The notes beneath the pieces are model-generated. The model ran no database searches. It saw only the letters and a list, made by a program, of their open reading frames with translations, and was not told the DNA's origin. Shown in pieces: positions 1 through 38,337 of a stretch of DNA of 38,337 bases. This DNA comes from Desulfovirgula sp. (lineage in GTDB: Bacteria > Bacillota > Desulfotomaculia > Desulfotomaculales > Nap2-2B), in the NCBI GenBank assembly GCA_020725585.1, contig DYES01000042.1, positions 1 to 38,337 on the forward strand, written 5' to 3'. Position numbers and translations under genes: made by a program. How positions within the stretch are numbered: the first letter of the stretch is position 1; each line of letters begins with the position of its first letter.

Positions 1-483
1 GGCAAAACCGCTTTCGATAATCAGCCCCTTTATTTTATCCGGGTAATGATAAGCCAGTTCCAGGGCGGAAACGCTGCCTAGAGACCTTCCCATCACCCAC
101 AAATCCTGCCGCAAACCTTTTTTGGCTAGTTCTTCCCTTACCGCCTTCAACAAACAATGGGCATCTTTGATCAGGTTAGCGAAAGTCGGGGTTCCCCCGC
201 TGGCGCCGTAGCCGCGGTAGTCCACCACCACCAGGTTAAGCTCTTTTTGATGGTAAAACGGCGCGAGATCATCATAATCGCTGACCACTTCCCCGTTACC
301 GTGGAAATACAAGATCCAGGGCCAGGTGTTCTTGCCTGCATAAAAACGGCAGGAGATGAAGACGTCTTTTTCAACGGGGACAAAAAGGTCGAATGCATTT
401 TGGGGACAGGCGGTAAAATCTTTGCGGGGAAAAAAGAGAAACCTTAAAAACCCTGGCTGGTCGAGCAAAGAATAATCGGGCAC
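1..483 (-). CDS. Alpha/beta hydrolase, partial (C-terminus beyond left edge)
   Basis: The open frame starts at a GTG (complement of 481-483) preceded by GAAAGGA, and runs through the left edge as 161 codons without a stop. The translation has alpha/beta-hydrolase landmarks in order: the oxyanion-type strand YFHGNGE (about residues 74-80), the strand VVVDYRGYGASGG (about 100), and the nucleophile elbow GRSLGS (about 144-149) with the serine in G-x-S-x-G context. The acid and histidine of the triad lie outside the window. No signal peptide or membrane segment is visible, so it is probably cytoplasmic. The fold is clear but the substrate cannot be told. The gene is divergent from the DUF1284 gene at 661. 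Confidence 0.8.
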   Translation of the reverse strand, partial: MPDYSLLDQPGFLRFLFFPRKDFTACPQNAFDLFVPVEKDVFISCRFYAGKNTWPWILYFHGNGEVVSDYDDLAPFYHQKELNLVVVDYRGYGASGGTPTFANLIKDAHCLLKAVREELAKKGLRQDLWVMGRSLGSVSALELAYHYPDKIKGLIIESGFA

Positions 484-660
484 GGCTATTTTCCTTTCTA
501 CTGGTTTTTTCACCAATAGAGTAATAAAATAGAACAAAGGATGCAAGTGGCAGATAAGAGATTGGTAAAACCTTCCCCGCGCGGCTTTAAAAAATTAAAC
601 GCGCCGGGCTGATCTATTCGCCGGATTTAAAATTTGCTGTTTTAAGGAGCGCGTTAAATA

Positions 661-1038
661 ATGTTAAAATTCAGAGGCCACCACCTGATTTGCCTGCATT
701 TTTTCCAGGGAGAAGGCTACAACCAGGAGTTCATCCGCAATCTTCAGGATCTCACCGGCAGGGCGGAAAAGGGAGAAATAATCGAAGTGGTTGCCGGCGC
801 CGACGACGTCTGCCGGGCCTGTCCGCACCTGCGGAAAGAACGTTGCTGGCATAAAGATGATGCCGAGGCGGAAATAACAAAACTGGATCACCTGGCTTTG
901 CGTTATCTTGGCGCTTCGGCAGGAGAAAAGGTAACCTGGGACCAAATAAAAAAGAAAGTAAGCTCTGCTCCCCAAGAATGGTTTTCTGCTTTTTGTTCGG
1001 GTTGCGAGTGGGCGCCGGTTTGTAACAGGGGAAGATAA
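661..1038 (+). CDS. DUF1284 family cysteine-rich protein
   Basis: A 125-residue protein starts at ATG 661 behind the strong ribosome binding site TAAGGAG. It opens with the RGHHLICLHFFQGEGY block typical of DUF1284 and carries spaced cysteines: C11, then C51-x2-C54 and C62, then C112-x2-C115 and C121 at the C-terminus. This spacing suggests an iron-sulfur or zinc site, which is inference; the family has no established function. It lies 5 nt upstream of the SAM hydrolase gene, so the two are probably co-transcribed. It is full length for the family and has no membrane segment. Confidence 0.82.
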   Translation: MLKFRGHHLICLHFFQGEGYNQEFIRNLQDLTGRAEKGEIIEVVAGADDVCRACPHLRKERCWHKDDAEAEITKLDHLALRYLGASAGEKVTWDQIKKKVSSAPQEWFSAFCSGCEWAPVCNRGR

Positions 1039-1043
1039 ATGCT

Positions 1044-1802
1044 ATGCAAACAAAACCCATTGTTCTGCTGACCGATTTTGGCTGGAGCTCCTACGTTGGG
1101 GCGATGAAGGGGGTTATTCTTTCCCACTGCCCCCACGCCCAAATAATCGATTTGACCCACGACGTAGCCCCCCAGAACGTGCGCGAAGGAGCCTGGTTCC
1201 TTTTGGTTAATTACCTTTACTTTCCTCCCGGGAGCATCTTCCTTGCCGTCGTTGACCCCGGAGTAGGGACAAGGCGAAAAGCCTTAGCGATTAAGACAAA
1301 AGACTATTATTTCCTTGGTCCAGATAACGGCCTTCTCTCCCCAGCCGCCGCCAGGGCGGGCATCGTGGATACGGTCGAACTTACGGTGCCGCCGGAGGCC
1401 AGTCTCACCTTCCACGGCCGGGATGTTTTTGCCCCCGCTGCGGCAAAGCTGGCTGCCGGCCTGCCTTTTCGCGAACTGGGAAAGCCGGTCGTACCCGAGG
1501 TTAACTTCGCGTTTTACTTAAACGGAAGGGAAGGGGAAGTAGTCACCATCGACCGGTTCGGCAACGCAATCACCAATATTCCCCCATTGCCCGACCGCCG
1601 AAAGTATGCGGTGAGCCTCGCCCGGGGCGGAAAGAGTTATTTCCGGTCTGAATTACCCTTTTGCCCGGCGTATGCCCTTGCCCCGGAAGGGGTTTTGTTT
1701 TTGATCACTGGTTCCAGCAGAACCCTGGAGATCTCCGTAAAAAACGGATCGGCGGCCTCGCGTTTGGGTGTGGAGGTTGCCGACAGGGTGGCGATTGTAT
1801 GA
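1044..1802 (+). CDS. S-adenosylmethionine hydrolase (SAM hydroxide adenosyltransferase, DUF62)
   Basis: A 252-residue protein of the DUF62/fluorinase-chlorinase fold. Family members without a halide site hydrolyse SAM to adenosine and methionine. Visible motifs are LLTDFGWSSYVGAMKG at the N-terminus (substrate Asp11), DPGVGT at 71-76, GPDNGLLSP at 92-100, FHGRDVF at 123-129 and RFGNAITNI at 171-179 in the C-terminal domain. D71, R78 and H124 fit the Asp-Arg-His triad described for SAM hydroxide adenosyltransferases. The length is normal. It follows the DUF1284 gene after 5 nt, and the remnant of a PP2C gene begins directly at its stop codon. Halogenase activity is unlikely but cannot be excluded by eye. 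Confidence 0.88.
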   Translation: MQTKPIVLLTDFGWSSYVGAMKGVILSHCPHAQIIDLTHDVAPQNVREGAWFLLVNYLYFPPGSIFLAVVDPGVGTRRKALAIKTKDYYFLGPDNGLLSPAAARAGIVDTVELTVPPEASLTFHGRDVFAPAAAKLAAGLPFRELGKPVVPEVNFAFYLNGREGEVVTIDRFGNAITNIPPLPDRRKYAVSLARGGKSYFRSELPFCPAYALAPEGVLFLITGSSRTLEISVKNGSAASRLGVEVADRVAIV

Positions 1803-2413
1803 TGTAACGCCGCATTTCCTCACCCTGTTTTCTACGGAGGAAGAGAAGCCGGCTCAACAGCGCCGTTCCTGGCGGGAGCTTTTGCGGCAAGCTTACCTGG
1901 ACACGGATGCCCTCCTGCTTAAAAAAGGAATCGCCAGCGGCGCAGCCGCAGCCACTTTCTACATTCGGGGAGAATTTTTTTTTTTTGGCTGCAAACGTTG
2001 GGGACGTGCGCGTCGTCATCGGCACTGCTCAAGGGGCGAGGGTTTTAACGTTGGATCACAAGCCCCATCTTCCCGAAGAAAGGGCCAGAATTGAGGCCCT
2101 CGGCGGCCGGGTAATTTACTCCGACGTTCCCCGGGTGCAGGGAGAACTGGCCATCAGCCGGGCACTGGGAGATGCGCATCTTAAGCCGTACGTTACCGCC
2201 GAACCCTGGGCAGTAGAGGGAATTTTGGGCAAAGAGAACGATTACGTCGTACTGGCCTGTGACGGCGTTTGGGACGTGCTGGAACCGGAAGAGGTTCTGA
2301 CTTTAACAAGAGACGTATCCTGCCCCCAAAAAGCGGCTGAACTGATCCAGGTAAGGGCCATCGAAAAAGGAAGTACAGATAATATAACAGTTATTGTGGT
2401 CGATTTATCTTAA
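1803..2413 (+). pseudogene. PP2C-family protein phosphatase, 5'-truncated and frame-disrupted
   Basis: Two frames together give the C-terminal two thirds of a PP2C (PPM) serine/threonine phosphatase. The first frame covers 1803 to about 1975 and includes DTDALLLKKGIASGAAAATF. The second continues after a run of twelve T (1975-1986) with LAANVGDVRVVIG, then GELAISRALGD, VLACDGVWDVL and STDNITVIVV, which are the late PP2C motifs including the metal-binding DG and DN aspartates. Removing one T joins the frames exactly. The N-terminal motifs with the first metal ligands (NEDR and DGHGG) are absent, because the sequence starts at the stop of the preceding gene. No start codon or ribosome binding site was found. 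It is most likely dead. Confidence 0.8.
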
Positions 2414-2414
2414 A

Positions 2415-2783
2415 ATGGTAGCCATCTTTCTGCTGATCCTGCTCCTGAGAACACTGCTCATGCAAGCGGTGAACATAATCCTGATGCCGAAACTGGGCAC
2501 CCGAATTTGGTGCAAGTACTTCTGTCCCCAGGGGCTGCTGATCGGCCTGATCTCGCGTATTGGCAGGTTTGCTTTGGTCAAGGACGAAACCCTCTGCATA
2601 CGTTGCGGCATATGCAACCAGCACTGTTCCATGTCTATAGACATTACCAGCGGCCCTGCGGTTAACCGCAGCGGGGAATGTGTGGGGTGCGGGGTGTGCG
2701 TTGAAGTATGTCCTCAGAAAGCTCTTTCCATGACTACCGGCACCGTTTCAGGCGTTGAAAAAAGTGATAAGGTAGGGGTTTAG
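2415..2783 (+). CDS. Short 4Fe-4S dicluster polyferredoxin, NapH-like, probably N-terminally truncated
   Basis: The 122-residue product has one hydrophobic segment (about residues 2-20), then WCKYFCPQG, the CxxxCP block seen in NapH/RdxA-type membrane polyferredoxins. Two cluster motifs follow: CIRCGICNQHC and CVGCGVCVEVCP. Each supplies four cysteines for a 4Fe-4S cluster; the second has the classical proline and the first has serine in its place. Full NapH-like proteins have four or more membrane segments and are about twice as long, so this is likely a C-terminal piece. ATG 2415 is 2 nt after the PP2C remnant's stop and no convincing ribosome binding site is visible. It may be expressed as a small ferredoxin or be a pseudogene. 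Confidence 0.55.
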   Translation: MVAIFLLILLLRTLLMQAVNIILMPKLGTRIWCKYFCPQGLLIGLISRIGRFALVKDETLCIRCGICNQHCSMSIDITSGPAVNRSGECVGCGVCVEVCPQKALSMTTGTVSGVEKSDKVGV

Positions 2784-3364
2784 TCCCGCTCTTTTTAACC
2801 CCCTTTTTCCTGCAGCGGGTGATGGGTTATTCCGCCGGCCGGGCGGGGGCGATCATGACCGCCTTCCCCCTCACGGTGCTGGTGGTTGCCCCCCTGGCCG
2901 GAGCGTTATCCGATAAAATCGGTCAGCGGGGGCTAGCCTTTCTGGGGTCGTTGCTCTGTACCTTCGCCGCCTGGGCCCTGGCCGGTTTAAACCAGCAGGC
3001 CGCCCCGCCGGACGTGGCCTGGCGCTTAAGCGTGTTCGGCCTGGGCACGGGGTTCTTTCAATCCCCCAACAATAGCGCCGTGATGGGGGCGGTGCCCAAA
3101 TTCCGCCTGGGCATCGCCGGGGGAGTGCTGGCCACCACCCGCAATGTGGGCATGGTGTTGGGGATCGCCCTGGGCGGAGCGGTGCTGGCCGTCCGGCAGG
3201 CCGCCCATTGGCAAGCCGGTCGGACCGATGCTTTTTTGGCGGGATTGCAGGACGCTTACCTGGTGGCGGCGCTCCTTTCCCTGGCCGGTACGCTGGTGTG
3301 CTGGCTGGCGCGGCCCGCCCGGCAGAGTGAGGGGCAGGTTCAAAATCGCCGAATCGGGGCTTGA
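2771..3364 (+). pseudogene. MFS drug:proton antiporter (DHA2/EmrB-like), C-terminal remnant
   Basis: The open frame gives about 197 residues matching only the last five or so membrane segments of a 14-helix DHA2/EmrB-QacA transporter. It enters in mid-protein with LFLTPFFLQRVMGYSAGRAG, typical of the central-to-late DHA2 region. LAGALSDKIGQRG (a cytoplasmic-loop motif) and FFQSPNNSAVMGAVP follow, and the C-terminal tail is normal. Roughly the first 270-300 residues are missing. The in-frame sequence upstream runs into a TAA at 2768-2770 inside the ferredoxin gene. GTG 2819 or ATG 2822 could start a peptide, but no ribosome binding site is evident and such a fragment could not transport. Confidence 0.78.
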
Positions 3365-3442
3365 AAAAGACAGCGAAAAGGTAGAGGGGAGCTTGCAAAC
3401 AAGACCTGTTTTTGTGGCCGGGCGAAAACAGGCCTTTGCAAC

Positions 3443-3541
3443 GTTCACCACCAGGTGATCGTCCCCGTAACAAACGGCAAGTTAGATTTAGGGCCGTGTC
3501 AGCAGATCTACTATGCTGAGTTTGACGGAAACTTGGGTTAA
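3443..3541 (+). pseudogene. YjbQ/UPF0047-like C-terminal remnant
   Basis: The frame starting at 3443 reads [20 protein letters not shown] followed by [12 protein letters not shown] and a TAA at 3539-3541. The pattern VPVxxGxLxLGxxQxIxxxEFDG is the conserved C-terminal end of YjbQ (UPF0047, secondary thiamine-phosphate synthase) proteins, where the usual form is LGTWQ and EFDGPR. Only about the last 30 residues remain, and nothing before 3443 resembles the rest of the family. The fragment has no start. It was recognised from memory of the family pattern and not from a search. Confidence 0.5.
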
Positions 3542-3564
3542 TTTAACAGATAGGAGGTGTCTTG

Positions 3565-3804
3565 ATGAACATCCACATTAACAAAAATACCCGGTTGCAG
3601 TCGTGGGAAGGAAAAACCATCTTTAATGAATACCCGGTGCACATCCGGCCCGGCAATTTCACGGTCACTCTTTTGTTTCATGACCGGGAGGCGATCAACA
3701 ACCTGCGCGAGATCCTGACGAAAACCTTGTTTGAAATCGAACCCAGCGAATTCGAAAGTTTTTTAGATGATCCCCTGGACCCGGTGAAGAACAAAAAATT
3801 CTAA
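3565..3804 (+). CDS. Hypothetical protein, 79 residues
   Basis: ATG 3565 is preceded at ideal distance by AGGAGGT (3552-3558), one of the best ribosome binding sites in the window; an in-frame TTG at 3562 is too close to it. The product is soluble and mixed in charge. A beta-rich first half (EYPVHIRPGNFTVTLLFHD) is followed by a helical stretch REAINNLREILTKTLFE, an acidic patch and a basic end. I do not recognise a family. It stands alone between the remnant cluster and a tiny ORF at 3834 that also has a strong ribosome binding site. Confidence 0.6.
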   Translation: MNIHINKNTRLQSWEGKTIFNEYPVHIRPGNFTVTLLFHDREAINNLREILTKTLFEIEPSEFESFLDDPLDPVKNKKF

Positions 3805-3833
3805 CGGCTCTTTCCTGACCGGAGGATAGGGCA

Positions 3834-3905
3834 ATGCTGGGAAGCAACCCGAGCGCCGGCCAGATTTCTATAAAAGGGCGGAGTGGGGTGGTCATGGTCA
3901 CCTAG
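3834..3905 (+). CDS. Possible 23-residue small protein or truncated gene start
   Basis: ATG 3834 follows GGAGGATAGGGCA, a strong ribosome binding site, 29 nt after the 79-residue gene's stop. The frame encodes MLGSNPSAGQISIKGRSGVV and four more residues before TAG. It could be a real small protein translated with the upstream gene, or the surviving 5' end of a deleted gene. Nothing recognisable follows. Evidence is limited to the ribosome binding site and position. Confidence 0.3.
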   Translation: MLGSNPSAGQISIKGRSGVVMVT

Positions 3906-4033
3906 CTTCTGTTTTTAAATTCCCTTTGGAGAAACTAAAGCGATAAATCCCAGGGGTTTGGGGACAGCGTCCACGGTTGCAGGCCGAAAGCGGGCGGGAA
4001 CGGCGAGAACATTTATAAAGGGTGCGGCTAAAT

Positions 4034-4064
4034 AAAACACGCCTGAATGAAATCTCAGGCGTGT
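4034..4064 (-). terminator. Rho-independent terminator of the 61-residue membrane protein gene
   Basis: A perfect 10-bp stem ACACGCCTGA / TCAGGCGTGT (4037-4046 with 4055-4064) and an 8-nt loop are followed, on the minus strand, by TTTTATTT. It lies 57 nt downstream of the stop of the minus-strand gene at 4122. The rest of 3906-4121 holds nothing I recognise. Confidence 0.8.
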
Positions 4065-4121
4065 CCATAACCATGCCTTGTATCCTCTGGTGAAAATAAA
4101 TGGTGCGCTTTGTGCGTCGCT

Positions 4122-4307
4122 TTAGAACAAAACAATGAGGATACCAAGAATAAATGCTATAAGACTCAAGATGCCCAGTACAAAGCAAGGAATGGGGAAA
4201 AGACCGAAACTTACGAGAATGGCGAAGGTAATAAGACCGAGAGCGGCGATCAGGGCTCCTGCAACTATGCCGGTTACGTTACCGGGAAAGGGACAGCCGA
4301 TGGCCAT
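4122..4307 (-). CDS. Small hydrophobic membrane protein, 61 residues
   Basis: ATG (complement of 4305-4307) is preceded by GGAGGAGGAATCTTAA, a strong ribosome binding site, and the gene ends in its own terminator. The product is almost entirely hydrophobic: MAIGCPFPGNVTG, then two membrane segments (about residues 13-33 and 39-60) separated by a short FGLFPIPC turn. It has no charged residue, so it is probably an integral membrane microprotein. Family and function are unknown. It is a single gene with a ribosome binding site and terminator, so expression is plausible. Confidence 0.65.
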   Translation of the reverse strand: MAIGCPFPGNVTGIVAGALIAALGLITFAILVSFGLFPIPCFVLGILSLIAFILGILIVLF

Positions 4308-4505
4308 TTAAGATTCCTCCTCCGTATTGAATTTTCATGAGCATGCACCCGGGCGCATCATCCATTTACATAATATGAGTCTTAAGGCGATAATGTTAAT
4401 ATAAGGTTGCCTAATCTTACCTGAAGATGAAAATTACCCGTTTCCCGTCTACAGCCTGCATAAGCGGTGCAGCTTCCCTTGCTTTTACTTCCTTTTTCGC
4501 CTTCG

Positions 4506-4826
4506 TCAGCCGGCCAGGCGCAAGAGCACCATTGCGGCCATGCCGCTACCCATGGCCAGGAAGACGTTTTTCCACCGGGACGCCGCCAGGGCGGAGACCA
4601 GCCCGGCCACCAGGTAGTGGTTGCTCCAGGACAGGCTCATGTGGCCCTCGGGAACCAGCAGGCCGGGAACGACGAAGGCCGTAAGAATGCCGATGGGAAT
4701 GAACTTTAAACCGCGGGGCAGAAACCCTGGAAGGTTGATTTTTCCCACCAGGACGAGAAAGCTAATCCTGGTCAGGTAGGTTACCAGCGCCATGCCCGCG
4801 ATAATGCCCAGCACTTCTGTGCGCAT
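4506..4826 (-). CDS. azlD: Branched-chain amino acid exporter subunit AzlD
   Basis: A 106-residue integral membrane protein of the AzlD family, the small partner of AzlC in branched-chain amino acid (or azaleucine) export. The start is the ATG at complement 4824-4826, read as MRTEVLGIIAGMALVTYLTR, preceded by GGGAG. The TYLTR motif in the first helix and RGLKFIPIGILTAFVVPGLL are characteristic. Three to four membrane segments are visible. The start lies 65 nt inside the end of azlC, an unusually long overlap that suggests translational coupling or a lost azlC stop. Confidence 0.85.
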   Translation of the reverse strand: MRTEVLGIIAGMALVTYLTRISFLVLVGKINLPGFLPRGLKFIPIGILTAFVVPGLLVPEGHMSLSWSNHYLVAGLVSALAASRWKNVFLAMGSGMAAMVLLRLAG

Positions 4827-5520
4827 GTGCTTCTCCCACCACCCCTGCCGCTGCCGCCGCCAGGGCGGCAATGATAATATACCATTTCCCGGGCAGCGCC
4901 TGGCCGGCCAAAAGGGCCGCCACCGCCGCCGCACCGAAGGCCAGCCAGCTTACCTTATCTTTTAGCTGGGGAATTAAAAGGCCGATGAAGGCCCCTAGAA
5001 AGGCAAAATCCAGGCCGTACCAGCGGGGATCGCCGAAAGCGTTGCCGACGGCGGCGGCCAGGGCGGAACTCCCCAGCCAGGCTAAAAAAGTAACTGCTCC
5101 CGCGCCGAGAAAATAGGCCGCGCTCCCTCCGCAGCGCCGGAAACGGCTGGCGGTGAGGGCGTAAGACTCGTCGTTTAAGCCGTGGGCCAAAAGGGCCAGT
5201 TTCCACAGCCTGGTTCCGGAGAGATAGGGGGCGAGCGAAGCCCCCATCAACAGGTGGCGCAGGTTCAAAAGCAGGGTGGCCAGGACGATCTGCCCCGCAC
5301 CCGCCCCGGCGCCCATCAGGCCCACCGCCACAAACTGCGCCGACCCGGCAAATACGGCGGCGGACATGATCACCGTCTCCCCATAGGTGAGCCCGGCCTG
5401 TCGGGCCAGGACGCCGAAAACCAAGCCGTAGGCAAAAATGGAAAGCGCCAGGGGAGCGCCCTCCTGCAGGGCGGCCCGGAACTCCTGCAGGTTCTTGACC
5501 GGCCATTTTTCTTCCTTCAT
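4762..5520 (-). CDS. azlC: Branched-chain amino acid exporter subunit AzlC
   Basis: AzlC family membrane protein that forms the large subunit of the AzlCD exporter. Recognisable blocks are EGAPLALSIFAYGLVFGVLA, SAAVFAGSAQFVAVGLMGAG, LLLNLRHLLMGASLAPYL and LAHGLNDESYAL, followed by several alanine-rich membrane helices. I chose ATG 5520 (MKEEKWPVKN, 252 residues); GTG 5571 would add 17 residues and neither start has a strong ribosome binding site. The last residues after AAAAAGVVGE are hydrophilic, unlike the usual AzlC end, and are read out of frame with azlD. The true stop may therefore have been lost by a small indel. Confidence 0.85.
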   Translation of the reverse strand: MKEEKWPVKNLQEFRAALQEGAPLALSIFAYGLVFGVLARQAGLTYGETVIMSAAVFAGSAQFVAVGLMGAGAGAGQIVLATLLLNLRHLLMGASLAPYLSGTRLWKLALLAHGLNDESYALTASRFRRCGGSAAYFLGAGAVTFLAWLGSSALAAAVGNAFGDPRWYGLDFAFLGAFIGLLIPQLKDKVSWLAFGAAAVAALLAGQALPGKWYIIIAALAAAAAGVVGEAHAHRSAGHYRGHGAGNLPDQD

Positions 5521-5784
5521 CTTCGCAAATCCCCGCTTTAAGGCTTTGTGGTCGGTATCGTGGTTTTCCACTGTTTTCCGTTTTTCTTTTTTTCGTATTC
5601 CTGTATTCCGTATAATGCGTTTATTCTTTAAAAGTTAATCCTTTTCTGCGGCGGTTTGTCAAACTCGCTGCCAGCTTTTAAAGGCTCCTTCCTCAGGCTT
5701 TTAAGGGCTTTTCTTGGGGCCCTTTCCTTTTCTTTTAAAAATTTTTTTCAAAAAAAGAGGATTTTTTCATTCTTCATAGAAATG
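5521..5784. other. Intergenic region between azlC and mraZ
   Basis: This is the upstream region of both azlC (minus) and the dcw cluster (plus). A TATAAT lies at 5611-5616 (plus), but no good -35 hexamer is seen 16-18 nt before it. On the minus strand TTAACT (complement of 5633-5638) and TATACG, 18 nt apart, could serve azlC. A weak hairpin AAGGGC / GCCCTT (5703-5708 with 5719-5724) precedes a T-rich stretch. None of these is strong enough to call. Confidence 0.35.
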
Positions 5785-5811
5785 AAAGTGGTGTAAAGTG
5801 GTGAATAGTGG
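5785..5811 (+). promoter_or_regulatory. MraZ-type operator: three direct repeats at 10-bp spacing
   Basis: AAAGTGG at 5785-5791, AAAGTGG at 5795-5801 and ATAGTGG at 5805-5811 repeat exactly every 10 bp, one helical turn, and end 17 nt before the mraZ start. MraZ is known to bind tandem GTG(G/T)-type repeats upstream of its own operon in several bacteria, so autoregulation of the dcw cluster is the natural reading. The binding here is inferred. Confidence 0.75.
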
Positions 5812-5827
5812 GGGAGGGATAAAAAGC

Positions 5828-6265
5828 ATGTTTATGGGCGAATATCAACATACTATTGACAGCAAAGGCAGGCTGTTTATCCCCGCCCGCTTTCGGGAAG
5901 GCTTGGGAGAAAAGTTTGTTTTGACCAAAGGCCTGGACGGTTGTTTGTTCGCCTACCCCCCCCAGGAATGGCTAAGCCTGGAGAATAAAATGCGTGCTTT
6001 GCCCTTTACCAGGTCTGACGTCCGGGCCTTTGTTCGTTTCTTTTTTGCCGGTGCCTGCGAGTGCGAGGTGGACAGGCAGGGCAGGATCTTGATTCCAGCC
6101 AACCTGCGCAAACACGCGGCCCTGGATAAAGAGGTGGTCATTATCGGCGTTTCCAGCAGGGTGGAGATCTGGGCGAAGGAACAGTGGGAAAAATATAACG
6201 AGGAAGCTGCGGCTTCGGTGGAGCAGATCGCGGAAAAAATAGTGGATTTTGACCTGGGGATTTAA
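5828..6265 (+). CDS. mraZ: Transcriptional regulator MraZ
   Basis: A 145-residue MraZ with two AbrB-like (SpoVT/AbrB) DNA-binding repeats: [20 protein letters not shown] (about residues 4-23) and [20 protein letters not shown] (about 78-97). The DxKGR/DxQGR turns are the family signature. It binds DNA as a ring-shaped oligomer and regulates the dcw operon. ATG 5828 follows GGGGGAGGG; the in-frame GTG at 5798 lies within the operator repeats and is not credible. It is the first gene of the cluster. Confidence 0.95.
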
Positions 6266-6393
6266 TTTTTCAGTCCGGCCGGGAAAATCGCCGGCGGGCG
6301 CCGAAAGAAGGCTTAATCAAGGTTGACGGTTAGAGGTTAATGGGGCTATTGCCATTATAATGTTCTTAAAAACGTTTGCAGCGGTGGTGCCTT

Positions 6394-7365
6394 TTGGAAG
6401 ACCAGGAGTACACTCGCCAGTATGGCCACCGGCCGGTGATGCTCGACGAGGTATTGCAGGCGCTCAACTTAAAGCCCGGCGGTGTTTACGTGGATTGCAC
6501 CGTAGGCGGCGGCGGCCATGGCCGGGAAATCCTGAGGTTAACGGCTCCTGACGGCGTTCTCATCGGGCTGGACAGAGATCCCTTTGCGCTGCGGCAGGCC
6601 GCCGCTTCCCTGGCCGAGTACGGCACGCGGGCCATGCTGTTGAACGAAAATTTCCTCAATTTACCCCGCGTTTTAGAAACCCTTCGCATCTGCGCGGTAG
6701 ACGGTTTGCTTTACGACCTGGGGGTAAGCTCGTTCCAGCTGGACGACCCGCAGCGCGGCTTCAGTTATCAGGCGGACGGCCCGCTGGACATGCGGATGGA
6801 CCCGGCCGGCCCGGTGAGTGCAAAAGACCTGGTGAACGAGTTGTCCGCGGAGGAGCTGGCGGATATTTTCTGGCGGTACGGGGAAGAGCGTTGGGCAAAG
6901 CGCATCGCCACCTTTATCGCGGCCGAAAGGGAGCGCCGCCACATCGAAACCACCGGGCAGCTGGCGGAAATCATCAAAAAAGCCATCCCGGCGCGCGCCC
7001 GCAGGAGCGGCCCGCACCCCGCGCGGCGCTGCTTTCAGGCTTTGCGCATTGCCGTGAACCGGGAGCTGGACGCTTTGGCCAGATCCTTAAAAGAGGCAGT
7101 TCCTTTTTTAAAACTAGGGGGGCGAATATGTGTCCTTTCTTTTCACTCTCTGGAAGACCGCCTGGTGAAAGAAACTTTTCGAGAAATGGCCGTTGGTTGC
7201 AAGTGCCCGCCCGGTCTGCCCGCGTGCGTTTGCGGCCAGGGCGGCAGCCTGCGCATCATCACCAGGCGCCCCCTGGTACCCTCGCCGGAGGAGATTGCGC
7301 GCAACCCCCGCGCACGCAGCGCCAGGTTGCGCGTTGCCGAGAAGGTTGGATTAACTCAGGTTTAA
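6394..7365 (+). CDS. rsmH: 16S rRNA (cytosine-1402-N4)-methyltransferase RsmH
   Basis: RsmH (MraW) methylates N4 of C1402 in the 16S rRNA P-site using SAM. The [10 protein letters not shown] block, the SAM-binding loop [36 protein letters not shown] with DMRMDP, RAFQALRI-like [15 protein letters not shown] and [11 protein letters not shown] are all present in order. Length is about 323 residues, normal. I favour the TTG at 6394 ([14 protein letters not shown]) with GGTGG upstream; TTG 6376 in the same frame would add six residues. It follows mraZ in standard dcw order. Confidence 0.93.
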
Positions 7366-7415
7366 CTTGACTTGGTTGGTGGCTTAGTTCTAAAGACGGG
7401 AGAAGGTGAATAACT

Positions 7416-7925
7416 TTGGTAGTAGCACAGGAACAACCTTATTATTCCAGCCTGCCCAAAAAAAGCCGTCGGACGCGCAAAAGAACCAGGGTTCATTATT
7501 TTCCCCGGCGTGAACGCCTGGTTCTCACCGGTATGGTGCTGCTCGTTTTTTGCGCGGGAATACTCGTCGTTTTCTTCTACGCGCAGGTTTTGGCCGCCGG
7601 GTACCAGCTCAACCAGGTAAAAAAACAGCTCAACGATTTAAATATCGAGACAAAAGCCCTGACGGAAAACGTTGCCCGGCTTTCTTCCCTAGAAAGGGTG
7701 GAGAAGGTAGCGACCACCAGGCTCGGCATGGTCAAGCCGGATACCAGCCAGATGATTCTGGTGAAGGTGGACCTGCCGGCTGCGGATTCAGGCGGCGGCG
7801 CGCGTTTAGAAGAGCGGTCCGGACCGCCGCCGGAAGCGGTGGCCGCCGCACAAGAAAAAAATAACTGGATAATCCAGGCTTTGGTGCGTCTGGTGGCAGG
7901 CCGGGGGGACCCGGGGCCAGGCTAA
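7416..7925 (+). CDS. ftsL: Cell division protein FtsL-like
   Basis: A 169-residue bitopic protein has the FtsL layout: a basic cytoplasmic N-terminus (KKSRRTRKRTR), one membrane segment (about residues 37-58), and a coiled-coil stretch QLNQVKKQLNDLNIETKALT with RLSSLERVEKVATTRLGM, the septum-formation-initiator pattern. FtsL works with FtsQ/DivIB and DivIC to recruit and activate septal synthesis. The Ala/Gly/Pro-rich tail after about residue 120 is longer than in many FtsL proteins. Start is TTG 7416 behind GAGAAGGTG. Position between rsmH and the PBP gene supports the call. Confidence 0.82.
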   Translation: MVVAQEQPYYSSLPKKSRRTRKRTRVHYFPRRERLVLTGMVLLVFCAGILVVFFYAQVLAAGYQLNQVKKQLNDLNIETKALTENVARLSSLERVEKVATTRLGMVKPDTSQMILVKVDLPAADSGGGARLEERSGPPPEAVAAAQEKNNWIIQALVRLVAGRGDPGPG

Positions 7926-7927
7926 AT

Positions 7928-7951
7928 CGGTCGTCGGCCGTCGGTCGTCAG
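7928..7951 (+). repeat. Short direct repeats of CGGTCGTC(A/G)G
   Basis: CGGTCGTCGG (7928-7937) is repeated as CGGTCGTCAG (7942-7951), followed by further GTC-rich sequence, in the ftsL-PBP intergenic space. The function is unknown. It may be a low-complexity dispersed intergenic repeat. Confidence 0.4.
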
Positions 7952-8025
7952 ACGTCAGAATGAAAACGTTAGGCGCCGGAAATTAAAGAAGGGACGGCTG
8001 GCGACAGACGAGGGAGGTCCTTTTT

Positions 8026-10242
8026 TTGCCGCTGACGCTTACCGTTATCCGCAAAAGACTGGCCTTCATGCTCATTTTCGCCAGCCTGGCATTAATCGCC
8101 TTAACCGGCCGGGTGGCCTGGATCCAGTTTGTGCGGGGCGAGGAGCTCCAAAAAAAAGCTTTGGAAATCCGGACGCGCGACATTCCCGTAGAAGCCAGGC
8201 GGGGAAACATCTACGACCGCAACGGCAAAGAGCTGGTTGCCAACGCCAGCGTCGATTCTCTTTACACCATCCCGCTTTTGGTCAAGGACCCCCAAAATAC
8301 TGCGAAAAGGCTCTCCTCAATCCTGGACGTGGAAGAAGAGCGCCTTTTGAAAATCCTGACCCGGAAATCGTGTTTCGAGTGGCTGGCCCGCAAGCTGGAT
8401 GCCCAGACCGCGCAAAAGATCAAGGCTTTAGAGCTGCCCGGCATTTTTTTCGTGGAGGAAAACCGCCGGTATTATCCTTTTCAGACGCTCGCCCCGCACC
8501 TGTTGGGGTTTACCGGCATTGACAACCAGGGCTTAACGGGCATTGAAAAGACTTTTGAGAAGGACTTAAAAGGCGTTCCCGGACGCATCATTATTGAACA
8601 GGACGCCACCGGGCAGGATATTCCCGAGCCGATCCACCGGTATATCTCTCCGCGCCAGGGGCGCCACCTGTATTTGACCGTTGACGAAACCATCCAGCAT
8701 TTCGTGGAGAGGGAATTGGATAAGATCGTGGCCAGGTACCAGCCAAAACTGGCGGTGATTATCCTGATGGACCCGCGCACCGGGGAAATCCTGGCCATGG
8801 GCAGCCGGCCCACCTTTAACTCGAACGACTGGATGAACGCCCCCAGGGAAACCTGGGACAGGAATCCGGCGATCTGGTACAACTACGAACCTGGCTCCAC
8901 CTTTAAGATCATCACCATGGCGGCCGGGCTGGCCGAAGGGGCGGTAAAGCCAGAAGACACCTTTTTTGATCCGGGTTACATTAAAGTGGCGGACCGTTAC
9001 ATCCGCTGCTGGTATGACGGCGGGCACGGCAGTCAAACCTTTGCGGAAGTGGTGATGCATTCCTGCAACCCCGGTTTTGTGGAAGTGGGTTTAAGATTAG
9101 GGGTGCAGAAATTTTATCATTACGTCAAGGCCTTTGGTTTTGGCGAGGTGACGGGGATCGACCTGCCCGGTGAAGCCGCGGGCATTCTAATTCCGGAAAA
9201 AAAGGCCACGAACCTGAATATCGCCACCATGTCCATCGGCCAGTCCATTGCCGTTACGCCCATTCAGCTGCTGACGGCGGTGGGGGCGGTGGCCAACGGG
9301 GGCACCCTCTTGCGGCCCCAGATCGTGAGGGAGATCCGGGACAGTTCCGGGAGCGTGGTGAAACGGTTTCAACCCGAGCCGGTGCGCCGTGTCCTCACCC
9401 CGGAAGCGGCCCGCCAGGTGGGCAGCCTGCTGGAAAACGTGATCCTCAAAGGGACGGGCCGCAACGCCTTCATTGACGGGTACCGGGTCGCGGGTAAGAC
9501 AGGCACGGCGCAGGTGGTGGGAGAAGGCGGCGGTTATGTGACGGGGCGGTATGTGGCTTCTTTTGTGGGCTATGCGCCGGTTGAAGACCCGCGCGTGGCG
9601 GCGCTGGTCATGGTGGCCGAGCCGCAGGGAGGCATTTATTACGGCTCGCAGGTGGCCGCGCCCGTTTTCCAGGCCGTTGTGCGCGATGCGCTGCATTATC
9701 TGAAGGCGCCCAAAACGCCCGGCCTGGAAAAGCCGAAGGATCCCTTTGTTTACGAGGAGCCGAAATTTAAAGTGAAGGTGCCCAACGTCGTCAATTACCC
9801 TGTCAACGAGGCGATTTCCCGGCTCGTTGGCGCGGGTTTGACCTACCGGACGCAGGGCGAAGGCCCAGAAGGCGGAATTGTTTACGGACAAACCCCCGGA
9901 CCCGGGGCGGAGGTGTGGAGCGGTACGGCCGTGATCTTAAATCTGGAGCCCCCACGGATCCGGGGCGTCGGCGAGGTAACCGTGCCCAACCTCCAAGGCC
10001 TGACCGTTGTTGAAGTTGCAGATTTGCTCAAAAAACTGGACCTGCACCTGGAATTGAGCGGAACCGGCCTGGCCGCCGAACAGGACCCGCCTCCCGGGCA
10101 CAGAGTCACGCGCCGGAGCACCGTGAAGGTCTGGTTCCGGCCGCCCGGCCAGGCTTCCCAGGGGCCGCCCGCGCCCGCTGATCCCGAGGCCCCGCCCGCC
10201 TGGGGAGAGCCCCGCCGGGGCGACTTTGTGGAAAGGCCGTAG
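8026..10242 (+). CDS. spoVD: PASTA-domain class B penicillin-binding protein (SpoVD/FtsI type)
   Basis: A 738-residue class B PBP: short cytoplasmic tail, one membrane segment (about residues 12-32), the N-terminal dimerisation domain with EARRGNIYDRNGKEL, then the transpeptidase domain. Catalytic motifs are complete: STFK at 291-294, SCN at 346-348 and KTGT at 491-494. Two PASTA repeats follow (about 583-647 VPNVVNYPVNEAI and 651-713 VPNLQGLTVVEVA), and the tail is proline-rich. It is the only PBP in this cluster, so it may serve vegetative septation (FtsI role), spore cortex synthesis (SpoVD role) or both. Start is TTG 8026 after GGGAGGT. Confidence 0.92.
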   Translation: MPLTLTVIRKRLAFMLIFASLALIALTGRVAWIQFVRGEELQKKALEIRTRDIPVEARRGNIYDRNGKELVANASVDSLYTIPLLVKDPQNTAKRLSSILDVEEERLLKILTRKSCFEWLARKLDAQTAQKIKALELPGIFFVEENRRYYPFQTLAPHLLGFTGIDNQGLTGIEKTFEKDLKGVPGRIIIEQDATGQDIPEPIHRYISPRQGRHLYLTVDETIQHFVERELDKIVARYQPKLAVIILMDPRTGEILAMGSRPTFNSNDWMNAPRETWDRNPAIWYNYEPGSTFKIITMAAGLAEGAVKPEDTFFDPGYIKVADRYIRCWYDGGHGSQTFAEVVMHSCNPGFVEVGLRLGVQKFYHYVKAFGFGEVTGIDLPGEAAGILIPEKKATNLNIATMSIGQSIAVTPIQLLTAVGAVANGGTLLRPQIVREIRDSSGSVVKRFQPEPVRRVLTPEAARQVGSLLENVILKGTGRNAFIDGYRVAGKTGTAQVVGEGGGYVTGRYVASFVGYAPVEDPRVAALVMVAEPQGGIYYGSQVAAPVFQAVVRDALHYLKAPKTPGLEKPKDPFVYEEPKFKVKVPNVVNYPVNEAISRLVGAGLTYRTQGEGPEGGIVYGQTPGPGAEVWSGTAVILNLEPPRIRGVGEVTVPNLQGLTVVEVADLLKKLDLHLELSGTGLAAEQDPPPGHRVTRRSTVKVWFRPPGQASQGPPAPADPEAPPAWGEPRRGDFVERP

Positions 10243-10253
10243 GACACAGCTGT

Positions 10254-10364
10254 AAATCTTCAGCGAAACCGCTTGCTTTAGCTGAGGCGTGGCGTTGTCA
10301 CAAGCGAACGACTTGCGCAGCGCCGGCAACAGCACCAGGCGAAGCCTTGGCTAACCGAAGATTT
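10254..10364. repeat. Nested imperfect inverted-repeat element upstream of murE
   Basis: AAATCTTC (10254-10261) and GAAGATTT (10357-10364) are perfect inverted ends about 110 nt apart. Inside, TTAGCTGAGGC pairs with GCCTTGGCTAA with two mismatches, and the centre holds CAAG...CTTG flanked by GGCG...GCGCC. The nesting suggests a MITE-like or REP-like element or a long structured leader. No target-site duplication is obvious. It sits in a 221-nt gap between the PBP gene and murE. Confidence 0.5.
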
Positions 10365-10370
10365 AAATAG

Positions 10371-10400
10371 CCTCATTATGGCTATAATACCATAATAAGG
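10371..10400 (+). promoter_or_regulatory. Palindrome centred on a TATAAT, possible promoter-operator of murE
   Basis: CCTCATTATGG (10371-10381) and CCATAATAAGG (10390-10400) form an 11-bp inverted repeat with one mismatch, and the spacer carries TATAAT (10383-10388). A repressor binding there would mask the -10 box. No good -35 hexamer is visible, so the promoter assignment is tentative. Confidence 0.4.
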
Positions 10401-10463
10401 TTAGAATTGTGAACTGCACCTGGCAAATAAAGGTTGTTGCAAAGTATTTAATCCGGTGATACG

Positions 10464-12026
10464 ATGTTTAATTGGCGAGGAAGGGAGTTTTTGCCCTTGT
10501 TATTCAGTGAGTTGATCGCCGAACAGCCAGTTTTATATAAACAGGGCGACCTGGAAGTCCCTGTGCGGGGAATTGCCTACGATTCGCGAAGAGTAGAGCA
10601 GGGGTATGTTTTTGTCGCCATCGAGGGCTTTCAAACCGACGGGCACCTCTTTATTGACGAGGCCGTCGCCAGGGGGGCGGCGGCTTTGGTGACGCAAAAG
10701 CCCGTTGCCGCGCCCCCGCCGGCGGCCTTGGTGCAGGTGCCCAACACCCGCCTTGCGCTGGCTCTGCTTTCCGCCCGCTTTTACGGCTACCCCGGCCGCC
10801 GGCTCCGGCTCGTGGGCGTGACCGGGACTAACGGCAAGACCACCACCACCTACCTTTTGCGGGCCGTTTTTCAGGCCGCCGGCTCGCGGGTGGGGCTGAT
10901 CGGCACCATCGCCAACTGGATCGGGGAGCGTAAAGCGCCCGTGCAGCACACCACTCCCGAATCGCTGGACCTGCAAAAGCTTTTGGCCGAGATGGTCTTG
11001 GCAGGGGTGGACACGGTGGTGATGGAGGTAAGTTCACACGCCCTGGCCCTTCACCGCGTGGCGGGATGCTCTTTTGACACGGCCGTGTTCACCAACATCA
11101 CGCAGGACCATCTTGATTTTCACCAGGATATGCATGACTACCTGGAGGCAAAAAAGATTCTCTTTACGATGGCGGAGCAGTATGCCGTAATCAACAATGA
11201 CGATCCCGCCGCATTGGAGCTGCGGCGCGCCGCCCGCGCCAAAGTAATTACCTACGGAATAAAACAAAAGGCCGACGTGGTGGCCGCCGGGATAAAAGTG
11301 CACCGCAAGGGGGCTTCTTACCGCGCGCGCACGCCCTGGGGAGAGGTTCCGGTGAATTTAAAGCTCACCGGTTGCTTTAACGTTTACAATTCCCTGGCCG
11401 CCCTGGCGGCGGGCGGGGCCCGCGGGCTGCCCCTGGCGGCGGTGGCAAAGGCGCTGGAAGGGGTGCCCGGCGTGCCGGGGCGCTTTGAGCTGGTCGACCG
11501 GGGGCAGGATTTTACCGTTGTAGTCGATTACGCGCACACGCCGGACGGGCTGGAAAATATTTTAAAAACTGCCCGGGAATTGACCCGCGGCAGGTTAATT
11601 ACCGTTTTTGGCTGCGGCGGCGATCGCGACCGCACCAAGCGGCCGCTGATGGGAGAAATCGCCGCCCGCTGCAGCGACCTGCCGGTGATTACTTCGGACA
11701 ACCCGCGCACGGAGGACCCGCTGCGCATTATCGCCGACATTGAGGAAGGGGCAAAAAGAGTGCGCCGGCCGGACGAGTACGTTGTACTTCCCGACCGCCG
11801 CCAGGCCATCGCCCACGCCATAAAGACAGCCTCCCCCGGCGACGTGGTGATCATCGCCGGCAAGGGGCACGAGGACTACCAGATCGTGGGGACCGAAAAG
11901 TTCCCCTTCGACGACCGGGAGGAAGCGGGCAAAGCGCTGGAAGAGAGGCTTTTAAAAGAAGGCAAACAGGTGATTAGCCATGAAAACCATGACCCTCGCC
12001 GAGGTAGCCAGGGCCACCGGCGCTAG
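10464..12026 (+). CDS. murE: UDP-MurNAc-L-Ala-D-Glu:meso-diaminopimelate ligase MurE
   Basis: MurE adds the third stem-peptide residue to UDP-MurNAc-dipeptide, using ATP, in the cytoplasm. The 520-residue frame shows the N-terminal Rossmann-like domain (IAYDSRRVEQGYVFVAIEGF), the P-loop TGTNGKTTTT (about 120-129), TPESLDL, EVSSHAL, TNITQDHLDFH and the DNPR motif at 412-415, which marks meso-diaminopimelate specificity. Its 3' end overlaps murF by 47 nt in another frame, so the last 15 or so residues are read over the murF start. ATG 10464 lies 64 nt after the palindromic TATAAT. Confidence 0.95.
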   Translation: MFNWRGREFLPLLFSELIAEQPVLYKQGDLEVPVRGIAYDSRRVEQGYVFVAIEGFQTDGHLFIDEAVARGAAALVTQKPVAAPPPAALVQVPNTRLALALLSARFYGYPGRRLRLVGVTGTNGKTTTTYLLRAVFQAAGSRVGLIGTIANWIGERKAPVQHTTPESLDLQKLLAEMVLAGVDTVVMEVSSHALALHRVAGCSFDTAVFTNITQDHLDFHQDMHDYLEAKKILFTMAEQYAVINNDDPAALELRRAARAKVITYGIKQKADVVAAGIKVHRKGASYRARTPWGEVPVNLKLTGCFNVYNSLAALAAGGARGLPLAAVAKALEGVPGVPGRFELVDRGQDFTVVVDYAHTPDGLENILKTARELTRGRLITVFGCGGDRDRTKRPLMGEIAARCSDLPVITSDNPRTEDPLRIIADIEEGAKRVRRPDEYVVLPDRRQAIAHAIKTASPGDVVIIAGKGHEDYQIVGTEKFPFDDREEAGKALEERLLKEGKQVISHENHDPRRGSQGHRR

Positions 12027-13356
12027 AATCGTCCAGGGGGACGGCAGCGTGCGGGTAAGTACGGTCTCTATCGATACCCGGACGCTTGTCCCCGGGCAGT
12101 TGTTTTTTGCCCTGCGCGGCGAGCGCGCCGACGGCCACGATTTTCTCGACCGGGCCGCCGGCGCCGGGGCCGCCGGACTGGTGGTAAGCCGCCTCGTGGC
12201 CGGCCTCCCGGCGGACATCCCCATGCTCCTGGTGGATGACCCGCTGCTGGCCCTGCAGCGGCTGGCCAGGTACAACCGGGAGCACTATGCCGTTCCGGTG
12301 GTGGCCGTTACCGGCAGCTCCGGGAAAACAACCACCAAAGATATGATTGCCGGCGTTTTGAGCGCGGCCTTCCCCACTTTAAAAACGCCGGGCAACCTGA
12401 ACAACGAAATCGGCCTGCCTTTGACCCTGCTGGAGTTAGACGGCCGCCACCGGGCGGCGGTGGTGGAAATGGCCATGCGCGGCCCCGGGGAAATCGATTA
12501 TTTATGCCGCCTCGCCCGGCCCACGGCGGGCGTGATTACCAATATCGGCGAGGCCCACTTTGAGCGCCTGGGCTCCCTGGAGAAGATCGCCCAGGCCAAG
12601 GGAGAGCTGCTCGAGCACATCGACCGCGCGGGTTTTGCACTGCTCAACGCGCACAGCCCGCATATCCGGGAGCAGGCTGCCCGCTGCCGGGGGAAAGTTT
12701 ACTTTTTCGGCCTGGCGGAAGGAGTAGATATACGCGCGTTAAACATCCGCCCGGAAGGGCGGACGACGCGCTTTGAGGTGGAGCTGCCCGGCGCGCGCTT
12801 TGAGGTGCACTTGCCCCTGCCGGGGCGGCACAACGTTTTAAACGCCCTGGCCGCCGCCGGGGTGGGGTGGGCGCTGGATCTATCCGTCGAGCAGGTGAAA
12901 AAAGGCCTGGAGCGCATTGCCCTGTCCGGCATGCGGGTTGAGATAACCGAGCATAAAGGCGTTACGGTAATCAACGATGCCTACAACGCAAACCCTTCGT
13001 CCATGCGGGCCGCGCTGGACGTGCTGGCCCAGGTGGCCGGGCCCCGGCGCAAAATTGCCGTTTTGGGCAATATGCTGGAACTGGGTGAACTGGCCGGGGC
13101 GGGCCATTACCAGGTGGGGGAGGCCGTGCCGGCAACTGGTGTCGATTGCCTGGTGACGGTCGGCGAGCTGGCCCGCGAGATCGCGGCCGGCGCCAGGAAC
13201 AGGGGTTTACCGGCGGATAATATCTGGGAGTGTTCCGGAAACGAAGAGGCGGCGGCTATTCTCAAGATGCTTCTGGCTCCCGGCGACGTAATGCTGGTGA
13301 AAGGTTCGCGGGGCGTGCGCATGGAAAAAATTATCGAAGCATTATTAAAAGACTAA
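11980..13356 (+). CDS. murF: UDP-MurNAc-tripeptide:D-Ala-D-Ala ligase MurF
   Basis: MurF attaches D-Ala-D-Ala and completes the UDP-MurNAc-pentapeptide. The 458-residue product has the Mur ligase layout: VSIDTRTLVPGQLFFAL at the N-terminus, ATP loop TGSSGKTTTK (about 111-120), TPGNLNNEIGLPLTLL, EMAMRGPGEI, TNIGEAHFERLGS, and DAYNANPSSMRAAL in the C-terminal domain. The TPGNxNNEIGxP block separates MurF from the other ligases. ATG 11980 lies inside the end of murE, with AGGTG upstream. Confidence 0.95.
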   Translation: MKTMTLAEVARATGARIVQGDGSVRVSTVSIDTRTLVPGQLFFALRGERADGHDFLDRAAGAGAAGLVVSRLVAGLPADIPMLLVDDPLLALQRLARYNREHYAVPVVAVTGSSGKTTTKDMIAGVLSAAFPTLKTPGNLNNEIGLPLTLLELDGRHRAAVVEMAMRGPGEIDYLCRLARPTAGVITNIGEAHFERLGSLEKIAQAKGELLEHIDRAGFALLNAHSPHIREQAARCRGKVYFFGLAEGVDIRALNIRPEGRTTRFEVELPGARFEVHLPLPGRHNVLNALAAAGVGWALDLSVEQVKKGLERIALSGMRVEITEHKGVTVINDAYNANPSSMRAALDVLAQVAGPRRKIAVLGNMLELGELAGAGHYQVGEAVPATGVDCLVTVGELAREIAAGARNRGLPADNIWECSGNEEAAAILKMLLAPGDVMLVKGSRGVRMEKIIEALLKD

Positions 13357-13409
13357 CATAAAATGGTAGTTATAGACGATGTGTAATTTTTCAATGGAGT
13401 AGCAAATCT

Positions 13410-14402
13410 ATGGAAGCCTTTTTTCTCCAGATGCTCAAACCTTTTCTGCTCTCTCTTGTAGTGACCGTGTCGCTGGGGCCGCTGGTGATCCCGCTGCTTC
13501 GGAGGCTGAAATTCGGGCAGAGCGTGAGGGACGACGGACCCAGCCGGCACCTGCAAAAAAGCGGCACCCCCACCATGGGCGGCGTGATGTTTCTGGCCGG
13601 GATAACGGCGGCCGGGCTTTTGTTTGCCGCCGACTCTTTAGAGGGCATGCTGGTGCTGGGGATGACCCTGGCCTTTGGCTTCATCGGTTTTTTGGACGAC
13701 TTTCTTAAAGTGGTGCTGAAAAGACCGCTGGGGCTGCGGGCGCGGGAAAAGCTGCTGGGACAGATTCTCTTCAGCCTTTTGGCGGCGGCGCTGAGCGTGT
13801 CCGTGCTGGGCCGCGGAACCGACCTGATCCTGCCTTACAGCGGGTTTGTTGCCCCCGGGGGGTTCAGCTGGGAATTAGGCGCAGCAGGCTTTTTCGTTTT
13901 TGCCGTGCTGTTCGTTACGGGCATGGCCAATGCCGTTAATTTAACTGACGGGTTGGACGGACTGGCCGCCGGAACAACGGCGCTGGCGGCGGCGGCTTGC
14001 CTGCCCATTGCCTTTGTGATGGACAAATCCGGGGCGGCGGTTCTGCTGGCGGCGGTGAGCGGCGGCTGCCTGGGCTTTTTGTTCTACAACCGCCATCCGG
14101 CCCGCGTGTTCATGGGCGACACCGGTTCACTGGCCCTGGGGAGCGCCCTGGGGACCGCAGCGTTAATTACCAGGAGTGAATTGTTTTTGCTGCTCATCGG
14201 GGGAGTCTTCGTCCTGGAAACGCTGTCGGTAATCCTGCAGGTGGCCTCTTTTCAATTGTTTGGACGGCGCATCTTGAAAATGAGCCCGCTCCACCACCAT
14301 TTTGAACTGTGCAACTGGAGCGAAAACAGGGTGGTGGTCACTTTTTGGGCGGCGACAGTTCTCTTTGCCGCCCTGGGCTTAGCGGGGTTTTACCATTTAT
14401 AA
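13410..14402 (+). CDS. mraY: Phospho-MurNAc-pentapeptide transferase MraY
   Basis: MraY moves phospho-MurNAc-pentapeptide from UDP to undecaprenyl phosphate, giving lipid I at the membrane. The 330-residue protein has about ten membrane segments and the family motifs: DDGPSRHLQKSGTPTMGG (near residue 35), GFLDDFLK, NAVNLTDGLDGLAAG, YNRHPARVFMGDTGSLALG and the cytoplasmic HHHFE loop. Aspartates of the DDxxK-like and NLTDG motifs needed for Mg2+ catalysis are intact. ATG 13410 follows GGAGTAG. Confidence 0.95.
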   Translation: MEAFFLQMLKPFLLSLVVTVSLGPLVIPLLRRLKFGQSVRDDGPSRHLQKSGTPTMGGVMFLAGITAAGLLFAADSLEGMLVLGMTLAFGFIGFLDDFLKVVLKRPLGLRAREKLLGQILFSLLAAALSVSVLGRGTDLILPYSGFVAPGGFSWELGAAGFFVFAVLFVTGMANAVNLTDGLDGLAAGTTALAAAACLPIAFVMDKSGAAVLLAAVSGGCLGFLFYNRHPARVFMGDTGSLALGSALGTAALITRSELFLLLIGGVFVLETLSVILQVASFQLFGRRILKMSPLHHHFELCNWSENRVVVTFWAATVLFAALGLAGFYHL

Positions 14403-14427
14403 ACATTCAGGAAGGAAGGAGCTTTTT

Positions 14428-15780
14428 GTGGATTTCAGCAGCGTGCTGGTGGTGGGCGCAGGAAAAAGCGGCGTTGCCGTGAGCCGCTTTTTGGCCGCCA
14501 AAGGGGCAAAAGTGGAGCTCACCGACGTGAAAAGCCCGGAGGAACTAGGTCAGGACCTGACTTTTTTATCCGCCGGCGGGCGGGTAAAGCTTTCGCTGGG
14601 CGCCTATCCGGGCGTCGAGCGGGGGAAATACACGCTGGTCGTGGTCAGCCCCGGCGTCCCTTTAACCGTTCCCCCGGTGAAGCGCGCCGGGGAGTTGAAA
14701 ATTCCGGTCGTTGGGGAGCTGGAGCTGGCTTGCCGCTTCGCCCGGGCGCCCGTGGTGGCCATTACCGGGACGAACGGCAAGACCACCACCACCGCCCTGG
14801 TAGGGGAAATTTTTCAAATGGCGGGCCGGCGCACCCTGGTGGCGGGCAATATAGGGAAGCCCTGGATTGAGGAAGTGGAGCGCCCGTACGACGTCATCGT
14901 GCTGGAAGTGAGCAGCTTCCAGCTGGAAACGACCGTTGCATTCAGACCCCGGGTCGCGGCCATCCTGAACATAACACCCGACCACCTGGACCGCCACCTG
15001 AACATGGAAAATTACATTCTGGCGAAGGCGCGCATTTTTGCCAATCAGGACGCCCGGGACTTCGCCGTGTTAAACTGCGACGACCCGCGCACAAGAAGCC
15101 TGGCCCCGCTCTGCCCGGGAAAAGTGGTCTATTTCAGCAGGCTGCAGGAGCTGCCGGAGGGAGTGTTCGTCCAGGACGGCTGGATCACCGTTGTTGGCGA
15201 AGGGGAACGCGTTTGTGTCCTGCCCGCGCGGGAATTAAAGATACCCGGCGCGCACAACCTGGAAAACGCCCTGGCGGCGGTGGCCTGCGCCCGCGCGCTG
15301 GGAGTGGGGCAGCAGGCTTTGGCTGAAGCCCTGCGCACCTTCCCCGGCGTGCCCCACCGCCTGGAATTGGTGGCCGAAATTGACGGGGTGCAGTACGTAA
15401 ATGATTCCAAAGGCACCAACCCCGACGCCAGCATAAAGGCGCTCGAGGCTTACCGGCAGCCGATTGTTTTAATTGCCGGGGGCAGAAATAAAGGCAGCGA
15501 TTTTACGCAATTCGTTCGTTTGGCCAGGAAGAAGGCGCGGGCGCTGGTGTTGCTGGGCGAGAGCGCGCCGGTGCTCGAAAGCCTGGCCCGCCGCGAGGGG
15601 ATTGCCCAGATTTTACGCGCCCGCGACCTGGAAGAAGCGGTGCACCTGGCCAGGGCCGCTGCGCGGCCCGGCGACGTCGTCCTGCTCTCGCCCGGCTGCG
15701 CCAGCTGGGACATGTTTAAAAACTACGCAGAGCGCGGCGACCTCTTCAGGCAAATCGTGCTGGGATTAAAGGGGAAGTAG
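14428..15780 (+). CDS. murD: UDP-MurNAc-L-Ala:D-glutamate ligase MurD
   Basis: MurD adds D-glutamate, the second stem-peptide residue. The 450-residue product starts with the Rossmann loop VLVVGAGKSGVAVSRFL. The ATP loop TGTNGKTTTT (about 113-122), NIGKPW, EVSSFQLETT, LNITPDHLDRH, NDSKGTNPDAS and AGGRNKGSDF follow, all in MurD-specific form. The start is GTG 14428 with an AAGGAAGGAG ribosome binding site. It stands between mraY and spoVE as in other dcw clusters. Confidence 0.95.
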   Translation: MDFSSVLVVGAGKSGVAVSRFLAAKGAKVELTDVKSPEELGQDLTFLSAGGRVKLSLGAYPGVERGKYTLVVVSPGVPLTVPPVKRAGELKIPVVGELELACRFARAPVVAITGTNGKTTTTALVGEIFQMAGRRTLVAGNIGKPWIEEVERPYDVIVLEVSSFQLETTVAFRPRVAAILNITPDHLDRHLNMENYILAKARIFANQDARDFAVLNCDDPRTRSLAPLCPGKVVYFSRLQELPEGVFVQDGWITVVGEGERVCVLPARELKIPGAHNLENALAAVACARALGVGQQALAEALRTFPGVPHRLELVAEIDGVQYVNDSKGTNPDASIKALEAYRQPIVLIAGGRNKGSDFTQFVRLARKKARALVLLGESAPVLESLARREGIAQILRARDLEEAVHLARAAARPGDVVLLSPGCASWDMFKNYAERGDLFRQIVLGLKGK

Positions 15781-15821
15781 GGGAAACTTTGGAGTCTAAA
15801 TATTTAGAGGGGGGAGAACAC

Positions 15822-16925
15822 TTGCCGGCTCGACGCCCGCCCGACTTCATCCTCTTTTTAACGGTGCTGGTGCTGCTCAGCGTAGGGGTGATCATGGTTT
15901 TCAGCTCTACCCTCTGGTTTGCCACCCTGCCCCCGTTTAACGACACCTTTTTTTTCGTCCGGCGCCAGCTGATCTGGGCCTTCATCGGGCTTGTCGCCAT
16001 GGTTGTCCTGATGAACTATGATTACTGGCGGTTGAAAAAGTGGGCCGGGCTGCTGTTGATATGCGGGCTGTTCCTGCTCGCGGTGGTCTTGATCCCGGGC
16101 GTGGGCGTGTCCCGCCTGGGCGCCCAGCGGTGGTTGAACCTGGGGCCGGTAAGCTTCCAGCCGGCGGAGTTTGTGAAGCTCTGCCTGGTCATCTTCACCA
16201 GTTACGGGCTCTCCCGGCGTCTTCATCTGATTCAAAATTTCTGGGTGGGCGCACTCCCCTTTTTGCTGCTGGCGGGCCTTGCTTCCGGGCTGGTTCTTCT
16301 GCAGCCGGACCTGGGCACGGCCGTCACCATCGCAGGGATTGTTTTCGTGATGGTTTTTGCGGCGGGGGCGCGAATCGGCCAGTTGCTCCTTGTCGGGCTG
16401 CTGGGGCTGGGCGCCGTGGGGCTGGCCATCTGGCAGGAGCCTTACCGCCTGCGGCGCTTTCTGGCCTTTCTGGACCCGGAAAAAGATCCGCAAGGGGCGG
16501 GCTGGCACATTTTAAACTCCTTGATGTCCTTGGGGTCGGGAGGTCTTTTCGGCACCGGCCTGGGGCAGGGGCACTCGAAGTACCTGTGGGTGCCGGAAAG
16601 GCATACGGACTTTATATTTGCCATTATCGGCGAGGAGCTGGGGTTTATCGGCGCCAGCTTTGTCATTTTATTGTTTATTTTGTTTATCTGGCGAGGGTTG
16701 AAAATAGCCATCACCTCCCCGGATTCTTTCGGCACTCTGCTCGCTACGGGAATTGTGGCGGGGATCGCCATTCAGGCCATCATCAATATCGGGGTAGTGA
16801 CCAGCACCCTGCCCATTACAGGCATTACCCTGCCTTTTATCAGCTTTGGCGGCAGTTCACTGGTATTTACGCTGGCCGGAGTGGGTGTATTGCTTAATAT
16901 ATCAAGATATAGTATACATAAATAG
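15822..16925 (+). CDS. spoVE: SEDS glycosyltransferase SpoVE/FtsW
   Basis: A polytopic SEDS-family protein (about ten membrane segments) that polymerises lipid II at the septum or spore cortex with a partner class B PBP. Family signatures are RRPPDFILFLTVLVLLSVG, FVRRQLIWAFIG, GAQRWLNLGPVSFQPAEFVK (catalytic-loop region), LQPDLGTA, PERHTDFIFAIIGEELGF and GITLPFISFGGSSL. It is the only SEDS gene here, paired with the only PBP. TTG 15822 follows GGGGGGAG at good spacing; TTG 15789 in frame is an alternative with GGGG upstream. FtsW and SpoVE cannot be separated by sequence alone. Confidence 0.9.
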   Translation: MPARRPPDFILFLTVLVLLSVGVIMVFSSTLWFATLPPFNDTFFFVRRQLIWAFIGLVAMVVLMNYDYWRLKKWAGLLLICGLFLLAVVLIPGVGVSRLGAQRWLNLGPVSFQPAEFVKLCLVIFTSYGLSRRLHLIQNFWVGALPFLLLAGLASGLVLLQPDLGTAVTIAGIVFVMVFAAGARIGQLLLVGLLGLGAVGLAIWQEPYRLRRFLAFLDPEKDPQGAGWHILNSLMSLGSGGLFGTGLGQGHSKYLWVPERHTDFIFAIIGEELGFIGASFVILLFILFIWRGLKIAITSPDSFGTLLATGIVAGIAIQAIINIGVVTSTLPITGITLPFISFGGSSLVFTLAGVGVLLNISRYSIHK

Positions 16926-17011
16926 GCAAAACATAGACAAACCAAAAGAAAACAATTTTCTCTTTTAGCTTCTCAAAACCGGCCTCGAAAAGGCCGAAAA
17001 GAGGTATAGGC

Positions 17012-18130
17012 GTGAATTTTGTAGTGAGCGGAGGAGGAACCGGCGGGCACATTTATCCTGCCCTGGCCATTGCGAAGGGCCTGCAGGAAAAGTATCCGCG
17101 GGCGAAAATTTTATATATCGGCAAAGACCGCGGGCTCGAGGCGGACCTGGCCCCGGCTGCGGGCCTTTCCTTCCGGCCGATTCGCGTCCGGGGCTTCAAG
17201 CGCCGCGTGGCCTGGGAAAATTTGCTGGCCCTGGGAGAGGCCGGCCTGGGCTTTTTCCAGGCCCGGCGGATCATCGCCGATTTTCAGCCGGCGGCGGTAA
17301 TCGGCACCGGCGGATACGTCTGCGGGCCGGTGTTGCTGGCGGCAATTTGTTTAAAGATCCCTACCCTGATTCACGAGCAGAATGTCCTGCCGGGAATCAC
17401 CACCCGCTTGCTGGCGCGATTTGTCCGGCTGGTGGCGGTAACTTTTGCGGATTCGGCGCAATACCTGCCGCGCCGGGCGCGTGTGGAGCTTACCGGTTTG
17501 CCTGTGCGTCCGGAGTTTTTGCGGGCCAGGCGGGAAGAGTCCCGCCGGGCGCTGGGCATCCCGGAAGATTGTTTTTTTATTCTTTCCTTCGGGGGCAGCC
17601 AGGGCGCCCGGACCATCAACCGGGCCATGCGGGAAGTGATCAAAAGGCTGGGAGGAAGGCCGGACGTATGTTTTTTGCACGTTACGGGACCGGGGCAGTA
17701 TAATGATTTTATGGAAGGGTTTACTCTCCCTGAAAATGGCAATACTACCATTAAACCTTATCTTTACGAAATGCCCCTTGCGCTTTCGGCTGCCGATCTG
17801 GTTGTCTGCCGGGCCGGCGCGGCCACGCTGGCCGAAATCACGGTGACCGGGGCGCCCGCCATCCTGGTTCCCTACCCTTATGCCGCCGGGAACCATCAAG
17901 AGTATAACGCCCGGGCGCTCGAGAGCAAGGGGGCGGCGATTGTCATCAAGGACGAGGAACTAAGAGGGGAGACGCTGGCTAATCAAATAGAGAAACTGCT
18001 GGCCGCGCCCCGGCGCCTGCAGGAAATGGCCGGCGCGAGCAGACAGCTGGGCCGGCCCGGCGCGCTCGAGGACATTTTGCAGTGTATAGAAGATTTAATT
18101 TTAAGGGGGGAGAAAAGCCGTCGCGGTTAG
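17012..18130 (+). CDS. murG: Lipid II synthase MurG (UDP-GlcNAc transferase)
   Basis: MurG adds GlcNAc to lipid I, forming lipid II on the inner face of the membrane. The 372-residue GT28 glycosyltransferase has VVSGGGTGGHIYPALAIA (G-loop 1), GFKRRVAWENL, GTGGYVCGPVLLAA (second G-loop) and HEQNVLPG. FGGSQGART and CRAGAATLAEITVTGAPAIL form the UDP-GlcNAc site. GTG 17012 follows AGAGGTATAGGC. The 86-nt gap before it contains a small CGGCCT/AGGCCG hairpin without a T-run. Confidence 0.95.
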   Translation: MNFVVSGGGTGGHIYPALAIAKGLQEKYPRAKILYIGKDRGLEADLAPAAGLSFRPIRVRGFKRRVAWENLLALGEAGLGFFQARRIIADFQPAAVIGTGGYVCGPVLLAAICLKIPTLIHEQNVLPGITTRLLARFVRLVAVTFADSAQYLPRRARVELTGLPVRPEFLRARREESRRALGIPEDCFFILSFGGSQGARTINRAMREVIKRLGGRPDVCFLHVTGPGQYNDFMEGFTLPENGNTTIKPYLYEMPLALSAADLVVCRAGAATLAEITVTGAPAILVPYPYAAGNHQEYNARALESKGAAIVIKDEELRGETLANQIEKLLAAPRRLQEMAGASRQLGRPGALEDILQCIEDLILRGEKSRRG

Positions 18131-18154
18131 TTAGAAAAGCCGCCTGACGATATT

Positions 18155-18244
18155 TTAGCTTTTTGCCGGCCGGCTGCCCGCGACCGCCCCCCAGGCGGAC
18201 AGGCCTTCGGGGCTGACCCGGAACACCTTCTTAAACTGCCGCAT
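18155..18244 (-). pseudogene. Possible AraC-family C-terminal remnant between murG and murC
   Basis: The 214-nt murG-murC gap is unusually long for this cluster. On the minus strand it encodes MRQFKKVFRVSPEGLSAWGA and nine further residues to a TAA. RQFKKVFxVSPxxLS resembles the end of the second helix-turn-helix of AraC-type regulators (typically RxFKKxFGxSPxxYR). No upstream AraC sequence is seen. The match is short and may be chance. Confidence 0.25.
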
Positions 18245-18344
18245 ATTATAAGGTGTATTTACTCTCCGGGAGGTGAATAGCAGGGGCCTGGTCCAGATGT
18301 TGTCTTTTGATTTACACGGCCATGTAACGAGGAGATGAAAGTCA

Positions 18345-19724
18345 TTGCTGGAGAGCATACCCAAGCAGGTCCATTTTATCGGGATTGGGGGCGCAGGGAT
18401 GAGCGCCCTGGCCAATGTCCTGCTTACCCTGGGTTACCAGGTGAGCGGCTCGGATCTGGTGGCCACGCATGTCACCCAACGCCTTGAGGCCCTGGGTGGA
18501 AAATGTTATATAGGCCACAACGAAAAAAACGTTCAGGACGCCCGGCTGGTGGTCATATCTTCAGCGATTAATCCGGATAATCCGGAGCTGATTCGGGCCA
18601 GGGAAAAAGGCATCCCGGTGATCCACCGGGCGGAATTGCTGGCCTGGCTGATGAGCAGGCAAAAAGGAATCGCCGTCGCCGGCGCCCACGGCAAAACCAC
18701 CACCACTTCCATGCTGGCGCTGGCCCTGGAAAAAAACGGACTTGACCCCACTATTATCATTGGAGGTGAATTGAACGACATCGGCGGGAACGCGAAATTA
18801 GGGCGGGGCGAGTACGTGGTTGCGGAGAGCGACGAAAGCGACGGCTCCTTTTTAAAGTTAAGACCGCTGGCCGCCATCGTCACCAACATCGAGGACGACC
18901 ACCTGGATCATTACGGTTCGCTGGAAAACATTAAGGCCGCCTTTAAAACTTTTCTGGCGCAGATACCGTCCCAGGGGAAAGCGGTGGTCTGTCTTGACGA
19001 TCCCCACACCAGGGAAGTGATCGGCGGTTTAAATACTCCTTTTATTACCTACGGCTTCCATGACCAGGCGGATTACACGCTTCAAGAAATATCCTTAAAC
19101 GGAAGGCACACGCGCGGCGAAGTTTACTGTCAAGGCCGGCGTTTGGGCCCCCTGGAGCTTTTTGTGCCCGGGCGCCATAACCTGTTAAACGCCCTGGCCG
19201 TGGTGGCGCTGACGCGCTGGCTGGGACTGGACTTTGCGCAAATTACCGAGGCGCTCAAAGAATTTCGCGGCGTAGGACGGCGGTTTCAATTCATCGGCGA
19301 GGCGGGGGGAATCCGGGTTTTTGATGATTACGCCCATCATCCTACGGAAATCAAGGCCACCCTGCAGGCGGCGCGCACGTTGAACCCAGAGCGGGTGGTT
19401 GCCGTTTTTCAGCCCCACCGTTACACCCGGACGGCTTTGTTAAGTGAGCGTTTTGGCGACGCCTTTGCCGACGCCGACGTAATCGTCATGACGGAGATCT
19501 ACAGCGCCGGCGAATCTCCCATAGAAGGCGTGACGGCGCACCTGATTATCGACGCCATCCGGAAATATGACGGCCGGCGGGTCAACTATTTACCCACCCT
19601 GGAGGAAACCGTAAACCATCTTTTAGGAATTGTTCAGCCGGGAGACCTGGTGCTGACCCTGGGGGCAGGGAACATCTGGACGGTCGGCAGAAAGCTTCTA
19701 AACCGCCTGGAGGAAAGGCGCTAA
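18345..19724 (+). CDS. murC: UDP-MurNAc:L-alanine ligase MurC
   Basis: MurC adds the first stem-peptide residue, L-alanine. The 459-residue protein opens with HFIGIGGAGMSALANVL. SGSDL, AGAHGKTTTTSML (ATP loop, about 112-124), VAESDESDGSFLKL, TNIEDDHLDHYG, DDYAHHPTEIKATL and FQPHRYTRT follow, the full set of MurC signatures. TTG 18345 is used with AGGAG ten nucleotides upstream; the ATG at 18335 is out of frame. In this cluster murC follows murG and not murD. Confidence 0.95.
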   Translation: MLESIPKQVHFIGIGGAGMSALANVLLTLGYQVSGSDLVATHVTQRLEALGGKCYIGHNEKNVQDARLVVISSAINPDNPELIRAREKGIPVIHRAELLAWLMSRQKGIAVAGAHGKTTTTSMLALALEKNGLDPTIIIGGELNDIGGNAKLGRGEYVVAESDESDGSFLKLRPLAAIVTNIEDDHLDHYGSLENIKAAFKTFLAQIPSQGKAVVCLDDPHTREVIGGLNTPFITYGFHDQADYTLQEISLNGRHTRGEVYCQGRRLGPLELFVPGRHNLLNALAVVALTRWLGLDFAQITEALKEFRGVGRRFQFIGEAGGIRVFDDYAHHPTEIKATLQAARTLNPERVVAVFQPHRYTRTALLSERFGDAFADADVIVMTEIYSAGESPIEGVTAHLIIDAIRKYDGRRVNYLPTLEETVNHLLGIVQPGDLVLTLGAGNIWTVGRKLLNRLEERR

Positions 19725-19805
19725 AACTCTTCAAGCACGCTTTCACGAACGCCAGGTGAGGTTTGGCTTAAAGCAAGGCAATAACCAGGTTAAGGAGAGA
19801 ATAGG

Positions 19806-20717
19806 GTGCCGGACAGCGAACTTGCCCGTCAACTAGCTGATCTTTTACCCGGCCGGGTGCGCTTTCACGAGCCGATGAAACTGCACACCACCTGGCGGAT
19901 TGGCGGCCCGGCGGATATTTTTGTGGAGCCGCAAGGCGTAGATGATCTTGCCCGGGCCCTTGCTTTTGCCCGCCGCGAAAATCTTCCCGTGGCGGTGATC
20001 GGCGGCGGGTCCAACCTGCTGGTGAAGGACGGCGGAATCCGCGGCCTGGTCATTAAGATTGGGGAAGGCCTGGCGCAGCTGGAAATTCTGGGTGCCCGGA
20101 TAAGTGCCGGGGCGGGAGCGAAACTCGCGCGGTTAACCAGGGCGGCCAAAGAGGCGGGTATTGGCGGCTGCGAGTTTCTGGCCGGCATTCCGGGGACGGT
20201 CGGCGGCGCCGTGATCATGAACGCCGGCGCGTATGGAAAAGCCACCGGCGACATTTGCACGGCGGTTAAACTCATGGATGAAGCGGGCCGGCTCGCGGAG
20301 CGTTCCGGCGCTGCGCTTGGCTTTGGCTACCGGACAAGTAGTCTTAAAGGCAGTAAACTGATCGTTGTCGAAGCGTCCTTCCAGGGAGTTTTCCGTGAGC
20401 CGCAGGCCATTGAAGCCGAAATGAAGGGTATTCTAGAAAAGCGAAAACAAACCCAGCCTTTAGGGCATCCCAGCGCCGGCAGCGTTTTTAAAAATCCTCC
20501 GGGAACCAGCGCCGGTTTTTTGATCGAACAGGCGGGAGGAAAGGGAATGCGGGTGGGAGACGCGGCCGTATCCCATGTGCACGCGAACTTTATCGTGAAC
20601 CTGGGAAGGGCCGCTGCCCGCGACGTATTGGAGTTGATGGAGCGGGTGAAAATGCTCGTCTGGCAAAAGTACGCGGTGGAGCTGGAGCCGGAGGTGCAGA
20701 TTCTAGGCGAGGATTAG
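19806..20717 (+). CDS. murB: UDP-N-acetylenolpyruvoylglucosamine reductase MurB
   Basis: MurB reduces UDP-GlcNAc-enolpyruvate to UDP-MurNAc using FAD and NADPH. The 303-residue type II enzyme shows TTWRIGGPADIFV, GGGSNLLVKDGGIRGLVI (FAD site), GCEFLAGIPGTVGGAVIMNA and the catalytic loop HPSAGSVFKNP with the proton-donor serine at 226. The Glu of the C-terminal VELEPEVQILG is present. GTG 19806 is preceded by AAGGAGAGAATAGG. Confidence 0.95.
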   Translation: MPDSELARQLADLLPGRVRFHEPMKLHTTWRIGGPADIFVEPQGVDDLARALAFARRENLPVAVIGGGSNLLVKDGGIRGLVIKIGEGLAQLEILGARISAGAGAKLARLTRAAKEAGIGGCEFLAGIPGTVGGAVIMNAGAYGKATGDICTAVKLMDEAGRLAERSGAALGFGYRTSSLKGSKLIVVEASFQGVFREPQAIEAEMKGILEKRKQTQPLGHPSAGSVFKNPPGTSAGFLIEQAGGKGMRVGDAAVSHVHANFIVNLGRAAARDVLELMERVKMLVWQKYAVELEPEVQILGED

Positions 20718-20736
20718 GCGAAAGGTGTGGTCTGCC

Positions 20737-22002
20737 GTGGATAAGCTCATGATTTTGGGAAGGACCCGTTTGCAGGGCACGGCGCGGGTGAACGGGAGCA
20801 AAAACGCCAGCCTCCCTATCTTAGCGGCCTGTTTGTTGTGTTCGGGGCAGAGCCTGATTAAAGACGTGCCCCGCTTGCAGGATATAACCACCATGTGCGA
20901 CGTCTTGTCTTCCCTGGGGGCCAAGGTATCCCGGGAGGGTCCTAATATTGTGGTCGACACCAGCGGCATTTATTCGGTGGAAGTAGAAGAAACCCTCATG
21001 CGGCGGATGAGGGCTTCCAACCTGGTGCTGGGTCCTTTGCTGGGCCGCTTTCGCGAAGCGAGGATTTCCCAGCCGGGAGGGTGCAACATCGGCTCCCGCC
21101 CCATGAACCTCCATTTAAAAGGGCTGCGCGCTTTAGGGGCGGAAATAACCGAAGAGTTCGGTTACATTACAGCTCGGGCCGGGGAGTTAACGGGTGCGGA
21201 AATCCAGCTGGACTTTCCCAGCGTGGGGGCCACGGAGAATATCATGATGGCGGCCGTTTTGGCCCGGGGCGTAACAATCATCAGGAATGCCGCCAGAGAG
21301 CCGGAGGTGGTGGATCTCCAGAATTTTCTAAATTGCCTGGGGGCGAAGGTTACCGGAGCGGGGACAGATATCATTAGAATTGAAGGAGTTTCCAAAATAC
21401 ACCCTGCCGAGCACCAGGTAATCCCGGACCGCATCGAGGCGGGAACGTATATGGTAGCGGCGGCAATTACGGGTGGAGAGGTAACGGTGACCAACGTTAT
21501 TCCAGAGCATTTGCGGGCGCTGATGGCAAAGCTGGAGGAAGCCGGCGCCGTAATCGAAGCGGGTGACGATTACGTCCGCGTGCGGGGCGCGGATCGGCTT
21601 TTCGCCGTAGATTTAAAAACCATGCCTTACCCGGGGTTTCCGACCGACCTGCAGCCGCAGATGATGGCTTTGCTTACTCTGGCCGAGGGCACCAGCATCA
21701 TCACGGAAACAATTTTCGAGAACCGGTTTAAGCACGTCAGCGAACTGCGGCGCATGGGCGCGGAAATTAAGGTGGAGGGCCAGACAGCGATCATTAAAGG
21801 AAAAAAGAAACTGTACGGGGCCCCGGTGGAAGCGAGTGATTTGCGGGCCGGGGCGGCCCTGGTGCTGGCGGGCATGGCCGCCGAAAACGGCACCCTTATC
21901 GAAGGAGTCGAACATATTGACCGCGGTTACGAGCGCATCGAACGTAAATATAACGCCCTGGGGGCCCGGATTATGCGGATCAGGAGTGAGGGAAGCCACT
22001 AA
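20737..22002 (+). CDS. murA: UDP-GlcNAc 1-carboxyvinyltransferase MurA
   Basis: MurA makes the first committed step of peptidoglycan synthesis, transferring enolpyruvate from PEP to UDP-GlcNAc. The EPSP-synthase-fold protein (421 residues from GTG 20737) reads MDKLMILGRTRLQGTARVNG with the KNA motif after it. The active-site cysteine lies in PGGCNIGSRP at residue 116, equivalent to E. coli Cys115 and the fosfomycin target. YPGFPTDLQPQ and the C-terminal HIDRGYERIE are also present. AAAGGTG upstream supports 20737 over the GTG at 20725. Confidence 0.94.
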   Translation: MDKLMILGRTRLQGTARVNGSKNASLPILAACLLCSGQSLIKDVPRLQDITTMCDVLSSLGAKVSREGPNIVVDTSGIYSVEVEETLMRRMRASNLVLGPLLGRFREARISQPGGCNIGSRPMNLHLKGLRALGAEITEEFGYITARAGELTGAEIQLDFPSVGATENIMMAAVLARGVTIIRNAAREPEVVDLQNFLNCLGAKVTGAGTDIIRIEGVSKIHPAEHQVIPDRIEAGTYMVAAAITGGEVTVTNVIPEHLRALMAKLEEAGAVIEAGDDYVRVRGADRLFAVDLKTMPYPGFPTDLQPQMMALLTLAEGTSIITETIFENRFKHVSELRRMGAEIKVEGQTAIIKGKKKLYGAPVEASDLRAGAALVLAGMAAENGTLIEGVEHIDRGYERIERKYNALGARIMRIRSEGSH

Positions 22003-22047
22003 AGCGCAAGCGCTGGGGGACAAAAAGCCCGGAGGCAAAAAAGGTAT

Positions 22048-22090
22048 AAAGGCACAAGGGAATCGAAGCTTTGTGCCTTTAATTAAAGTT
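22048..22090 (+). terminator. Terminator-like hairpin between murA and ftsQ
   Basis: AAAGGCACAA (22048-22057) pairs perfectly with TTGTGCCTTT (22071-22080) around a 13-nt loop, followed by AATTAAAGTTTTCTC. The T-run is interrupted, so termination may be partial. It is followed at once by a promoter for the ftsQ group. Confidence 0.6.
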
Positions 22091-22095
22091 TTCTC

Positions 22096-22124
22096 TTGGA
22101 CAAGTAATGACTAATTGATATAAT
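22096..22124 (+). promoter_or_regulatory. Sigma-A promoter of ftsQ-DUF881-sbp-ftsA-ftsZ
   Basis: TTGGAC (22096-22101) and a consensus TATAAT (22119-22124) are separated by exactly 17 bp, with an A/T-rich surround. The expected start point is near 22131, just before ftsQ. Together with the upstream hairpin it separates division-gene expression from that of the mur genes. Confidence 0.8.
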
Positions 22125-22146
22125 TATAAGGGTATTATGGATAAAA

Positions 22147-22893
22147 ATGGCTGAGGTATTTAAAGGTGGACCAGGGAACAATATGGGCAAACGGAAGATA
22201 AATTTCGGAGAATCTCTTTTTTTTATCTTCTTCATTTTGCTTGCATCCTTTGTTCTTCTGGTTTCCCCCCTGTTTGAAATACGGGAAATTACGGTCGAGG
22301 GCAACCGGGAATTGACTCCGGAAAAAATTATCGCGCAATCGGGGATAACCGCCGGCGTGAATATTTTTAAGGTTAATTTAAGGGAGAGCGCCGCCGCCGT
22401 GAAGACACTCCCCATGGTTAAAGAGGCGGATGTTTTCCGGGACCTCCCCGGGCGGGTAGTGATTAAGGTGGCGGAAAGGAAACCTGTCGCGTTGGTCCCG
22501 GCTCAAGACGGGTTCGTTGCCGTAGATATGGACGGTGTTTGTGTGCGTGGCGCCCGGGTGGGCGAAAAGGGCCTGCCGGTGATAACCGGCATCGATGCCC
22601 AGGTTCCTTACCTGGGCCAATCCCTGCAGAGCGAAAACCTGGCGTTTGTTTTAAAGGTGATTGCGGAGCTTCCCGCCGAACTGGTGAATAATTTATCGGA
22701 GGTTAAACGGGACCAAAACGGGCAGATCATTTTATACACTCTCCAGGGAGTCCCGTGCCGCCTGGGGTATCCGGACGATGCGGCTAAAAAGGGGACCATT
22801 TTGATCCAGGTTTTAAAAGAGCTCAGAGGCAGGAAAATTGAGTACATCGATCTGTCCCTGCCGGGTGCACCGGTAGTCAAGTTCGAAAAATAA
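22147..22893 (+). CDS. ftsQ: Cell division protein FtsQ/DivIB
   Basis: A bitopic division protein of about 248 residues: short cytoplasmic part, membrane segment (FFIFFILLASFVLLVSPLF), then the POTRA domain FEIREITVEGNRELTPEKII with LPMVKEADVFRDLPGRVVIK, and the FtsQ/DivIB beta domain. It links FtsL/DivIC to the septal synthases. ATG 22147 is the upstream start; ATG 22183 (MGKRKINFG) has AGGGA at better spacing and may be the real one. It is the first gene after the promoter at 22096. Confidence 0.9.
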   Translation: MAEVFKGGPGNNMGKRKINFGESLFFIFFILLASFVLLVSPLFEIREITVEGNRELTPEKIIAQSGITAGVNIFKVNLRESAAAVKTLPMVKEADVFRDLPGRVVIKVAERKPVALVPAQDGFVAVDMDGVCVRGARVGEKGLPVITGIDAQVPYLGQSLQSENLAFVLKVIAELPAELVNNLSEVKRDQNGQIILYTLQGVPCRLGYPDDAAKKGTILIQVLKELRGRKIEYIDLSLPGAPVVKFEK

Positions 22894-22922
22894 AATCGGA
22901 AAATAAAGAGAGAGAGTGACCA

Positions 22923-23651
22923 TTGCAGATGAAGAGCTATCATTTGGCCCTCTTTTTGGCCGGGCTGGCGATCAGCCTTATGTTAACTTTTCAATTTCGA
23001 ATTACGAAAGATGTGGCCAGATCTCCCTCCGTGCAGCAAAAACAGGCTCTGGTGGAACAGGTCAACGAAGCCCGGCAAAAGCGCGACGCTTTAAAAAAGC
23101 AGGTGAGCGAACTGCGCGCCCAGCTGGACCAGATCGCCGCCGGGCAGCAGCTGGGCCCTTTAAAAGAAGAGCTGGACAAAGCGCGCATTGAGGCTGGATT
23201 AATTGCCGTTGCCGGACCGGGCGTGGAGGTTACCTTAAACGATAGCAACGTGGTTATCCAGCCGGGGGAGAATCCGAATCTATATGTTTTGCATGACGAG
23301 GACGTGTTAAACGTGCTCAACGAATTGCGGGCTGCCGGGGCAGAAGCCCTGGCCATTAACGGGCAGCGGCTGCTGGCCACGAGCGAAATCCGCTGCGTGG
23401 GGCCGACCATCCTGACGAATAAAAGCTACCGCCTGACTCCGCCTTTCGTGATCAGCGCCATTGGAAACCAGGATAATATGATCAATGCGCTGCAAATGCG
23501 GGGAGGAATCATAGAACAGCTAAAATTTTGGGGCATCCAGGTAGCCATCAGGCGGGTGGATAATTTAACCATTCCGGCCTATGCCGGAAGTATAAGATTT
23601 GACTATGCCCGGCCGGTTCCCGGCACTCAGCCGGAGTTGGCCACCGGCTGA
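22923..23651 (+). CDS. DUF881 family protein, first copy (YlxW/YlxX-like)
   Basis: The 242-residue protein has an N-terminal membrane anchor (LALFLAGLAISLMLTFQFR), a coiled coil (about residues 38-78, QVNEARQKRDALKKQVSELR), and an extracytoplasmic DUF881 domain: AGLIAVAGPGVEVTLNDS, NLYVLHDEDVLNVLNELRAA, GAEALAINGQRLLATSEIRC. DUF881 genes sit between divIB and ftsA in many Firmicutes and are thought to act in envelope or division processes, without a defined activity. TTG 22923 or ATG 22929 starts. A perfect hairpin spans its stop codon. Confidence 0.88.
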   Translation: MQMKSYHLALFLAGLAISLMLTFQFRITKDVARSPSVQQKQALVEQVNEARQKRDALKKQVSELRAQLDQIAAGQQLGPLKEELDKARIEAGLIAVAGPGVEVTLNDSNVVIQPGENPNLYVLHDEDVLNVLNELRAAGAEALAINGQRLLATSEIRCVGPTILTNKSYRLTPPFVISAIGNQDNMINALQMRGGIIEQLKFWGIQVAIRRVDNLTIPAYAGSIRFDYARPVPGTQPELATG

Positions 23652-23659
23652 GTGCCGGG
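23619..23659 (+). repeat. Perfect 16-bp inverted repeat over the first DUF881 stop codon
   Basis: CCCGGCACTCAGCCGG (23619-23634) and its exact reverse complement (23644-23659) flank a 9-nt loop and enclose the TGA at 23649-23651. It would form a very stable GC-rich RNA hairpin. No T-run follows, so it is not a standard terminator. An mRNA-stability or translation-decoupling role is inferred. Confidence 0.85.
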
Positions 23660-23717
23660 CGGCAGACAAAATAAGCGCACAGTCTATTCTGCAGTAATTG
23701 TTAGGGGGGACAGCCCG

Positions 23718-24425
23718 GTGAAATGGCCCATGTATATTTCCATAACGCTGGTGGCCCTGGTCACGGGCCTGTTGCTGACCTTTCAATTCCGGGTCTCCAG
23801 CCGCATTGAACAGGGCGTACCCACGGGCAGGGCGCAGGAGCTGGCTACGGAGCTGCACCAGCTGGAAACGGAAATCTCCCAGTTGCAGAGCGAAGTAAAT
23901 GACCTGGGAGCCAAGCTTGCGCAGGCCACCAAAGGACAGCAGGAGGCGCTGGCGGCGATGGAGGGGGAGCTGGTCAAGGCGAAGATCGCGGCGGGCCTCA
24001 CGGCGGTAAGCGGGCCCGGGGTTGAAATTATCCTGGACAACCCCCCTTTGCAGCGCCAAACCGGCCGGCCGGCAAGTCTTTACGTGATCCGCGACGAAGA
24101 TTTGTTGCGCATCGTCAATGAGCTGCGCGGAGCCGGCGCGGAGGCGATTTCCATCAACGGGCAAAGAATTGTGGCCACCAGCGAAATACGCTATGCCGCG
24201 CCGTTTATTAACGTTAATCTTACCCGGATCGTGCCCCCCTATCATATTTTGGCCATCGGGAAGGTTGATCACCTGCAGGCCGCTTTAAGCATACCCGGGG
24301 GAGTGGTGGAATACTTAAAAGATCTTGGCGTGCGCGTGGATATTCAGACGCACGACAAATTAACGGTGCCTGCTTATACCGGTACGCGCCAGCATCTTTA
24401 CGCAAAACCAGTGCAGAGAAGGTGA
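23718..24425 (+). CDS. DUF881 family protein, second copy
   Basis: A paralogue of the preceding gene with the same layout: membrane anchor (YISITLVALVTGLLLTFQFR), coiled coil (ELATELHQLETEISQLQSEV) and DUF881 domain (AGLTAVSGPGVEIILDN, SLYVIRDEDLLRIVNELRGA, GAEAISINGQRIVATSEIRY). It has 235 residues from GTG 23718, which follows AGGGGGGAC; the open frame reaches back to 23652, but that stretch overlaps the hairpin and is probably untranslated. Tandem DUF881 genes suggest a hetero-oligomer or duplicated function. It is followed by sbp after 4 nt. Confidence 0.87.
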   Translation: MKWPMYISITLVALVTGLLLTFQFRVSSRIEQGVPTGRAQELATELHQLETEISQLQSEVNDLGAKLAQATKGQQEALAAMEGELVKAKIAAGLTAVSGPGVEIILDNPPLQRQTGRPASLYVIRDEDLLRIVNELRGAGAEAISINGQRIVATSEIRYAAPFINVNLTRIVPPYHILAIGKVDHLQAALSIPGGVVEYLKDLGVRVDIQTHDKLTVPAYTGTRQHLYAKPVQRR

Positions 24426-24429
24426 AAAT

Positions 24430-24771
24430 ATGTGGTTAGGGTTCTGGCTGGCAATATTTGGTTTAGCCCTGGGGGTGGTGATTGGCTTAAATATTCCGCT
24501 GCTGCTTCCCGGCGCTTATGCCAAATATCTATCCGTGGCCGCCCTGGCCGCCCTGGATTCAATTTTTGGGGGCATCCGGGCCGGGATGGAGGATACCTTC
24601 GATAATACGATTTTTATCACCGGCTTTTTTAGCAACGCCCTTTTAGCCGCCGGGCTGGCCTTTGTGGGCGAACGCCTGGGTATCGACCTGTATCTGGCGG
24701 CGGTGGTGGCCTTCGGGGTGCGCCTCTTTCAAAACCTGGCCATTATCCGGCGCCACCTGTTGAAAAAATGA
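24430..24771 (+). CDS. sbp: Small basic protein Sbp (DUF1290)
   Basis: A 113-residue protein of the DUF1290 small-basic-protein family, usually found between DUF881 genes and ftsA. It has three or four membrane segments, with the conserved GLNIPLLLPGAYAKYLSVAA, ALDSIFGGIRAGMEDTF and ITGFFSNALLAAGLAFVGE blocks and a basic end (RRHLLKK). Its function is unknown; a division link is inferred from context. ATG 24430 follows AGAAGGTG four nucleotides after the DUF881 stop, so coupling is likely. Confidence 0.9.
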   Translation: MWLGFWLAIFGLALGVVIGLNIPLLLPGAYAKYLSVAALAALDSIFGGIRAGMEDTFDNTIFITGFFSNALLAAGLAFVGERLGIDLYLAAVVAFGVRLFQNLAIIRRHLLKK

Positions 24772-24858
24772 TGGCGCAAGAAAAAGGTGAAAAGAACCTT
24801 TTGTTGAATACTTTAAAGCAACGCGGGAGGTGTCCGCGCCATTAAAGAAGAGGCGGAT

Positions 24859-25917
24859 GTGCTGGTTGGCCTGGATGTGGGCAGCGCCGTGGTTAAGGTT
24901 GTGGTGGCCCGCGCGCGCAGGCCGGGCCTGATCATCGGCGCGGGGATCAGCCCGTCGGCAGGGATCTCGAAAGGGAAAGTGGTTGACGCGCAGGCGGCCG
25001 GCCGTTCCCTTGCGGAGGCGTTGAAACAGGCTGCGGCAATGGCCCGGGTAAAGATAAACAAGGTTTGTTTGGGCATCTCCGGAGGCAGCGTGCAGGCACA
25101 AAAAACGCGGGCCAGGGTTGTCTTTAAAAAAAGGCGTGTGATCCGAAGAAAAGATATAGAGCACCTGAACGCGGCCGCGGGCGCATTTTTGCTCCCTCCG
25201 GGCCGCCAGGTGATTCAAATTCTCCCCCAAGAGTTTTGCACCGGCAGCTTCGTGACGGCCAGGCCCCCTTTTGGGGAGATGGTGGATTATCTTGAGTGCA
25301 GGGCGATCGTAATTACCGCCGATCAGGAGTTGATTAAGCAATTAAGCTCCATTTTAAACCTGCTGGGGGTAAAGGTGACCGGGGTAGTGTGCAATGCCCT
25401 GGCCGCCGCCAGGATTACGTTGGGAGAAGTGGAGAAGCAGCTGGGGGTGGCGATCGTTGACCTCGGAAGCAGCGCTACGGGCGTGGGGCTTTTTAAAAAC
25501 GGAGCGCTGCTGGGGGTGAATGTTTTGCCGGTGGGAAGCGCCCATATAACTTCCGATCTGGCGATCGGCCTGGGGACTTCGCTGGCTTCGGCGGAAGTCA
25601 TCAAGCGGCAGTGCGGGTTAAGCGGCGATCGGCAGTGTGCAGGGATCCTGCCGATTATCCGGGCAAGGGTAGAAGAAATGTTTTCTTTGTGGAAAGAAGA
25701 AATCGAAGAAAAGATCGAGCCAGGTGCTCTTTTACCCTGCGGGATTGTTTTAACGGGCGGGGGAGCTTTGCTGAAGGGCTTGCCGGAGGCGGCAGCACAG
25801 CGCTTCGGAGTCCCCGTTCGGGTAGGGTCTCCGCAGGTAAATAAATTTCCCGCCGGGATTGACCCCGGTCCCGTGTGGTGCGCGAGCGTGGGGTTAACGG
25901 CAGGCGAGCAAAATTAA
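24859..25917 (+). CDS. ftsA: Cell division protein FtsA-like, short
   Basis: Actin-like ATPase of the FtsA family that tethers FtsZ to the membrane. The phosphate-1 loop [15 protein letters not shown] (residues 3-17), [17 protein letters not shown] (phosphate-2) and [13 protein letters not shown] (adenosine) are clear. At 352 residues it is 60-90 shorter than well-known FtsA proteins, and it ends GLTAGEQN without a visible amphipathic membrane-targeting helix. GTG 24859 has AGAGG just upstream. A stronger GGGAGGTG at 24825-24832 faces an in-frame ATT at 24841 ([12 protein letters not shown]), so the true N-terminus may be six residues longer. It lies 17 nt before ftsZ. Confidence 0.85.
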
Positions 25918-25934
25918 AAATGGGGGGATCAATC

Positions 25935-26984
25935 ATGCTCGATTTTGAATTGGAAACCGATCAGTTTGCCAGCATCAAGGTTATCGGCGTCGGTGGCGGT
26001 GGAAATAATGCGGTGAACCGGATGATTCAGGCCGGTTTAAAGGGCGTGGAATTTATTGCCGTGAATACAGACGCCCAGGCTTTGCAGCTGGTGCAGAGCA
26101 ACATTAAAATCCAGATCGGCGCCAAGTTGACGAAGGGGCTCGGTTCCGGAGGCATCCCGGAGATTGGCCAGAAGGCTGCGGAAGAGAGCCGGGATGAAAT
26201 CTATCAGGCTTTAAAGGGAGCGGACATGGTTTTTGTAACTGCCGGCATGGGCGGGGGGACCGGCACCGGGGGGGCGCCTGTCGTGGCGGAAATCGCGAAA
26301 GAAGTGGGCGCGTTGACCGTCGGCGTCGTTACTAAGCCCTTTACTTTTGAAGGCCGCAAGCGCATGACCCAGGCGGAGGCAGGAATTCAAAACCTGAAAG
26401 GGAAGGTGGACACGTTAATTACCATTCCCAACGACCGGCTGCTGCAGGTGATTGACAAGCATACTTCCATTATCGAGGCGTTTCGCATCGCCGACGACGT
26501 GTTGCGTCAGGGGGTGCAGGGCATCTCCGATTTGATCGCCGTCCCCGGACTAATCAATCTCGATTTCGCGGACGTGAAAACGATTATGAAGGATACCGGT
26601 TCGGCCTTAATGGGCATCGGCGTGGCCAGCGGCGAGGGCCGGGCCACGGAAGCGGCCAAAATGGCCATCTCCAGCCCTCTGCTGGAAACTTCCATTGAAG
26701 GGGCCAGGGGCGTCTTGTTAAACATTACCGGGGGGACTTCCCTGGGTCTGTTTGAGGTGAATGAAGCGGCGGAGATCATCGCCCAGGCCGCCGATCCCGA
26801 GGCAAACATTATTTTTGGCGCGGTAATTGACGAAACCATGGAAGATATGGTGCGGGTGACGGTCATCGCGACGGGGTTTGACCAGCGGCCGGCAAGAAAA
26901 GAGCGTCCCAAGACGGAACTGGAGATCAAGTCCTTCAGTAACCACGACGAACTGGACATCCCGGCTTTCTTGCGGCGCCGGTAG
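25935..26984 (+). CDS. ftsZ: Cell division GTPase FtsZ
   Basis: Tubulin-like GTPase that forms the Z-ring. From ATG 25935 (after GGGGGG) it has 349 residues: [18 protein letters not shown] at the N-terminus, the tubulin signature GGGTGTG at 106-112, NDRLL and the T7 loop [11 protein letters not shown]. It ends in the conserved tail [12 protein letters not shown], which binds FtsA, SepF and other partners. The in-frame start at 25875 lies within ftsA and is unlikely. It is the last gene of the dcw cluster. Confidence 0.97.
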
Positions 26985-27033
26985 TTAAGACGCCACTGAT
27001 ATGTAAAGGATCGGTCGATCAGGAGGAAGAAGG

Positions 27034-27081
27034 GTGTTAGTTCGCGTTGCCGGATGGTTTTATTTTATAGGCCGGGCGTGA
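27034..27081 (+). CDS. Possible 15-residue peptide with strong ribosome binding site
   Basis: GTG 27034 follows AGGAGGAAGAAG and encodes VLVRVAGWFYFIGRA then TGA. The ribosome binding site is among the strongest in the window, yet the frame is tiny. It could be a leader peptide, a small membrane-active peptide, or the remaining start of a lost gene. Only the ribosome binding site supports it. Confidence 0.25.
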   Translation: MLVRVAGWFYFIGRA

Positions 27082-27156
27082 CCTTGAACACGGGCAAGAG
27101 GGTTGGGCGGTTTTTTACGAAGGGGCTCCTCGCTTTTCGCGTCCGGCCCGGACCGC

Positions 27157-27181
27157 AAAGCAAAAAGCAGTTTTGCTTTTT
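27157..27181 (+). terminator. Possible terminator after ftsZ
   Basis: AAAGCAAAA (27157-27165) pairs perfectly with TTTTGCTTT (27171-27179) over a 5-nt loop and is followed by TT and then AAAGG. The stem is A/T-rich and the T-run short, so efficiency is doubtful. It is the best candidate end for the ftsZ transcript. Confidence 0.4.
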
Positions 27182-27390
27182 AAAGGTAAAACTTTTTATA
27201 AGTTGCCGCAAATACCGGGAATGGGGCGGGGTGGCCAGTTATTCCCCTTTTGAGCCTCTTTATATTTTTATCTGGCTTTTTTGGCGGCAGAACTTCTCCT
27301 TGCTTCCCAGTTAAAAAGCTCTCTCTTATCTTCCCCCATATTTTTATCAATTTAATAATTTAAAATAAAAGTTGTCCTGTGTACCACATT

Positions 27391-27424
27391 ATGACATATT
27401 TAGTAATGTGTGTCATTGTATAAT
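27391..27424 (+). promoter_or_regulatory. spoIIG-type promoter with 22-bp spacer
   Basis: ATGACA (27391-27396) and a perfect TATAAT (27419-27424) are 22 bp apart. The B. subtilis spoIIG promoter is known for this same over-long spacing, which sigma-A uses only with Spo0A~P. Spo0A boxes (TGNCGAA) are only weakly matched here, for example TGACATA at 27392. The start point would be about 95 nt before spoIIGA. Confidence 0.6.
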
Positions 27425-27524
27425 TATGCTGTGCCGGCATTTTTGTTTTGATCATAAACTTATCAGGCGGGCCATATAATGGTAGGGGAATTAGTGACCG
27501 ATATCTTTTTGGGGTTGGGCGCCC

Positions 27525-28436
27525 ATGGCCGGGTACGTTGTTTACGTCGATCAGGTTTTTTTAGGCAATTTCTTGATGAACTATTTAATCTTGTGGTCGG
27601 CCGGCCGCCTGAGCAACGCCCGCGCCTCTTTTTTCCGGCTGGCGCTGGCTTCCGGCCTGGGAAGTCTTTATTCCCTGTTGACTTTTTTGCCGGGAACAAG
27701 TTTACTCTTCATTCTGCCCAGTAAATTGCTTTTTTCCCTGGTTATGGTGCGGCTGGCCTTTGCCCCCCTGACCTGGCGAGTTTTTGCCGCCTGTGTAGGT
27801 TTTTTTTACGTTTCCTCCTTTGCGCTCGGTGGGATGGTGCTGGGCTTTACTTACCTTTTGCACACAAATTCCGGTTTTTTTAGAGAAATAAGAGAAATTC
27901 CAGAAGTTGTCAACCGGCACTTCTGGTCGGGCGTCTGCCTGGCCCTGCTTTTCGGTTGGACAGCTTATCGCCTGGGGCTCTGGATAATCCAGAGGAATAT
28001 CCGGCAGCGGGATTTTCAAATTGCCCTTTACTTTTTTGGCCGGCGGGTGGATGTGCGTGCTTTAATGGATACGGGGAACAGCCTTACCGATCCTTTAAGC
28101 GGCGATCCGGTGATTGTCGTGGAATACGAGGCGTTAAAACCGGTTCTGCCGCCCGAAGTGAGAAAATCTTTTGAAGAAGGCCAGTTGGCCGACCCCCGGC
28201 TGCTTGCCCATTTAACTAATACGCCGTGGGCCACGCGTTTGCGGTTAATTCCTTTTCAATCGCTGGGACAGCAGCATGGGCTGCTCATTGGCATTCGCCC
28301 CGACCTGGTAGAGATCAATCAGGGATCGAGGAATATTAAGACAGAAAAGGTAATTGTCGGGATCTACGGGCACCGCCTGCATTCCGGGGAGAGCTATCAG
28401 GCGCTTCTCCATCCTGCTCTGCTTGAGGCCGCTTGA
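27525..28436 (+). CDS. spoIIGA: Pro-sigma-E processing protease SpoIIGA
   Basis: SpoIIGA is the membrane-embedded aspartic protease that matures pro-sigma-E in the mother cell once signalled by SpoIIR. The 303-residue protein has five or so N-terminal membrane segments (to about residue 155) and then a cytosolic protease domain with the catalytic motif [14 protein letters not shown], Asp at residue 182 (B. subtilis Asp183). [10 protein letters not shown] and VGIYGHRL are typical later blocks. ATG 27525 follows GGGGTTGGG. The gene ends just before sigE, its substrate's gene. Confidence 0.93.
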
Positions 28437-28480
28437 GGTTAAACCAAATGACCCGCGACTTAAACTGGGGGGTTTTTGGC

Positions 28481-29206
28481 ATGCTGCAAATCTGGCGGTT
28501 AAAATTGATTTTACGCTTGTTTATACTTAAGTTGACGATACGTTTGGGCTTTTCTCCGGGAATTCATTACGTTGGCAGCAGCGAAGCTCTGCCGCCCCCC
28601 CTTTCCAACGACGAAGAATGCTATTTGATCGATCGGCTGGAGGCCGGGGACGGGGCCGTGCGCACTGTGCTGATCGAAAGGAACCTGCGCCTGGTGGTTT
28701 ATATCGCCCGCAAGTTTGAAAACACGGGGGTGGGTATAGAAGACCTGGTTTCCATCGGCACGATTGGCCTGATTAAAGCTGTAAACACATTCGATCCGGC
28801 GAAAAAAATCAAGCTGGCTACTTACGCTTCCCGGTGTATTGAAAACGAAATTTTAATGTACCTGCGCCGCAACAGCAAAACCCGTTCCGAGGTATCTTTT
28901 GACGAACCTCTGAACACCGACTGGGACGGCAACGAATTGCTCTTGTCCGACGTCCTGGGTACGGAAAACGATGTCACCTATAAATACATTGAAGAAGAAG
29001 TGGATAAAAAACTCCTTCATCTGGCCTTACAAAAATTGAGCCGCCGGGAGCGAATGATCATGGAGTTGCGTTTTGGTTTAAAAAGCGGGGTGGAAAAAAC
29101 ACAAAAAGAGGTGGCCGACCTGCTGGGCATTTCCCAGTCATATATATCGCGCCTGGAGAAGCGAATCATTAAAAGGCTCAAGAGGGAAATTCACCGGCTG
29201 GAATAA
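28481..29206 (+). CDS. sigE: RNA polymerase sigma-E precursor (SigE)
   Basis: Mother-cell sporulation sigma factor. From ATG 28481 (after GGGGGG) the 241-residue protein begins with the hydrophobic/basic pro-sequence [20 protein letters not shown], then the highly conserved [17 protein letters not shown] around the SpoIIGA cleavage region. Region 2 ([38 protein letters not shown]) and region 4 with its helix-turn-helix ([19 protein letters not shown]) are intact. Starts at 28433 or 28448 in the same frame would extend the pro-sequence, and the length fits 28481 best. It is co-transcribed with spoIIGA. Confidence 0.94.
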
Positions 29207-29227
29207 AAATAAACGCTTTTTAACAAT

Positions 29228-29256
29228 GTATAAACTGTTCGTCCGGTGGTAATAAT
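29228..29256 (+). promoter_or_regulatory. Sigma-F-type promoter of sigG
   Basis: GTATA (29228-29232) and GGTAATAAT (29248-29256) match the sigma-F consensus elements GYWTA and GGNRANAHT at every position, with a 15-bp spacer. sigG is a known sigma-F target in B. subtilis. The element lies about 40 nt before the sigG start. Confidence 0.75.
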
Positions 29257-29296
29257 GAGACTACGACAGGCGCATAAAGGCAGGTGGAGGTAATCC

Positions 29297-30070
29297 ATGC
29301 TGGTGAATAAGGTGGAGATTTGCGGTGTCAACACCTCCAAACTCCCCGTCCTCACAAACGCGCAAATGCGCAAGCTTTTCCAGGCCATGAAGAATGGCGA
29401 TGCCTCTGCCCGGACACAACTGATCAACGGAAATTTACGCCTGGTTTTAAGTGTAATCCAGCGTTTTGCCAACCGCGGCGAGTATGTGGACGACCTGTTT
29501 CAGGTCGGCTGCGTCGGCCTCATGAAAGCCATCGATAACTTCGACCTCTCTCAAAATGTAAAGTTTTCCACCTACGCTGTTCCCATGATTATTGGCGAAA
29601 TTCGCCGTTACCTGCGCGACAACAACCCTTTAAGGGTCAGCCGCTCTCTGCGGGACATGGCTTACAAGGCCCTGCAGGTGCGGGAGGTCCTGGTTAACAA
29701 ATATTCCCGGGAGCCCTCTGTAAGTGAGATCGCCAGCGAGTTAAACCTTCCCCGGGAAGAAATCGTCTTTGCCCTGGATGCCATCCAGGACCCGGTGTCT
29801 TTGTTTGAACCAATTTACCACGACGGCGGAGATCCCATTTTTGTCATGGATCAGGTGAGCGATGAGAAAAATAACGATCAGCGCTGGCTGGAAGACATTG
29901 CCATTAAAGATGCTTTGAATAAATTGAGCGAGCGGGAGAAGCTCATCCTCACTTTACGTTTTTACGAGGGCAAGACCCAGATGGAGGTGGCCGAAGAAAT
30001 CGGCATTTCCCAGGCGCAGGTTTCCCGGCTGGAAAAAGCGGCGCTGGCCCATATGAAAAAATACTTGTAA
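29297..30070 (+). CDS. sigG: Forespore sigma factor sigma-G
   Basis: Late forespore sigma factor. The 257-residue protein starts with the SigG-typical VNKVEICGVNTSKLPVLTN (SpoIIAB-interacting N-terminus). Region 2 (NGNLRLVLSVIQRFANRGEY, DDLFQVGCVGLMKAIDNFDL), region 3 (EPSVSEIASELNLPREEIV) and region 4 (VAEEIGISQAQVSRLEKAAL) follow. ATG 29297 follows AGGTGGAGGT. It lies directly after sigE but with its own sigma-F-type promoter, as expected from forespore-specific expression. Confidence 0.95.
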   Translation: MLVNKVEICGVNTSKLPVLTNAQMRKLFQAMKNGDASARTQLINGNLRLVLSVIQRFANRGEYVDDLFQVGCVGLMKAIDNFDLSQNVKFSTYAVPMIIGEIRRYLRDNNPLRVSRSLRDMAYKALQVREVLVNKYSREPSVSEIASELNLPREEIVFALDAIQDPVSLFEPIYHDGGDPIFVMDQVSDEKNNDQRWLEDIAIKDALNKLSEREKLILTLRFYEGKTQMEVAEEIGISQAQVSRLEKAALAHMKKYL

Positions 30071-30266
30071 AAACTATTCTCCCGTTTACATTTAAATTTA
30101 CCCTTCTCTATCCATTCCCCTCAATTTTAACCGAAAACCTTTTTTGATTTTTCTCCATTTCTCTTCTTTTTTTATTTCTCCATAGCCCTTCTATTGCCTT
30201 CTGGTGAACCTTGAATATTCTGTCCATCTTCTAATAACCTTCTTTTTTCTTCCCGTTTTTTAGCAA
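30071..30266 (+). other. Intergenic region between sigG and the spoIIR promoter
   Basis: The sequence is pyrimidine-rich (long runs of TTTTC and CTTCT type), very different in composition from its neighbours. No ORF, hairpin terminator or recognisable RNA is seen. The sigma-F-type promoter of spoIIR follows at 30267. Confidence 0.5.
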
Positions 30267-30295
30267 GTTTATAAAACGCAATGGATGGTAAAAAT
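30267..30295 (+). promoter_or_regulatory. Sigma-F-type promoter of spoIIR
   Basis: GTTTA (30267-30271), a 15-bp spacer, and GGTAAAAAT (30287-30295) match the sigma-F consensus at every defined position. The layout is the same as for the element before sigG. spoIIR is a classical sigma-F gene. The promoter lies about 110 nt before the spoIIR start. Confidence 0.75.
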
Positions 30296-30405
30296 ATTTA
30301 TAGCAGTAATAATAAATAAATAAAAAACACTAAAAACAAAGCAGGCAAAAAGCCAAAGGCTCCAAAACATTTTTTGTTTTTAGATAAAGGCGGTGATTGA
30401 TTTAA

Positions 30406-31227
30406 ATGACGGATAAAAAACGTTTTCTGGTTGTGCTTGCGGTTCTTCTTTGCGCCGCCCTGGCGCTGGCCTGGCGGATGTCTTGCGGGGATGCTGTGCA
30501 GGCGTATAAAAACGGCAACCTGATCCGTTTGCACGTCGTTGCCAACAGCAACAGCCCTGTTGACCAGGCAATCAAGTTTCAGGTGCGCGACGCCATCGTC
30601 GGCGCCATGGCGCAAAAATTTGGCCAGGCTGAAGATGTCGGGCAGGCCAGAAAAATTGCGGAAGAAAACCTTCCTTACATTCAACAACTGGCTGTTCAAA
30701 AAGTTCGTGCCGCCGGGGAGGACTACCCCGTGGCAGTTGAGATGGGAGAGTTTGGGTTCCCGGCCAGGACGTACCAGCATAATCTTTATGCGCTTACCCT
30801 TCCGGCCGGAAATTATCAGGCGGTGCGGGTAGTTCTCGGCCGGGGGGCGGGCGAGAACTGGTGGTGTGTCTTGTTTCCTCCGCTTTGTTTTGTTGACCCG
30901 GGCAGCGTAATGTCTGCAGAGTCGGAAAAAGAGATGGAAAAGAAGCAGGAGAAAGAGCATGAAAAAATTCAGCTCGTTTCCAGGCCGGACTTGCCCGGCG
31001 ACGATTGTGCATCCGGCAATGACTGTGCCGCGGTCCCCGCGTTCAAGCTCAAAGTGCCCGAGGCTCTGGTGGCCCTCGGTTCTCTGCAAAAGGGAGAGGA
31101 CGGCTGGACAATGACGGCAGGCGGCGAACAGGTGCAATTCAGGTTGAAGGTTCTGGACGTTTTTCGCCATTCAGGTAGCTGGTTTAAACGCATCCTGGGG
31201 GAGGAAAAAACTCCCTGCCAAACATAG
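30406..31227 (+). CDS. spoIIR: Stage II sporulation protein R (SpoIIR)
   Basis: SpoIIR is secreted from the forespore into the intermembrane space and triggers SpoIIGA to process pro-sigma-E. The 273-residue protein has a signal/anchor segment (FLVVLAVLLCAALALAW), then the family blocks LIRLHVVANSNSPVDQAIKF, QVRDAIV, and ENWWCVLFPPLCFVD. The Lys/Glu-rich insert (about residues 173-190) and the C-terminal extension after it are variable in the family. ATG 30406 follows AAGGCGGTGA. It has a sigma-F-type promoter upstream and a terminator 36 nt after the stop. Confidence 0.94.
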   Translation: MTDKKRFLVVLAVLLCAALALAWRMSCGDAVQAYKNGNLIRLHVVANSNSPVDQAIKFQVRDAIVGAMAQKFGQAEDVGQARKIAEENLPYIQQLAVQKVRAAGEDYPVAVEMGEFGFPARTYQHNLYALTLPAGNYQAVRVVLGRGAGENWWCVLFPPLCFVDPGSVMSAESEKEMEKKQEKEHEKIQLVSRPDLPGDDCASGNDCAAVPAFKLKVPEALVALGSLQKGEDGWTMTAGGEQVQFRLKVLDVFRHSGSWFKRILGEEKTPCQT

Positions 31228-31262
31228 AGAATGCCAGGCGTAGAAAAGACAGCGGTCCGTCG

Positions 31263-31298
31263 ACGGGCGAACGAAAGATGCGCCCGTTTTTTGTTTTT
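31263..31298 (+). terminator. Rho-independent terminator of spoIIR
   Basis: ACGGGCG (31263-31269) pairs with CGCCCGT (31281-31287) around an 11-nt loop, followed by TTTTTTGTTTTT. This is a strong classical terminator ending the sporulation block. Confidence 0.85.
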
Positions 31299-31395
31299 GG
31301 AGGACTCACCTGTAATCCTCTATCCTTTCCGGAACGTACAGATCCTGTCCTGGCTGTTGTCACTTGTGCAGGCTCTTTCCGACGTCGTCCTGGTA

Positions 31396-31404
31396 TGCTA
31401 TAAT
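31396..31404 (+). promoter_or_regulatory. Extended -10 promoter of the MazEF-like operon
   Basis: TGCTATAAT at 31396-31404 is a perfect extended -10 element (TGN-TATAAT). The -35 position (31376-31381, TTTCCG) is poor, which is acceptable for an extended -10 promoter. The start point falls about 35 nt before the antitoxin gene. Confidence 0.6.
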
Positions 31405-31446
31405 ATATGCAGTATTAGCCGATTGTCAGGAGGTCAATTATATTAC

Positions 31447-31707
31447 ATGGAACAGGTACGTACAACAATTCGCATGCCGATCGGTCTTCTTAAAGCTATC
31501 GAGAAGGTACGAAATCCCGAAGAATTCCCTACCGTAAGCGATTTCATCCGGCGCGCCGTCGAACATTATGTAAGAGAACAAAGACGCCGAAAACTGATGG
31601 AAGAATGCCGCCGGCTGGCCGGCGAGGAGGATTTAACCGCCCTGGCAGAAGCAGACCTTGCCGATTATACAGAAAAAATGGCCAGGGCCGAGAGGGGTGA
31701 ACTGTAA
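31447..31707 (+). CDS. Ribbon-helix-helix antitoxin, MazE-like
   Basis: The 86-residue protein begins MEQVRTTIRMPIGLLKAIEK, a ribbon-helix-helix DNA-binding start, with PTVSDFIRRAVEHYVREQRR completing the fold. An acidic helical tail (EEDLTALAEADLADYTEKMA) probably wraps the toxin. It is likely to repress its own promoter together with the toxin. ATG 31447 follows AGGAGGT at 12 nt; a longer frame back to 31231 runs across the spoIIR terminator and is not credible. The stop overlaps the toxin start (TAATG), a typical toxin-antitoxin coupling. Confidence 0.82.
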   Translation: MEQVRTTIRMPIGLLKAIEKVRNPEEFPTVSDFIRRAVEHYVREQRRRKLMEECRRLAGEEDLTALAEADLADYTEKMARAERGEL

Positions 31708-32057
31708 TGCCCGGGGAACTACCGCGCCCGGGAGATATCTACCGGGTTAGCCTGGAAGGCACGGGTCACGTCCTGCGGGGGCCTCATTATGTAGTGGTGG
31801 TTTCCGACGAACCTTTTAATTATCTTTCCACGGTGGTTGTGGTTCCTCTTTCTACAGGTGCCCGACCCGCCTCCTTCCGTCCGGAAATGTCCCTGCACGG
31901 GAAGATAACCCGTGCCCTGCCCGACCAGATACGCGCCATTGATAAGCGCCGGTTGAAAGAGTTTCAGGAAAATGTGGCCGGTACATCCTTTTTTCTGGCA
32001 CTTAAGATTGCCCTGGGCGAACTGCTGGCGTTATCGGAACCTTTACCTTTTTTATGA
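31707..32057 (+). CDS. MazF/PemK-family toxin (endoribonuclease)
   Basis: A 116-residue MazF/PemK-like protein: PRPGDIYRVSLEGTGHVLRG with HYVVVVSDEPFNYLSTVVVV is the SH3-like barrel start, ALPDQIRAIDKRRL the conserved DQxRxxD block, and the C-terminal helix ALKIALGELLALSE follows. Family members cleave mRNA at short sites and are neutralised by the antitoxin encoded just upstream. The loop after the PGDI strand lacks the commonest form (G-x-E-x-x-x-x-RP) but the arrangement is kept. A decayed second copy lies at 37554-37700. Confidence 0.85.
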   Translation: MPGELPRPGDIYRVSLEGTGHVLRGPHYVVVVSDEPFNYLSTVVVVPLSTGARPASFRPEMSLHGKITRALPDQIRAIDKRRLKEFQENVAGTSFFLALKIALGELLALSEPLPFL

Positions 32058-32102
32058 TCTTTTCATTCAAAAAATAGACAAGGGAGGGAGGTCTTTTCTC
32101 TC

Positions 32103-33284
32103 ATGCGTTTGACTCCTCGCGAAGAACTGGCCCGGCGGACCAGCCGTTTCCAAAAATTATTGCGGCAGCAAGGGATAGACGGCGCCGTGATTGTTCAAAA
32201 CGCCGACCTTTTTTATTTTGCCGGGACGATCCAGCGTTCCCACCTTTTCGTCCCTGCCGAAGGCAAGCCCCTGCTCCTGGTAAAGAAAAGCTTCGCGCGC
32301 GCCAGGGAGGAATCGGCTTTAGAAGACGTCGTCCCCCTGGAGGCCTCCCGGGAATTGCCGGGCGCGCTGGCCGCCCGCGGTTACGGCCCCTTTTCCCGCC
32401 TGGGTTTTGAGCTGGATGTTTTACCGGCCAACGATTATTTCCGCTATCAAAAAATGTTTCCGGACGTCAAGATTGTCGACATCAGCCCGCTCGTCCGCAC
32501 CGTGCGGGCGGTGAAATCGGCTTACGAACTGGAGCTGATGAGGAACGCCGCCGCCTTAAATCAGCTCATGTTTTCCCGGGCGCGGGAATTGCTGCGGGAA
32601 GGGATGACCGAGGTGGAGCTGGCCGGCCGGCTGGAAGCCTTTTACCGGTGCAACGGCCACCAGGGCTGCGTCAGGACGCGTAGTTTCAACATGGAAGTGG
32701 TTTACGGGCACCTGCTCTCCGGCGAAAGCTGCTTCGCTCCCGGCTTCCTGGAGAGCCCCACCGGAGGGGAGGGGCTTGGCCCCGCGTTTCCGCAAGGCGC
32801 GGGCAGGAAAGTTATCCGCCGGAATGAACCGGTACTGATCGATTACGTAGGGGTTCTGGACGGCTATCTGGTGGACCAGTCCCGGGTCTTTTGTCTCGGC
32901 CGCCTGCCGGATAGACTGGTCCGGGCCCACCGGGTGGCCTTGGAAATCCAGGAATTGCTGAAGGAGAAAGGCAGGCCTGGAGCAATGTGCAGCGAACTGT
33001 ACGAGCTGGCCGTAAACGTAGCCGAGAAGAACGGTCTGCGCGAACATTTTATGGGCTGCCCAGAGCCGGTCGCTTTTGTCGGCCACGGTATCGGGATCGA
33101 GCTGGACGAACTGCCGGTGATCGCCCGCGGGTATAATGCGCCGCTGGAGGAAGGGATGGTGGTGGCCCTGGAGCCTAAGTTCGTTTTTCCGGAAGGAGCG
33201 GTAGGCATCGAAAACACCTTTGTGGTGACCCGCCGCGGGCTGGAGGTTTTAACTATTTTCGAAGAGGACATCATTTACGTTTGA
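32103..33284 (+). CDS. M24-family metallopeptidase (Xaa-Pro dipeptidase-like)
   Basis: A 393-residue two-domain protein with an N-terminal creatinase-like domain (to about residue 130) and a C-terminal pita-bread M24 domain. Metal ligands fit: D247 and D258 (DYVGVLDGYLVDQSR), H328 (FVGHGIGIELDELP), E357 (ALEPKF) and E370 (GIENTF). It is probably a cytosolic proline dipeptidase or aminopeptidase P; substrate cannot be decided by eye. ATG 32103 follows GGGAGGGAGGT. It lies 45 nt after the toxin gene. Confidence 0.88.
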   Translation: MRLTPREELARRTSRFQKLLRQQGIDGAVIVQNADLFYFAGTIQRSHLFVPAEGKPLLLVKKSFARAREESALEDVVPLEASRELPGALAARGYGPFSRLGFELDVLPANDYFRYQKMFPDVKIVDISPLVRTVRAVKSAYELELMRNAAALNQLMFSRARELLREGMTEVELAGRLEAFYRCNGHQGCVRTRSFNMEVVYGHLLSGESCFAPGFLESPTGGEGLGPAFPQGAGRKVIRRNEPVLIDYVGVLDGYLVDQSRVFCLGRLPDRLVRAHRVALEIQELLKEKGRPGAMCSELYELAVNVAEKNGLREHFMGCPEPVAFVGHGIGIELDELPVIARGYNAPLEEGMVVALEPKFVFPEGAVGIENTFVVTRRGLEVLTIFEEDIIYV

Positions 33285-33401
33285 GCGGGCCTTCCCGGCA
33301 GGAAGGCGGAAGGCAGGGTCAGGAAATGCCTAAAATTACTTATGAAGAGGTTGTACTGATCCAGCCCGATTTGGGAAGACCCCTTAGGCAAGGAGTGGTC
33401 A

Positions 33402-34334
33402 GTGGTGGAAAGCACCGGGTTAGACGCGGTCACCGGGGCTTTTGGCTACACGGGAAAATATATCACGCGGCGCCTGTTGGCGATGGGAAAAAGGGTGCTT
33501 ACCTTAACGGGCCGCCCCGGACGCCCAAACCCCTTTGGCCCTCAGGTGTGCGCCTTTCCGTTTAACTTTGCCAACCCGGCGGAGCTGACGAAGAGTTTGC
33601 AGGGGGTTGCCACCCTTTACAACACGTACTGGATCCGCTTTCCCTACGGGGAAGTGACCTACGAAAAGGCGGTGGAAAATACGCAGACGCTGATCCGGGC
33701 AGCCGAAGCGGCGGGTGTGCGCAGGATCGTGCACATCAGCATAACAAACGCCTCCAAAGATTCCCCCTTGCCTTATTTTAAAGGGAAAGGGGTTTTAGAA
33801 AAGACGATCGCCAATTCCCGCCTGTCTTACGCCATTATCCGGCCCACCGTGATCTTCGGGCCGGAAGACATCCTGATCAATAACATCGCCTGGCTGCTCA
33901 GGAGATTTCCGGTGTTTGCTGTCCCCGGCGCAGGCGATTGCCGCCTTCAGCCCGTCTTCGTGGAAGATGTGGCCCGGCTGGCGGTAGAGGCCGCCGAAAA
34001 AGACGAAAACGTAATTATTGATGCCGTCGGCCCCGAGATCTACACTTTCAACGAGCTGGTCCGGCTCATCGCCCGCAAAGTGGGCAGCCGGGCCAGGATT
34101 ATCCACCTGCCGCCGGGGGCGGTTCTTTTGCTGGGGAAAATAATCAGTTGCCTGGTCAAAGATGTTCTGATCACCCGGGATGAAATGGAGGGGCTGATGG
34201 CAAACCTTCTCGTTTCCAAAAATCCTCCCACCGGAAGGACCCTCTTTAGCGAATGGCTGGACCGGTACGCAGGCAGCCTGGGGGTCAGGTACGCCTCCGA
34301 GTTAAGCCGGCACTACCGCCGAGGGGCTTCGTGA
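33402..34334 (+). CDS. NAD(P)-binding atypical SDR (NmrA/NDUFA9-like)
   Basis: A 310-residue protein with the glycine-rich dinucleotide motif VTGAFGYTGKYI at the N-terminus. Blocks typical of NmrA-like and complex-I NDUFA9-like atypical SDRs follow: AAEAAGVRRIVHISITNAS, ESPLPYF-like SPLPYFKGKGVLEKTI, SYAIIRPTVIFGPEDIL and LQPVFVEDVARLAVEA. The classical YxxxK catalytic pair is not apparent, so it may bind NAD(P) without being a standard dehydrogenase. GTG 33402 (or 33405) follows AAGGAG. Substrate unknown. Confidence 0.82.
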   Translation: MVESTGLDAVTGAFGYTGKYITRRLLAMGKRVLTLTGRPGRPNPFGPQVCAFPFNFANPAELTKSLQGVATLYNTYWIRFPYGEVTYEKAVENTQTLIRAAEAAGVRRIVHISITNASKDSPLPYFKGKGVLEKTIANSRLSYAIIRPTVIFGPEDILINNIAWLLRRFPVFAVPGAGDCRLQPVFVEDVARLAVEAAEKDENVIIDAVGPEIYTFNELVRLIARKVGSRARIIHLPPGAVLLLGKIISCLVKDVLITRDEMEGLMANLLVSKNPPTGRTLFSEWLDRYAGSLGVRYASELSRHYRRGAS

Positions 34335-34365
34335 AAGACCCACATGATGATCGGCGGAGCTCCAG

Positions 34366-34405
34366 GACATAGAGGGTTAGACTTTTACGAAGGAACTATG
34401 TCTTT
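34366..34405 (+). terminator. Weak terminator-like hairpin after the SDR gene
   Basis: GACATAG (34366-34372) pairs with CTATGTC (34396-34402) over a 23-nt loop, followed by TTTAT. The long loop makes this a weak candidate. No other terminator is seen before the convergent minus-strand remnant. Confidence 0.3.
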
Positions 34406-34480
34406 ATCTGGCTTTAGCTGAACGGTTGGTGGGGGATTCTCGATCCTTTCCGAGTTGGTTCACCGCAATTCCAGCATTAC

Positions 34481-35005
34481 TTACCTTTTCAGTGTTTCCT
34501 GTAACCGGACCACTGCGCCGATGGCGACAAGCATAAGGAGGGCGGAATAGGACAGAATTGCCGTGAACAGGCCCCAGAATTGGGCGATCAGGGTGCCTGC
34601 CAGCGGCCCGGCGACCAGGCCCAGAGAATAGGCCGTGTTGGACATTCCGTAAGTAGTGCCGTAACGGCCGTTGGCCGGGGAATCGCCGGGTGTGGATTCG
34701 GCCAGCAAGGGCAGGGTGGGAGCAAAATAGGCCCCGGTGGTAACACCCAGGAGGATCAGCGCAGTCGTCTCCACTTGTATATTCGGAGCCAGGGCCAGCC
34801 AGGGAACCACGACCGCCGTACACAACAACCCGCCGACCAGCGGGGGCTTCCGTCCCAGGCGGTCGGAAAGGGCGCCGAAAAAGGGCTCGGCAAAGGCGAG
34901 GGAAAGGGAAAAAACGCCGAAAAGCAGCCCGATCCCGGCGCTGTTCAGGCCGAATCTTTTTTCGAGATCCAATGACAAAAGCGGCCGCTTAAGAAAAAGC
35001 CGGCT
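34481..35005 (-). pseudogene. MFS transporter, C-terminal-half remnant
   Basis: The minus-strand frame encodes about 170 residues matching the second half (about helices 7-12) of a 12-helix MFS protein. It enters with LSLDLEKRFGLNSAGIGLLF and has the loop motif GALSDRLGRKP, then helices ending in VRLQETLKR. The N-terminal half is missing. The frame begins immediately after an in-frame TAG in the loop of the terminator at 34998-35019, with no start codon or ribosome binding site of its own. A functional transporter is impossible. Confidence 0.78.
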
Positions 35006-35029
35006 CTAACCAGCCGGCTGACTTTTTTT
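34998..35029. terminator. Bidirectional terminator of the SLH protein gene
   Basis: Two copies of the self-complementary AGCCGGCT (34998-35005 and 35012-35019) form an 8-bp stem with a 6-nt loop. On the plus strand T7 follows (35023-35029); on the minus strand TTTTTCTT follows. It lies downstream of the minus-strand gene ending at 35123. Confidence 0.8.
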
Positions 35030-35122
35030 GCGAAAAGATTCATCCGGGAGGCGGTCATTTTTCCACCTTTTCTATTCCCCCGGCCGCCCGGGAGGATATC
35101 GCCTCCTCCTGATGCAGCAGCT

Positions 35123-36511
35123 CTAATTGCCGGCCGGTTGTTCCAATGGGCCGGGCTCCGGTGGGCCGGTCATCTCTTTGGCCTGCCGGGCTTCGGGCGG
35201 CAGCTCGATCTTGATTTGATCGTCATAAGCGTAATCCTGGACCCGGATGTGCATTTCGATTAGCTCCACCGGCACGGCCTCCTCCTGGAACCGGTCGCTG
35301 AAAGACAACACGACTTTCATTTCCCCGGAGCGGGGCAAATAATCGTCTGCGTTGATCTCCTCGCGGCCCCAGAAGGATATCGACTTGATCAATTTCCCGG
35401 CCTGGGTTAAGAATTGCTCGAGCTCCGGCCCGCCTAAGCTGCCGCGCAGCGATTCGGGCAGGGCTGCCTTTAAGAAGGCGGTCAGGTCGTCGATCCGGCC
35501 GTAATAGCCAAGCTCATGCACTTCGCGGCCGTTTTTCTCCGCGGTCCCTATGAGCTGGTAATGGAGGTAGGGCTTTAACTCTTCCGGGATCCCGACCTGC
35601 GCCTCCAGATTTTGTTTCAAGATGGCCTCCATGTCCGGGACGGCGCCTTCCGGCAGTCGCATCCATTCGGCCTTGCCGGTGACCGGGTCGGTCATTTTCA
35701 TATACATTTTCCCGTCGACCAGGTACTGCTCTACCTCCACTTCCGGGATCTGCTGATCTTTTCCGGCGGCCGTGAACCGCCACCGGGCAACCTGGTGCAT
35801 GGTGGCCGGCAGCACCATCTCCATGCTGATCCGTCCCGAGCCTTTCATCGGGGGCAATTTGCCGGCCATGGCCGCCCGCGGTTGCATCGTCATCTCCAGG
35901 TTTACCGCACAGCGCATGGCTTTCAAAGCTGCCTGCGCCTTTTGGCTTTTTTCAACAATGTCCACCGCCTGCGGGTCGCTGCCGAAAACGCGGGCCAAAA
36001 AGTCGGCCGCCTCGCTTACGGTCAGCAGGTTTTCCGGGTCAGCGCGCCCGGAAAGAAGGCCCTGGTTAACCAGCCAGTTGTACGTGGCGCTGCCCCAGTG
36101 GCCGGCCGGTAAAGGACCGGACTGGGATTCGTCTAACACTTTGAACAAACCCAGGGTGCGGGCCGTCAGCACCGCCGCCTCCACCCCCGTTAAAGGCTGG
36201 TTGGGCCGCAGGGTGCCGTCCGGATACCCGGCCAGAATTCCTTTTTCTTGAAGGGTGCCCATGGCCGGGGCAAACCAGCTTTCCGGATCGACGTCTTTGG
36301 CCCGGCAAGCCTGCCGGTCAACCGCCGGGAGATTGGCCGCCTTTACCAGCATGGCCGCAAAGGCGCCCCGGGTGACCGGTTCGCTGAGGGCTGGGGGTTC
36401 CGGATAAACACCCAGCAGTTCCCCCCTGTCCAGCGGCTGGGCAGAGGCCAGAGCTGCGCAAGCCGTCAACGAAAGGAAAAGAACCACCAAAATAAGAGCT
36501 GCTTTGCGCAT
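35123..36511 (-). CDS. SLH-domain secreted protein, possible lipoprotein, with LolA-like (DUF6612-type) domain
   Basis: A 462-residue exported protein. The N-terminus is a signal peptide with an LTAC sequence at residues 15-18 that fits a lipobox; a type I site (ASAQ) follows and is the alternative. One clear S-layer-homology repeat spans about 42-120 (VTRGAFAAMLVKAANLP to KGILAGYPDGTLRPNQPLTG), with a second, weaker one to about 175 (YNWLVNQGLLSGRADPENLL). Residues about 190-445 form a beta-rich domain (GSGRISMEMVLPATMH, QYLVDGKMYMKMTDPVTGK) resembling DUF6612/LolA-type outer-face lipoproteins. It probably binds secondary cell-wall polymer. ATG is preceded by AAAGGGTG. Confidence 0.8.
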   Translation of the reverse strand: MRKAALILVVLFLSLTACAALASAQPLDRGELLGVYPEPPALSEPVTRGAFAAMLVKAANLPAVDRQACRAKDVDPESWFAPAMGTLQEKGILAGYPDGTLRPNQPLTGVEAAVLTARTLGLFKVLDESQSGPLPAGHWGSATYNWLVNQGLLSGRADPENLLTVSEAADFLARVFGSDPQAVDIVEKSQKAQAALKAMRCAVNLEMTMQPRAAMAGKLPPMKGSGRISMEMVLPATMHQVARWRFTAAGKDQQIPEVEVEQYLVDGKMYMKMTDPVTGKAEWMRLPEGAVPDMEAILKQNLEAQVGIPEELKPYLHYQLIGTAEKNGREVHELGYYGRIDDLTAFLKAALPESLRGSLGGPELEQFLTQAGKLIKSISFWGREEINADDYLPRSGEMKVVLSFSDRFQEEAVPVELIEMHIRVQDYAYDDQIKIELPPEARQAKEMTGPPEPGPLEQPAGN

Positions 36512-36540
36512 TTTCTTTTCACCCTTTCTTTTGTTTGAAC

Positions 36541-37167
36541 TCAGCTATAGAGTCTTTCCGCTTCATTTAAAAAATCTTCAAAAAGGGCGGGGGCCCTGTT
36601 GATAAGACCGGGCTCCAGCATGATCAACCCGGCGGCTTCAGCGCTGTAAATCGTCTTTAACTTCTCCCATCTGTACTTTATGGCGGCCAGCCTTAGGGTA
36701 ATGAAGGATAAGCATTCCAGCAGGCGCCCTTTCCTTCTCTCGTAGGCCGCGGCCACATCCACCACATCCCTCGTCTTTAATGTTTCCGCCCGGTAAAAAA
36801 GTTTTTTCAGAATAATCTCCTCGGGGCTTTCCACCCTTACCTCCCGGCCCGCCACCCGCTTTAACTCGTAGTAATTTTCCGTCAGGTGGGGAGCGATAAT
36901 AAAATCCACTTCCCCTTCTGCAAATTTTAGTTTTAAAAAATGGGAGCCCTCCACGTAATCACCGGTCAGGTTCCCTACCGCGTTGTTCAACCGGGGAGTA
37001 AGACAGGTCAGGTATTGGGCATCCCGCAAAAATATATCCACATCTTTGCTTTCCCGGTGTTGAAAATAAACGGTCAGGGCCGTGCCGCCGCCGAAGGTCC
37101 ATTCGTCGCCCGGCACCCTGGAGGCGTCAAGGGCTTTCAGGGCCTTGACAAAAAGGTTCTGCCACAT
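36541..37167 (-). CDS. AbiEii/AbiGii-type nucleotidyltransferase toxin
   Basis: A 208-residue nucleotidyltransferase-fold protein of the AbiEii/MenT type. Motif I is GGGTALTVYFQHRESKDVDIFL, given here in two parts as GGGTALTVYF and HRESKDVDIF, with the DxD metal ligands. A third acidic position follows in EGEVDFIIAP, and the family helix IILKKLFYR with TRDVVDVAAAYER supplies the conserved Lys and RDxxD. Characterised relatives use NTP or GTP to modify or inactivate tRNA. Start ATG 37167 has GAGGAG at ten nucleotides and overlaps the upstream gene by 41 nt. Toxin activity is inferred. Confidence 0.8.
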   Translation of the reverse strand: MWQNLFVKALKALDASRVPGDEWTFGGGTALTVYFQHRESKDVDIFLRDAQYLTCLTPRLNNAVGNLTGDYVEGSHFLKLKFAEGEVDFIIAPHLTENYYELKRVAGREVRVESPEEIILKKLFYRAETLKTRDVVDVAAAYERRKGRLLECLSFITLRLAAIKYRWEKLKTIYSAEAAGLIMLEPGLINRAPALFEDFLNEAERLYS

Positions 37168-37420
37168 CGGCCAACATCTCCTCAAGCTCGCGACGAGCGT
37201 AAAATTCCTTGACGTACGTTTCGTAGTATGCCTTCAACGTAACCTCCGGTATCTCATATTGCATTAAAAACCTGGCCAGGTCCTGCAGGGGTACGTCCGT
37301 AAAAAAGTTAAAGATCTGAAGCGTGTACCGGGTGTCGAACTGCATCGTTTTAAGCATCCGGGCCAGCTTTTTTTCATCGAGGTAACTGGCCGCCTGGGCA
37401 TTTATGGTGGTTTCAATCAT
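37127..37420 (-). CDS. Unrecognised 97-residue partner of the AbiEii-type toxin (putative antitoxin)
   Basis: ATG 37420 follows AAGGAGGGTGGG, an excellent ribosome binding site. The protein is predicted mostly helical: MIETTINAQAASYLDEKKLA, then FDTRYTLQIFNFFTDVPLQD, LARFLMQYEIPEVTLKAYYE and YARRELEEMLADVAE. I recognise no helix-turn-helix, ribbon-helix-helix or AbiEi winged-helix signature. Its last 13 residues are encoded over the toxin start in another frame, so the two are translationally coupled. Gene order (small partner first) and overlap suggest an antitoxin of an undescribed or little-known type. This is inference from context only. Confidence 0.65.
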   Translation of the reverse strand: MIETTINAQAASYLDEKKLARMLKTMQFDTRYTLQIFNFFTDVPLQDLARFLMQYEIPEVTLKAYYETYVKEFYARRELEEMLADVAEPFCQGPESP

Positions 37421-37477
37421 TTATCCCACCCTCCTTAGAAGGTTTGCCGGGAAATTGATGCGACGCTCTTGCTTTCT

Positions 37478-37483
37478 ATTATA
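37478..37483 (-). promoter_or_regulatory. Possible -10 box of the AbiEii-type operon
   Basis: A perfect TATAAT on the minus strand (complement of 37478-37483) lies about 58 nt upstream of the antitoxin-like gene. The -35 region at 17 bp (TGTACT) is poor. Only the -10 is convincing. Confidence 0.4.
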
Positions 37484-37553
37484 AACAATGGAGTTCGGGC
37501 AGTACAGGGTCTTACCCAGAAAAAATTAACGGATAACCAAAATAAGGTAATGC

Positions 37554-37700
37554 CTTCCTGTACGGAAAGATATCCCGGTACTCTATCCGATTCAGATCCT
37601 GGCCATTGATAAGTGCCGGTTTTAGGAGTTTAAAGGAAAATGCAGCCGGTACGTCCTTTTCCCGGCCCTCAAGATTACCCCGGGCGAACTGCCGGCTTAG
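37554..37700 (+). pseudogene. Decayed second mazF copy (C-terminal half)
   Basis: The nucleotide sequence aligns along its length with the 3' half of the intact toxin gene (about 31889-32034). Shared stretches include GCCATTGATAAG-GCCGGTT, GGAAAATG-GCCGGTAC-TCCTTTT and GGGCGAACTGC. Relative to the intact gene it has an in-frame TAG after the KCRF-equivalent codons, a one-base insertion near TTTAAAGG, and many substitutions. No start region and no antitoxin remnant are seen upstream. Confidence 0.75.
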
Positions 37701-38056
37701 GGAGGGGTCTGAACTATGAAGAAGCATCATTTTATTCGTTAAAATCCTGTCCAGGCCAAACTTCTTCCATAAATTTTTTATTTTTTTGGTAAGACGTACC
37801 CCCAGCTTACGATTTGGGCCTCCGAGAAAAGTGAGGTGTGGGAAGTTGGAAGCTAAATCAAGCAGGCATCCGGTTAAAGCCGGATGCCAACCTTCATTTG
37901 GGCCACGGTAATTTTTCGCTTGTGAGCAAGGTGAACCTTTACAAGGTATCCCTTATCTTACCATACCATTTTTTATTGACCCCGGGTCCTTTTGCTGTTA
38001 CTTTTTCCATAGTTTGTTCGTCTATTAGTCATAGAAATGCCAATGGGGGAACATCT
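37701..38056 (+). other. Intergenic region before the ECF sigma gene
   Basis: No gene is seen. A perfect 9-bp hairpin GGCATCCGG / CCGGATGCC (37865-37873 with 37880-37888, 6-nt loop) stands alone without a T-run. TTGACC (37976-37981) and TACTTT at 17 bp could be a weak promoter. No riboswitch was recognised. Confidence 0.35.
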
Positions 38057-38337
38057 GTGAACGCCCTTTTCCCGGTACGGAACGGGCAGAGGAGTGTTTT
38101 TGAATTGAAGGCTGGAAACGAGCAGGAACGGGGCGCCCGGGCTTCCTTTGCGGAGCTATACGACCGGTATTTTGACGCCGTAAACCGCTATTTACGCTAC
38201 CGCATGGACAATCCCTGGGACGCCGACGACCTTACCGCGGCGGTCTTTTTGAAGGCGATGGAAAATTTCCCTAAATACCGGGGCGACGCTCCCTTTGCGG
38301 TTTGGCTCTTTCGCATCGCCCACAACGCCTATGTGGA
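38057..38337 (+). CDS. ECF-type RNA polymerase sigma factor, partial (right edge)
   Basis: GTG 38057 follows GGGGGAAC and the frame is open to the window end (93 codons). The sequence fits sigma-70 region 2 of an extracytoplasmic-function sigma factor: FAELYDRYFDAVNRYLRYRM, then DADDLTAAVFLKAMENFPKY (core-binding and -10-binding region 2.2-2.4), and FAVWLFRIAHNAYV. Region 4 lies outside. Target genes are unknown; no anti-sigma gene is in the window. Confidence 0.85.
   Translation, partial: MNALFPVRNGQRSVFELKAGNEQERGARASFAELYDRYFDAVNRYLRYRMDNPWDADDLTAAVFLKAMENFPKYRGDAPFAVWLFRIAHNAYV

Follow-up and report, generated by a model that had tools for sequence, protein, structure and literature searches.

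A tract of four broken genes in a Desulfovirgula contig is probably the product of ordinary, multi-event gene decay

The window analysed here, 38,337 nucleotides long, is the whole of one contig (C35; DYES01000042.1) of a Desulfovirgula genome, G000, whose assembly is incomplete (2.37 Mb in 92 contigs, 83% complete). Between ~1803 and 3530, pieces of a PP2C phosphatase, a polyferredoxin, an MFS transporter and a YjbQ protein are arranged head to tail along the + strand within 1.7 kb, and none of the four is full length, which confirms the arrangement reported in a preliminary description of this DNA. For comparison we used intact homologues in as many as 60 relatives as well as Pfam and NCBIfam; all four pieces proved shorter than the intact homologues or the family profiles. 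The matches are not chance similarities (Pfam E values of 3e-42 for PP2C, 4e-15 for MFS and 1e-7 for YjbQ; E ~1e-150 for the polyferredoxin against a sister genome). Intact homologues of three of the genes were found in relatives and fixed the cut points of their pieces; for PP2C and YjbQ the cut points were set by profiles.

The tract is placed between a SAM hydroxide adenosyltransferase gene (DUF62; also called the SAM-hydrolase gene below) and the mraZ/division cluster. As the preliminary description had held for the flanks, the neighbours on the left are intact, and both are complete by Pfam: a DUF1284 gene of 125 aa (661..1038, + strand; PF06935 positions 1-102 of 102) and the SAM hydroxide adenosyltransferase gene of 252 aa (1044..1802, + strand; PF01887 positions 1-145 of 145 and PF20257 positions 1-83 of 84). 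On the right follows an 80-aa ORF of no known family, with AGGAGG upstream (3562..3804, + strand). The window's SAM hydroxide adenosyltransferase shares 69-72% amino acid identity with the proteins of two relatives, G002 and G005. In those genomes (G002:C32 and G005:C25; loci L041 and L042) its gene lies between xseA and lspA, gene names assigned by eye, and not near DUF1284 or mraZ, suggesting that the gene moved in the window's lineage.

The PP2C remnant (1803..2413, + strand) starts directly after the stop codon of the SAM-hydrolase gene. From 1801 to a run of 12 T residues (1975-1986) the piece stays in a single reading frame, and from there to 2413 it is open in the next one. Only when the two are read across the shift does the piece match PF00481 from position 71 to 255 of 255, with approximately the first 70 profile positions gone; the 5′ loss described earlier for this gene is thus borne out. 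A run of 11 T would bring the gene back in frame; the additional T may be a genuine mutation, reflect slippage at this site or stem from an error in sequencing. The phosphatase is of the eukaryote type: in a PDB search the best solved chains are those of plant enzymes (E 1e-27), whereas 399 genomes of the phylum yield only weak matches (best E 5e-9, 35% identity), and for these reasons it looks foreign. No close relative of the piece was found in the 60 relatives, and a scan of genome contigs with the piece, from which the window's own record was possibly excluded, gave no match.

For the polyferredoxin, an intact NapH-like gene of 310 aa is present in a genome of the same genus, G001 (L003 2408..1476; contig C76), and is ~96% identical to the window copy. 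Two stretches of this gene survive in the window: a 33-bp sliver from near the 5′ end, approximately codons 4-15 (2405..2437, + strand; 100% identical to L003 2397..2365), and the C-terminal coding part with its Fer4 domains (2436..2764, + strand; 329 bp, 95.7% identical to G001:C76). Their matches to L003 overlap at the junction (2436..2437, + strand) in a 2-bp microhomology (AT) with both sides, and the segment missing between them is 537 bp, exactly 179 codons, so that the deletion is in frame. The original start codon, the first codons and the ribosome-binding site are gone, with the end of PP2C in their place, and on the 3′ side the last 8 codons are gone; a short filler of 26 bases, similar to neither intact gene, separates the polyferredoxin and MFS pieces (2765..2790, + strand). 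Compared with the G001 gene, the piece has a deletion in its interior and trimmed ends, and so differs from a plain 3′ fragment. The intact G001 protein aligns with TIGR02163 (NapH/MauN) over most of its length (E 2e-19), at a score (69.9 bits) far under the curated cut-off of 213.05.

The in-frame deletion leaves an open ORF with ferredoxin domains, and dN/dS against the G001 gene is 0.31. Both observations would suit a working new gene, born by truncation of the 310-aa protein and encoding a 122-aa protein anchored by a single membrane helix and carrying two 4Fe-4S motifs. We regard this as very improbable: the ribosome-binding site and start codon have been swapped for the end of PP2C, the C-terminus is cut and runs into the filler, the neighbours on either side are broken, 7 of the 14 differences from G001 alter the protein (the other 7 do not), and a deletion at random has a one-in-three chance of being in frame.

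The MFS remnant (2791..3364, + strand) comes from a transporter of the DHA2/EmrB type and shows 78-81% DNA identity to intact genes in three relatives (G042, G032 and G005). Similarity to the intact transporters, which are 461-494 aa long, begins abruptly at 2792 and reaches or nears their natural end, and only the C-terminal ~190 of 494 residues are kept. At 67%, its GC content exceeds that of the contig's remainder (56%). The dN/dS of the remnant (0.16-0.18) is about that of intact gene pairs (0.13-0.17), which suggests that the truncation is recent on that scale. A stable hairpin (3401-3436), whose 12-nt arms are 92% complementary, lies beyond the MFS end and ahead of the YjbQ piece; it is possibly a leftover terminator.

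The last piece is an internal fragment of ~89 bp from a YjbQ/UPF0047 gene (3441..3530, + strand; PF01894 positions 78-107 of 117). Its DNA is 89% similar to a gene in G007 (C39) and 83% similar to one in G003 (C179), and on both sides this similarity stops inside the gene. The same paralogue is damaged in other members of the family, being 5′-shortened in G007, truncated and frameshifted in G003 and split in G006; a separate intact YjbQ is encoded elsewhere in G000, on contig C46. We also considered whether the piece is a conserved unit common to G003:C179 and rejected this, because the endpoints differ and the G003 remnant is longer, separately frameshifted and situated between other genes. 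The preliminary description had stated that only 3′ parts are kept, each without its N-terminal part. This applies to the MFS piece, which has lost its 5′ part and retains its natural 3′ end, but not to the polyferredoxin, where near-5′ sequence survives beside an internal deletion and a cut end, nor to YjbQ, which has lost both ends; for these same two genes an account that invokes a separate 5′ loss in each of the four is wrong.

To produce the tract takes one frameshift and no fewer than six breakpoints, the latter at 1802/3, ~2405, 2436/7, 2764, ~2790, within 3365-3440 and at 3530. A single deletion is ruled out by this number, which supports the earlier view that one deletion is insufficient and that serial deletions are likely. 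Neither a repeat family marking the joins nor an attC-like or other repeated site in the tract was found. Sharing of 6-8-mers among the junction neighbourhoods is no higher than among places picked at random in the window (P 0.43-0.64 with overlapping windows merged); a shared-site signal in this test (P=0.03) came from two overlapping junction windows and was discarded. With the exception of 2436/7, only one parent sequence is known for most joins, so that microhomology at them is mostly not scorable.

The preliminary description had also proposed a recombination hotspot at which new 3′ ends are joined again and again; such a place, integron-like or site-specific, would capture or join the 3′ ends of genes. 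The presence of several unrelated genes in one orientation within 1.7 kb could be read in this way, as could the stable hairpin between the MFS and YjbQ pieces. The joins, which have no common motif or repeat, speak against it, as does the damage, which has no common polarity: the MFS piece provides the only clean 3′ end, the polyferredoxin is internally deleted and the YjbQ piece is internal. Moreover, other broken genes exist elsewhere in the genome, some of them with 5′ parts, and when the same interval was compared in G001, the DNA next to mraZ had different content, without remnants of the tract genes. The proposal is therefore unsupported, and we judge it extremely improbable.

Other genes that appear broken were sampled in ~320 kb of G000 outside the window, a part of the genome, and only individually inspected pieces were used. 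On contig C60 (L075 ~6000-9200) a HEPN piece abuts a P-loop ATPase-like piece, both with their 5′ parts, and an integrase N-terminal domain stands alone there; the ATPase-like piece was recognised by eye and has no match in Pfam. Further genes that appear broken are represented by a lone SPOB_a domain (C2) and an MFS piece (C55). Thus, the position of the tract is probably not special. In G001, it is the intact left-hand neighbours of the tract that are reduced to scraps: the SAM-hydrolase orthologue to 74 bp (97% identity; L037 241-314), beside a transposase-like ORF that is broken and was identified by eye, and the DUF1284 orthologue to 52 bp (90%; L040 4714-4765). These scraps are on two different contigs, whereas the two genes are adjacent in the window; a second DUF1284 gene, 75% similar, is present in G001:C119. 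The division-cluster genes of G000 and G001 are ~75-86% identical, and set against this value the pieces that match at 96-97% point to recent transfer between lineages, with the qualification that such searches favour short conserved stretches. Together these cases suggest that accessory genes in the genus can be cut to scraps of tens of bases, which may constitute a natural record of illegitimate joins.

In a genome that is fragmented and 83% complete, several unrelated pieces packed very close might also arise from an assembly or amplification chimera, in which unrelated reads have been joined. Against this, the sequence shared at the joins is at most ~10 bp, far under normal assembler overlaps, no second copy of any piece was found in G000 at the DNA level, one orientation is kept throughout, and the same kind of scraps occurs at other places in the sister genome. 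We consider a chimera unlikely.

Multi-event decay of partly foreign genes, in other words ordinary gene decay, very probably explains the tract. It would be a mosaic of non-functional remnants from four or more unrelated genes, some of them at least acquired by horizontal transfer; mixed origins are suggested by a PP2C piece without a close relative in the 60 relatives and by the raised GC content of the MFS piece. Several independent illegitimate deletions and joins, requiring little or no homology, plus one homopolymer frameshift would then have whittled the genes down, each surviving piece being what escaped deletion, so that 5′ ends, 3′ ends and gene interiors would all be affected by loss. 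Disabling changes affect all four: the PP2C frame is shifted, the polyferredoxin has lost its start and 179 codons, ~60% of the MFS gene is gone and YjbQ keeps 30 of 117 profile positions. We infer that the pieces are inactive and that the events were sequential. Two observations go against decay, namely that the MFS and polyferredoxin frames are still open and that their dN/dS values are not raised to neutrality; these genes may either have been broken recently or still be in use.

The joins would have been made by end joining, using Ku and a LigD-type ligase, or by replication slippage. Ku and an adjacent LigD-type ligase are encoded in G000 (C84, 1456-2001 and 222-1124, respectively; the ligase assigned by reading the sequence and not by profile search), so that end joining appears to be available, and Ku is encoded in several, not all, of the relatives. 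The microhomology at 2436/7 and the filler at 2765-2790 fit end joining, and replication slippage fits them too; the attribution to end joining specifically is therefore tentative, with the odds somewhat against it. Because the apparent polarity of the remnants is absent on correction, a special joining mechanism is unneeded.

Beside the tract lies a feature that is probably a better lead than the gene remnants themselves. Positions 3806..3970 (+ strand) are occupied by a structured RNA with strong covariation that is related to those found at IS-element ends; the copy is complete, and model R1 scores it at 71.4 bits over 3811-3867. In the 57-base core of the family (3811-3867 in the window), 95.5% of cells are paired, 9 pairs are changed on both sides and 26 cells are compensatory, and none of 500 shuffles scored as high on any measure. 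When the alignment is extended to ~150 bases, another covarying hairpin appears, as does a closing stem of GCU/AGC, and 18 of 35 predicted pairs have compensatory changes; the RNA then measures ~150-165 nt, its two hairpins being closed by GCU/AGC. The G-U pairs point to + as the strand of the RNA. Among 300 genomes sampled from the phylum, 53 carry the RNA, with as many as 8 copies apiece (for example at L048 6209-6372 and L101 3984-4150, and in loci L107-L166). An IS256-type transposase gene, whole or broken, is close to it in 30 of 60 loci, in G051 it lies within a ~1.5-kb repeated element and points towards the transposase gene, and in three loci it follows IS481/ExeA-type genes; the remaining loci of the 60 have none of the few transposases tested. 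The window copy stands alone, without a transposase gene beside it. A search of the right flank and the RNA against Rfam 15 gave no match, and the literature offered nothing decisive on either the tract or the RNA.

Set beside known systems, the polyferredoxin differs from the NapH/MauN family in that the window copy additionally lacks 179 internal codons. With integron and other site-specific gene-capture arrays the tract shares several unrelated genes in one orientation, but it has no attC-like or repeated site, and its genes are broken where those of the arrays are whole cassettes. Its likeness to Ku/LigD end joining, or to slippage at microhomology, consists of the 2-bp microhomology at the 537-bp deletion, the 26-bp filler and the encoded Ku and ligase, whose part in making the tract is putative. 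A close parallel is bacterial pseudogene decay in accessory regions, with its deletional bias, which the tract resembles in its row of broken genes, short survivors, mixed origins, intact flanks and lack of selection for a common endpoint. Nothing essential separates the two, except that the joins of the tract are unusually dense (at least six in 1.7 kb) and its scraps very short.
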